From NCBI GenBank assembly GCA_016875095.1, contig VGSG01000023.1, positions 1-44,483 on the forward strand: a stretch of DNA of 44,483 nucleotides. Reading direction: 5' to 3'. Position numbers and translations under genes: made by a program. Under the pieces are notes generated by a model. That model was not told the DNA's origin, ran no database searches, and saw nothing but the letters and a program-made list of their open reading frames with translations. Positions 1-44,483 of the stretch are shown here, in pieces. The DNA comes from Deltaproteobacteria bacterium. GTDB taxonomy: Bacteria; Desulfobacterota; Desulfomonilia; Desulfomonilales; Desulfomonilaceae. How positions within the stretch are numbered: position 1 is the first letter of the stretch; each line of letters starts with the position of its first letter.

Positions 1-1
1 G

Positions 2-1291
2 GATGCGCCTGAACACTGTTCCGTAAGACCAGGCGGCGCCCGCGATCATGAGTTCCGCGACTTCCCGATGGCGCGGACTCATCTGGTTGAGGAGATATTC
101 CGCGCGTTCGCGGCTCCACCACGCCGAAGACTCGTCAGGTAGATCTTGCAACACGTCCGGCAGGCTAGCCCTTTTCTGGGGAGGCTTGGGCAGCTTGCGG
201 ATCTTCCAGCGTATTTCAGGATGTTTCTTGATGAAATCGACGAGCCTTCGCGGCCTGAGTTGATCCTCCTGAAGGCTCATGGCGTCAAGCATGCCGGGCG
301 CTTGATACCCGTCGTTCAACACCGCGACGACGAAAAGCCGTTCCCGGCTTTGTGGCACGAATTGCGCCGCGTCCAGAACAAACGCGTCAATGCTGTAACC
401 GAGCCTGTTGAGCGCCAGCATGGCTTCGGATAAGTCACGCCCCTTGTGTGATGTAAGGAATCCCGTGACATTCTCCAATAGTATGAGTGGCGGCCGCCGG
501 CCTCCCATACCCTCAATAGCGCTCACCAGGCCCCAGAAGGCCGAGGATTGTTTGCCTTTCAGCCCGCGTCTGGCGCCTGCCACCGAAAGATCGTTACACG
601 GAAACGAAGCCGTGGCGAGAGTCACGCACGGGATCTCATCGGAACGGATGTGGTGGATGTCTCCCAAATGGAAGAGACTCTCTTCTTGAAAGTGGGTGTC
701 GTACATTTCCTTCTTCTTGGGGTCCACGTCATTGGCGTACGCCACGGTCCAACCCTGACGCTCCAATGCCATACGGACCAGGCCGATCCCGGCGAAGAAC
801 TCCGCGAAGGTCTTGTATGGAAGATGAGCCAGCGGAGTCGGCGGAATCTCGTTGCGGGCCGCAGCCAGGGTCATCTCCACGCAACGATCCAGGTTCTTTT
901 CGATTTCACTCGCCCAGAACCGCAGAACTCGCCACCCGCTTGCAAGCAGCCTAGCGGTGGACACGCAGTCTCGATTCATGTTCCCGCGTATCTTTTCCAG
1001 CCAGTAGCTTATGGATTGAGATTTTGAAAACTGCTCTTCAAGCGAGGCCAAGTTACGTCGAACGCTCTGACCCCCATGCCAATAGTCACCATCCACAAAG
1101 ACCGCTAGGCGCTTCGCCGGAAAGACAATGTCCGGTTTTCCGGGGAGTTCGCCATGATGGAGCTTGTATCGCAAACCCTTGGCCCAGAGCGCCTGACGGA
1201 AGGCCAACTCCGGCGTAGTATTTCGAGAGCGAACGCGGCGCATTATGTTTGAAATTTCTTCAGAACTACGGGGTTGGGAGCACGCTTTCAT
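2..1291 (-). CDS. Vsr-type endonuclease fused to C5-cytosine DNA methyltransferase (C-terminus beyond window)
   Basis: One uninterrupted minus-strand frame of 430 codons runs off the left edge. Residues 1-140 look like a very-short-patch-repair endonuclease: RSRNTTPELAFRQAL near residue 21, KPDIVF at 52-57, VDGDYWHG at 67-73, YWLEKIRGNMNRD at 96-108 and GWRVLRFW at 119-126. Residues 160-430 are a C5-cytosine methyltransferase: motif I FAEFFAGIG (162-170), motif IV SFPCNDLS with presumed catalytic Cys232, motif VI LLENV (271-275) and motif VIII QSRERLF (314-320). The target-recognition region and last motifs are missing because the window ends. The start ATG follows a GAGAGGG ribosome site and an in-frame TAA lies just upstream, so no longer N-terminus is possible. 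The usual zinc-binding Cys of Vsr (GCFWH) is replaced by GDYWH. By family knowledge the enzyme would methylate cytosine and nick at T:G mismatches made by deamination of that base. The target sequence is unknown. Confidence 0.9.
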   Translation of the reverse strand, partial: MKACSQPRSSEEISNIMRRVRSRNTTPELAFRQALWAKGLRYKLHHGELPGKPDIVFPAKRLAVFVDGDYWHGGQSVRRNLASLEEQFSKSQSISYWLEKIRGNMNRDCVSTARLLASGWRVLRFWASEIEKNLDRCVEMTLAAARNEIPPTPLAHLPYKTFAEFFAGIGLVRMALERQGWTVAYANDVDPKKKEMYDTHFQEESLFHLGDIHHIRSDEIPCVTLATASFPCNDLSVAGARRGLKGKQSSAFWGLVSAIEGMGGRRPPLILLENVTGFLTSHKGRDLSEAMLALNRLGYSIDAFVLDAAQFVPQSRERLFVVAVLNDGYQAPGMLDAMSLQEDQLRPRRLVDFIKKHPEIRWKIRKLPKPPQKRASLPDVLQDLPDESSAWWSRERAEYLLNQMSPRHREVAELMIAGAAWSYGTVFRRI

Positions 1292-1459
1292 GATCCCTCT
1301 CTTACCACACCGGCATGGGCGAATCGAGAGCAAACCGGCAGGCGCGCTGTTCTTTTTCAACCCGAATTTCGCGCTTACCTTCGGGAAAAATGGTCTCTGC
1401 CCCGCGACGCTCTGACCGCTTTTGCATCTGTCCTGGTAGGACGATATGGAGGTGTTCAG

Positions 1460-1756
1460 ATGTTCGTCTATGTGGTGACAAAGAGCCGAAGCGGAGTAAA
1501 GGATGCGATTGCCGTCTTCAGCAGTGAAGAACTGGCGATTGATTATCTCAAGAAGCACAATTTCAGGGGTCGAATCGAACACCATGAAGTAGACGGCCGC
1601 GATGGATCGCCGGTGGCAATGTATGCGGCTCACAGGCGGGGGGAAAACGGGATGCGTTACTTCGTGGGGATGTACGCCAATCGAGACGACGCGAAAGGCA
1701 TAGCGGGAGACGCGGGTATCGTTCGCAGGTTCGGCCTGGACTGCGGAGGCCGATAG
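1460..1756 (+). CDS. Small hypothetical protein (98 aa)
   Basis: The ATG at 1460 has a good GGAGGT ribosome site at about 1448-1453, so it is preferred over the in-frame start at 1274, whose extra 62 residues are low-complexity and lie in the divergent promoter region. The protein begins MFVYVVTKSRSGVKD, has a predicted mixed alpha/beta pattern, and contains IEHHEVDG in the middle. There is no signal peptide or membrane segment. It lies divergent from the Vsr-methyltransferase gene, so the two may share a control region at 1292-1459. I do not recognise a function. It loosely resembles small conserved domains of unknown function found beside accessory genes. Confidence 0.6.
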   Translation: MFVYVVTKSRSGVKDAIAVFSSEELAIDYLKKHNFRGRIEHHEVDGRDGSPVAMYAAHRRGENGMRYFVGMYANRDDAKGIAGDAGIVRRFGLDCGGR

Positions 1757-1841
1757 AAACGGCTTGAAAAGCTATAAGTTTCGCGCCGGTTTGTTCTTCT
1801 TAATACGCACGCGAGCAGGCTTGGTGAGCGCAAGTGGCCCC

Positions 1842-1908
1842 GGTGGGACAGGCGTCTCGCCTGTCATGCCTTGAGGACCGGGACGGCAGGCGAGACGCCT
1901 GTCCCACC
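1842..1908. repeat. Inverted repeat of the GGGACAGGCGTCTCGCCTGTC type
   Basis: The left arm (1842-1865) and the right arm (1885-1908) are reverse complements over 24 positions with one mismatch. Each arm is itself a smaller palindrome (ACAGGCG-TCT-CGCCTGT). Such elements occur as dispersed hairpins in many GC-rich bacterial genomes. It sits downstream of the small gene ending at 1756 and could fold as a large hairpin in RNA. No T-tract follows, so it is not a clear intrinsic terminator. Confidence 0.8.
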
Positions 1909-1960
1909 CAAATCAGTCACACGATCCGTGCCCATTCCCGATGACGCACGTCACACTTCG

Positions 1961-2129
1961 ATAGAAGGCTGCGTTGAGATCTTCGCCTTTGGATAAACCT
2001 GGAATCCCCCTCTGCCTTCCCTCTCCCGTCCCGCGGGACGCGGGAAGAGGGTTTTATGACCCCTCCCTTGATGGGAGGGGGAAGGGGGAGGGTGACCTTT
2101 CGCGCGAATCCCAATGCCGTTCACTATAG
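1961..2129 (-). repeat. Dispersed repeat family 1, copy A
   Basis: Read on the minus strand this stretch matches 29083-29241 closely: both begin CTATAGTGAACGGCATTG, have a central GGGAGGGG-rich hairpin and a second hairpin with CCCTCT/AGAGGG arms, and end with CTCAACGCAGCCTTCTAT. The two copies are inverted relative to each other. The hairpin regions differ in length (169 versus 159 bases). No transposase is encoded, so this is a non-autonomous or REP-like element. It fills the gap between the small gene ending at 1756 and the glycosyltransferase at 2260. Confidence 0.85.
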
Positions 2130-2259
2130 CGCCGTATTTATGATTCGCGCTACTTAGTGTATAGACCCTCCCAAGATCTTTGATCGCCGGCGTTGGTCAA
2201 TGGTATGGCTCGTGACCAACGGCCGACTTCAGAGACGCGCACTCGCTCCGTGGACGCCC

Positions 2260-3372
2260 ATGAAACGAATTCTCCTTGTCGGGCCTGTGCCGCCGCCGTT
2301 TGGCGGAATTGCCTCCGTGATGGAGGACATACTCTCTTCGGACCTTTCGAGAGATTACGAGATCGAGGTCCTGAGCGGGCCCGTTCCCTATCCCCAATGG
2401 GCTCGCACGACCCTCACCCGCAGCTTGTTCAGGATCTGGTGGCTCGTCGCGTTCTTGGGACGGCTGATCGCGCGCAGGTATGATGTGGCGCACATCCAGA
2501 GTTCAGGATCGGGTTTCCTCGGAAACGCGGTTTATGCGTTGTTGGCGAGACTCACATCCGCCAAAGTCCTCTTTCACCTCCACGGCACTGACTGGGACTA
2601 TTTCTACACGAGCGCCCCGCCGACTCGCAGGCGCCTCATACGCTGGGGCCTCGCGTTACCCCATTGCATTGTGGTTCTCTACTCATTGTGGGCGGACAAG
2701 CTGCGCGCGATCGGATTGAAGCAGCCCATCGCAGTGGCGCGCAACTTTGTCCATGATGAGCCGCAGCCGGAACGTTCTCTGATCCTACAGACCCGGGAAG
2801 AACTGGGACTGAGGGACTCGGATTTCATTGTCCTCTTCGTGGGTTCGGTGGGTTGGCGCAAAGGAGTGTTCGACATCCTCAAGGCTGTTCCATTGGTAGC
2901 GGCGGAGGACCAATCCATCCGATTCGTGCTGGCCGGAGGAGAAGAAGATCCCGGAGAGATGGAGCAAATCCTGGGGATTGTGCGGACTGAGAGGCTGGAG
3001 AGGTGGGTGACGGCGCTGGGTGAAATTGAACGATCCACTGTGCCGGCGCTGCTCGGACTTGCAGAGCTATTCCTCCTGCCATCGCACATTGAAGGAATGC
3101 CGATTTCCATCATCGAGGCTCTTCGATCCGGAGTTCCCGTGGTTTCGACGCCGGTGGGCGCCATCCCGGAAATGATCGAGGATCACGTCTCGGGGATACT
3201 GGTAACGCCGGGCCAACCAGTCCGGATTGCACAGGCCGTGCTTGAACTGAGGAGAGACGATTCACTCAGAGCCCGCGTAGGAGCCGCAGGGAGAGGAGTG
3301 TTTCTGGAGAAGTTTGAATACTCCAAGGGAATTGATGAGATACGCGCCTTGTACCAATCCCTGGCTTCATGA
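2260..3372 (+). CDS. Glycosyltransferase family 4 (GT-B fold)
   Basis: The 370-residue protein begins MKRILLVGPVPPPFGGI, a typical glycine-rich N-terminal loop of a GT4 retaining glycosyltransferase. The second half has the Rossmann domain start FIVLFVGSVGWRKGVFDIL and the donor-binding signature PSHIEGMPISIIEALRSG, in which the two Glu residues of the E-x7-E motif contact the nucleotide sugar, followed by VPVVSTPVGAIPEMI. It likely transfers a sugar to a lipid-linked or surface polysaccharide intermediate in the cytoplasm. The ATG at 2260 fits the family; a start at 2200 in the same frame would add 20 unrelated residues. The ribosome site is weak for either. It stands alone, about 4.5 kb from the polysaccharide block at 7832. 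Donor and acceptor cannot be told from the sequence. Confidence 0.88.
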   Translation: MKRILLVGPVPPPFGGIASVMEDILSSDLSRDYEIEVLSGPVPYPQWARTTLTRSLFRIWWLVAFLGRLIARRYDVAHIQSSGSGFLGNAVYALLARLTSAKVLFHLHGTDWDYFYTSAPPTRRRLIRWGLALPHCIVVLYSLWADKLRAIGLKQPIAVARNFVHDEPQPERSLILQTREELGLRDSDFIVLFVGSVGWRKGVFDILKAVPLVAAEDQSIRFVLAGGEEDPGEMEQILGIVRTERLERWVTALGEIERSTVPALLGLAELFLLPSHIEGMPISIIEALRSGVPVVSTPVGAIPEMIEDHVSGILVTPGQPVRIAQAVLELRRDDSLRARVGAAGRGVFLEKFEYSKGIDEIRALYQSLAS

Positions 3373-3411
3373 CGATTGGCGCCATTGCGGTCGCTCCGCC
3401 ATCGAAAGTCC

Positions 3412-3440
3412 TTGACATGACCGGCATTATCCGGTACACG
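3412..3440 (+). promoter_or_regulatory. Weak sigma-70-like promoter candidate
   Basis: A perfect TTGACA at 3412-3417 is followed after 17 bases by TACACG, a poor -10. It would give a leader of about 200 bases for the RRM gene at 3651, where cold-shock-type regulation by a long leader would be plausible. The rest of 3373-3650 shows nothing else that I can support. Confidence 0.25.
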
Positions 3441-3650
3441 AGAGGCAGATTCCGTCCTTGTATTGGCCTTGCCCGCCGATTTGGACCACGGGCGTGATGC
3501 AAGATGGAAGCGTTTAAGTGATGGGCGCCCGCGGCGATGATCCTGATCCCGAATATCCCGTTCGACACATTCCCGGGGGTGATGATTGGCCCGGCAACGC
3601 ACGCCGTCCTATCGGGATTGGTGTGCTTTTTCTCGAGAAGGAGTTGAGGA

Positions 3651-3962
3651 ATGAGCGAGATCAACATCTATGTCGGCAACCTAACTTTTAATGCGACCGA
3701 GGACCAACTCAGAGAGCTTTTCGAGAGCTACGGCAAAGTGGAGTCCGCGAAAATCATCTCAGACCATTTCACCGGTCGTTCTCGGGGATTCGGTTTCGTG
3801 GAGATGGCAAGCAGGGAGGAAGGGATGAAAGCCATCGAGGAATTGGATTCCAAGGATTTTCAGGGCCGAAGCCTCAAGGTGAATGAGGCTCGACCGAAAA
3901 AACAGGGCGCACGCCGAGACAACAGAAGACGTTCGTGGGATCAGGAAGAATCCATGGGATAA
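3651..3962 (+). CDS. RRM-domain RNA-binding protein
   Basis: This 103-residue protein is a single RNA recognition motif with a short basic tail. RNP2 is IYVGNL (residues 6-11) and RNP1 is RGFGFVEM (45-52), whose aromatic residues stack on RNA bases. The tail KKQGARRDNRRRS is rich in Arg and resembles that of bacterial and cyanobacterial Rbp proteins, which are often cold-induced and bind RNA in the cytoplasm. A GAAGGAG-type ribosome site precedes the ATG. It is a single-gene unit, closed by the strong terminator at 4074-4110. The family is sure; the RNA targets are unknown. Confidence 0.93.
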   Translation: MSEINIYVGNLTFNATEDQLRELFESYGKVESAKIISDHFTGRSRGFGFVEMASREEGMKAIEELDSKDFQGRSLKVNEARPKKQGARRDNRRRSWDQEESMG

Positions 3963-4073
3963 GTTTTGCGCGACCAGGCAATACGCTTAATGCCAGGATT
4001 TCATGATAGGAGCGACTCTGGCCGTCTGTGAGGGCTTGCGGTCAGGTTGAACAAAACCGGTAAGCGTTGACAA

Positions 4074-4110
4074 AAGGCCGTCCGTAGGCAAAACGGACGG
4101 CCTTTTTTTT
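4074..4110 (+). terminator. Strong intrinsic terminator
   Basis: A perfect 12-bp stem (4074-4085 with 4093-4104, arms AAGGCCGTCCGT and ACGGACGGCCTT) with a 7-base loop runs into a T8 tract. It ends the RRM transcript about 110 bases after the stop codon. Confidence 0.95.
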
Positions 4111-4307
4111 CGCGGCCGGCTCGCCTTTCTTCGTTAAGCGGGTTCTCATTTCAATCAGCCCCTGTCAACACAGCATGGTCGAATCTCGGCGCTCCGGTAA
4201 CACTTGAGTCCTTTTCGCATCATAGACGTCGGCCAATAAGATTAGTATGTTCTTAACGAAGGCGAAGTTTCCATTGCTATGCAGGAATCCACTGTGAATA
4301 GAGGTGG

Positions 4308-4502
4308 ATGCCTGATGATTCGATTCTTGAAGCGCTCGAGATGATGATGAATCATGGGGTATCATTCGTCCCGGTTATGAAAGACCGCAAGGTCGAAGGG
4401 ACAATCAAGTTGTCAGACGTCTTCAACGAGGTGGCAGCGCTGATCTTTGACGAGCAAGATCCCCTAGAGCGGGAGCGGCTGCTTGAGCGGGTGCGTCGGT
4501 GA
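4308..4502 (+). pseudogene. CBS-domain fragment
   Basis: The 64-residue frame starts MPDDSILEALEMMMNHG and continues SFVPVMKDRKVEGTIKLSDV, the second half of a CBS motif, and ends with a charged tail. CBS domains normally come in pairs of about 60 residues each and bind adenosyl ligands; here only one incomplete unit is present. An in-frame TAG lies three codons before the ATG and the ribosome site is badly spaced, so the N-terminal part seems to have been lost. It could alternatively be a very small expressed CBS protein. It lies 130 bases upstream of nhaA, on the same strand. Confidence 0.45.
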
Positions 4503-4635
4503 CCGCCCGCGGGGCCGATTCTTGTTTGTCTGTGCGTCAACGTAGCCAGCCACTTCCGGAACTTAAGTCCGGTTCAGGGCCGAGGGCACAGGTCTGTGCA
4601 AGTGGGGTGAATTGGACCGTGGGAGGTCGTGGGGA

Positions 4636-6039
4636 ATGAAGCAACCGCCGTCTTCCTTTCCCCGGCTATTTCAGGCCGGCGAATCGTTTGGAGAACTGCT
4701 CCTCAGACCGGTCCGGACGTTTGTTTCGCTGCAGTTTTCGGGGGGCCTGGTCATTTTGGTAATGACCGCGCTGGCGCTTTACTGGGCCAATTCATCTTTT
4801 GGGACGCTTTACGAGCGCCTCCTACACACTCATTTCTCTATCGCGGCATATGGACACGCCCTCGACAAGCCTCTGCATTTCTGGATCAACGAGGGCCTCA
4901 TGACGCTTTTTTTCTTCGTCGTGGGGCTGGAGATCAAGAGAGAAGTTCTGATAGGCGAACTGGCTTCGTTCAAGCAAGCGGCTCTGCCGGCCGCGGCAGC
5001 CGTTGGAGGAATGCTGGCACCCGCGGCGTTTTACTACCTGCTGAACCCCGTTGGAATCCCAGCCCGTGGGTGGGCCATTCCTATGGCAACCGACATTGCA
5101 TTCGCCATCGGCGTTCTCACGCTTTTGAAAGGTCGCGTGCCTCGATCCTTGCTCGTATTCGTTTCGGCTCTCGCGATCGCTGACGATCTCGGCGCAGTTT
5201 TGGTCATAGCAGTGTTCTATACGTCGCAGATTTCCGTGTTCGATCTCCAAGTTGCGGGGGGCCTGCTTTTTGCTTTAGTTGCAATTAACCTACTAGGTTA
5301 TCGTTACCGCTTCCTATACGTGGTGTTGGGCTGTCTCGTCTGGCTCGAAGTGTATCTTTCCGGCGTCCATTCGACGGTCGCAGGGATTCTCGTGGCGCTG
5401 ACTATTCCTGCCAGGTCCAAGTGCAACACTGATGAATTCTTGCGCTCGGCTCGGGTTCTTCTGGACAGATTCGAGTGCGCGGGCGAATGCGGTTACAGCG
5501 TCCATACCAACCGGGATCACCAGGAAGCGGTCAGGAGGATAGAGAGCATGTGCCAGGCAGTGGAGCCGCCGCTTCTGAGAATCGAACGCCTTCTTAGTCC
5601 GTGGGTCGTTTTCGGCGTTGTCCCGTTATTCGCTCTCGCAAACGCGGGTGTTCACGTGGACCTTCATGCTGTCGAAGGAGTCTTCACTTCATCAGTGCCT
5701 TTGGGGATCTTCCTGGGCCTCGTATTTGGGAAGCAGGTCGGTATCTTTTGCGCCTCATGGCTCGCAGCTCGATCAGGCATTGCGTTGCTCCCCACGGGAG
5801 CTTCGTGGCTTCAATTGTACGGGTGCTCGGCTCTTTGCGGAATCGGCTTTACCATGTCTATCTTTATCGCCGACTTGGCATTCGCGGGAACGGGTTTTCT
5901 CTATTCCGCCAAGCTGGGGATCCTCTTAGCTTCCCTGACTTCTTTGGTCTTTGGTCTGGCTCTACTCTTCTGGGGCGGTCGTCCCCTCCTTCTCCGTGGA
6001 ACAGCCCTAGATCAGGCAATGCAGGTCGATGCGCGTTGA
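4636..6039 (+). CDS. nhaA: Na+/H+ antiporter NhaA
   Basis: The 467-residue protein is a full NhaA with about 12 membrane segments. The ion-binding residues are visible: MATDIAFAIG with Asp153 and AIADDLGAV with Asp183/Asp184, at the same spacing as Asp133 and Asp163/164 of E. coli. FFFVVGLEIKREVLIGEL, typical of NhaA, precedes them. It exchanges external protons for internal sodium and helps pH and salt balance. There is a hydrophilic insert of about 50 residues (SARVLLDRF...HQEAVRRIE) between helices, common in longer NhaA forms. ATG at 4636 follows GGGAGGT by about 9 bases and is preferred over a TTG at 4612. No nhaR-like regulator is adjacent. Confidence 0.95.
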   Translation: MKQPPSSFPRLFQAGESFGELLLRPVRTFVSLQFSGGLVILVMTALALYWANSSFGTLYERLLHTHFSIAAYGHALDKPLHFWINEGLMTLFFFVVGLEIKREVLIGELASFKQAALPAAAAVGGMLAPAAFYYLLNPVGIPARGWAIPMATDIAFAIGVLTLLKGRVPRSLLVFVSALAIADDLGAVLVIAVFYTSQISVFDLQVAGGLLFALVAINLLGYRYRFLYVVLGCLVWLEVYLSGVHSTVAGILVALTIPARSKCNTDEFLRSARVLLDRFECAGECGYSVHTNRDHQEAVRRIESMCQAVEPPLLRIERLLSPWVVFGVVPLFALANAGVHVDLHAVEGVFTSSVPLGIFLGLVFGKQVGIFCASWLAARSGIALLPTGASWLQLYGCSALCGIGFTMSIFIADLAFAGTGFLYSAKLGILLASLTSLVFGLALLFWGGRPLLLRGTALDQAMQVDAR

Positions 6040-6073
6040 AAGCAACCGGAGAGGTCGGCAGGTAGGTCACTTC

Positions 6074-6691
6074 TCAGAGGACAGTAACGACGAGCACAAT
6101 CAGGCCGAAGCCGGCTATCACGGCGCCCGCGATCTTGTTGACGATGTTCAACTGTCCGGGGCTCAACTGCGGATGGAAGATGCTCAGAGTCATTACGAAG
6201 AGCGGGGCCCAGAGTGAGGACCCGGCAAAGACCCCCAGAACGAAGGTAACGGTGGCCACGTAAGCCCCTTGCCCGCCATCCAGCCCTATAGCCGCAAAGA
6301 CCGCGGCAAACATCAACATAGGGACCGGGTTGGTGAGCATGAAAAGAAAGGCGGTGACGTATGCTCGCGCTAGGCTCTTTCCTTGGGGTCGCTCCTCCGG
6401 CGTGACGCTCTGTTTGAAACCCGTCCGAAGCCCGAGGGCAATGAGGATGACGCCACCGATGATCGTCAGCCACGTTTCTTCGGATACGACGAAGTCGGAT
6501 ATGATCTTGACACCGAACCCGGCCACAGCCGCGTACACTCCGTCCACCGTGGCCGCGCCCAGGACTGAAGCAATGCCCACAGCCGCTCCGTACGCCAGGG
6601 TGCGTTGCGCGCAGATCATACCGATCGGCCCCACAGGCGCGCACATGATCAGTCCGATAAGAAGGCCCTTGAAAAACATGGCTGTGTTCAT
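6074..6691 (-). CDS. LysE/RhtB-family amino-acid exporter
   Basis: The 205-residue protein has about six hydrophobic segments. The N-terminal motif GLLIGLIMCAPVGPIGMICA is the signature of the LysE/RhtB family (conserved APVGP), and the middle FMLTNPVPMLMFAAVFAAIG is the second family signature (NPxxxLxF). Members are inner-membrane exporters of amino acids or related metabolites. The gene converges with nhaA (34 bases between stops). The substrate cannot be assigned from the sequence. Confidence 0.88.
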   Translation of the reverse strand: MNTAMFFKGLLIGLIMCAPVGPIGMICAQRTLAYGAAVGIASVLGAATVDGVYAAVAGFGVKIISDFVVSEETWLTIIGGVILIALGLRTGFKQSVTPEERPQGKSLARAYVTAFLFMLTNPVPMLMFAAVFAAIGLDGGQGAYVATVTFVLGVFAGSSLWAPLFVMTLSIFHPQLSPGQLNIVNKIAGAVIAGFGLIVLVVTVL

Positions 6692-6900
6692 GAGGATAGT
6701 GTACTACGTTTCCCTGATTACGCGCGCTTAGGGGCAGGATGAATTGACAGCCCTGATGAGGCCCGCGCTTGGCCCGGTATCAGCCCGAAAATTGCTCCTG
6801 ACTTGGGTTGGAGTCCATAAGGTCCCCATGTATCTTGGGCTTCAGCCTCGCTCTCCGGCGCATGCGCAGCCGAGCGAAACAGCTATGCGGCGGTTCAAAC

Positions 6901-7581
6901 TCATGTCTTCCTCTCACCGCGTCCGTGCCGCACGATCTCGCCGGTGATCATATATATGACTTCCTCGGCGATGTTGGTGGCTTGGTCCGCCATTCGCTCC
7001 AGATTTCGAGACACGAGGAACATCTGGATCAGCGCGGCGTGATGAGCGGAGTCCTCCTTGATATGCTTCTCGAAATCGCTGTGCAGCTTGTGCTTCATCA
7101 TGTCCACTTCGTCATCGTCCGCGAGCACCGCGAAGGCGCTGTCCGCGGACATGTTGATAAATGATCCCAGGGCCTTATCGAGCATTTTCTGGACGCGCTC
7201 GGCCATGATGAAGTATTCCTCGGCAACCTCGATCCGCTCCGCGGACGCGAGAAATATGGCTGTCTCTGCAATGTTCACAGCCAGGTCTCCGATCCGTTCC
7301 AGGAATGTGTTTATCTTGAGCATTGCTATGAGAAATCGAAGATCGTTCGCCACAGGCTGATGCAAGGCAAGAATCTCGAGGCATTCCTCCTCCAGATCGA
7401 CTTCCATCCGATCGATGTCCAGGTCGCCGTCAATAACCTTTGCCGCCAGGTCCGCGTCTCGAAGCCGAACAGCCTCGAGCGCGAGCTGCACGGCCTCTTC
7501 AACCTGGGTCGCCAGGTCCAGCACTTGGCTCTTGAGTTTTTCGATCTTGCGCTGAAGTCTGACCCGAGTCGTCGTTTTCAT
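6901..7581 (-). CDS. phoU: Phosphate-signalling protein PhoU
   Basis: The 226-residue protein has two three-helix PhoU repeats. Repeat one contains DGDLDIDRMEVDLEEECLEI and RFLIAMLKINTFLERIGDLA; repeat two contains DDDEVDMMKHKLHSDFEKHI and ALIQMFLVSRNLERMADQA. The paired ERIGDLA / ERMADQA motifs are the metal-binding E-x3-D patterns of PhoU. It normally links the PstSCAB transporter to PhoR and represses phosphate uptake. The ATG at 7581 follows AGAAGGG, whereas the 45-residue extension to 7716 is unlike PhoU. No pst or phoB/phoR gene is adjacent in this window. Confidence 0.93.
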   Translation of the reverse strand: MKTTTRVRLQRKIEKLKSQVLDLATQVEEAVQLALEAVRLRDADLAAKVIDGDLDIDRMEVDLEEECLEILALHQPVANDLRFLIAMLKINTFLERIGDLAVNIAETAIFLASAERIEVAEEYFIMAERVQKMLDKALGSFINMSADSAFAVLADDDEVDMMKHKLHSDFEKHIKEDSAHHAALIQMFLVSRNLERMADQATNIAEEVIYMITGEIVRHGRGERKT

Positions 7582-7831
7582 TGCCGGCCCTTCTCGGCCC
7601 CCTTGGTCCGCCGGCGCCGGGGGCCAATCGGGATTGAGAAATGACCATAGCACTTCTCTGACAGCCAAAACAATCCTTTTTGAAAGCCCTGAAGATCTTC
7701 CCGCTTGACGGAACATCCCGTTTTTGTAAGATTGGAGCGGTTCTCCTGAACCGAAACCGTGGTCGTCCGCGCGAGGCCCAGGAGGTACGGTTTCGCGCCT
7801 CTTTTTATACCTATTACCGAGTGGAGCAACA

Positions 7832-10582
7832 TTGAAACGGCGAACAAAAAGCAGCCCGGCGAGTGACTTCCCGAACGTGGCGGTGGTAGGTGCCGGCTAC
7901 TGGGGACAAAACCACGTGCGCAATTTTCATGCATTGGGCGCGCTCAGACACGTGTGCGACGCGGATCCTCAAACCTTGCAGCTCATTGGCTCGCAGTATC
8001 CGGATGTAGGCCGAACCGAATCCTACCAAGAGATTCTGGAGAATCGGGCAATCCAAGGCGTGGTCATAGCTTCGCCGGCCGCGACCCATTTCGAGCTCGC
8101 GGCAGGCGCCATTACCGCGGGAAAAGACGTGCTGGTGGAAAAACCCCTGGCCTTGAATTCCAGGGATGGCGAAAGGCTGGTGGAGTTAGCGGGTAAACAC
8201 AACACTATTCTTATGGTTGGCCATATCCTCTTGTATCATCCTGCTGTGTTAAGGCTCAAAGAGCTGATCCACAACGGCGATCTCGGCAGGATACACTACA
8301 TTCAGTCGAATCGACTCAGCATGGGTAAGGTTCGGAGCGAAGAAAACATCCTCTGGAGTTTCGCGCCGCACGATATCTCCATGATTCTGTACCTATTGGG
8401 AGACTCTCCCACAGAGGTGCGAGCGTCCGGGTACTGCCACCTCCAGAGAGACATCGAGGATGTGACCATCAGCATACTTGACTTCTCGGACGGTGTGGGC
8501 GCCCACATCTACGTTTCGTGGATGAATCCGTTCAAGGAGCATCGCCTGGTGGTGATCGGCGATGAGAAGATGGCGGTTTTTGAGGATTCGAGCGCGGACC
8601 ACAAACTCAAGCTCTTCCATCACAACTTCCAATGGAGAGGGCGCCGTCCGGTGCCGGTGAAAGGACCGGAGGAGCGGGTGGATTATGTGGAGGCCGAACC
8701 CCTCAGATTGGAGTGCGCCCACTTCTTGGAGTGCATCAAGACCCGGTCGCGGCCTCGTTCCGACGGAGAAGAAGGGCTCAGGACGCTGCGAGTCCTGGAG
8801 CGTTGTTACGAATCTATGAAACAAGGCTCGGTGACGCTCCGACCCTCCGTTGCAGCCGCTTCAGAACCATTGAAGGACTATTTTGTTCACGAGACAGCGG
8901 TGGCGGATGAACCGTGCCACATCGGCAAAGGAACAAAGATCTGGCATTTTTCCCATGTGATGAAGGACGCGCGGATCGGCGAGAATTGCAATATCGGCCA
9001 AAACGTCGTGGTCGGGCGGGGGGTGCGAATCGGCGCCGGCTGCAAGATACAGAACAACGTGTCGATCTACGAAGGAGTCACGTTGGAGGACTTCGTCTTC
9101 TGCGGACCGTCGATGGTCTTTACCAACGTGTACAACCCACGGTCCGAAATTCCCCGGATGAAGGAGATCCGCCCCACCCTCGTGAAGCGAGGCGCGACCA
9201 TAGGAGCCAACGCTACGCTGATCTGCGGAAATACCATAGGACAATACGCGTTCATTGGAGCTGGGGCAGTGGTCACGGGTTCCGTGGAAGACCACGCGTT
9301 GATGGTGGGTAATCCTGCCCGGAGAATCGGCTGGATGTGCCGGTGCGGCAACCGCCTGCACGGCGAGGATTCGCCCGGGGCGGCCTTGTCATGCGCCGCG
9401 TGCTCGGAGCGTTATGAAAGACTCGCTTCCGGAGGGATTGCTCGGTTGGACGAGCAAGCGCCCGTGACGAGTGTGCCGCTGTTGGATCTGAAGGCGCAGT
9501 ACCGTTCGATTAAGCACGAGGTGGATCAAGCGATCCAAGAGGTGGTGGACAGCCAGTACTTTATCATGGGGCCTGCGGTCAAGGCCCTCGAAGATGATGT
9601 GGCCCGTTACTGCAATTGTGGGTACGCTGCGGGGGTTTCCTCCGGCACGGATGCGCTGCTCATTTCTCTGATGGCGCTGGGCATCGGACCTGGTGATGAG
9701 GTCGTTACCAGTCCGTTCACATTTTTCGCGACGGTGGGCTCCATACTGAGGGTCGGCGCCAAGGTGGTGTTCGCGGACATCGAGCCTGACACGTTCAATA
9801 TCGACCCCAGCCGCGTGGCAAAGCGCATCACGCGGAAAACGCGTGCCATCATGCCTGTGCATCTCTTCGGCCAGTGTGCGGACATGGACCCGTTGCTGGC
9901 GCTCGCCGCGGAAAAGGGGATCCCGATCATCGAAGACGCGGCCCAGGCTATCGGTTCGGAATACAAAGGCCGCCGCGCGGGAAGCATGGGAACAGTGGGC
10001 TGTTTCTCGTTCTTTCCGTCCAAGAACTTGGGCGCCTTTGGAGACGCGGGCATGGTAACGACCAATGATCCCGCGCTGGCCGAGCGCCTTCAGGTGCTCA
10101 GGAACCAGGGAGCGCAGCCCAAGTATCATCACAAGGTCTTGGGAGGGAATTTCCGCCTCGATACCTTGCAAGCCGCAGTGCTTCGGGTGAAACTCAAGCG
10201 CTTGGACGACTGGAGCGGCAAGAGGCGAGCAAACGCAGAGTTTTACACCAGTCGTTTGAGGGCTTCCAAGATTTTGAGGAAGACGGTTCTACCTCCACCG
10301 GTGATTCGAGAGCGTCACATCTTTAATCAGTATGTGATTCGGGCGCAGAACCGAGACGGCTTACAGGCGTTCTTGAAAGAAAAGGGTATAGGCACGGAAA
10401 TATATTACCCGAAAGCAATGCACGTGCAAGAGTGTCTTGACCAGGGACAATTCCGGCAGGGAGACTTCCCCGTGAGCGAAAAGGCCAGCAATGAAGTCTT
10501 GGCTCTTCCCATATATCCCGAGCTGACCGAGGCCCAGAAGAGCTATGTTGTCTCTGCCATAGATGCCTTCTACCGCCGGTAA
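7832..10582 (+). CDS. Three-domain fusion: sugar dehydrogenase (WbpB-like), N-acetyltransferase (WbpD-like), PLP aminotransferase (WbpE-like)
   Basis: One 916-residue frame carries three enzymes. Residues about 15-340 are a Gfo/Idh/MocA oxidoreductase: VVGAGYWGQNHVRNF binds NAD and VEKPLA is the catalytic-region Lys motif. Residues about 350-510 are a left-handed beta-helix (hexapeptide) acyltransferase: IGKGTKIWHFSHV, IGENCNIGQNVVVGRGVRIG, then a Cys cluster MCRCGNR...CAACSERY. Residues about 547-916 are a DegT/DnrJ/EryC1 aminotransferase: SSGTDALLISLMALGIGPGD, IEDAAQAIGSEY and FFPSKNLGAFGDAG with PLP-binding Lys731. In the UDP-GlcNAc(3NAc)A pathway WbpB oxidises C3, WbpE transaminates and WbpD acetylates, so the fusion would do consecutive steps on one UDP-sugar. 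The start is a TTG with GGAG upstream. Two glycosylation genes follow. The UDP-GlcNAc 6-dehydrogenase (WbpA) is not in the window. The exact sugar is inferred. Confidence 0.93.
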   Translation: MKRRTKSSPASDFPNVAVVGAGYWGQNHVRNFHALGALRHVCDADPQTLQLIGSQYPDVGRTESYQEILENRAIQGVVIASPAATHFELAAGAITAGKDVLVEKPLALNSRDGERLVELAGKHNTILMVGHILLYHPAVLRLKELIHNGDLGRIHYIQSNRLSMGKVRSEENILWSFAPHDISMILYLLGDSPTEVRASGYCHLQRDIEDVTISILDFSDGVGAHIYVSWMNPFKEHRLVVIGDEKMAVFEDSSADHKLKLFHHNFQWRGRRPVPVKGPEERVDYVEAEPLRLECAHFLECIKTRSRPRSDGEEGLRTLRVLERCYESMKQGSVTLRPSVAAASEPLKDYFVHETAVADEPCHIGKGTKIWHFSHVMKDARIGENCNIGQNVVVGRGVRIGAGCKIQNNVSIYEGVTLEDFVFCGPSMVFTNVYNPRSEIPRMKEIRPTLVKRGATIGANATLICGNTIGQYAFIGAGAVVTGSVEDHALMVGNPARRIGWMCRCGNRLHGEDSPGAALSCAACSERYERLASGGIARLDEQAPVTSVPLLDLKAQYRSIKHEVDQAIQEVVDSQYFIMGPAVKALEDDVARYCNCGYAAGVSSGTDALLISLMALGIGPGDEVVTSPFTFFATVGSILRVGAKVVFADIEPDTFNIDPSRVAKRITRKTRAIMPVHLFGQCADMDPLLALAAEKGIPIIEDAAQAIGSEYKGRRAGSMGTVGCFSFFPSKNLGAFGDAGMVTTNDPALAERLQVLRNQGAQPKYHHKVLGGNFRLDTLQAAVLRVKLKRLDDWSGKRRANAEFYTSRLRASKILRKTVLPPPVIRERHIFNQYVIRAQNRDGLQAFLKEKGIGTEIYYPKAMHVQECLDQGQFRQGDFPVSEKASNEVLALPIYPELTEAQKSYVVSAIDAFYRR

Positions 10583-10608
10583 GGCGTCGGATTCACCGTA
10601 CAAATCGG

Positions 10609-11868
10609 ATGAACATACTCCTCATCAACCATTATGCCGGGTCACGAATCCACGGAATGGTTTACCGGCCGTTTTACCTTGGCCGGGAGTGGGTCAAACA
10701 GGGGCATCGCGTTACCATCGCCGCCGCTTCGTACACGCATATTCGCACTCAATCACCCACTGTTTCCGGGTCGATCACCGAGGAGGAGATCGACGGCATT
10801 CGCTACGTATGGTTGAAGACGCCCCATTACCATGCCAATGACATGAAAAGGGTCGTCAACATGATTGCGTTCACGTGGAGGCTCTTCCTTTCCGGGAAGT
10901 TGCTCTCCGCGGGGACCGAGCCGGACATAGTGATCTCTTCGTCTACATATCCGCTCGATATATTTCCGGCTTTCCGCATCGCCAGGAAGTATGGCGCTCG
11001 GCTGGTCTTCGAGGTGCGTGACCTCTGGCCGCTCTCGCCCAAGCTTCTGGGTGGCATGTCTCAGTGGCATCCGTTCATTCTCGGCTTACAGGTGGCGGAA
11101 GACTTCGCGTATCGCAAATCGGACAAGGTGATTTCCGTGCTCCCGCAAGCCCACACGTACATGGTCTCTCGGGGTATGGATAGGGGCAAGTTTGTATATA
11201 TTCCCAACGGCATCGATCCGATGGAGTGGGAAGCGGACACCGAGGACATGCCGCCGGAGCACAAACGGCTTATTGGTGATCTGAGAAGCACAGGCCATAT
11301 GATCGTGGGTTTCACCGGCGCCTATGGCGAAGCCACTGATCTTCCGACCTTGATTGAGGCCGCGGCGCGCCTGAGGGACGAGAAGATCGCGTTTGTAATA
11401 GTTGGTTTGGGGCCCAAGAGAAAAAAGCTGCAAATGGCCGTTGCGGAAAGAAAGCTTGAAAATGTCTTTTTCCTGCTTCCGGCGCCCAAAGCATCTATGC
11501 CAAGGCTCCTGGACGCCATGGACTGCCTGTATATCGGACTGAAGCGCCAGCCCTTGTTCCATTTTGGTGTGAGCCCTAATAAGCTCCTGGACTATATGAT
11601 GGCGGCAAAACCCGTCCTGCACGCGATCGATTGTTCCAACAATCTGGTTTTGGAAAGCGGCGGCGGCATCTCTGTGCCCCCGGAGGATCCCGATGCGCTG
11701 GCCGAGGCAGTGGCTGACCTGAACCGCATGACGCCTGCGGAACGATCCGATCTGGGATTACGGGGAAAACGATACGTGCTGGAGCGCCATGATTACCGAC
11801 TGCTGGCTCGACAGTTCCTGACGGCGGTGATGGACCAAGCGAGCGCGCCGGCCGCTATCCAAAGCTGA
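10609..11868 (+). CDS. Glycosyltransferase family 4, WbuB-like
   Basis: The 419-residue protein begins MNILLINHYAGSRIHGM and has FEVRDLWPLSPKLLGGM in the first half, which is characteristic of WbuB/WcaI-like GT4 enzymes that move an N-acetylated amino sugar in O-antigen assembly. The C-terminal half has VGFTGAYGEATDLPTLIEAA (start of the second Rossmann domain) and GVSPNKLLDYMMAAKPVLHA (donor-binding region). It begins 26 bases after the fusion gene and is on the same strand, so the two are probably one operon. It may transfer the sugar that the fusion enzyme makes; that is an inference from context. Confidence 0.9.
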   Translation: MNILLINHYAGSRIHGMVYRPFYLGREWVKQGHRVTIAAASYTHIRTQSPTVSGSITEEEIDGIRYVWLKTPHYHANDMKRVVNMIAFTWRLFLSGKLLSAGTEPDIVISSSTYPLDIFPAFRIARKYGARLVFEVRDLWPLSPKLLGGMSQWHPFILGLQVAEDFAYRKSDKVISVLPQAHTYMVSRGMDRGKFVYIPNGIDPMEWEADTEDMPPEHKRLIGDLRSTGHMIVGFTGAYGEATDLPTLIEAAARLRDEKIAFVIVGLGPKRKKLQMAVAERKLENVFFLLPAPKASMPRLLDAMDCLYIGLKRQPLFHFGVSPNKLLDYMMAAKPVLHAIDCSNNLVLESGGGISVPPEDPDALAEAVADLNRMTPAERSDLGLRGKRYVLERHDYRLLARQFLTAVMDQASAPAAIQS

Positions 11869-11941
11869 TTACGGAGGATCCACACCGGAGGATGCTAAAA
11901 CGGTTCCAATTACCGCAAGATCCTCGGCTGACGCTCACCGG

Positions 11942-13267
11942 ATGGAGTTCTGTAAAGAGTTTGGGGGGAAGGCGCTGACCGCACGAGAAACGGACGCAAC
12001 CCTGCAAAGCGACTCGGGTGAACCCACGGGCTTCGGTCCGGGGACTCGGGGTCCGGGCTCCCGTGGGCATTTGAGTAAGCTTTCGTGGGGCATTTTCTGC
12101 TTTACCTGCTTTCAGCTTGCCTTTCTGCAACCGTACTGGGTGCTCTTCCCCGGCGAAAGGGCCAACCTCTTCTCGGGGCTCCTCTGTCTACTCTCGCTGA
12201 TCGCGGCGATCTTGGTTGCTCGAGAGCGTGAAGTGCGAGCGGAACCGCTGGAGATTATCATCTGTGCGCTGCTCGCCGCGTTGACTGTGGTGAGCGGCCT
12301 ATTAAGCTCCTCAGCTTTCTCGTCGTCCATACGCGGCTTTGTGTTGCTCAGCTCCGGACTGGGTGGTTTCTGGTGCGCCAGGATCTTGCTGAGTACCGGG
12401 CGGGCGCAAGAGTTCTTCACCTGGTTCTGCCTGGCCATCCTCGCGGGAATTATTGTCGTGAGCTTGCTGGGGTACGCTCTAGCAGGAGATGTGAAAGCTC
12501 TTCTGGACACAAATCCTCATCCGCTCGCAGACCGGATGATACTTCTTTCCTTTGCGCCTCTGGTGTTGTTGCTCCGGCGTGACTATTGGGCCAAGCTCAT
12601 TGGCGGCGCGGTCATGGCCGCGGGATATGTGGTCTTTTACTTGAGCAATTTGCGGTCCGCGATGTTGATTCCTGTGGCTATGGCCGGGATCGGGCTCTGG
12701 TTCCGAGCGCTGCGCCTGAGACACTTTCTGGCGCTTCTCGTAATCGCAGCCATTGCCATGGTCTATTTCTTCGCCAAATTGCCGGCATGGAAACTGGGAA
12801 AAGACCACGAGCCCGCATACTATCGGGCCGAGAACTACCTTTTTTCCTGGCGCATCGCCCAACAAAACCCGATCTTTGGTATCGGCCTTCGGACGCAGCG
12901 CGAAGCATACCTCGACGGTTACGGCATCACATATCCGTACGTCACCAAAGAGAGATTCGCCGCGTCGGTGCGCACCATCGTCACTTCGGAAAATATCTTT
13001 CTCACGCTCATGGTTGGGCTCGGGATTCCGTTCCTAATCCTTTATTCTGTCGGGCTTATTACCCTGATGGCCAGGCTTTTCAAGGTGGCCAAGACCGGAA
13101 TTCCCGAATCTTTTTTGCCGCCCCTCGCGCTGGTTTTGCCGATCACCGGTTCCCTCCTGCATAATTTCGTGTTCGACGGGCTTTTGTACCCGCAGCTCTG
13201 CTGGTATTTTCATATATTGCTGGGGCTGATTCCACTCCGACACAAAGCGGATGCACAAGCGTTGTAA
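11942..13267 (+). CDS. O-antigen ligase / polymerase-like membrane protein
   Basis: The 441-residue protein has about 10-12 hydrophobic segments after a hydrophilic N-terminal stretch of about 45 residues. A long extramembrane loop in the second half contains WRIAQQNPIFGIGLRTQREA, the GxG-type motif of Wzy_C/WaaL proteins, which join O-antigen to lipid A core or polymerise repeat units on the periplasmic face. The ribosome site at the ATG is weak, and the first 45 residues lack family character, so the true start may be further in. A 28-codon frame with GGAGG upstream (ATG at 11892) overlaps the gene start. Ligase and polymerase cannot be told apart from the sequence alone. Confidence 0.82.
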   Translation: MEFCKEFGGKALTARETDATLQSDSGEPTGFGPGTRGPGSRGHLSKLSWGIFCFTCFQLAFLQPYWVLFPGERANLFSGLLCLLSLIAAILVAREREVRAEPLEIIICALLAALTVVSGLLSSSAFSSSIRGFVLLSSGLGGFWCARILLSTGRAQEFFTWFCLAILAGIIVVSLLGYALAGDVKALLDTNPHPLADRMILLSFAPLVLLLRRDYWAKLIGGAVMAAGYVVFYLSNLRSAMLIPVAMAGIGLWFRALRLRHFLALLVIAAIAMVYFFAKLPAWKLGKDHEPAYYRAENYLFSWRIAQQNPIFGIGLRTQREAYLDGYGITYPYVTKERFAASVRTIVTSENIFLTLMVGLGIPFLILYSVGLITLMARLFKVAKTGIPESFLPPLALVLPITGSLLHNFVFDGLLYPQLCWYFHILLGLIPLRHKADAQAL

Positions 13268-13293
13268 CCGTAAATCGAGAAAGGAGACCACGC

Positions 13294-13683
13294 ATGCCAC
13301 TCGCGAGAATAGAGCTGATCGAGGGGTGGTCCCGCGCCGAAAAGAACCTCATAATGGAGGCCGTTGATTCAGCCATGGTTGAGGCCCTCAAGATCCCGAA
13401 CCGTAACCGAGTCATTCGGCTGTTCGAGCATAACCGCGAAGACTTCCAAACGAGGCCGGAAGGAAGTGACAAGTGTGCTCTCGTGGAAATCACCCTGTTT
13501 CCGGGCAGATCTCTTGAGGCGAAGAGGAAGCTCTACCAACTGATTGTGGAAAAATTAGAGGTTCTGGGGGCGCCGCGGGTTGAAGTCAAGGTGGTTCTGT
13601 ACGAACCGCCGATGGAAAACTGGGGCATCCGCGGCGGGTTCCCTGCAAGCGAAGTGGATCTTGGATTTGAAGTGGCCGTCTAG
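13294..13683 (+). CDS. Tautomerase / 4-oxalocrotonate tautomerase-like protein
   Basis: The 129-residue protein begins MPLARIELIEGWSRAEK: after removal of Met, Pro1 would be the catalytic base of the tautomerase superfamily. The pattern beta (PLARIELIEG), helix (EKNLIMEAVDSAMVEAL) and beta (ALVEITLFPGRS), followed by a second helix, matches the family's beta-alpha-beta repeat, duplicated. Length fits the larger MIF/MSAD-like branch. A strong AAAGGAG ribosome site precedes the ATG. The substrate is not known. It sits between the polysaccharide block and a PhoU-like gene without obvious functional linkage. Confidence 0.78.
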   Translation: MPLARIELIEGWSRAEKNLIMEAVDSAMVEALKIPNRNRVIRLFEHNREDFQTRPEGSDKCALVEITLFPGRSLEAKRKLYQLIVEKLEVLGAPRVEVKVVLYEPPMENWGIRGGFPASEVDLGFEVAV

Positions 13684-13775
13684 CTCGTTCCAGGGCATAA
13701 TCAATAGAGACGGGAGGGCGAAGCGCGCGCTTCCCAGCCTTCGGAATAGGAGAACGCAGTGGGGAGGAGCTCACC

Positions 13776-14489
13776 ATGGCTCAGAAAAGACTCTTTAAGA
13801 ACCCTTTTCGGGTGTTCAGTCCTGATGTGAAGGAAGAGGTGCTGCGCCTCAAAGGGCTTCATCAGAGGCGCGTGTCCGCGTCCACAGCACTCCACGAGGG
13901 CTTGCTCATCATGCTGAGCAAGCTGGTGGAGATGGGGAATATCTTGACAACTGCTCTCGAATTCGGTGAGTCAACCTCGTTGGCCGAATGCGCCCGGCTC
14001 GCGGCGGAACTGCTGGAGGAAGAGAGAATCCTGACCAACTACCTGGTGTCGGCAGGCGTCAGCGCGGACGAGATGAAGGGGCTTATCCGATTTCCTTATC
14101 GCCTTAAGAGGGTCGGCGACGGGCTGCTGAGCATCGAGAACTGCTTACGGATCAAATCCGCTGAGCGGATCTCGTTTGGCGAAAAGGCCGATGGGGAGCT
14201 GAAAGAGTTGTTCAGCGCGCTCAAGGGTATGATGATAAGCTTGCGGGAAGCCTTCATCGAGCCGGCGGAAGGTTTGCTCGAAGAGGTCATAAACCGGAAC
14301 AAGCTGTTGGCGGAATTAATCGAGCACTCCAAAATCAAACATTGGATCAGACTCGAAAAGGGGGAATCGCCTGTAGAAGCTTCCTCCATGTTTCGTGACA
14401 TACTCGATTCGCTCAGGATGGCCAATGAATACCTAGAGAAGATGGCTCGAGCGTTGCTCGAAATGGGCGCCGGGTCCCAAGGTGGATGA
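13776..14489 (+). CDS. PhoU-like all-helical protein, function unknown
   Basis: The 237-residue protein is predicted to be entirely alpha-helical with no signal peptide. Spacing of charged and hydrophobic residues (helices about 40-75, 95-125, 140-190, 205-235) resembles the PhoU-like three-helix bundles attached to Na/Pi cotransporters, but the metal-binding E-x3-D motif of true PhoU is not clear. GGGGAGGAGCTCACC gives a good ribosome site. It lies 92 bases after the tautomerase-like gene and may be co-transcribed. The similarity is to fold pattern only. Confidence 0.6.
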   Translation: MAQKRLFKNPFRVFSPDVKEEVLRLKGLHQRRVSASTALHEGLLIMLSKLVEMGNILTTALEFGESTSLAECARLAAELLEEERILTNYLVSAGVSADEMKGLIRFPYRLKRVGDGLLSIENCLRIKSAERISFGEKADGELKELFSALKGMMISLREAFIEPAEGLLEEVINRNKLLAELIEHSKIKHWIRLEKGESPVEASSMFRDILDSLRMANEYLEKMARALLEMGAGSQGG

Positions 14490-14996
14490 GTATCCACTGG
14501 AGCGCTGCTTGCTGAGAACACAATCCAGGATTGGTCCGCGATCTCGTTGGGGAGCCGCTCTGGCAGAGGTCTGGGAATGGTGGCAAGTCCGCGGTGGAAG
14601 CTGCCAAACTCGGCTGTGCGGACTCGTCAAAACCATTCTATCAACAGATGTTTATAAGTTCGCTTGCCACGAGAGCCGGCCAAACGCGCGCTGCGTGGGC
14701 TCCATAGGTTAGGCATAACATATTGAAATAATACAGGTATGGCGGCTGACCCATTTTGGAGCACCTTGCTCGGAATCCAAAGGTGTTGAGACCCTAACGA
14801 AGTTATCCACAGGATACTTTCCACGTTATCCACAGGTTCTGTTGAGAAATCTTCGGCGTGAGTATTACGGGAAAGAGCGTTACAAAAGCTTGAGAGGAAT
14901 TGGAAAGTATATTAAGAGGGTTATTACCGTAGCAACCGTCTTGACTTTCTCGTTCTTTCTCTTTCAGAAACCGAATCGGGCGGAGGTGCGGAGGCC
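14490..14996. other. Intergenic region upstream of yebC
   Basis: This 507-base gap holds the two DnaA boxes listed separately and a moderately AT-rich stretch at about 14700-14745. A TTG-initiated frame at 14842-15027 encoding one hydrophobic segment overlaps yebC and is not supported. No clear promoter or RNA gene is visible. Confidence 0.5.
14803..14834 (+). promoter_or_regulatory. Pair of perfect DnaA boxes
   Basis: TTATCCACA occurs twice in the same direction, at 14803-14811 and 14826-14834, both followed by GG, with start points 23 bases apart. This matches the strong DnaA-box consensus. The boxes could bind DnaA to regulate the downstream yebC unit, or titrate DnaA. A replication origin is possible but no dnaA, dnaN, rpmH or gidA gene is nearby. 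Confidence 0.6.
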
Positions 14997-15746
14997 ATGT
15001 CCGGTCATAATAAATGGAGCACGATAAAGCACAAGAAGGGCGCGGCGGACGCCAAGCGCGGCAAGCTCTTCTCCAAGCTCATCAAGGAAATCACCATAGC
15101 AGCCAGAACCGGAGGAGGGGATCCGGAAGGCAACCCGCGTTTGAGGACCGCGGTAAGCGCGGCCCGACAAGCGAATATGCCCAAGGATAACATCGAACGG
15201 GCCGTCAAGAGAGGAACGGGCGAGATCGAGGGCGCGGCGTACGAAGAGATCCTGTACGAAGGGTACGGCCCGGGAGGCGTGGCCGTTATGGTCGCGGTCC
15301 TCACGGACAACAAGAACCGGACCGTGGCCAAGGTTCGTCACATATTCGACAAATACAACGGGAGCTTGGGCGAAAGCGGTTGCGTATCCTGGATGTTCGA
15401 CAAGAAGGGCATGATTGTCCTCAGCGCGCAAGGCTTGGAGGAAGATCAGGTCATGGAACTGGCCCTGGAAGCCGGAGCGCAAGATGTGCGGCCGGAAGGG
15501 GGCGCTTTCGAAGTCACAACCGAACCCGCGGATTTCGAAACGGTGCGCTCCGCGGTAGAAGGGAAAGGCTGGAAGACGGAGCTGGCCGAAGTCACCATGA
15601 TCCCTCAAACAACCGTGGCGCTCGTCGGGAAGCAGGCCGAGCAGATGCTCAAGATGATGGACGCGCTCGACGACGACGAAGACATCCAGAAGGTCTACGC
15701 CAACTTCGACATTTCCGAAGAGCAGATGATCGAGATATCCGCGTGA
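14997..15746 (+). CDS. yebC: YebC/PmpR-family protein
   Basis: The 249-residue protein starts [20 protein letters not shown], the hallmark of YebC/PmpR/TACO1 proteins, and continues [20 protein letters not shown] and [20 protein letters not shown]. Family length is about 245-250, so it is complete. Members act as transcription regulators in some species, and recent work on the family links them to translation through difficult amino-acid runs. GGAGG lies just upstream of the ATG. Linkage to ruvC is conserved in many bacteria, and here an ion-channel gene lies in between. Confidence 0.97.
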
Positions 15747-15782
15747 TTCGCCGAACAGGGGTTCCCGGAGGCTCTCAACGAA

Positions 15783-16478
15783 ATGCGCCGCGGCCTCACG
15801 CATATCTGGTCCAGCGATACGGGCCTGACAGCTCTGCTCGGTTTTCTGTTCTTGCAGCTCTTTGTCTTCTATCCTCTCGCCGGCTCTGACGTGCTCGGCA
15901 GGAATTTGATCCACATATCCTTCATCCTCATACTGGTCTCGGGCGTCATGACCGTGATCGAGACGCCTCTGTGGGGATGGCTTGCCCTTGTTCTGGGAGC
16001 AATTAGTTTCATCGGGCGGATCGCGTTGATCGCCCATCCCACGGCCGCCCTGGAAGCGTTGAATTCAGTGTTGACACCCGTTTTCACGGCCGTGCTGATC
16101 GTCTTGATCTTGGCGCAGGTGTTCCGGGAAGGCCCGATCAATTATCATCGAATCGCGGGGGCTGTGGCAGCCTATCTGCTCATAGGAGTTCTGTGGGGAA
16201 GCTTATACTTTCTCGCCGATCTGCTGTGGCCGGGGGCCTTCAACTTCTCCACGTCGCCTCCCCCGGCGGATGTCCATGCTCTCGCGGACAGACTCCTATA
16301 CTTCAGCTTTATTACTCTGACCAGTGTGGGCTATGGAGACGTTCTTCCCACGCATCCTGCGGTTCGAACTCTCGCAATGTTGGAAGCCATAGTCGGCCAG
16401 CTCTTCCCGGCAATTCTGGTCGCACGGCTTGTGGCTCAAGAAATCGAAGATCGGCAGGACCGCAAGGAAGGATTGTAG
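15783..16478 (+). CDS. Potassium-channel-like ion channel
   Basis: The 231-residue membrane protein has about six hydrophobic segments. The last pair encloses the pore loop SFITLTSVGYGDVLP, with the K+ selectivity filter SVGYG, followed by the inner helix. The first four helices lack an Arg/Lys ladder, so a voltage sensor is not evident. The protein ends with a short charged tail (EIEDRQDRKEGL) and has no RCK domain. It begins 36 bases after yebC and has GGAGG upstream, so it is probably co-transcribed. It likely conducts K+ across the inner membrane. Confidence 0.88.
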   Translation: MRRGLTHIWSSDTGLTALLGFLFLQLFVFYPLAGSDVLGRNLIHISFILILVSGVMTVIETPLWGWLALVLGAISFIGRIALIAHPTAALEALNSVLTPVFTAVLIVLILAQVFREGPINYHRIAGAVAAYLLIGVLWGSLYFLADLLWPGAFNFSTSPPPADVHALADRLLYFSFITLTSVGYGDVLPTHPAVRTLAMLEAIVGQLFPAILVARLVAQEIEDRQDRKEGL

Positions 16479-16631
16479 AGCCCGCGTCTTGCCGGTCCTA
16501 CCAACCCTCCGGTTGCATCTATATCAATTGTCGAAAATTCTGTCGGAATTGGGATGCACTCCCAGATGAGCCGGCAGTAACCTTACAAGTTAACTGGATG
16601 TCACTTCCAGCAGACTTGCTCTGCGCTCCAG

Positions 16632-16816
16632 AATTCCCCGAAGGGGAATACTGTGAATAGCCCAGGGTGAAACCCAGGGGAAAATGCCCCCGCCAACGTC
16701 TTCGGGATCTGCCCTGGAGGGGCCGGCCCCTACAGGGCCAAAAAGAACTGATTATTGGCGCTGATTACCACGGGTTTCACCCGTGGCTACTCAACGCTCC
16801 CCCCTTCGGGGGAACG
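16632..16816. repeat. Long imperfect inverted repeat element (MITE/REP-like)
   Basis: The left arm (16632-16680, with CCCCGAAGGGGAA and AGGGTGAAACCCAGGGG) and the right arm (16766-16816, with ACGGGTTTCACCCGTGG and CCCCTTCGGGGG) are imperfect reverse complements. Each arm contains its own two small hairpins. Between them lies a further palindromic motif (GGGGCCGGCCCC at about 16719-16730). No transposase is present. The element lies in the 574-base gap between the channel gene and ruvC and separates what is often a tight yebC-ruvC cluster. Confidence 0.75.
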
Positions 16817-17052
16817 CAAGGGTGAAATCTCATTTCGTGATCATTATATTGTGTCAACTACCATGAAAATGAGTGACCCCCTGGCACATTCCGCGCGACA
16901 AAACCCTGGCAAGAATCCTCAATCAATAGTATAAGCAAGCCCGTTTGCTGCCGGCCTGGGCGCCGCGCGAGGCCGAAGTTAACCGAAGCTCGGTGGGTCA
17001 GGGCAGCAGACAGCTCAAAATTAGGCATGAGCAATGGAGTTTGCTTAAGGCC

Positions 17053-17538
17053 ATGATCATCATGGGAGTAGATCCCGGAAGCGCTGCCACGGGATACGGA
17101 ATCATCGAAAAGAACGGGTCGAGAGCACGCTATATTGCCAGCGGCGTCATCAAGCCGTCCGCCCGCGCGTCCCATTCCAAGCGGATCTGGGACGTATATC
17201 AGCGGCTCGACAGCGTGGCCAAAGAACACGGACCTTCGGTCATGGTGGTGGAGTCGCTCTTTCATGCGACCAACAGCCAGAGTCTCATGAAGCTCAGTCA
17301 AGTGCGAGGCGTGATTCTGCTCCTAGGTGAAAGCCGCGGCATGGAGATCTTCGAGTATTCCCCAATGGAGATCAAAAAGGGGATCACGGGCTACGGCCGA
17401 GCTGAGAAAGAGCAGATCATCTTCATGGTAAGCAAGATTCTCGGTCTGGCGCCGATCAAATCGACGGATGAAGCTGACGCCCTGGCCATGGCGCTGTATC
17501 ATTCCCACATCTCTCCGCCCGGGAGGGTTGTCTCGTGA
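17053..17538 (+). CDS. ruvC: Holliday-junction resolvase RuvC
   Basis: The 161-residue protein begins MIIMGVDPGSAATGYGII, the RuvC RNase-H-fold start. The four acidic catalytic residues are present: Asp7, Glu67 (VVESLFHA), Asp139 and Asp142 (STDEADALAMA). The length is normal. It cuts four-way junctions with RuvAB. The ATG at 17053 has TAAGG close upstream; a longer frame to 16945 adds 36 residues unlike the family. It overlaps ruvA by GTGA, so the two are translationally coupled. Confidence 0.97.
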   Translation: MIIMGVDPGSAATGYGIIEKNGSRARYIASGVIKPSARASHSKRIWDVYQRLDSVAKEHGPSVMVVESLFHATNSQSLMKLSQVRGVILLLGESRGMEIFEYSPMEIKKGITGYGRAEKEQIIFMVSKILGLAPIKSTDEADALAMALYHSHISPPGRVVS

Positions 17539-18131
17539 TTGCTTCTCTCCGAGGAAAAGTCCTGGTTCGCAACGGGAGCCGTATCATCGTAGATGTGCAT
17601 GGTGTCGGATACGACGTGTGGGTGTCGCTGCCCACCCTGGATGCGTTAAATGGCGACGATGAGGTCCTGCTCCACATCTATACCGCGTTGCGTGAGAACT
17701 CGCTGGAGTTGTTCGGGTTCGCCAAAGCCGAAGAAAAGCGAGTTTTCGAAATACTCCTGGGAGTCTCGGGCATCGGGCCTCGACTCGCGCTGAACATCGT
17801 CTCCGGGATATCCCCGGGCCGGTTCCGTGACGCGGTTCTCCAGGGTGACGCAGGACGGCTGACCGCGATTCCCGGTATCGGCCGTAAGGTTGCGGAACGG
17901 CTTCTGGTGGAGCTGAAGGAAAAGATCAAGAAACTGCCGTTCGAAGACTCGTCTCCCACAACTTCCCTGCCCGGTCGGATTGAGGACGACCTTGTGTCTT
18001 CCTTGGTTAACCTGGGATACAAGGAGCGTCAGGCAAGGCCCGTCGCGCGCGCGGCTTTGGCCGGCGCAGGCCCGGAAATTTCCCTCACCGACGCTGTGAG
18101 GTTGGCCCTGCGGGAACTGGCTAAATCGTAA
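17535..18131 (+). CDS. ruvA: Holliday-junction-binding protein RuvA
   Basis: The 198-residue protein has the three RuvA domains: an N-terminal OB fold (MIASLRGKVLVRNG), helix-hairpin-helix DNA-binding repeats (LLGVSGIGPRLALNIVSGI and LTAIPGIGRKVAERLLVEL), and a C-terminal RuvB-binding domain (VSSLVNLGYKERQARPVARA). The GTG start overlaps the ruvC stop. ruvB, which often follows, is not here: the next gene is convergent. RuvA tetramers hold the junction while RuvB drives branch migration. Confidence 0.97.
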   Translation: MIASLRGKVLVRNGSRIIVDVHGVGYDVWVSLPTLDALNGDDEVLLHIYTALRENSLELFGFAKAEEKRVFEILLGVSGIGPRLALNIVSGISPGRFRDAVLQGDAGRLTAIPGIGRKVAERLLVELKEKIKKLPFEDSSPTTSLPGRIEDDLVSSLVNLGYKERQARPVARAALAGAGPEISLTDAVRLALRELAKS

Positions 18132-18234
18132 TTTCCTTGTTGTTGAGATACGGGTCCGCTGTGTTTTCGCGAAGAGACAGGTGTCGTTCCGCATCCGAAT
18201 ATGTGGAAAAACCTGTAGCTTTCATCACGTTTGA

Positions 18235-19026
18235 TCAGTTCTTCACACTCAGCGCGAAGGCTTTGATTCCTTCCTTTTCCCGGAGGTGGTTCACAAGCTC
18301 TTCTGCCTGCTCTGGGGTCGCGAAATCACCGAGATAGAGCTGATAGATGATTCCAAAGGCGGGCCGAGCCACAGGCTTCAGAGTGACCTGATATCCTTTG
18401 GCTTTCCACTCCAGAGCCCATTGCTGGGCAACTTTCGGTTGGGAAAACGCGCCCACCTGGACCGTGTACCGCTTCGTTCCCGCGGGAGGGCGCGGCAGTT
18501 CAACGTTCGCGTTAGGAAGGGGAGGGGGACGGTTAGCCGCGGCCGGAATTCCCCAGCCTTCCGCGGCCGCGGGGCCTTTTCCTTGGGTCGGAGCTTTTCC
18601 GTGGGTTGGGGGAGAGGTTGAGTGAGGCAGGTCGCGCTCTCCCAAATCTTCCGCATCAGGCAGCGTCGGCCGAGGCGCGGCTTCTTCAGGCGCGGTGAGT
18701 TTCCGGTAAAAGGTGACCTGGGGCGGGGCAGGGCCGGCCGCGCTAGCCCCATCCGCTCGGGGGCCGCGAGAAGGACCTGCGGCAGGGATGCCGGCGCTCA
18801 TCGATGGGGTTGCGGTTCGGAGCTCTTTTGGCGGTCGGGGCGGATCGCTTATGAAGCGCAGATTGAGCCAAACCAGGACCAGCATAAGCGCTACGGAGCC
18901 CGCGATGGCAAGGACAAGTCGCCCGTTGCCCGACGAAGTCCTTCTCCGCACGGGGGATCGCCGGGACTTAAGAATGAGCGGAGAAGGTTTTGTCCGATGA
19001 ATGGTCCGCAGTCTCATTGCGTTCAC
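18235..19026 (-). CDS. SPOR-domain membrane protein
   Basis: The 263-residue protein has a basic cytoplasmic N-terminus (about 35 residues), one membrane segment (LVLAIAGSVALMLVLVWLNL), a Pro/Ala-rich periplasmic linker of about 120 residues, and a C-terminal SPOR domain (RYTVQVGAFSQPKVAQQW ... IYQLYLGDFATPEQAEEL). SPOR domains bind peptidoglycan lacking stem peptides at division sites. The GTG start overlaps the argS stop (GTGA), so it is coupled to argS. An FtsN-like or cell-wall role is inferred from topology only. Confidence 0.9.
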   Translation of the reverse strand: MNAMRLRTIHRTKPSPLILKSRRSPVRRRTSSGNGRLVLAIAGSVALMLVLVWLNLRFISDPPRPPKELRTATPSMSAGIPAAGPSRGPRADGASAAGPAPPQVTFYRKLTAPEEAAPRPTLPDAEDLGERDLPHSTSPPTHGKAPTQGKGPAAAEGWGIPAAANRPPPLPNANVELPRPPAGTKRYTVQVGAFSQPKVAQQWALEWKAKGYQVTLKPVARPAFGIIYQLYLGDFATPEQAEELVNHLREKEGIKAFALSVKN

Positions 19027-20693
19027 ATGCGCTCGGGCGCGGTTACGCCCAGAATCGCCAGGCCGTTGGCCACCACCTGACGCACGGCCTCCACCAGGAA
19101 GAGCCTGGCTTTCTTTATCCGCGCATCCTCGGTGAGAACCCGGTTGTCGTGATAATACGCGTGGAAAAAGTCCGCGAGATCCACGAGGTAGAACGTGATC
19201 CGATGGGGCTCCAGCGCTTCCGCGGCGTCCGCGAGCATGTCGGGGAAGTCAGCCAGATGTTTGATGAGCCGGACCTCCTCCGGTAAGGAGAGCGCGGAAA
19301 GGTCGGGATCGGTCATGTCCGCGTCTATGCCTCGTTCCGCGGCGATACGAAAGATACTCGCGATGCGAGCGTGAACGTATTGCACGTAATAGACGGGATT
19401 ATCTCGTGATTGCTTCTTGGCCAGGTCAAGATCAAAGTCCAGATGGCTGTCGCACCGTTTAGTCAGGAAAAAGAAGCGGGCCGCGTCCGGTCCGACTTCG
19501 TCGAGCACTTTCCGCAGCGTCTCGAACTCGCCGGCCCGGGTGGACATGGAGATCTTGCGGCCTTCCCGCACCAGGGTAACGAATTGCACGAGGAGCACGC
19601 TCAGGACGTCGTCAGGATATCCGAGGGCCTGGAGCGCGGCTTTCACCCTCGGCACATAGCCGTGATGGTCGGAACCCCACAGATCTATCAAAAGATCGTA
19701 TCCGCGGCCCAGCTTGTTCTTGTGGTACGCGGCGTCCGCGGCGAAGTACGTGGGTTCACCGGTCGCGCGGATCAGCACTCGATCCTTTTCATCCTCCGCG
19801 TCTTCCATTACGAACCAGACCGCGCCGTCCTTGTCTTCGGCCTTGCCTTTCTCTCGCAACTCTTGGACCACGCGAGCCACCAAACCTTCGCTGTGGAGCG
19901 TGCTCTCAAAGAAGTAGCTATCGTACGCCACGCCGAAGTCATGCAAATCCGCCTGTATTCCTTCAAGGATGCGTGGATACGCGAACTCCGCGGCCTTTTC
20001 CACCGCCGCATCCTCGGGCAGAGCGAGTATCTCCTTGCCGTTGGGGGAACCGAGCAGATCCCGGGCCAGGTCCCGGATGTATTCGCCCACGTAGTGCTTT
20101 TCCGGGAACACTATCGATTCTCCCGCAAGCTCTTTAAGCCTGAACACGATCGAACGGCCCAGGATTTTCATCTGGTTCCCCGCGTCGTTCACGTAATACT
20201 CGGTGGCCACGGGATATCCCTGGGACTTCAAGAGCCGCGCAAGCGTGTCACCGACAGCCGCGCCTCTCCCGTGACCGACGTGGAGCGGACCGGTGGGATT
20301 CGCGCTCACGAATTCCAAGAGCACGCGTGGACGCTTTGCAGACGCGTCGTGGCCGTATCGGTCACGCTCCCGGTGGATCTGACGTAACACTTGACGCCAT
20401 AAATCTTCGGCCATGAAAAAGTTGATGAATCCAGGACCGGCCACTTCGACGTTCGTCACGATATCGTTCTTTTCGGGAACATATGTGGCGAGGATATGAG
20501 CGAGATCCCGTGGTTTCATGCGGGCCTGCCCGGCAAGCGCCAGGGCTGCGTTCGTGGCATAATCCCCATGCTTTGGATCCTTAGCGCGACTCACTTCTAT
20601 GTTGAGCTGCTCCGGGTCCGGCAGATCGGCTCTTTTTTCCTTCCGGGCCGCGTAGACCGCGTCCCGCACAAGCTGTCTAATAAGCTCCTTCAT
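19023..20693 (-). CDS. argS: Arginyl-tRNA synthetase
   Basis: The 556-residue protein is a complete class I ArgRS. It has the N-terminal Add1 domain, the HIGH motif HVGH at residues 138-141 (ANPTGPLHVGHGRGAAVGD), the conserved WGSDHHGYVPRVKAALQALG, the KMSKS-equivalent KISMSTRAGEF, and the C-terminal anticodon-binding domain (YYVQYVHARIASIFR ... FFHAYYHDNRVLTEDARIK). It charges tRNA-Arg in the cytoplasm. GAGAGGG lies 10 bases before the ATG. It lies between a small Cys-rich gene and the SPOR gene on the same strand. Confidence 0.97.
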   Translation of the reverse strand: MKELIRQLVRDAVYAARKEKRADLPDPEQLNIEVSRAKDPKHGDYATNAALALAGQARMKPRDLAHILATYVPEKNDIVTNVEVAGPGFINFFMAEDLWRQVLRQIHRERDRYGHDASAKRPRVLLEFVSANPTGPLHVGHGRGAAVGDTLARLLKSQGYPVATEYYVNDAGNQMKILGRSIVFRLKELAGESIVFPEKHYVGEYIRDLARDLLGSPNGKEILALPEDAAVEKAAEFAYPRILEGIQADLHDFGVAYDSYFFESTLHSEGLVARVVQELREKGKAEDKDGAVWFVMEDAEDEKDRVLIRATGEPTYFAADAAYHKNKLGRGYDLLIDLWGSDHHGYVPRVKAALQALGYPDDVLSVLLVQFVTLVREGRKISMSTRAGEFETLRKVLDEVGPDAARFFFLTKRCDSHLDFDLDLAKKQSRDNPVYYVQYVHARIASIFRIAAERGIDADMTDPDLSALSLPEEVRLIKHLADFPDMLADAAEALEPHRITFYLVDLADFFHAYYHDNRVLTEDARIKKARLFLVEAVRQVVANGLAILGVTAPERM

Positions 20694-20715
20694 TCGGATC
20701 TTGCCCTCTCCCGGC

Positions 20716-20907
20716 TCAGCGCTTCTCTTCAGCGACGCTCTTCGCCTCTTCGACTTCGCTGTCCGCGTCTTGAGTCTTGGGCATCCCGAGGGTGAGATCC
20801 CTTGTGTAATCGATGCATCGAGTGGTTGTGGCGCCGTCCATGGAGAACTTCTTATTGCAGGTTTCTCTCCATGCGCAGGTGACGCAGATGGTAGGTTGGC
20901 CGTCCAT
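20716..20907 (-). CDS. Small Cys-rich protein (63 aa)
   Basis: The 63-residue protein has a cysteine cluster, ICVTCAWRETCNKKFSM, then a further Cys (TTRCIDYTRDLTLG), and a charged C-terminus. The C-x2-C-x5-C pattern suggests a small metal site. It has no membrane segment. A CGGAG site lies about 10 bases before the ATG, and only 22 bases separate it from argS, so it is probably the first or second gene of the argS operon. I do not recognise its function. Confidence 0.6.
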   Translation of the reverse strand: MDGQPTICVTCAWRETCNKKFSMDGATTTRCIDYTRDLTLGMPKTQDADSEVEEAKSVAEEKR

Positions 20908-20968
20908 GATATGTGTCTCCGTTCCTCAAGTTTTCTTTATCAATTTCAAGTGTTATGGTCAAGCTCTT

Positions 20969-21172
20969 TTAGATTACTTTAAGTATTGGTCGGGCCTCGT
21001 CAGGCTCTCCAAGGGGCGGGTTCTTGGAAGCGCATAAGTCCACGGTGGGCCTGAAGTCTCTCTTGAACTTATAGCAGCTCTTCCCCTGGAAGTTAAGCCC
21101 ACCGGGCGCTCCGGTCAAAGCTTGCGGAACGCAAAACCGCTTGATGCAATGGAAATCTCGGATCTTGCCCAT
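20969..21172 (-). CDS. Possible small Cys-containing protein (67 aa)
   Basis: The frame begins MGKIRDFHCIKRFCVPQALT and has Cys residues at about 9, 14, 34 and 48, plus a basic region (CYKFKRDFRPTVDLC). Third codon positions are moderately GC-rich, as in neighbouring genes. It lies just upstream of the other Cys-rich gene on the same strand. No good ribosome site precedes the ATG, so this may be chance. Listed because it is the only plausible content of the 335-base gap. Confidence 0.3.
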   Translation of the reverse strand: MGKIRDFHCIKRFCVPQALTGAPGGLNFQGKSCYKFKRDFRPTVDLCASKNPPLGEPDEARPILKVI

Positions 21173-21242
21173 TGGCTGTGTGTCAGATAGGACTGGATTA
21201 CTCGGTTGCTTTTTGCTAAGAGGTACTGTGAAGGAGAGAAGC

Positions 21243-22046
21243 ATGGGATTCATTGATCCGAATAGAGTGCGACTGCTTCCCGGTCAGTGCATCGAAGGGA
21301 TTGTGGAAGGCTCGGAGGAGCAGGGAGAAGTGGGGTTCTTCATGCGTTCCGAGTCGGGCGTAATTCGCAGAAACGGAGATCTGGGGATTGAGCAGCGAGC
21401 CGGGTTGATCCAGTTTAACGATGTGATCCTGGTGCTGACCATGCTGAAAGTTCAGGGAGAAGTTGTAGAAATATTTGAAATATGGTGGAATTACTATGCT
21501 CCTGACGCTGACACGCACTTCCGACGCATGTCTGAGCAAGACTGGGTGACGTTGCATTTCTACGGTGAAAAGAGCCGGGAGTTCACTGTCGAGACCGAGA
21601 ACCGGCTCAAGAAGTTCTTCGCGTCGGTGCCCGGCATTATGAAGAAGGCGTCGCCGTGGTCGGACACGGAATTCGATCGCGCGGTGCGCGGCTTTTGCGC
21701 CCAGTCATACCCGCGGGAGAATCTCTGGGAGATGATCCAGATGGTTCGTGAGCCGGAGAAGGTAAGGACAGGACCGCCCGGGCTTGAGGATTATCCAGGG
21801 TATATCCCTGAAGAGCTAAGACCTTTCTACGAGTACTATCCTGATAAGGGGCACTGCATCAAAGTCATCTCATCCATGTTTGAGGAGGAGGTTCTCAAAG
21901 GCAACGCCGAAGAGCGCCTGACACCCGCGCCGGTTCGCACGGTGCTCCGGGGCGGCGTTCGGTGGGTAAATGGATATCCGGTGGCGCCCATCCCCTTCAT
22001 CCCCGGTCACGGCCTCGCTGTTCCCCCTGAAGATAACGAATTGTAG
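21243..22046 (+). CDS. Hypothetical protein (267 aa)
   Basis: The protein begins MGFIDPNRVRLLPGQCIEGI after an excellent ribosome site (GAAGGAGAG). The first 90 residues look like a beta-rich domain (IVEGSEEQGEVGFFMRSESG, VILVLTMLKVQGEVVEIFEI); the rest is mixed, with aromatic and charged stretches (WWNYYAPDADTHFRR, PGYIPEELRPFYEYYPDKGH). There is no signal peptide and no membrane segment. A longer frame to 21141 has no ribosome site. I do not recognise it. Confidence 0.7.
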   Translation: MGFIDPNRVRLLPGQCIEGIVEGSEEQGEVGFFMRSESGVIRRNGDLGIEQRAGLIQFNDVILVLTMLKVQGEVVEIFEIWWNYYAPDADTHFRRMSEQDWVTLHFYGEKSREFTVETENRLKKFFASVPGIMKKASPWSDTEFDRAVRGFCAQSYPRENLWEMIQMVREPEKVRTGPPGLEDYPGYIPEELRPFYEYYPDKGHCIKVISSMFEEEVLKGNAEERLTPAPVRTVLRGGVRWVNGYPVAPIPFIPGHGLAVPPEDNEL

Positions 22047-22137
22047 GTCCCGGTTCCAGGCCCGGAAGGGGCTGCTTACGTCCTTGCGCGTCAAGAGGTG
22101 AGGCAAAAGGTGATCACCTCCTCTTGTTGAAATCCCT

Positions 22138-22578
22138 TCAATGAGCGGATGCGCCGGGTTTGAGGCGGCGGAGCTCCTGATTACAGCGCAGGAGATCCAG
22201 GTAGACCTGGTCTATAGTCTTTCGGTCCTCTTCAGACTGGTCGGCTTTGGATTCCAACTCTTTGATGCGCAGTTTCTGCTTCTTGCATTCGCTTCTTTTG
22301 AGAGCCTCGGGAGTGCATGCCTTTTCGCACTCGGTATCGTGCTTTCTCAATTCGATCTGCTTCTTTTTCAAATCAAAAATCTTCTTGTCCAATTCTTTGG
22401 CCTTTTTGTACTCCTTTGACTCCAGCGCGGATCTCAGCTCTTTTGACAGTTGGTCCAGTTCGGTTGTGATAGTCTGGCTCTCCTTTTCGATATTGAGGCA
22501 TTCCTCACAGGAGAGACCGAGAGCCGTTGCATTCAGCAGCAGACAGAAGAACATGGCGATTGCGAGACGTGAGATCAC
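22138..22578 (-). CDS. Secreted coiled-coil protein, function unknown (146 aa)
   Basis: A GTG at 22578 follows a very strong GGAGGAGAGG site and gives a clean signal peptide (VISRLAIAMFFCLLLNATALG). The mature part begins near CEECLNIEKE and is a charged coiled coil (LDQLSKELRSALESKEYKKA, FDLKKKQIELRKHD) with three further Cys (ECEKAC, SECKKQ) and a last one near the end. Six Cys in a periplasmic helical protein suggest disulfides that join helices. The sequence before +1 Cys (GLS) does not fit a lipobox. An ATG at 22593 is an alternative. It converges with the gene at 21243. Confidence 0.7.
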   Translation of the reverse strand: MISRLAIAMFFCLLLNATALGLSCEECLNIEKESQTITTELDQLSKELRSALESKEYKKAKELDKKIFDLKKKQIELRKHDTECEKACTPEALKRSECKKQKLRIKELESKADQSEEDRKTIDQVYLDLLRCNQELRRLKPGASAH

Positions 22579-22861
22579 TTGCCTCTCCTCCATGCCGGCG
22601 CGCTCCCCGGATTCCGGGCCGAGAAACCGCTTGGATTCACCGCGCGGCGCCTCAAAGCGCAGAAGGGTCCTGCGAATCGTCGGCGCCAAGCTGGTGAAAT
22701 TGCTTCATCGAGCGCTTCCATCGTATTGCAGACCGGCTGTGGAATTCAAACGAAATCTGCGCCAAGAATATCCTTTTGCGCCCGTGTGGCGCAATTGAGG
22801 CGATAGTCCTCAAACAAACGGCATTCTCAGGAATATCCCATACGATGGCGAAATCGAACGC

Positions 22862-25800
22862 TTAGGAGCCCGGATTCGGGCAGTACGGACGTGCGCCGGA
22901 GTGATACTCTTGCAGGGACATGACCCGAAACCGATCGCCTCGGTGGAGCGCTCGAAGGCCCAGAGACATGGCCATTGCCCCCGCCATGGTGGTGAAATAG
23001 GGGATGTTGTGATTGAGCGCGGCTACTCGGATGTGATACTCGTCCTGCCGTGATTTCTTGTCCCCGGGGATATTGATGACCAACGAGATCTCGCCCCGAT
23101 CCATCAGGTCGATAACGTCATCCGTCCCTTCTTCATGGACCTTTCCCACCGTAGAGCACTCAATACCGGCATTGTTGAGCGAGGCCGCGGTTCCTTCGGT
23201 GCACGCGAACCCGAATCCGCACTCCTGGAGGCGACGCGCCAGCGACACGGCGCGGGTCCTCTCGCTGCTCGTCACACTCAAGAACACCGCGCCGTCCTTC
23301 GGAATCGGATACTCGGTGCTGTACTGCGACTTGAGGAACGCTGGCCCGAACTCGCAATCGATTCCCATTACTTCGCCCGTTGATTTCATCTCCGGTCCCA
23401 GCAGGACATCCACCCCGGGAAATTTGATGAATGGGAAGACCGCTTCTTTCACGCTGATATGAGACGGCAATATTTCTCGAGTAAAACCGATTTCGCGCAG
23501 CGTTTTCCCCGCCATGACCCGAGCGCCGATCTTGGCCAGCGGCACACCGATGGCCTTGGACACAAAAGGGACCGTCCTGGACGCGCGTGGATTCACTTCC
23601 AGAACGTAGAACTCGCCTTCCTTGAACGCGAGCTGAAGGTTCATCAGGCCCTTTACGCCCAATTCCAGCGCGAGGAGCCGGGCGATCCGTCTGATCTCGT
23701 CAACATGATACCGACCCAGGGAATAGGGCGGCAGCGAACACGAAGAGTCTCCCGAATGAACGCCGGCCTCTTCAATGTGTTCCATGATCCCGCCGATGAC
23801 CACTTCTTCGCCGTCCGAAATCGCGTCCACATCGATTTCCACCGCTTCGGCGAGATATCCATCCACGAGGATCGGATGTTCGGGAGACGCCCGCACCACA
23901 TTGGTAAGGTAAGCCCTAAGATCCTCCTCGGAGAGCACGATTTCCATGGCTCTTCCACCCAGCACGTATGAGGGCCGCACCACCAGCGGATAGCCGATCT
24001 CGCGCGCCGCCTCGATCACTTCGGCGTATGAGTGAGCGATGGCGTTGGGAGGCTGCTTGAGTCCTACCTTCTGTAGCAGGTCTTTGAACTTCTCCCGGTC
24101 TTCGGCTCGGTCGATGGCTTGAGGCGACGTGCCGATAATCGGGACACCCGCGTTCCAAAGCGGCACAGCGAGCTTTAGGGGGGTCTGCCCGCCGAACTGC
24201 ACGATCACGCCGTCCGGCTTTTCGCGATCCACGATGGCGAGCACGTCTTCGAGCGTGAGGGGCTCGAAGTAAAGCCGGTCGGACGTGTCATAGTCCGTGC
24301 TCACCGTTTCGGGGTTGCAGTTGACCATGATCGTCTCGTACCCGTCCTCCTTGAGCGCAAAGACACCGTGCACGCAGCAGTAATCGAATTCGATTCCCTG
24401 GCCGATCCGGTTAGGGCCTCCGCCGAGGATCAAGATCTTCTTGCGATCCGTCGCGCCGGACTCATCCTCATCTTCGAACGTGGAATAGAGGTACGGCGTA
24501 TGCGCCTCGAATTCACCCGCGCACGTGTCCACACGTTTGAAAACCGGTCGAATGTCCTTCCCGTGACGAAGGGCCCTCACCTCGTCTTCCGTGCGGCCCG
24601 TAAGCCGCGCGAGCCTCACGTCGGAGAAACCGTAGGACTTGGCCTTGCGCAGCAGTTCCGTTCCTTCTTCACCATCGAGGGCGCCGGACCCGGAAATTAT
24701 GCCCTCCATCTCCACAATTTGCTGAATCTGGCTGAGGAACCACGGATCGATTTTCGACGCCTCATATATGGCCTCAATGGACAGACCCGCTCTCAATGCG
24801 TCGGCCAGGCGCCAGAGACGATCAGGTGTGGGCCTGCTAAGGTGTTTCAGGATCTCTTCTCGTGAAAGCCCGGGCGGTATGTTAGGTTCCAGGCCGTACG
24901 AGTCGATCTCCAGAGATCGGATCGCCTTCTGGAGCGACTCTTTGAACGTCCGACCTATTGCCATAGCCTCGCCCACGGATTTCATCTGCGTCCCGAGCGT
25001 ATCGTCCGCGCCGGGGAACTTCTCGAAAGTGAACCGGGGGATTTTGGTGACCACATAGTCGATCGTGGGCTCGAATGAGGCCGGGGTTTTGCGGGTGATA
25101 TCATTAGCGATTTCATCCAAAGTGTAACCCACCGCAAGCTTAGCCGCGATCTTGGCAATCGGGAAACCGGTAGCTTTGGAGGCCAAAGCGCTGGACCGGC
25201 TCACGCGCGGGTTCATCTCGATTACCACTACCCGACCGGTGTCAGGATGGACCGCGAACTGGATGTTCGAACCGCCTGTGTCAACGCCGATTTCTCGAAT
25301 GATCGCCACCGCCTGATCGCGGAGGATCTGATATTCCTTGTCCGTGAGCGTTTGGGCAGGCGCCACGGTGATCGAGTCACCCGTGTGCACGCCCATAGGA
25401 TCGAAGTTCTCGATGGAACAGATGATGACCACATTGTCCGCGCGGTCCCTCATCACCTCCAGCTCGAATTCCTTCCATCCCAAGACTGATTCTTCCACGA
25501 GAACGCGGCTCACCGGAGAGACGGCAAGCCCCCATTTGGCCAGCCGGTCGAAGTCCTCCTCGGAAAAGGCCACACCGCCTCCGGCGCCTCCCAGGGTGAA
25601 AGAGGGCCTGATCACGTTGGGAAAGCCTACTTCAAGGGCAATCTGCCAGGCTTCTTCGATCGTGTGAGCGTATCCGCTCATGGGCAGGTCGAGGCCGATG
25701 TTGCGCATGGCTACCTTGAACAGGTCTCTGTCCTCGGCTTTGTTGATCGCCTCAATGCCTGCGCCGATCAGCTCAACTCCGTACTTTTCCAGCGCTCCTT

Positions 25801-26113
25801 GTTCGTACAACTCCACCGCGCGGTTCAACGCGGTCTGACCGCCCAGGGTGGGCAGGAGCGCATCCGGGCGTTCCCGCCCGATGATGTCCGCGATGATATC
25901 GGCCTTCACCGGCTCGACGTACGTCGCATCCGCAAACTCCGGGTCCGTCATGATGGTCGCCGGATTGGAGTTGACGAGGATGACTCGATAACCCTCTTCT
26001 CTGAGCGCCTTGAGCGCCTGTGTCCCGGAGTAGTCGAATTCACAGGCCTGGCCGATGATAATCGGGCCCGATCCGATGACAAGGATGGATTTGAGGTCTG
26101 TTCGTTTGGGCAT
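22862..26113 (-). CDS. carB: Carbamoyl-phosphate synthase large subunit
   Basis: The 1083-residue protein has the two duplicated ATP-grasp halves of CarB. The first half opens [20 protein letters not shown] and carries [20 protein letters not shown]; the second opens [20 protein letters not shown] and carries [20 protein letters not shown]. The C-terminal allosteric (MGS-like) domain covers about the last 140 residues ([20 protein letters not shown]). It makes carbamoyl phosphate for pyrimidines and arginine with the CarA glutaminase, which is not in this window. The ATG at 26113 is favoured over a GTG three bases upstream. Confidence 0.98.
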
Positions 26114-26371
26114 CACACATTCTTCTTAAACAGAATGGTAGGACAGCGCGCCTCACCCCCTGAGCCGCGCGCCGAACCATCGGTGACTATATGGTCGCCG
26201 AATCAAAAATTCAAGGGCGCTTGCGGCCGCGAGGGTCTTTCGGGGTGTTACGTCGAAAACCCGGGCCACTCATGGTATCGTGGGGGCCCAAATCGAGGTT
26301 CCTCTGGTGGAATCATCCAGTCAGCGGGCCTTCTTAATACCTTGTGGGCCCCTGAAAGCGGTTGCACGGGC

Positions 26372-27838
26372 ATGACGCGTCTTGAAACGGGATTGAAAGA
26401 AGTGAAGCCGTATCTCAACGAATCGTGGGCCTTGGGCTGGCCTATGATCCTGATGATGTTTCTTCACTTCGCGATCGGCCTGACTGATGTGTTCGTGGCC
26501 GGGTACCTGGGCACGGACGTCGTCGCCGCTGTGGGATATGTGGGCCAGCTCTACTGGACGCTCATGATCCTTTGCAACGGAATCACCGTGGGAACGGTGT
26601 CTCTGGTTTCCCAGGCGTATGGGGCCCGCGCGTTCAACGGTGTGGGCAGTATTGCCGCGCACTCGCTTATGCTGAATCTGGCCGTTTCCGGAATCCTCGC
26701 GGCATTCGCAGGGTTGAGGCCGGATATTCTGGTCCGCATCACCGGCATGCCCCAAGGAATCCAGGAGATCGCGCAAGATTTCATCCGCATCTTTGCGCTC
26801 GCGCTCGTGCCCACGTACGTCAGTATCGTGACCAGCGGAGTGCTCCGAGCTTCAGACAGAATCCGGGTCGCGCTGCTCAACGGGTCGATTGCCACGGCAG
26901 TCAACGTGGTGGGTTGCTTTGCGCTGGCTTTTGGATGGGGCCCAATCCCCGCGATGGGTTTCAAGGGCATCGCGTGGGCCAGCGCTATCGCCACGAGCCT
27001 GGGAATGGCGCTCAACCTGTCCCACGTGCTGCGGGGCCCGGGCCGCATCTGCTTCCAGGCTGTAACCCAGCCGCTACCCCGCTGCTTCCGGAATCTGATC
27101 AAACTCGGCGCCCCGTCCGCGTTGCAGCAGACCGCGTGGAATGCGGGCACTCTGGTAGTCTATTTCCTCGTAGGCCGCCTCCAGGACGGCGAAATCACCG
27201 CGTTGGCCGCGATGACGGTCGGAGTGCGCATCGAAGCCATCATCTTTCTCCCAATCTTTGCGCTCAACATGGCCGCGGCCGTGCTCACCGGCAATCGCCT
27301 GGGAAGAGGGGACATCCAGGGCGCTCGATCGGGCGCCAAAGCCACTGCGCTCCTCTGTTTCCTCATCATTACGGCGCCCGCTGCCGCGCTGTTCGTGTGT
27401 GCGCCGCAGGTTTCGGCTCTACTGACAAACGACCCCGCGGTGCTGGATGAAATGACCCGCTATCTCCGCATCAACATGCTGGGGATGCCCCTTATGGCCA
27501 TTGGGGTGACTCTTTCCGGAGCCCTGCAAGGCGCGGGAGACACTATGGCCACCATGCGGATCATCTTCATAGGCATGTGGCTGGTGCGCATCCCCACGAT
27601 CCTTGTGGTGATCTATGCCGCCGGTCTGGGGGCCACAGCAGTATGGTGGTCTATGACTTTCTCCATCGCGGTGCTCTGCGCGCTGCTGGCAAATCGGTTC
27701 CGGGGAAGCGAATGGATCGCGGCCTCGATAGACAAGGAGACCAAGACCATGCTCTGGGAAGCCTGCATCAGCAGGGGCCCGGATCCTTCGGCAGGAGTCA
27801 CGTACTGTGAACCGAACAATACATACCAACTGCCATAG
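26372..27838 (+). CDS. MATE-family efflux transporter
   Basis: The 488-residue protein has about 12 membrane segments in two related halves. The N-half has SWALGWPMILMMFLHFAIGL, VFVAGYLGTDVVAAVGY and GTVSLVSQAYGAR, typical of the MATE family; the C-half has LIKLGAPSALQQTAWNAG and IFALNMAAAVLTGNRLGRGD. It likely exports a drug or metabolite using Na+ or H+. The frame extends upstream to 25664, but that part is the antisense of carB, and ATG 26372 starts at the family N-terminus. The last few codons run into repeat family 2, so the tail may be altered. Confidence 0.92.
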   Translation: MTRLETGLKEVKPYLNESWALGWPMILMMFLHFAIGLTDVFVAGYLGTDVVAAVGYVGQLYWTLMILCNGITVGTVSLVSQAYGARAFNGVGSIAAHSLMLNLAVSGILAAFAGLRPDILVRITGMPQGIQEIAQDFIRIFALALVPTYVSIVTSGVLRASDRIRVALLNGSIATAVNVVGCFALAFGWGPIPAMGFKGIAWASAIATSLGMALNLSHVLRGPGRICFQAVTQPLPRCFRNLIKLGAPSALQQTAWNAGTLVVYFLVGRLQDGEITALAAMTVGVRIEAIIFLPIFALNMAAAVLTGNRLGRGDIQGARSGAKATALLCFLIITAPAAALFVCAPQVSALLTNDPAVLDEMTRYLRINMLGMPLMAIGVTLSGALQGAGDTMATMRIIFIGMWLVRIPTILVVIYAAGLGATAVWWSMTFSIAVLCALLANRFRGSEWIAASIDKETKTMLWEACISRGPDPSAGVTYCEPNNTYQLP

Positions 27839-28017
27839 CTCAAAAGCTACAACGAATCATGAAAGTCCTCGGCTTCGGCCGGCGCTCCGGGGCTTCGCCT
27901 CGGAGATCGGGAGCAATAGCGCATCGTTGCGCAATAATTTGGAGGGGAAACTCATCTCCCCTCCAAAGCTCCCCATACGTAGACCCAACCAGGGCTACTT
28001 CATGTCGACAACTTTCA
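27833..28017 (+). repeat. Dispersed repeat family 2, copy A
   Basis: The stretch GCCATAGCT ... GTCCTCGGCTTCGGCCGGCG ... GAGATCGG ... CCCATACGTAG ... CTTCATGTCGA aligns with 39031-39180 in the same direction at roughly three quarters identity. It holds two hairpins: CTCCGGGGC-TTC-GCCTCGGAG, and TTGGAGGGGA paired with TCCCCTCCAA. The second hairpin is longer than in the other copy. It overlaps the stop codon of the MATE gene and fills the gap up to the toxin-antitoxin pair. Confidence 0.75.
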
Positions 28018-28095
28018 TAGGAAGACTTCCAAACACCCACATCAGCGAGGAAGGGCTGAGTGAATAAATCTCAGCAATGAATTGGTGCGTCATCT

Positions 28096-28380
28096 TCAAG
28101 CGGCGGTCTTGAGAGTGACGCTCATGCCGGCTCGTGTCGCCAGAGTGATGAGCATTTCAAGACTAAATTTCTCCCATTTGCCTCTGACCAGATCGGAAAC
28201 TCTGGACTGACTTATCCCGAGCATTTCTGCTGCTTTGGCCTGCGTCAGCTTCTTGGCTTTGATGAGTTTTCGGAGATCGGTCATAAGACCCGCGCGCATC
28301 TGCAAGATTGCGGCTTCGTCCGCAGAATAACCCAGATCGATGAATACATTGCCGGAGGAGTTGGTAATGGCTTCGCTCAT
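28096..28380 (-). CDS. XRE-family antitoxin (HigA-like)
   Basis: The 94-residue protein has a C-terminal helix-turn-helix (LTQAKAAEMLGISQSRVSDL) preceded by FIDLGYSADEAAILQMRAGL, the pattern of the HTH_37-type antitoxins that pair with Gp49-like toxins. It would bind and neutralise the toxin encoded upstream and repress their shared promoter. It starts 3 bases after the toxin stop, so the order is toxin then antitoxin, as in higBA. The AT-rich palindrome at 28713-28730 is its likely operator. Confidence 0.88.
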   Translation of the reverse strand: MSEAITNSSGNVFIDLGYSADEAAILQMRAGLMTDLRKLIKAKKLTQAKAAEMLGISQSRVSDLVRGKWEKFSLEMLITLATRAGMSVTLKTAA

Positions 28381-28383
28381 GGA

Positions 28384-28704
28384 TTATCCTCCAATTTGCT
28401 TGTAACGCCGACGAGCCACATCAATGTCTTGTCGGCTGGTTTTTCGAGTCTTCTTTTGAAATGCGTGAAGCACGTAGATTGCATCATGAAGCTTGGCCAC
28501 AAAGACCACTCGCCACTCACCCAGTGCGTGGATGCTGATTTCCTTTACACCCCCGCCGATTGCCCGCATTGGTTTCCAATCTCTCGGTTCCAATCCGCGT
28601 TGAACCGCACGGAGCTGGAAACCCGCGTCACGGCGAGCTTCCTCAGGGAAGTTCCGAAGGTCATCGAGACTCGATCCGACGAACTTCAGTGGCTTCATAT
28701 TCAC
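28384..28704 (-). CDS. RelE/HigB-like toxin (Gp49 family)
   Basis: The protein (104-106 residues) begins MNMKPLKFVGSSLDDLRNFP and includes EISIHALGEWRVVFVAKLHD and IYVLHAFQKKTRKTSRQDID, the core signature of the phage Gp49-like/HigB toxins that cut mRNA on the ribosome. The basic KKTRKTSR patch and the following helix fit. The start is either the GTG at 28704 or the ATG at 28698; the -10 box ends only 7 bases before the GTG and no ribosome site fits between, so the message may be leaderless. It forms an operon with the antitoxin. Confidence 0.88.
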   Translation of the reverse strand: MNMKPLKFVGSSLDDLRNFPEEARRDAGFQLRAVQRGLEPRDWKPMRAIGGGVKEISIHALGEWRVVFVAKLHDAIYVLHAFQKKTRKTSRQDIDVARRRYKQIGG

Positions 28705-28710
28705 TATGGA

Positions 28711-28738
28711 ATTATATAAGTTTTTATATATTTGGCAA
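28711..28738 (-). promoter_or_regulatory. Promoter and operator of the HigB/HigA-like pair
   Basis: On the minus strand TTGCCA (28733-28738) and a perfect TATAAT (28711-28716) are 16 bases apart. A perfect palindrome, TATATAA-AAAC-TTATATA (28713-28730), covers the spacer and part of the -10 and is a good site for the antitoxin to repress transcription. The -10 lies so near the coding start that the leader would be zero to about six bases. Confidence 0.8.
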
Positions 28739-28867
28739 GTTCAACGATCAGAGTTTCTGTGAGATCAAAACGGATCTGTGTAGGCGCCACGGTCAATGCT
28801 GTCTTCGGGCGGACATGCCTTGCACCCCGATGTCAAACTCATCCGCCTGTCAGAAAGCTCGATAACC

Positions 28868-29068
28868 TTATCCGGTCTCGAACTGCAAAGAGGAGAGCTG
28901 CGCTTCGGGAACTCTTGCCTTGATGCCAAGAAACTCCACACCGACTACACGGCCATCCTTGTCGTAATCCAGAATTACGCCGGGCTGGACTTCCTCGGAT
29001 TCAACAACAGCGCTCTCATCCAACCTGAAATACACCGCGTCGTCTTCTTTGCTGACCCTTAATCTCAT
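28868..29068 (-). CDS. DUF2283-family small protein
   Basis: The 66-residue protein begins MRLRVSKEDDAVYFRLDESA and ends with a VVGVEFLGIKARVPEAQL-like strand and helix, which matches DUF2283 (short beta-rich proteins with a conserved DxGRVVGIE motif; here DKDGRVVGVEFL). GAGGG precedes the ATG at 29068. Members often sit beside DUF4258 or toxin-antitoxin genes, and this one lies in such a patch; here no DUF4258 partner is visible. The longer frame to 29098 starts inside repeat family 1, copy B, so the shorter start is used. Confidence 0.75.
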   Translation of the reverse strand: MRLRVSKEDDAVYFRLDESAVVESEEVQPGVILDYDKDGRVVGVEFLGIKARVPEAQLSSLQFETG

Positions 29069-29082
29069 ATTTCCCTCATCAT

Positions 29083-29241
29083 CTATAGTGAACGGCATTG
29101 AGATTTGCGCGAAAAGTCACCCTCCTCCTTCCCCCTCCCATCAAGGGAGGGGTCATAAAACCCTCTCCCCTGGCGGGAGAGGGAAGGGGGATGGGGATTC
29201 TAGCCTTAGCCAAAGGCGCAGATCTCAACGCAGCCTTCTAT
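29083..29241 (+). repeat. Dispersed repeat family 1, copy B
   Basis: It matches the reverse complement of 1961-2129 from CTATAGTGAACGGCATTG to CTCAACGCAGCCTTCTAT, including the CCCTCCCATCAAGGGAGGGG hairpin and the CCCTCTCCCCTGGCGGGAGAGGG hairpin. It lies between the DUF2283 gene and the antitoxin-like gene at 29225, and supplies the last codons and stop of the latter. An open frame inside (starting 29098) is a by-product of the repeat. Confidence 0.85.
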
Positions 29242-29431
29242 ATCTGCCAAGAACAAAGCTATTGTGGAATTCTTCTTTCACGTTACCGTGCGGAATGCCC
29301 TTGCCTTCATCGAGTTCGCGAAGCCCTTTACGGACGCCTGCCACGAAGTTGATGCGCTCTTGGATATCTTCCCAGGTAGCGTCCTCCGGGAGTTGCTTTA
29401 TGGTCGTTACGACTATTTCCTTGATTGTCAT
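29225..29431 (-). CDS. Antitoxin-like small protein, C-terminus altered by repeat
   Basis: The 68-residue frame starts MTIKEIVVTTIKQLPEDATW after a GAGGTG site, and continues EDIQERINFVAGVRKGLREL, a pattern common to small antitoxins or addiction-module components. The last residues (YRRLR and stop) are encoded by repeat family 1, copy B, so the original C-terminus may have been replaced or cut. No toxin gene follows it. The next gene upstream is another antitoxin-like protein 59 bases away. Confidence 0.65.
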   Translation of the reverse strand: MTIKEIVVTTIKQLPEDATWEDIQERINFVAGVRKGLRELDEGKGIPHGNVKEEFHNSFVLGRYRRLR

Positions 29432-29490
29432 GTCTTCACCTCGCGGTGAACGCAAGTAAATGTCCCATTGCTGAACGCTCCGCGGGCTAT

Positions 29491-29670
29491 CTAGCGCCGC
29501 CCCAGAACTCTCCTCTTGACCTCTAGAAGCGATTCACGCGGTTCTGATTCTCGCTGTTTGGCGCGCAAGGTGTCGTAAAAATCCTCCCAGATCTCTCCGT
29601 GCCTCTTGAGATCGATGAGCACAGCTCTTTTCTTCCCGGTTTCATCAACTACGAACTCGACGCCTTCCAT
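29491..29670 (-). CDS. Small antitoxin-like protein (59 aa)
   Basis: The ATG at 29670 gives a protein that starts MEGVEFVVDETGKKRAVLID and includes a helix LKRHGEIWEDFYDTLRAK, ending in a basic tail (VKRRVLGRR). The strand-then-helix form with the sequence V-x-D-E-x-G-K-x-x-A-V is close to Phd/RelB-type antitoxins. AAGGAAAGAGG lies just upstream. It has no adjacent toxin; it may be an orphan or it may act with the next small gene. The family call is by pattern only. Confidence 0.6.
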   Translation of the reverse strand: MEGVEFVVDETGKKRAVLIDLKRHGEIWEDFYDTLRAKQRESEPRESLLEVKRRVLGRR

Positions 29671-29795
29671 TCCTCTTTCCTTTCGACGAGAACTCTTTTC
29701 GGCAATTCCGCCCCATTGATTTGAGTCGGAATATGCCTCAACGTCGTGAACCGGTCAAGCGGCAGTGGAAGGGGCCTCGCTCATGAAGGAGGTCT

Positions 29796-29881
29796 GGTGG
29801 GATGCAGCGAGCCAAGCGAATCGCATCACTTGAGAAAACAGCGCGAATGATGCGATTCCTCGTCCATCAGCCCATCCTACT
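29796..29881. repeat. Imperfect inverted repeat of the GGATGnGC...GATGCGATT type
   Basis: The left arm (29796-29831, GGTGGGATGCAGCGAGCC then GCGAATCGCATCACTT) and the right arm (29846-29881, AATGATGCGATTCCTCGTCC then ATCAGCCCATCCTAC) are imperfect reverse complements with a 14-base loop region. It resembles a repeat that is scattered in many proteobacterial genomes. It lies just downstream of the HepT gene. Confidence 0.65.
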
Positions 29882-29902
29882 CGCATGCTCGCCCCAACGG
29901 TC

Positions 29903-30259
29903 CTACCGGTCACGTGATTCTAATTTTTCCGCCCGAAGTATGTCCAGGACTTGACTCTGAAGTTCCGGAACATCATCGGCGGCCGTCGCCCACACAATTT
30001 CCCACTGCACCGCAAAGTACGCATGAACGGCAATGTTCCGGAACGCAATAATATCCTGCCATTCCACTTGTGGGTGGGCTTCGCGAAAGGCTGGCGAGAG
30101 ACGGGCCGCTGCTTCCTCAATCACTGTGAGCTTCTGGAGAATGGCGGCTTTATGGAGGTCGCTGACCAAGAACGCGGAGGCATCAATGCCCTCCAGGAAA
30201 ACCCTAATCATGGCACAGGCATCAAGGATATCTTGCAAGTAGAGGTAGTCACGCCGCAT
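29903..30259 (-). CDS. hepT: HepT-like ribonuclease toxin (HEPN / DUF86)
   Basis: The 118-residue all-helical protein begins MRRDYLYLQDILDACAMIRV and has the HEPN catalytic motif RNIAVHAY at residues 74-81 (R-x4-H, Arg74, His79, Tyr81 as the AMP-acceptor position). By family knowledge HepT cuts RNA and is neutralised when MntA adds AMP to its Tyr. The ATG at 30259 overlaps the end of the mntA-like gene by 11 bases, the usual arrangement. A longer frame to 30298 is unlike the family. The pair is a type VII toxin-antitoxin module. Confidence 0.9.
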   Translation of the reverse strand: MRRDYLYLQDILDACAMIRVFLEGIDASAFLVSDLHKAAILQKLTVIEEAAARLSPAFREAHPQVEWQDIIAFRNIAVHAYFAVQWEIVWATAADDVPELQSQVLDILRAEKLESRDR

Positions 30260-30554
30260 AGAGTACTCGCGCACTGGCCAAAATATGATCACGAACAATC
30301 AGCTTCAATCCGTCCTTAGGGACCAAATCCACTTTGCGCTCCAGGAGGGCTTCAAGCTCGCGTTGCATTCTCGCGAGGGTCAGGAACGTCACCCGTGCAG
30401 CTGGTTGGAAGCTGACCAATAGATCTACATCAGCGTCGGCATGGCGGTCCTGCCGCAGCGCTGACCCGAATAGCGCCAACTCACGCACCTGGTACCGGCG
30501 GCACAGCCGGGCGAGTTCTTCCGGGGAAATGTCCAGAGGCGCTTTTGCGTCCAT
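30249..30554 (-). CDS. mntA: MntA-like nucleotidyltransferase antitoxin
   Basis: The 101-residue protein has the minimal nucleotidyltransferase core: ALFGSALRQ (Gly30-Ser31) and ADADVDLLVSF (Asp42 and Asp44), the GSX10DXD motif that binds Mg-ATP. It follows a good AGGAG site. It would AMPylate HepT to silence it. The C-terminal part (LEALLERKVDLVPKDGLKLI) carries a third acidic residue, as in the family. It is co-transcribed with the HepT gene and read away from the gene at 30831. Confidence 0.9.
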   Translation of the reverse strand: MDAKAPLDISPEELARLCRRYQVRELALFGSALRQDRHADADVDLLVSFQPAARVTFLTLARMQRELEALLERKVDLVPKDGLKLIVRDHILASARVLYAA

Positions 30555-30830
30555 AGTAGCTCCTGTCTGAAGACCCGTGAGCGTGTCAATGGCGCGGAAC
30601 TTCAGAGATTACAGAGCAACGTGACATGTTTCGGGAGACATTTCAAGAGCCGGGATCGCCAAGATGGTGGTTGACGGGCGGTCTGTTGGCACGTATCCTC
30701 GGGAGCGGGATAAAGCGCTGGAAATTTGCGGGGACCATGTGCATTCTGAAAATGGGGGCCCCGCGCTCAATTGTCACGATCCGAAGGATGAGCTTCGGGC
30801 TCTCCAATTCTCACATCAAGGGAATGGGCC

Positions 30831-32303
30831 ATGGAAATCACTGCGAAGACGAAAATTGACGATCTTCTTACCCAATATCCTTTTCTGCTCGGATACCTGA
30901 TGGGAAAATCGCCGGAATTCCGGCACTTGAAGAATCCGATTATGCGCAAAACTATGGGCAAGATCGCGACCCTGGAAATGGTGGCTTCCAGGGGAAAGCT
31001 CGATCTTGCGACGTTTATTGACGAGATAAGAACGGAGATCGAGAAGCGGTCCGGCGCCGGATCTGAAGTAGATACCGCAGACCAACGTCCGGTCATGGAT
31101 CCCCAACAAAAGAGAGAGGCGCTGAAGCGCATGATCAAGGATCTTCATTCAGGCGGCGATTTCCAGAAAATCAAGGCGGAATTCATCGAGTTTATCAAGG
31201 ATGTGACACCGCCGGAAATAGCCCAAATGGAGCAGGAGCTGGTGAAGGAGGGTCTACCCGCCACAGAGGTGAAAAAGCTCTGCGATGTGCATGTTTCTAT
31301 TTTTCAGGACTCCCTCGACCGACAGGAGAAGATCTCCGCTCCAGTGGGTCATCCGGCGCACACCTTTATGCTTGAGAATGAAGCCGCTGAAGGCGTCATG
31401 AAACGGATCGACGATGTGTTGCGCAAGATCGGCGAGCCACCCGACGCAAGTATATTTCAAGGCGAGAAAGAACAGCTCCGGCAATTGGTCGATAGGCTTG
31501 CGGATATTAACATTCATTACGTGAGGAAGGAGAATCAGCTTTTTCCCATTTTGGAAGCGCATGGAATTACCGCTCCGCCACAGGTGATGTGGGCGGTGCA
31601 TGACGACATTCGTGCTTCGATAAAGACTGCCCAGACGAACATTGAGCAAGCCGAGGCCGGCGACGCGGTCCAGGCGGTTACCGAAATGATAAGTTCGGTT
31701 CGAGGCATGATCTACAAAGAGGAGCAAATACTGTTTCCCATGTGCATGGAAGTCTTCTCGCAAGCCGATTGGGTAAAGGTTGCGCGCGGGGAAGAGGAAA
31801 TCGGTTATGCGTGGGTTCGTCCTCAAGGTCAGTGGCCTGTAGAAGCCTTGATTGCGGAAGAAGCAGGCTCCGTGGAACCGGTTCGCCCGGCGGTCGATGT
31901 CCTGGGCTTGGATACAGGAATGCTAACACTTGAACAGATCAATTTGATGATCAATCACTTGCCTGTTGATATTACGTTTGTGGATGAGAACGATCGAGTG
32001 GCTTACTTTTCTCAGGGCAAGGAACGTATATTTCCGAGAAGTCCTGGGGTGATCGGAAGGGAAGTACAGAATTGTCATCCTCCCAAAAGCATTCATGTGG
32101 TGAACAAAATCCTGGATGAGTTCAGGAAAGGCGCGAGAGATGTGGCCGAGTTCTGGATTGAGATGGCCGGGAAGTTTATCCAGATCAGATACTTCGCGAT
32201 ACGATCTGCGGACGGAGCGTACAAGGGCACACTGGAAGTCAGCCAGGACGTTACCGGGATCAGGGCCCTTCAGGGCCAAAAGCGCCTCCTGGACTGGGAT
32301 TAG
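30831..32303 (+). CDS. DUF1858/DUF438/hemerythrin/PAS sensor protein
   Basis: The 490-residue protein has, in order: a DUF1858-like N-terminal domain (residues 1-75, TKIDDLLTQYPFLLGYLMGK), a DUF438 domain (about 95-160), a hemerythrin-like HHE four-helix bundle (about 175-330; HPAHTFMLENEA, HYVRKENQLFPILEAHGI, AVHDDIRASI, YKEEQILFPM give the His and Glu iron ligands), and a C-terminal PAS domain (about 375-485). Such proteins are common in anaerobes and probably sense O2, NO or redox through a di-iron site. There is no kinase or output domain, so the downstream partner is unknown. It is a soluble protein. Confidence 0.93.
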   Translation: MEITAKTKIDDLLTQYPFLLGYLMGKSPEFRHLKNPIMRKTMGKIATLEMVASRGKLDLATFIDEIRTEIEKRSGAGSEVDTADQRPVMDPQQKREALKRMIKDLHSGGDFQKIKAEFIEFIKDVTPPEIAQMEQELVKEGLPATEVKKLCDVHVSIFQDSLDRQEKISAPVGHPAHTFMLENEAAEGVMKRIDDVLRKIGEPPDASIFQGEKEQLRQLVDRLADINIHYVRKENQLFPILEAHGITAPPQVMWAVHDDIRASIKTAQTNIEQAEAGDAVQAVTEMISSVRGMIYKEEQILFPMCMEVFSQADWVKVARGEEEIGYAWVRPQGQWPVEALIAEEAGSVEPVRPAVDVLGLDTGMLTLEQINLMINHLPVDITFVDENDRVAYFSQGKERIFPRSPGVIGREVQNCHPPKSIHVVNKILDEFRKGARDVAEFWIEMAGKFIQIRYFAIRSADGAYKGTLEVSQDVTGIRALQGQKRLLDWD

Positions 32304-32399
32304 GTATATCAGTCGATTGTTGGGCGATGTTGTAGAACGCGAAACCCGCAACAGTAAACGCGGTGAGCGAGGGTCCGAGCATTTGGGCAAGGAGGTCTC

Positions 32400-32855
32400 A
32401 TGATGGAGACACTGTTTCTGCTCTCCTTATGTGTTTCCGTGGCGGCGCTCATGTGCGCGCGGCAAAGCGCCGGCTCAGAGCGGCAGATTGTCAGGGCTGA
32501 TAATGCGCCCAAGGCCATAGGACCATACGCGCAAGCTGTGAAGTATGGTGACATGCTCTTTGTTTCAGGCATGATCGCTATTAATCCAAAGACCAATGAA
32601 TTCTCCAAGGGGAGCTTCGAAGAACAGACCGCTCTCGTGCTCGAAAACATCAAGGCTGTGGTTGAAGCCGCCGGATTTACGTTAGAAACTGTCCTAAAGG
32701 CCACGGTTTTCTTGAAAGACCTCAACGACTTCCAGAAGTTCAACGAGATATACGCCACGTATTTTGGCGCGATCCTGCCGGCTCGAGAGACGGTTCAGGT
32801 CGCGGCTTTACCAAAGGACGCATTAGTTGAGATATCGGTGATCTGCGGCAAATGA
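32400..32855 (+). CDS. RidA-family protein with N-terminal hydrophobic extension
   Basis: The 151-residue protein is a RidA (YjgF/YER057c/UK114) imine deaminase from about residue 27: RQIVRADNAPKAIGPYAQAV, LFVSGMIAINPKTNEF and the conserved PARETVQVAALPKDALVEIS with the substrate-binding Arg. Unlike the normal 125-130-residue form, it starts with about 24 extra residues (METLFLLSLCVSVAALMCAR), a signal-peptide-like or anchor segment, though without a basic N-terminus. The ribosome site AAGGAGG is 4 bases from the first ATG, so this start is well supported. RidA clears reactive enamine intermediates in the cytoplasm; export would be unusual. It follows the DUF438 gene by about 100 bases. Confidence 0.9.
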   Translation: MMETLFLLSLCVSVAALMCARQSAGSERQIVRADNAPKAIGPYAQAVKYGDMLFVSGMIAINPKTNEFSKGSFEEQTALVLENIKAVVEAAGFTLETVLKATVFLKDLNDFQKFNEIYATYFGAILPARETVQVAALPKDALVEISVICGK

Positions 32856-32957
32856 CCGCGCGCGGCCCGTTACGCGCGCGGAAATCGGTCTCCGACGGCG
32901 CGGGAGCTGAGGAGCAGCGAGGCGCATTCTAGAAAAACGGGCGGCGGAGGGACATTG

Positions 32958-33599
32958 ATGGAAACTGCGATCCGCCAAGCGCGACCGGATGACGCGCATT
33001 TCCTATCATGGGTCATCCACACTGCCGGGCGAGGCCACGTCCAAAGAGGAATATGGGACGTCATATTGGGCCGACCGGAGCGTGAATGCTTGGACTTCTT
33101 CAAGCTTTTGGCCGTGTCAACAATCCCGCATCTATACCATTATTCGTGCTTCCTGGTGGCGGAAGCAAACGGAAAGCCCACCGCGGCGCTCGCAGGGTGT
33201 GATCCCGAGGTTTGCGGGTATCCGGCGTTGGCTCAGGCGCTAACCCAGGTCTTTGGCGAGCTGGGCTGGCCCGCGCCGGACGCCGCCTGGCATGAACGCT
33301 CCCAGAGGGTGCTCTGCTGCCTGCCGGACACGGTTGACGGCGCGTGGACTGTGGAAAGTGTCGCCACCGCGCCGGAATTTCGCAGGCGTGGGCTTGTGGA
33401 CAAGCTGCTCGTAACAATACTCGACCAAGGGCGGGATCGAGGCTTCAAACGATCACAGATAAACATTTACATCGGCAACACGCCTGCTCAAAAGGCGTAC
33501 GAAAAACACGGCTTCCGGATCATTGACGAAAAACGTCACCCTTCCTTTGAGGAAGAGACCGGCTCCCCAGGGATGGCGCGCCTTCTCCGCGATCTGTAG
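32958..33599 (+). CDS. GNAT-family acetyltransferase
   Basis: The 213-residue protein has an N-terminal GNAT start (METAIRQARPDDAHFLSWVI) and the acetyl-CoA-binding motif A VATAPEFRRRGLVDKLLV (R/Q-x-x-G-x-G/A type, here RRRG). The C-terminal part INIYIGNTPAQKAYEKHGFR is motif B, with the usual aromatic helix. The substrate is not clear; members close to this act on small molecules or N-termini. GGAGGG precedes the ATG at 32958 by about 7 bases. It is on the same strand as the RidA gene, separated by 102 bases. Confidence 0.88.
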   Translation: METAIRQARPDDAHFLSWVIHTAGRGHVQRGIWDVILGRPERECLDFFKLLAVSTIPHLYHYSCFLVAEANGKPTAALAGCDPEVCGYPALAQALTQVFGELGWPAPDAAWHERSQRVLCCLPDTVDGAWTVESVATAPEFRRRGLVDKLLVTILDQGRDRGFKRSQINIYIGNTPAQKAYEKHGFRIIDEKRHPSFEEETGSPGMARLLRDL

Positions 33600-33658
33600 C
33601 CAGGTCCGGAAAACGCTAGAAGGAAGCAAAGCTGCAAAGTTCCGGAAGGGCAGTGTCG

Positions 33659-34909
33659 TCAGAATTGGAAGCGAACCCAGCGGCCGCTGGGAGCGACGGA
33701 AATCAATTTGACCACTATGCCGTCGATGGTGCGACTTTGGCCCGGTCTCAACTTCTCTGCTTCGCTTGCTTTACCGTCATTGTCTATATCAATGATTACG
33801 GGATCGTTTGAGTAGTCACCGTCGGCGTTGCCGTCAAACAGAACCACTTTATAGGTCTTACCGTTCAGAAGAAGCTCTCCCTGCCAGTGGCATTTCGGAT
33901 AAAAATGCACTCCACCCATGCGGCTGTGAAAGAGCCACATCTTATACGGAGCGCTCGCTTTTTCCTGTGGGTAAGGCAATTGCACCGTATAATGATTGGG
34001 AACGATACCTGAAACCTCACCAATGAACGGTCCCGGATCGTCTGTTAAATCCCCGTTTCGGTTTGCATCCAAGTAGAATTTCGGAGGATTGGAATCCTCG
34101 GTGAGAACCGGAAAAGTCTGGCCGACTATGGTGAATTGGTCATAATACCGTTTCACGCCGGTTTCGGGTGGAAGCTTTCTGAATCCCTGGTTTGCGCTTG
34201 GCGTTTCGAATAGATGGAGCGCGGAACTCTGAGAAACGGAGAGCCCGAGAGGAAATCCTTCCTCCGAGAACTGCAACTCCACTATTTCGCCCGGAGCGCC
34301 ACTGGGTTGCTCCGGCGCTTTCGAAGCCGCGGTTTCTTCCTTTTCGCTTTCCACGAGCGTATCGCCCACTGAACCGGCGTCTTCCTCAGCTTCTTGCGCG
34401 ACGGTCGGCTTGGCATCGGTCGTTGCGACCTGTGGCGTTTTTCTGGGCCGATCCTCGGGCCAAAACATCATCACCGCGCCGACAAGCCCCAATGCCACCA
34501 CTGCGCCCACAACCCAAACCCACCAATTCGATGATGTGGTCTCAGCCATAGGAATGATCAGCGGCAAGGTTGTCTCTTGCGTTTGGCGACCTGCGACTTT
34601 CGACAAAACCACGCCACACGCGGGGCATTCGGTCATCCCCGCGGGAACGGCCGAATTACACGAAGGACACGGGGCTGGAGTCGGCTCGGATTCTCCCCGC
34701 GATGATTTGCCGGGCGCGCCGGCAGACTTTGCTCGTTTCTGCAGCTCCGCTTTCGTAAGCAGACCTGCCGCGCCCAGTTTGTGCATAACGGATTCGAACG
34801 AGGTGTCGGATAGGCCGTGCTTCTGCTTCAATTCGGCGTCATTCATGCCGGAACGCATGTCCAGAAGGATTTCCCGGGCGCTGACTTTTCGCTTCTCAGA
34901 TTCGGCCAT
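33659..34909 (-). CDS. Zinc-ribbon, membrane-anchored protein with Ca-binding-like repeats
   Basis: The 416-residue protein has an N-terminal helical region (residues 1-65, SAREILLDMRSGMNDAELKQ), a zinc ribbon (APCPSC ... TECPAC), one membrane segment (WWVWVVGAVVALGLVGAVMM) and a long external domain. That domain has three EF-hand-like acidic loops: DANRNGDLTDDPG, DGNADGDYSNDPV and DIDNDGKASEAEK, which look like Ca-binding DxNxDG motifs. Topology suggests an inside zinc ribbon and an outside Ca-binding part. It converges with the GNAT gene. I recognise no function; a sensor or surface role is only a guess. Confidence 0.75.
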   Translation of the reverse strand: MAESEKRKVSAREILLDMRSGMNDAELKQKHGLSDTSFESVMHKLGAAGLLTKAELQKRAKSAGAPGKSSRGESEPTPAPCPSCNSAVPAGMTECPACGVVLSKVAGRQTQETTLPLIIPMAETTSSNWWVWVVGAVVALGLVGAVMMFWPEDRPRKTPQVATTDAKPTVAQEAEEDAGSVGDTLVESEKEETAASKAPEQPSGAPGEIVELQFSEEGFPLGLSVSQSSALHLFETPSANQGFRKLPPETGVKRYYDQFTIVGQTFPVLTEDSNPPKFYLDANRNGDLTDDPGPFIGEVSGIVPNHYTVQLPYPQEKASAPYKMWLFHSRMGGVHFYPKCHWQGELLLNGKTYKVVLFDGNADGDYSNDPVIIDIDNDGKASEAEKLRPGQSRTIDGIVVKLISVAPSGRWVRFQF

Positions 34910-35128
34910 GGGTATACCGTTGATGAGTAATTATCCTGACATTACCTTTGGACGTGGACCGGCTCGCCTGTGTTAGGTGTCGGACCGTCCGCGGGCGCCT
35001 AAGAGAGCGGGCCGTCTCGTCTCAAATTCCATTCTCGGCGCGCTTTGCCCCCGTGGCTTCACTAACCCTTTTTCTCCTGTATTTCAGGGTAGTTTACACG
35101 TAGGGCCATGTCAACCGCGATTTCAAGG

Positions 35129-37213
35129 TCAATAGGATGGAGCGGGAACGAGGCCGGCGCCAGGCCGGAGATCATACAGTTCCAGCCTGCTCCTCCCATC
35201 GCTGTATGCCCGCCAAAAGGTCGAGTCCACAAGCTTCCCGTTAGTGCGGACCCAATCGGCCACGGGCCTTCCCGCGGCTTCCGCGCCCAGCCTGAGGCTG
35301 ATGATTGACAAGTCACCCAGCATCACAAACCGGATCTGCTTGGCTTCGACCATCCAAGCAAGCTTCTCCGGACTCAAAATGGGATCCAGACCATGAAATC
35401 CGCCCATAGCCATCACGGGTTCGCCGGCGCTGATGATGATCGGCGCGGCCAGCCGCGTGCTCGATGTGGCCAGCAGATAGCGCTCATCACGGCGGTTGGC
35501 TCTTAAGAAAGCGACCAGCTTCGAATCGCCCGTGATGAACCGCGACCAGCTCGGAAACTCCGCTGCGCCACGAGCGTCCGCGAAGACAAGTCGCGCCAGG
35601 TCCGCGCAGGGCAGTGAGCCGTGACCCGGCGCGAGCACGCTGCTCAAGGCCCACGCGAAGGGGACTGCCAGAAGCGACAGAAGCCCCGCACCGAGGGCGC
35701 CGCCGGCCACGACCCGTCGGACCGGGCTCCAAGTCTGATACAGCAGGAGAGTGAGCAATACTCCAGCGGCGACACAGCTTCCGACGAGGAGCGCGGCATG
35801 GAGCCACGAAAGCCAATCGCGTGAATCTTGACTCAGACCGCTGACGACGGCAACCGGATTCAGCGTTGCGTGGAGCTTCCAGCCGAGCGCGCCCGCCTCG
35901 ATGTATAACTGCCACGCGGCGGTCGCAAGTAGTGTGGTAGGGAGCAATACAACGCCCCAACCCCTCTGAAGGTATCGGTCCCACAGACTGACCGCGCCTA
36001 TGCCGGCCAGCGCGGCCAGGGGAGGCGCCATGGTCGCGAAGTAATACAAATGCATGATACCGCCTGCAAAGCTGTAGACCACACCATAGGTCACGGCCCA
36101 AAGGAACCAGAGGAGTAACGCCAGGCGCTCCGGCGAGAGCGGCAATCGGAAGGGGCTCCGCAACCCGCCGAGCGCAAGGCCCATGACTGCCAGAGGACCC
36201 AACCATCCAACCTGCGCGGCCAATTGGCCATCGGCAAGTCGCAAAGGTCCCGCGGGCGCCTGAACGAAGAGTCGAGCCCAACGGCTCGGAGGCGTGCGCT
36301 GCGACGGACTCTCCGTTCCGGTAAGGGGTTTAACTCCGGCAACCGAAGCCTGCCCGGCCGTGACTTCATTCCTGCCGGTTTCTGACGGTTTCACAGGCGG
36401 TACGAATCGCCCGACCGCGTAAGGCCCGAGCGCGAGTTCCAGCATGGAATTGTTCTTGGTCGTGCCGGCGAACGGTCGGCGCTCCGCCGGAGTAAGGTCG
36501 TACGCGACCGCCCAAGCTAAGGAAACCGCGAGCAAGACCACGCCGGAGATAGCCAGGTCCGCGAAGCGGCGCCGCAAACTAACAGGAGCAGCCAGGAAAT
36601 AAACCAGCGTAAAAGCCGGTAGCACCACGAATGCCGCGAGCATCTTCACATTGAATCCGATACCGATAATGGCCATAGATAGCAGCAGGAGCCGTCTGCT
36701 ACCTTCTTCTGCAGCTCGGATCAGCGCCCACGCTGCCAGGAGCAGCGCCAGTACAAGGCAGCTATCCGTGTTGTTCGAGCGGTCGATTGCGACACTCACT
36801 GGTGTGATCGCGAGGAACAGCGCGGCCAGCAGACCGGCCCATGGTCCGAAGCGGCACCGGACAAGATGGTGCAGGACCCAAACCGCGGCCACGCCTTCCA
36901 GGACCTGGGGCGCAAGAAGGCTTAGGCCGTGAAACCCGAACAACTTGACGGTCGCGGCCTGAATCCACAGCGCAACTGGAGGCTTATCCACGGAGACGAA
37001 ACCGGCCGGGTCAAAGGAACAATAAAGAAAATTGCTCCAGCCGGTCGTCATGCTCCGAACGCCCGCGGTGTAGTATTCGTTACCCCATCCGTTCTGCGTC
37101 AGGCGCCACAATCGCAGCGCGAGGGCCAACACGAGAATGGCGCGCAGGCCGATGCGGCTCCACAAATTCGCCCCCGCTACGTCACTTTCGCGCATCGGCA
37201 CAGAACGCGGCAT
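35129..37213 (-). CDS. ArnT/PMT-type glycosyltransferase (GT39/GT83-like)
   Basis: The 694-residue protein has about a dozen membrane segments and the first-loop features of lipid-linked sugar transferases: WGNEYYTAGVRSMTTGWSNF and the following FVSVDKPPVALWIQAATVKL, with the DKPP motif typical of this family. DRSNNTDSCLVLALLLAAWA is the next family loop. The C-terminal periplasmic part is a soluble domain (RYLLATSSTRLAAPIIISAG ... FMLGDLSIISL-like). It likely moves a sugar from a polyprenyl carrier onto a lipid or protein on the periplasmic face. GGAGC precedes the ATG by 8 bases. The acceptor is not known. Confidence 0.9.
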   Translation of the reverse strand: MPRSVPMRESDVAGANLWSRIGLRAILVLALALRLWRLTQNGWGNEYYTAGVRSMTTGWSNFLYCSFDPAGFVSVDKPPVALWIQAATVKLFGFHGLSLLAPQVLEGVAAVWVLHHLVRCRFGPWAGLLAALFLAITPVSVAIDRSNNTDSCLVLALLLAAWALIRAAEEGSRRLLLLSMAIIGIGFNVKMLAAFVVLPAFTLVYFLAAPVSLRRRFADLAISGVVLLAVSLAWAVAYDLTPAERRPFAGTTKNNSMLELALGPYAVGRFVPPVKPSETGRNEVTAGQASVAGVKPLTGTESPSQRTPPSRWARLFVQAPAGPLRLADGQLAAQVGWLGPLAVMGLALGGLRSPFRLPLSPERLALLLWFLWAVTYGVVYSFAGGIMHLYYFATMAPPLAALAGIGAVSLWDRYLQRGWGVVLLPTTLLATAAWQLYIEAGALGWKLHATLNPVAVVSGLSQDSRDWLSWLHAALLVGSCVAAGVLLTLLLYQTWSPVRRVVAGGALGAGLLSLLAVPFAWALSSVLAPGHGSLPCADLARLVFADARGAAEFPSWSRFITGDSKLVAFLRANRRDERYLLATSSTRLAAPIIISAGEPVMAMGGFHGLDPILSPEKLAWMVEAKQIRFVMLGDLSIISLRLGAEAAGRPVADWVRTNGKLVDSTFWRAYSDGRSRLELYDLRPGAGLVPAPSY

Positions 37214-37343
37214 AGTAGAAAGCTCCAGGTAATTGAAGTCTCAGCGCTCAGATCTACAGACGATGCTAACCGAGGTTTGTTCTATGGCGCTCCGCGAAGT
37301 TAATCCCAAAAAAAGGGCGTGGCATCCTGAAAATAGGTGTGCC

Positions 37344-37745
37344 CTATTTCCCGAAGATCCACTTCTTGATCTTTCGCAACAATATTGCGATTGCGATAGA
37401 GGACTTGATGATCATCATGCCGAAGTCGTTACCCGCCATAAGGTGCGCATGGAGGTGGAAGATCACCTGGCCGCCTTCCGGGCCCACATTGATAAAAAAA
37501 CGATAACCGTTGCGGGCCGCCTCCAGGTTTGCCGCAATTCTCTTCGCCACTTCGGCCATGTGGCAGAGGATCGGATCTCCTTCTTCGAGGTCGTTCAGGG
37601 TGGGGACATGTTTGCGAGGCACAATGAGTATGTGTGTGGGAGCGGTGGGATGGGCATCCCAGAACGCGACCACCTGATCGTCCTCGTACACGGTTCGCGA
37701 AGGGATTTCCCCCGCGATGATCTTACAGAATACGCAGTCAGTCAT
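37344..37745 (-). CDS. HIT-family hydrolase with hydrophobic C-terminal tail
   Basis: The 133-residue protein has the HIT core MTDCVFCKIIAGEIPSRTVY and the catalytic histidine triad FHLHAHLMAG (H-x-H-x-H). Family members hydrolyse nucleoside phosphoramidates or act on dinucleotides; the CxxC (CVFC) suggests the Hint/HinT branch. HinT usually ends soon after the triad, but here about 20 more residues follow, hydrophobic then basic (MMIIKSSIAIAILLRKIKKW). A second HIT gene lies upstream on the same strand, 170 bases away. Confidence 0.92.
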   Translation of the reverse strand: MTDCVFCKIIAGEIPSRTVYEDDQVVAFWDAHPTAPTHILIVPRKHVPTLNDLEEGDPILCHMAEVAKRIAANLEAARNGYRFFINVGPEGGQVIFHLHAHLMAGNDFGMMIIKSSIAIAILLRKIKKWIFGK

Positions 37746-37838
37746 GGTACCGCTCTACGCCAAAAGAAGTTAAAACCTTGCCTTTTTCGAGGAGTTGCTG
37801 AATGCGCTTGCAGAAGCCGGGAGTTTTTGGTGGAGGGG

Positions 37839-37880
37839 TCCGGGGAGGCCCCTTCTTACACAAAAAGGGGCCTCCCCGGA
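37839..37880. repeat. Long perfect hairpin between the two HIT genes
   Basis: A 16-bp perfect stem (37839-37854 with 37865-37880, arms TCCGGGGAGGCCCCTT and AAGGGGCCTCCCCGGA) has a 10-base loop. It is framed by weaker matches (GGGAGTTTTTGG and CCAAAACTCC). No T-tract follows on the minus strand, so it is not a classic intrinsic terminator, but could attenuate transcription or stabilise mRNA ends. Confidence 0.8.
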
Positions 37881-37915
37881 AACTCTTCCCAAAACTCCGG
37901 GCTTAGCCACAGCTT

Positions 37916-38254
37916 CTATCCGGGCTTATCCGCGACCAGGTGTGTGTGCAGATGAAAGATGACCTGTCCTCCGCCTCTGTTCACATTGACGAATATGCGA
38001 TAACCCACATCCGCCACGCCGAACTTCTGCGCAACCTTAACCGCGGCCTGCCCGATGCGCGATAGGATATGATTATCCTCCGGAACATCGTTCAAAGTCG
38101 CGATATGCTCCCGGGGAACAATAAGAATGTGGATGGGTCGGGCGGGTCGGATATCCCAAAACGCCACCACGTGCTCATCCGAATAGACCACGTCAGCCGA
38201 TTTCCTGCCCTGGACGATATCACAGAACAAACATTCATGTTCAGGGGGAGTCAT
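37916..38254 (-). CDS. HIT-family hydrolase
   Basis: The 112-residue protein has the HIT core: CLFCDIVQGRKSADVVYSDE, then FWDIRPARPIHILIVPREHI and the triad FHLHTHLVAD. CxxC (CLFC) again places it near Hint/HinT. Length is normal. It is a paralogue of the HIT gene downstream, both on the minus strand; tandem duplication followed by divergence is likely. It lies after a long ribosome site region (GGAGGTTGGG). Confidence 0.93.
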   Translation of the reverse strand: MTPPEHECLFCDIVQGRKSADVVYSDEHVVAFWDIRPARPIHILIVPREHIATLNDVPEDNHILSRIGQAAVKVAQKFGVADVGYRIFVNVNRGGGQVIFHLHTHLVADKPG

Positions 38255-38357
38255 ACGAAACCCAACCTCCTCACGCTACAACGCGAATTCGGGAGAGACC
38301 ATATCTCGATGTGAAAACTAAGAGGACGGTATGGTCGCCCCCGAATTGAAGTGGGAA

Positions 38358-38864
38358 CTATTCCGGGCCCGGGCGCTGTTCTTCGGATGTTGAAATGCTC
38401 GGTGGCGGCGTCGGTGGGCGGTCATGAGCCTGGCCAGCCTCTGCCAAGGCTCGCGATTGCTTCTTGCGGACTACAGCAATGAGCTTCCACTCCCCGCCAA
38501 CCTTCTTGAGCACTCTGAGTCCACGCCTACTGGAGCGTTGGCCGTCGTCGAGCGTGGCGATCAACTCCACATCCACCCACGCCATATGACCGGTTACATT
38601 GTCCAGGCTCACATTGATCGCCTTGCATTCGTAACCCGTGATTCCCAATCTCTTTATTACATCAAGCTCCTGATTGACAAAAGCGTCTTCGCCGGGGCCC
38701 AGCACGAACCCTCGCAGCCACTTCTGATCGTTTCTCAGCAGCGCCTGCCAGATTTGGTTGAGTCTCTTTTCGATTCGGTCCTTTTCCGAGGTCCACGGGA
38801 AGGACTCAACGACGGCAGGGGCGGCCAGCCACAAGACAGCCAGGAGCGCGACAATTCGGATCAT
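38358..38864 (-). CDS. Secreted NTF2-like protein, candidate
   Basis: From the ATG at 38864 the 168-residue protein has a signal peptide (MIRIVALLAVLWLAAPAVVE, cleaved near ES-FP) and a mature part with an alpha-then-beta form: KRLNQIWQALLRNDQKWLRG, AINVSLDNVTGHMAWVDVEL and SRRGLRVLKKVGGEWKLIAV, ending in a Pro-rich tail. The last strand with GGEWKLIAV is typical of SnoaL/NTF2-like domains. The role is unknown. The ribosome site abuts the ATG, so the start is not certain; the frame extends up to 38960. Confidence 0.6.
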   Translation of the reverse strand: MIRIVALLAVLWLAAPAVVESFPWTSEKDRIEKRLNQIWQALLRNDQKWLRGFVLGPGEDAFVNQELDVIKRLGITGYECKAINVSLDNVTGHMAWVDVELIATLDDGQRSSRRGLRVLKKVGGEWKLIAVVRKKQSRALAEAGQAHDRPPTPPPSISTSEEQRPGPE

Positions 38865-39030
38865 ACCTCTGTTCAAGCGTATCGGCACATGTTTCTCCGA
38901 ATGAGCGAACGAAGACACTTCTATGGCTCGGACGCGGGACCGACGAGAGTCGAAGCGCAATCCAGCCCCCGATCTGGGACAGTCTCATATCAGGCCGACC
39001 GTGATCTGTCCAGCGATCTTTGGTATCAAC

Positions 39031-39180
39031 GGCCATAGCTAGAGAGCTGCAGCGAATGATGACAGTCCTCGGCCTCGGACGGCGCTCCGAGGCTCCGTCT
39101 GGGAGATCGGCTGCTAGAGCGGACCCTTGCTCTCCCATACGTGGCCCCGACCTGGGGCGCCTCATGCCGATGACATTCAA
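39031..39180 (+). repeat. Dispersed repeat family 2, copy B
   Basis: It aligns with 27833-28017: GCCATAGCT ... GTCCTCGGCCTCGGACGGCG ... GAGATCGG ... CCCATACGTGG ... CCTCATGCCGA. The first hairpin is conserved in shape while several of its bases differ (CTCCGAGGC ... GTCTGGGAG), and a second small hairpin (AGAGC ... GCTCT) stands in for the longer one of copy A. It occupies most of the gap between the genes at 38864 and 39282; nothing else is visible there. Confidence 0.75.
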
Positions 39181-39281
39181 GGCGGCGCGCTTTCATACGT
39201 GCGCCGTGCGGGCGTGAAACCCGGGGCAAATGATGATACGATCCCTGTTTATTTCATGTGGGATGCCGAATCGAGGAAGGG

Positions 39282-40325
39282 ATGGGGCTCACAGGCGGGC
39301 GGTTTGCGAAACGAGGATTCTTTACCACGGGTGTGTGCGCTGTGCTTCTGTTCTTGGGGGGAATGGGCCTCAGCTCGCACTGCGCGGAACAGGGGAAAGC
39401 GTCACCGGCTGAGGCCGGCGAACGCCGCGGAGAGGCGCGGGGCGCTTCTCAGCAGGAGAACTCACGAACGAGCCTCAGAATCGGCTCTTTCAACATCAGG
39501 AATTTTCCGTGCAATACCAATTGCGACTGCCTCAAGGAATTCAGTTTCGATCGGTGCAAGCGCCCCGATTCCCTACCAACGGATTGGCGCAGGCTCGCGC
39601 ACGAGATACGGGCCTTACGGCCGGATGTTTTGGCAGTGAACGAGATCCTCAATCCCGATCGTCTCCGGCGATTTGCTGAAGAGGGGCTGGGGTCATCGTG
39701 GCGGGTGGTCTATTCAAACGAAGGAGGGCCCCACAAGGTCGGCTTTCTGTACGACGCGTCGGCCGTCAAACTCGTGGAGCAGTGGTCTTTTGCGAGTATC
39801 TTTAATGACATCAAGCCAAGGGAGCATGCTGAGGATTGCGTCCGGGGACTCGGACATCTCAGACCCGCTTTTGCATGCCACTTTCGTTTACGAGGCTCAG
39901 AGTTCGATGTCACGGCCGTGGCCCTTCATCTGAAGAGCGGCCCTTGTCCGACTGTGCGTGAGGCCCAGTGGAGAATCATGGAACGGATCGTGGATCGGTT
40001 AGCGGAAAAAGTTAACAATATCATCATACTCGGCGACTTTAACGAAAAGAGGCGGCGGGAGAGAGATTTCGATTCGTTTTGTCGCGCAAAAGGCTTTTCC
40101 GTGGCAACGGAGGGAATTCTGTGCACTGCGCTGGGAAGAGATGAAGGAATAGTCTTCGATCACATCCTGGTTTCCCGTGAGGCGCTCAAGTTTTTGGCGC
40201 CGGGTTCAGCGCGGGCGGGCGGGGCATGTGGACAAGGATGCGCGCCAAACGCGTTCTGGAAAGCATACAAGAATCTTGTCTCAGACCACTGCCCGGTGGT
40301 AGCGGAATTCCGTGTGGGTATGTGA
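39282..40325 (+). CDS. Secreted endonuclease/exonuclease/phosphatase-family protein
   Basis: The 347-residue protein has an N-terminal signal peptide (GFFTTGVCAVLLFLGGMGLS) and an EEP (DNase I/AP endonuclease) domain. The metal and catalytic motifs are visible: IGSFNIRNF, LAVNEIL (metal-binding Glu), TAVALHLKSG (catalytic His), IILGDFNEK (Asp and Asn) and VSDHCPVVAEF (final Asp-His). It is probably periplasmic or secreted and hydrolyses phosphodiesters in nucleic acids or another phosphate ester. A Cys cluster (CNTNCDCLKEFSFDRC) lies between the first two motifs and may bind metal or form disulfides. GAGGAAGG precedes ATG 39282. Confidence 0.88.
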   Translation: MGLTGGRFAKRGFFTTGVCAVLLFLGGMGLSSHCAEQGKASPAEAGERRGEARGASQQENSRTSLRIGSFNIRNFPCNTNCDCLKEFSFDRCKRPDSLPTDWRRLAHEIRALRPDVLAVNEILNPDRLRRFAEEGLGSSWRVVYSNEGGPHKVGFLYDASAVKLVEQWSFASIFNDIKPREHAEDCVRGLGHLRPAFACHFRLRGSEFDVTAVALHLKSGPCPTVREAQWRIMERIVDRLAEKVNNIIILGDFNEKRRRERDFDSFCRAKGFSVATEGILCTALGRDEGIVFDHILVSREALKFLAPGSARAGGACGQGCAPNAFWKAYKNLVSDHCPVVAEFRVGM

Positions 40326-40375
40326 TCCGGAGGTTGGATGAGGCGTGCAACTACCGTTAAGGTAAGGAAGGGACG

Positions 40376-41818
40376 ATGCGAAAAACCAAGATAGTGGCCA
40401 CTATCGGTCCGGCGTCCGATTCGGAAGTAATTATGGGGCAGATCTTGCGCGAAGGCGCGGATGCCCTGAGGTTCAATTTTTCTCACGGGACCCATCAGCA
40501 GCACCTGATTGCCTACCATCGGGCGCGGTCCTTGATCGCGGATACGGGAAAGGCCGTGACCCTGATTCAGGATCTTCAGGGCCCCAAGATCAGGGTGGGC
40601 AAATTGCGGGACGACATGGTGACCCTGGAAGAGGGCCAAGAGGTCACGATCACGTCCCGGCGTATTATCGGCGATGAGTCGCGAATACCGGTCTCCTATG
40701 AATACCTTGAGAGGGACGTGCGCCCGGGCGAAATCATCCTGATGGATGATGGACGACTCCGACTGGAAGCCACCGCGGTGGTAGAGGAAGGGGTCAAGTG
40801 CCATGTTGTCGAGGGGGGGCCGCTCAGCCCTCACAAAGGGGTGAACTTCCCGCATTCCAGCCTCTCCTCCCCAAGTGTCACGCCCAAGGATCGAGAAGAT
40901 CTGCGATTCGGCCTGCAAGTCGGTTTTGACGCTGTGGCGCTTTCGTTCGTTTCCAGTCGGTCGGACGTGGCTGCGCTTAGAGCAGAGATGCGAAAGCACG
41001 GCGCGATAAAACCCATCATCGCTAAACTGGAGAGAGCCGCGTGCCTGGACAATCTGGACGAGATCATGGGAGAAGCGGACGCGGTCATGGTGGCGCGAGG
41101 AGACCTCGGGATCGAGGTTGACATAAAGCGGCTCCCGGTCCTGCAAAAAATCATTATCAGCAAGGCCAACAGCCACGGTCTGCCGGTGATCACAGCCACC
41201 CAGATGCTTGAATCCATGACCAAGGGCATGCTTCCGACACGAGCGGAAGCCGCGGACGTGGCCAACGCTGTGTTCGACGGCGCCGACGCGCTGATGCTGT
41301 CGGGAGAAACTTCAGTGGGACTATTTCCCACCGCGGCGGTAAGGATGATGCATGAGATCGTAACTGAAGCCGAATCCTTTGCGGCCGGCGTCAAGGATCC
41401 GGACCTCTGGAGGCGCAGAGATTATCAGGGACGCGATATCCCCAATGCTATTTGCCATACCGCAGTGGTCGCGGCCCACGACTTGAAGCTCGAAAACATA
41501 GTCGTGGTGACCATGACAGGGCAGACCGCCCTGGATGTGTCAAAATTCAGACCCACGTCGGCAATTCACGCGTTCTCTCCCGACCGGACCCGTAGCAACT
41601 TCCTCGCGCTCAGCCGTGCGGTGATCCCTCATCACTGCGATCTGCCCGGGGACTTCGAAGAGCTCATGAACTTCATCGACGCTCAGCTTATTGAAAAAGG
41701 CATAGCCCAGATAGATGAGGTGGTCGCCGTGTCTCTGGGCCTTCCATTGCAGCAACACAAGGGAACCAACACGCTCATCATCCACCGGGTGGGACATAAG
41801 CACCGGCTCAAGGAATAG
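40376..41818 (+). CDS. pyk: Pyruvate kinase
   Basis: The 480-residue protein is a complete pyruvate kinase. It begins MRKTKIVATIGPASDSE, has RFNFSHG at residues 32-38 (ATP and K+ binding), IQDLQGPKIRVGKL, the AKLERAACLDNLDEIMGEAD region with catalytic Lys and Mg-binding Glu, ARGDLGIEVD and TATQMLESM. The B domain lies between about 70 and 170, and the C-terminal domain follows. It makes pyruvate and ATP from PEP and ADP. A GGAAGGG site precedes the ATG. The transcript ends at the hairpin at 41919-41947. Confidence 0.97.
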   Translation: MRKTKIVATIGPASDSEVIMGQILREGADALRFNFSHGTHQQHLIAYHRARSLIADTGKAVTLIQDLQGPKIRVGKLRDDMVTLEEGQEVTITSRRIIGDESRIPVSYEYLERDVRPGEIILMDDGRLRLEATAVVEEGVKCHVVEGGPLSPHKGVNFPHSSLSSPSVTPKDREDLRFGLQVGFDAVALSFVSSRSDVAALRAEMRKHGAIKPIIAKLERAACLDNLDEIMGEADAVMVARGDLGIEVDIKRLPVLQKIIISKANSHGLPVITATQMLESMTKGMLPTRAEAADVANAVFDGADALMLSGETSVGLFPTAAVRMMHEIVTEAESFAAGVKDPDLWRRRDYQGRDIPNAICHTAVVAAHDLKLENIVVVTMTGQTALDVSKFRPTSAIHAFSPDRTRSNFLALSRAVIPHHCDLPGDFEELMNFIDAQLIEKGIAQIDEVVAVSLGLPLQQHKGTNTLIIHRVGHKHRLKE

Positions 41819-41910
41819 CAGCCGGGCGGTCACGGACCGGCACAGGCCCGTTGCATGAGCCCATTGAACAATACGCACACGTTCCTCATCGCAATGCGAT
41901 TTGCCCCGGG

Positions 41911-41955
41911 TCAAAAAAGAAACCGCGTGTTCACAACACGCGGTTTCCTGCTTTT
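41911..41955. terminator. Bidirectional intrinsic terminator between pyk and the Q-rich gene
   Basis: A 12-bp perfect stem (41919-41930 with 41936-41947, arms GAAACCGCGTGT and ACACGCGGTTTC) has a 5-base loop. On the minus strand it runs into TTTTTTGA, a good terminator for the Q-rich gene; on the plus strand it runs into CTGCTTTT, a weaker one for pyk. Confidence 0.88.
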
Positions 41956-41978
41956 CAGACTTAGTTGCGGAGACGATG

Positions 41979-43481
41979 TCAGAAGTCTGTTGAGCTGCGC
42001 TGCTGCTGCTTGTCGAAGAGCGCCCGCTGGTAGTTACCGGCGCCTGCTGCGGGGCTGAAAATCTCCTTCAAGGTGCTCCATAACCCACCGGACGACTCCT
42101 GTTGCGCACCCTGCTGAGCATGAAGCGGCGTTATCTGGCCGGGCGGTGTTTGCTGGGGCATGGAGACGCCTCCAGGCGGCACTGTGTAGCCGCCATAACC
42201 ACGCGCCGTCTGAGCCTGTGGCTGCTGCTGTTGAACAGGACCCGGGGTCTGTGCGGGCATCGCCTGTTGCGGATACTGCATGGGTTGCGGAGGGGCCGGG
42301 CCGGGGGCTTGAGCTTGAGGATATCCCTGGGCAACTGCGCCGCCACCCTGCGCGGACACTCCCATCAAATCATAGTAACGCTGCTGAGACCTTCGTAACT
42401 CCTCATAGGCGTCCTGAACCGACTTCTTGTGGTATTCTTCCTGGAAGGCCCGCTGTCTATCTTCCTGTTCTTTCACCCTCTGCTGGGCGGTCGTCATAAT
42501 GCCCTTGGCTTGCTGCAACTCCTGCAGCGCCGCTTGTTGCTGAGCAGCCAGCTCCGCTGCGCGCTGGCGAGCCACAGCCCTTTCGTACGCGTCCTGGCGA
42601 GCCCGCTGGAGCAGAGGATCGTCACCCACAGGTTCCTGCTGCTGCGGCGCCTGTTGGGTGGCCTGTTGCTGAACCGGTTGCTGATAGTATCCTTGTTGTT
42701 GCCAGTACTGCTGCTGGTCGTAAGGCTGCTGCTGATACTGTTGGCCGTACTGTTGTTGATAGTATTGTTGCTGGGCGTACTGCTGTTGATCGTACTGCGG
42801 CTGTGCGGGCGTGGTCTGCTGCTTGGCGCTCGCGCGTCGCTTTTTGCTGGAAGCCGGCTTCTGCTGGGCGCCTTCGGTGACCACCTGCTGACCTTGCGGC
42901 GCGTACTGGTAAGTCGCGGCCGGCGCGGCTTGCTGCTGATGCTGCTGTCCGTAAGGTTGTTGATAGGCCTGCTGAGGTTGCTGGTAAGCCTGATACGCCT
43001 GCTGGGGCTGCTGATACGCCTGCTGGGGCTGCTGATACGCCTGCTGGGGCTGCTGATACGCCTGCTGGGGCTGCTGATACGCCTGCTGGGGCTGCTGTTG
43101 AACCTGCGAGTAATACTCACTGGGATTGTAGTACATTCCCGATGACTGGCCCGCGGCCGCGGCGCCGGATTGGTCCGGAAGAGGACCCGCGGCAGCGGGG
43201 TAATACGCGGTCACCGGTGGGGATCCGGGATAGCTCCCGGTGACGGAGTAGTACCCGCCCTGTTGCTGGAGCTGATCTAGGTAGTTGTGCCAGTAAGGGT
43301 AATAGATCTGCTGAGCCTGTTCTTCCATTCCCGGCCCGCTGGGGGTCCCCTGTCCGAAGAGGGAAGAGCCGCTATATTGCGCGTAGGGATTCGTGCCGCC
43401 GGACCATTGAGCGGAAGCGGGCAAAGCCATAAGCGAGGCGCTCAAGACTACCCCGAGAAGTGCAATCCAGCTTTTCCGCAT
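41979..43481 (-). CDS. Secreted Gln/Tyr-rich repeat protein (prion-like)
   Basis: The 500-residue protein has a clear signal peptide (MRKSWIALLGVVLSASLMAL, cleaved after PASA). The mature protein is extremely rich in Gln, Tyr, Pro and Ala. About residues 130-180 hold tandem heptapeptides QQPQQAY (five in a row and one more after a QAY spacer). A basic stretch SSKKRRASAKQQ follows, then a second Q/Y domain (QQQYYQQQYGQQYQQQ). A charged coiled coil (about 290-375, AVARQRAAELAAQQQAALQE) links to a Pro/Gln-rich C-terminus. Such composition resembles yeast-type prion and phase-separating domains and bacterial amyloid or adhesive proteins. It has its own promoter at 43601-43628 and terminator. The function is unknown. 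Confidence 0.88.
   Translation of the reverse strand: MRKSWIALLGVVLSASLMALPASAQWSGGTNPYAQYSGSSLFGQGTPSGPGMEEQAQQIYYPYWHNYLDQLQQQGGYYSVTGSYPGSPPVTAYYPAAAGPLPDQSGAAAAGQSSGMYYNPSEYYSQVQQQPQQAYQQPQQAYQQPQQAYQQPQQAYQQPQQAYQAYQQPQQAYQQPYGQQHQQQAAPAATYQYAPQGQQVVTEGAQQKPASSKKRRASAKQQTTPAQPQYDQQQYAQQQYYQQQYGQQYQQQPYDQQQYWQQQGYYQQPVQQQATQQAPQQQEPVGDDPLLQRARQDAYERAVARQRAAELAAQQQAALQELQQAKGIMTTAQQRVKEQEDRQRAFQEEYHKKSVQDAYEELRRSQQRYYDLMGVSAQGGGAVAQGYPQAQAPGPAPPQPMQYPQQAMPAQTPGPVQQQQPQAQTARGYGGYTVPPGGVSMPQQTPPGQITPLHAQQGAQQESSGGLWSTLKEIFSPAAGAGNYQRALFDKQQQRSSTDF
42961..43099 (-). repeat. 21-bp tandem repeats in the Q-rich gene
   Basis: The unit CTGCTGATACGCCTGCTGGGG (21 bases, here on the plus strand, shown in parts) recurs about six times almost without change, coding for QQPQQAY. 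One unit is shortened to encode QAY. Near-identity at the DNA level suggests recent expansion by slippage or unequal crossing-over. Confidence 0.9.
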
Positions 43482-43600
43482 CTCTATATCTCCTTTCGAA
43501 CCGGGCTGCCTGACTCCGGGCTGATTCAGCGCCCCAGAGTTGTTCTCGGTTCGGAGAATCTTCGCCTTGGCGTGGATAGAGCCCAGACTACCACGTGCAT

Positions 43601-43628
43601 ATTATACTTTTTTTTCTTGGAAAATCAA
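43601..43628 (-). promoter_or_regulatory. Sigma-70-type promoter of the Q-rich gene
   Basis: On the minus strand TTGATT (43623-43628) and a perfect TATAAT (43601-43606) are 16 bases apart in an A-rich tract. Transcription would begin near 43594 and give a leader of about 110 bases before the ATG at 43481, which has AAAGGAG upstream. Confidence 0.75.
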
Positions 43629-43713
43629 GGCGAAAAAAGGTTCCCCTCGCTTTTTTTGACCCGTAATCTTAAGTGGATAACATCCTTTGGCAGGATTGTT
43701 ATACCCTTATCTG

Positions 43714-43974
43714 CTATTTTACTATTTTCAGTATATTTTTCAGCGATTTGTTCCCTCTCGCCGACGTGGATGACTTCACCTTCTCATTGAAGATCTTATT
43801 CTTCACTCGCACCGAATTTATCAAAAAATAGACAATGATCGCTCTCTCCCATTCGCGGTTGGGCGAAAACTCGGAGACCTTCTTCAGATACTTCTCCTGG
43901 AGCTGAGCCAGGGATGCCTCATCAAAGTCCAGCACTCGATCGGCGATTTTCAGCAGAGCTTCTTCGATTCCCAC
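43714..43974 (-). CDS. Hypothetical protein (86 aa)
   Basis: A GTG at 43974 after AAGGAAG gives an 86-residue protein that begins MGIEEALLKIADRVLDFDEA and is predicted mainly helical (LAQLQEKYLKKVSEF, WERAIIVYFLINSVRVKNKI), with a basic C-terminal tail. It has no signal peptide. It follows the iorB-like gene by 75 bases on the same strand and may be in its operon. I do not recognise it. Confidence 0.6.
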   Translation of the reverse strand: MGIEEALLKIADRVLDFDEASLAQLQEKYLKKVSEFSPNREWERAIIVYFLINSVRVKNKIFNEKVKSSTSARGNKSLKNILKIVK

Positions 43975-44048
43975 AACGCTTCCTTGTCTTGAAATAAGGG
44001 TACGTGTTTCAACTGTTCAGGTCAAGGAGAGAATAGCGGATCGGCTGT

Positions 44049-44483
44049 TCAGGACGCGGCCGCCACACCTGCTTCCAGGGCTTTCAAGTTCAGGGCTCGC
44101 ACTCTCTCTCGAGGATCTTGCGCCAATCGGGCCTTGATCTCATCCGCTGACACCGGAAGAAGACCCAGAGCCGATACGAATCCGAGCATGACCACATTCT
44201 CGAGCTGGGCTCGGCCCGCGTCTCGCGCCAGACGAGTGGCGTCCACGCGTCTCGTTCGGGGATCATCCGGCAGGGGCGAGTTTTCCACCACCAGGCCGTC
44301 CGGCTTGAGGAAGTGAATGTTGTTCGCGGTCTCGCCCGGATCCAGGGAGACCAGCACGTCTGCGTGGCTTTCACGCACCAGGGGTGAATGGAACGGCCCG
44401 ACCCTCAGGTGGCTGTTGATCGATCCCCCCCTCACGGCCATGCCGTGGGTTTCGGATGACAGAACATCAAGCCCTTTTGCGAT
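44049..44483 (-). CDS. iorB: Indolepyruvate/2-oxoacid:ferredoxin oxidoreductase beta (gamma-type) subunit, N-terminus beyond window
   Basis: The 144-codon partial frame runs off the right edge. It contains LSSETHGMAVRGGSINSHLR, a signature of the gamma domain of pyruvate/2-oxoacid ferredoxin oxidoreductases and IorB, then ADVLVSLDPGETANNIHFLK and ENVVMLGFVSALGLLPVSAD. The subunit works with a TPP/Fe-S alpha subunit in the cytoplasm to oxidise aryl pyruvates (or another 2-oxoacid) with ferredoxin. iorA is probably just outside the window. IorB is favoured over PorC/KorC by the HGMAxRGG motif, but not certain. Confidence 0.8.
   Translation of the reverse strand: MAKGLDVLSSETHGMAVRGGSINSHLRVGPFHSPLVRESHADVLVSLDPGETANNIHFLKPDGLVVENSPLPDDPRTRRVDATRLARDAGRAQLENVVMLGFVSALGLLPVSADEIKARLAQDPRERVRALNLKALEAGVAAAS

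What the first reader, a model, noticed from the sequence alone, without database searches (positions are those of the whole stretch)
2..1291. Vsr mismatch endonuclease fused to its C5-cytosine methyltransferase
Vsr and C5 methyltransferase are normally two adjacent genes. Here they form one reading frame, with no stop between the Vsr part (residues 1-140) and methyltransferase motif I (residue 162), and an in-frame stop just upstream of the ATG. Making the mutagenic methyl mark and repairing its deamination product in a single chain would tie the two activities together. The Vsr part also lacks the usual Cys of the GCFWH zinc motif (GDYWH here), so its zinc site may differ.
Basis: partly seen in the sequence, partly recalled or inferred. 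Interest (0 to 1): 0.7.

Follow-up and report, generated by a model that had tools for sequence, protein, structure and literature searches.

The report
Single-chain mismatch nickase and cytosine methyltransferase
One bacterial gene joins an enzyme that puts methyl marks on cytosine to the repair nuclease expected to correct the mutations those marks cause; the joined form is real, occurs in at least 17 genomes of several phyla and arose at least twice, so it is an uncommon but conserved variant of a known partnership.

Summary
The fusion is real. The window is a whole contig whose left end cuts the gene; the rest lies at the start of contig C34 (368-bp overlap, 2 mismatches). Joined, it encodes 539 aa: a Vsr-type nuclease (about residues 9-136), a variable linker and a complete C5-cytosine methyltransferase. 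It is no sequencing artefact: 16 further complete fused frames occur in the same family and in Poribacteria, Chloroflexota, Nitrospirota, Bacillota and Planctomycetota. A second, independent Vsr-MTase fusion accompanies HpaII-type restriction genes. Eight of the 17 have a DUF4928 gene directly downstream, very likely a type II restriction enzyme; here it is absent. Best reading: the modification-plus-repair arm (V~M) of a DUF4928 R-M system, kept as an orphan like Dcm/Vsr. Catalytic Vsr residues are intact. Zinc ligands are missing, as in many Vsr relatives; the accompanying Asp-for-His64 change is known from functional Vsr enzymes. Activity, target site and the benefit of tethering are untested. 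I found no description of the fusion in the open papers searched.

The parts
2..1291 (-). fused vsr-MTase gene, residues 1-430 of 539; the last 109 residues are on contig C34 (L004, gene end at 697)
884..1267 (-). Vsr-type PD-(D/E)XK nuclease domain, residues 9-136; catalytic E28, D54, H72, D108 present
1076..1090 (-). GDYWH motif (residues 68-72), aligned with GCFWH of E. coli Vsr; zinc ligands replaced (D69, G74, S76, S128)
   Evidence: alignment with 1cw0
812..883 (-). inter-domain linker, residues 137-160, poorly conserved (21-46% identity)
2..811 (-). C5-cytosine methyltransferase domain, residues 161-430 (motifs I to VIII and the start of the target-recognition region); motifs IX and X are on C34
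593..601 (-). catalytic motif IV, Pro-Cys-Asn (residues 231-233; most C5 MTases have PCQ), invariant in the four fused relatives aligned
1294..1302 (-). agagaggga, likely ribosome-binding site before ATG 1291
   Evidence: sequence
1..368 (.). overlap with the start of contig C34 (L004 1-368), 2 mismatches

Best explanation
The gene encodes a single-chain C5-cytosine methyltransferase with its own mismatch-repair nickase (V~M). The MTase part methylates one cytosine in a short, still unknown, site. When that 5-methylcytosine deaminates, the T:G mismatch is nicked next to the T by the N-terminal Vsr part, and DNA polymerase I and ligase restore C:G (very short patch repair). The Vsr part belongs to the zinc-less type with Asp for His64, and a known enzyme with that Asp cuts T:G in any context, so tethering to the MTase may supply its site selectivity; it also means the two activities cannot be inherited or lost separately. 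Ancestrally V~M was the modification-and-repair component of a type II R-M system whose restriction enzyme is DUF4928. In this genome the restriction gene is absent and V~M persists as an orphan, like Dcm/Vsr. Shown: the fusion, its conservation, intact catalytic residues, the link with DUF4928, and its absence here. Inferred: both activities, T:G specificity, loss of the restriction gene from an ancestor, and the benefit of tethering.
For: Both domains score over curated cut-offs. Vsr catalytic residues E28, D54, H72 are invariant in 133 Vsr domains and present here; MTase motifs I, IV, VI, VIII, IX, X are present and conserved in fused relatives. Sixteen further fused frames; Vsr part 50-65% and MTase core 54-70% identical to ours while the linker is 21-46%, so both halves are constrained. 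Fused MTases group with 100/99 support and their Vsr parts form one group (SH-aLRT 89). DUF4928 is directly downstream in 8 of 17, resembles EcoT38I and is a REase_II in PADLOC; absent in the own genome while the same search finds it in six others. Asp-for-His64 Vsr enzymes are functional, and V.NgoAXIII cuts T:G in all contexts (PMC12907096; PMC6116569).
Against: No activity has been measured for any fused member. The target site is unknown. The zinc-binding residues that stabilise E. coli Vsr are missing. The predicted model (pLDDT 71) does not fix how the two domains sit, so acting on the same site is not shown. The own genome could hold an unrelated restriction enzyme that was not searched for; 2.6% contamination and 202 contigs leave small gaps.
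Confidence: 0.72

Rival explanations
1. The join is an assembly or sequencing artefact: a missed stop or frameshift between two ordinary adjacent genes.
For: MAG; the contig ends inside the gene and the two overlapping contigs differ at 2 of 368 bases. Adjacent separate vsr and MTase genes are common in relatives.
Against: Sixteen independent assemblies, including different phyla, have the same unbroken fused frame. The contig break is in the C-terminal half, far from the domain junction.
Confidence: 0.01
2. The Vsr-like domain is not a repair enzyme but a restriction nuclease: a single-chain R-M protein that cuts unmethylated or foreign DNA.
For: Vsr shares the PD-(D/E)XK fold with restriction enzymes; single-chain R-M enzymes such as BcgI exist (PMC4081073); in Caulobacter a Vsr-like protein harms cells that lack the methylation (PMC12907096); here no separate restriction partner was found.
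Against: Eight fused relatives have DUF4928, and all three proteins of the second fusion kind an HpaII-type enzyme, directly beside them, so a separate restriction enzyme already exists. The domain passes the Vsr model's curated cut-off and keeps the Vsr-type residues.
Confidence: 0.12
3. The Vsr part has lost nuclease activity and only helps the MTase bind DNA or fold.
For: Zinc ligands lost; no activity known for any fused member.
Against: Catalytic residues invariant in all fused members compared, and a level of conservation close to that of the MTase core. L046, an MTase nested among the fused ones but without the fused domain, has a separate Vsr gene of the Cys type nearby, as if the activity were wanted.
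Confidence: 0.08
4. The fusion is kept mainly because Vsr damages cells that lose the methylation (a stabilising or selfish element, as proposed for Caulobacter VsrA/ScmA).
For: PMC12907096; orphan fused genes occur in about half of this family's genomes, mostly without DUF4928.
Against: In a fusion both activities are lost together with the gene, so gene loss is not punished; only point loss of MTase activity would be.
Confidence: 0.07

Closest known systems
E. coli Dcm / Vsr (V.EcoKDcm) very short patch repair
   Same: C5 MTase plus T:G nickase of the same families, here also apparently an orphan without restriction enzyme
   Different: Two separate genes; E. coli Vsr has a zinc site and His64 and reads its own sequence; here one chain, no zinc ligands, Asp67 in place of His64
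V.NgoAXIII (Neisseria gonorrhoeae) and Caulobacter VsrA
   Same: Vsr type with Asp in place of His64; V.NgoAXIII is active and cuts T:G in all contexts (PMC6116569, PMC12907096)
   Different: Stand-alone proteins; VsrA is not even linked to its MTase ScmA
DUF4928 type II R-M systems with separate MTase, Vsr and DUF4928 genes (plasmids H4-H6; L013, L046, L047, L049-L053)
   Same: Same MTase branch and the same three functions in one locus
   Different: Vsr is a separate gene, in the nearest ones of the Cys (zinc) type; here fused and DUF4928 missing
HpaII-type systems with fused Vsr-MTase (L055, L057, L058)
   Same: Same domain order, Vsr N-terminal to a C5 MTase in one chain
   Different: Different MTase branch and restriction enzyme (RE_HpaII): an independent fusion
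Type II enzymes with R and M in one chain, such as BcgI (PMC4081073)
   Same: Nuclease and methyltransferase joined in one polypeptide
   Different: There the nuclease is the restriction enzyme; here it is a Vsr-family, mismatch-type nuclease

Membership tests
Vsr mismatch endonuclease | sequence match above the curated cut-off of the family model | tested here: met
   PF03852 83.1 bits (cut-off 27), TIGR00632 111.9 bits (cut-off 97.85)
Vsr mismatch endonuclease | active-site residues E25, D51, H69, D97 (E. coli numbering) | tested here: met
   E28, D54, H72, D108 in the alignment with 1cw0; E28, D54, H72 invariant in 133 domains; residue list from PMC12907096
Vsr mismatch endonuclease | His64 | tested here: not met
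   Asp67 here; functional Vsr enzymes with Asp at this place are reported, so it does not define the family
Vsr mismatch endonuclease | structural zinc site (C66, H71, C73, C117 of E. coli Vsr, from my own knowledge) | tested here: not met
   D69, G74, S76, S128; also missing in many separate Vsr relatives, so it marks the E. coli-like branch rather than the whole family
Vsr mismatch endonuclease | nicks DNA at T:G mismatches | not testable with these tools
   needs a biochemical test
C5-cytosine DNA methyltransferase | conserved motifs I, IV (PC), VI (ENV), VIII (QxRxR), IX and X in order | tested here: met
   FFAGIGL, FPCN, ENV, QSRER, LLTPRE, GFGDAV present in the joined 539-aa protein and conserved in relatives; motif IV is PCN, not PCQ; model of relative L038 matches M.HhaI at Z 21.0
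C5-cytosine DNA methyltransferase | methylates DNA cytosine at C5 | not testable with these tools
   needs methylation mapping
DUF4928 type II restriction-modification system | MTase belongs to the MTase branch of that system | tested here: met
   MTase tree; PADLOC MTase_II PDLC03243 E 1e-77
DUF4928 type II restriction-modification system | DUF4928 restriction gene in the locus or genome | tested here: not met
   no PF16280 in the own genome and no remnant beside the gene; so this is an orphan V~M, not a complete system

The most novel reading that the evidence does not exclude
A single-chain writer and repairer of 5mC: a Vsr domain with no zinc site and little sequence reading of its own takes its targeting from the target-recognition region of the MTase it is tethered to, so that repair is confined in cis to the sites the enzyme itself makes mutable.
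Probability: 0.3. Interest if true: 0.65.

Novelty: new variant of a known kind. Interest (0 to 1): 0.42.

Why it matters
5-Methylcytosine is a mutation hot spot, and bacteria that keep C5 methyltransferases pay with C-to-T mutations at their sites. A conserved fusion, made at least twice, of the enzyme that writes the mark and the nickase family that repairs its decay argues that the two work on the same sites and gain from being inherited as one. It offers a natural protein for testing whether tethering narrows a broad T:G nickase to one sequence. The work also ties Pfam DUF4928 to type II restriction enzymes and shows such genes broken in two genomes beside an intact V~M gene.

Tried and rejected
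Artefact (frameshift or lost stop): rejected because of 16 further fused frames. Restriction partner in the own genome: PF16280 absent, and tblastn of four DUF4928 proteins against the window and C34 gave one weak match only (E 0.003 at 9295-8969, far from the gene). Fused forms in viruses: none of the 30 viral loci fetched has Vsr and MTase in one frame. Plasmid candidates for fusion: L148 (Rhizobium) has two separate genes and L149 no annotated fused gene. Sequence match of DUF4928 to solved structures: none; only the fold search and PADLOC helped. MTase target: not identified, as no characterised relative with a known site was in reach. Literature searches for the fusion: none found, but subscription journals, REBASE and InterPro were not covered. 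The fused model (relative L038, pLDDT 71) is too weak to place the two domains relative to each other. Caveat on the zinc census: the collection scan pattern itself favoured DG[DE], so only the loci from the phylum survey give a fair share, roughly half.

Full report
What was checked. The window is the whole of contig C23 of a 4.7-Mb, 202-contig assembly. On its minus strand a frame starts at ATG 1291 and runs off the left end after 430 codons. Its N-terminal part matches Vsr (PF03852 E 1.3e-23; TIGR00632 E 2.1e-32, above the curated cut-off) and the rest matches C5-cytosine methyltransferases (PF00145 E 6.3e-36; TIGR00675 E 2.3e-38). A search of the own genome with PF00145 gave two pieces: the window's, covering profile positions 2-176, and one at the start of contig C34, covering 149-320. 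The first 368 bases of C34 repeat the window's left end with two mismatches, and joining them gives a 539-aa protein that ends after motif X. The two mismatches suggest that strain variation broke the assembly. ATG 1291 is nevertheless the best start, with agagaggga right before it and relatives starting at about the same place.

Is it an artefact? No. A survey of 395 genomes of the same phylum found three further full-length fused proteins (G330, G102, G025; 57-63% identity). A scan of the GTDB genome collection found eight more full-length ones at 53-64% identity, in Poribacteria (two), Chloroflexota (two), Nitrospirota, Bacillota (Dethiobacter), Planctomycetota and one unplaced bacterium (L038-L045). 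Within the window's own family five more complete fused frames were found (G397, G398, G399, G400, G403), and G395 seems to have one in two contig pieces, so about half of the 18 genomes of the family carry it. A script confirmed that in each complete case Vsr and MTase lie in one frame without a stop. With the window's own that makes 17 complete fused genes of one kind.

Evolution. In a tree of 77 MTase domains the twelve fused MTases then in hand fall in one group with support 100/99, which also contains one split system (L046). In the Vsr tree the same twelve form one group (SH-aLRT 89). So the halves have moved together. The Vsr partners of the nearest split MTases (L046, L047, L049-L053, L056) are of the Cys (zinc) type and lie elsewhere in the Vsr tree, so the fused Vsr seems to come from another Vsr lineage rather than from simple loss of a stop between those neighbours (inference). 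A second set of fused proteins, in gut Clostridia and Treponema (L055, L057; L058 cut at its contig end), sits on a different MTase branch and is followed by an HpaII-type restriction enzyme gene (PF09561, E 2.2e-121 for L055 and 9.1e-131 for L058; L057 by likeness of sequence only). Vsr has thus been joined to the N-terminus of a C5 MTase at least twice.

Surroundings. In the relative L007 the next gene is DUF4928 (PF16280, E 1.7e-98). Eight of the 17 fused genes have DUF4928 directly downstream (L007, L038-L042 and L044; G403). In split relatives DUF4928 lies with the MTase and Vsr in several gene orders, also on plasmids. A DUF4928 model (mean pLDDT 84) matches the EcoT38I restriction endonuclease best (Foldseek E 5.4e-4, probability 1.00; VIA Z 10.2 with rmsd 16.4 over 257 residues and Z 9.5 with rmsd 7.1 over 251, followed by other restriction enzymes such as AspBHI at Z 7.3; the large rmsd means the domains are set differently). 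PADLOC calls it a type II restriction enzyme (PDLC03543, E 2e-51 and 7.6e-55). DUF4928 is therefore very likely the restriction partner. It was not found in the window's genome, while the same search finds it in six other genomes. Downstream on C34 there are instead ferredoxin-like, hydrolase-like and formate-dehydrogenase-like genes (my reading of the translations). Upstream are a small protein with a weak DUF7336 match, a glycosyltransferase and an RNA-recognition-motif protein. In L038 the DUF4928 gene is broken into two frames and in L040 it has lost its middle: restriction genes decay there while V~M stays open.

The Vsr part. Aligned with E. coli Vsr (1cw0, E 1.4e-13), E25, D51, H69 and D97 correspond to E28, D54, H72 and D108. 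E28, D54 and H72 are invariant in 133 Vsr domains. C66, H71, C73 and C117 (the zinc ligands, from my own knowledge) correspond to D69, G74, S76 and S128, so the zinc site is gone. This is not peculiar: roughly half of the separate Vsr proteins found in the phylum survey have D or E in place of Cys66. Asp in place of His64 is reported in functional Neisseria Vsr enzymes and in Caulobacter VsrA (PMC12907096), and V.NgoAXIII cuts T:G in all nucleotide contexts (PMC6116569). Among fused proteins the Vsr domain (50-65% identity to ours) is nearly as conserved as the MTase core (54-70%), while the linker is not (21-46%). Both halves are therefore under constraint.

Mechanism. The best-supported reading is a methyltransferase that carries its own T:G nickase: methylation, deamination, nicking and short-patch resynthesis at the same site. 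The families, their residues and the link to a restriction enzyme are shown here. Both activities, the target site and the value of tethering are inferred. The most interesting inference is that a nickase of a broad-context type gains its selectivity from the MTase it is bound to. The restriction-nuclease reading is less likely because eight fused relatives, and all three of the second kind, already have a separate restriction enzyme gene beside them. The addiction reading proposed for Caulobacter fits poorly, because a fusion loses both activities together.

Novelty. The parts are known, and linked Vsr and C5-MTase genes are textbook. The single-chain form was not found in the open literature searched, but REBASE, InterPro architectures and most subscription papers were not searched, so it may already be catalogued. 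I rate it a new variant of a known kind, of moderate interest.

Noticed in passing
L055:5989-8512, L057:5989-8570, L058:1-2326: A second, independent Vsr-C5 MTase fusion in gut Clostridia and Treponema, each followed by an HpaII-type restriction enzyme gene; in L055 and L058 another C5 MTase gene comes next.
   Followed up: partly
L041:2222-3229, L039:7604-8599 and relatives: DUF4928 (PF16280, function unknown in Pfam) models as a restriction enzyme closest to EcoT38I; the usual PD-(D/E)XK catalytic lysine is not obvious (conserved GDF...HVT instead).
   Followed up: partly
L038:7615-8580, L040:2476-3018: DUF4928 genes next to intact fused V~M genes are broken: split in two frames in L038, middle lost in L040.
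   Followed up: no
L162 (G397:C90) and L152 (G397:C24): One genome of the same family has both an orphan fused V~M gene and a separate Vsr-less MTase beside a complete DUF4928 gene.
   Followed up: no
window 1-368 and L004 1-368: Two contigs of the assembly overlap by 368 bases with 2 differences, one of them Ser/Pro-changing; strain mixture probably broke the assembly there.
   Followed up: yes
L145:3016-6375 (viral contig): 1120-aa open frame with a uracil-DNA-glycosylase domain, a family-B polymerase with exonuclease, an intein-like part and a Vsr-like domain; the last two look like an intein with a Vsr-like homing endonuclease.
   Followed up: partly
L012:1432-3423 and L036 (G385:C18): MTase 64% identical to the window's but cut short in its frame, with an Mrr-type endonuclease gene, DUF4928 and a Cys-type Vsr in the same locus.
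   Followed up: no
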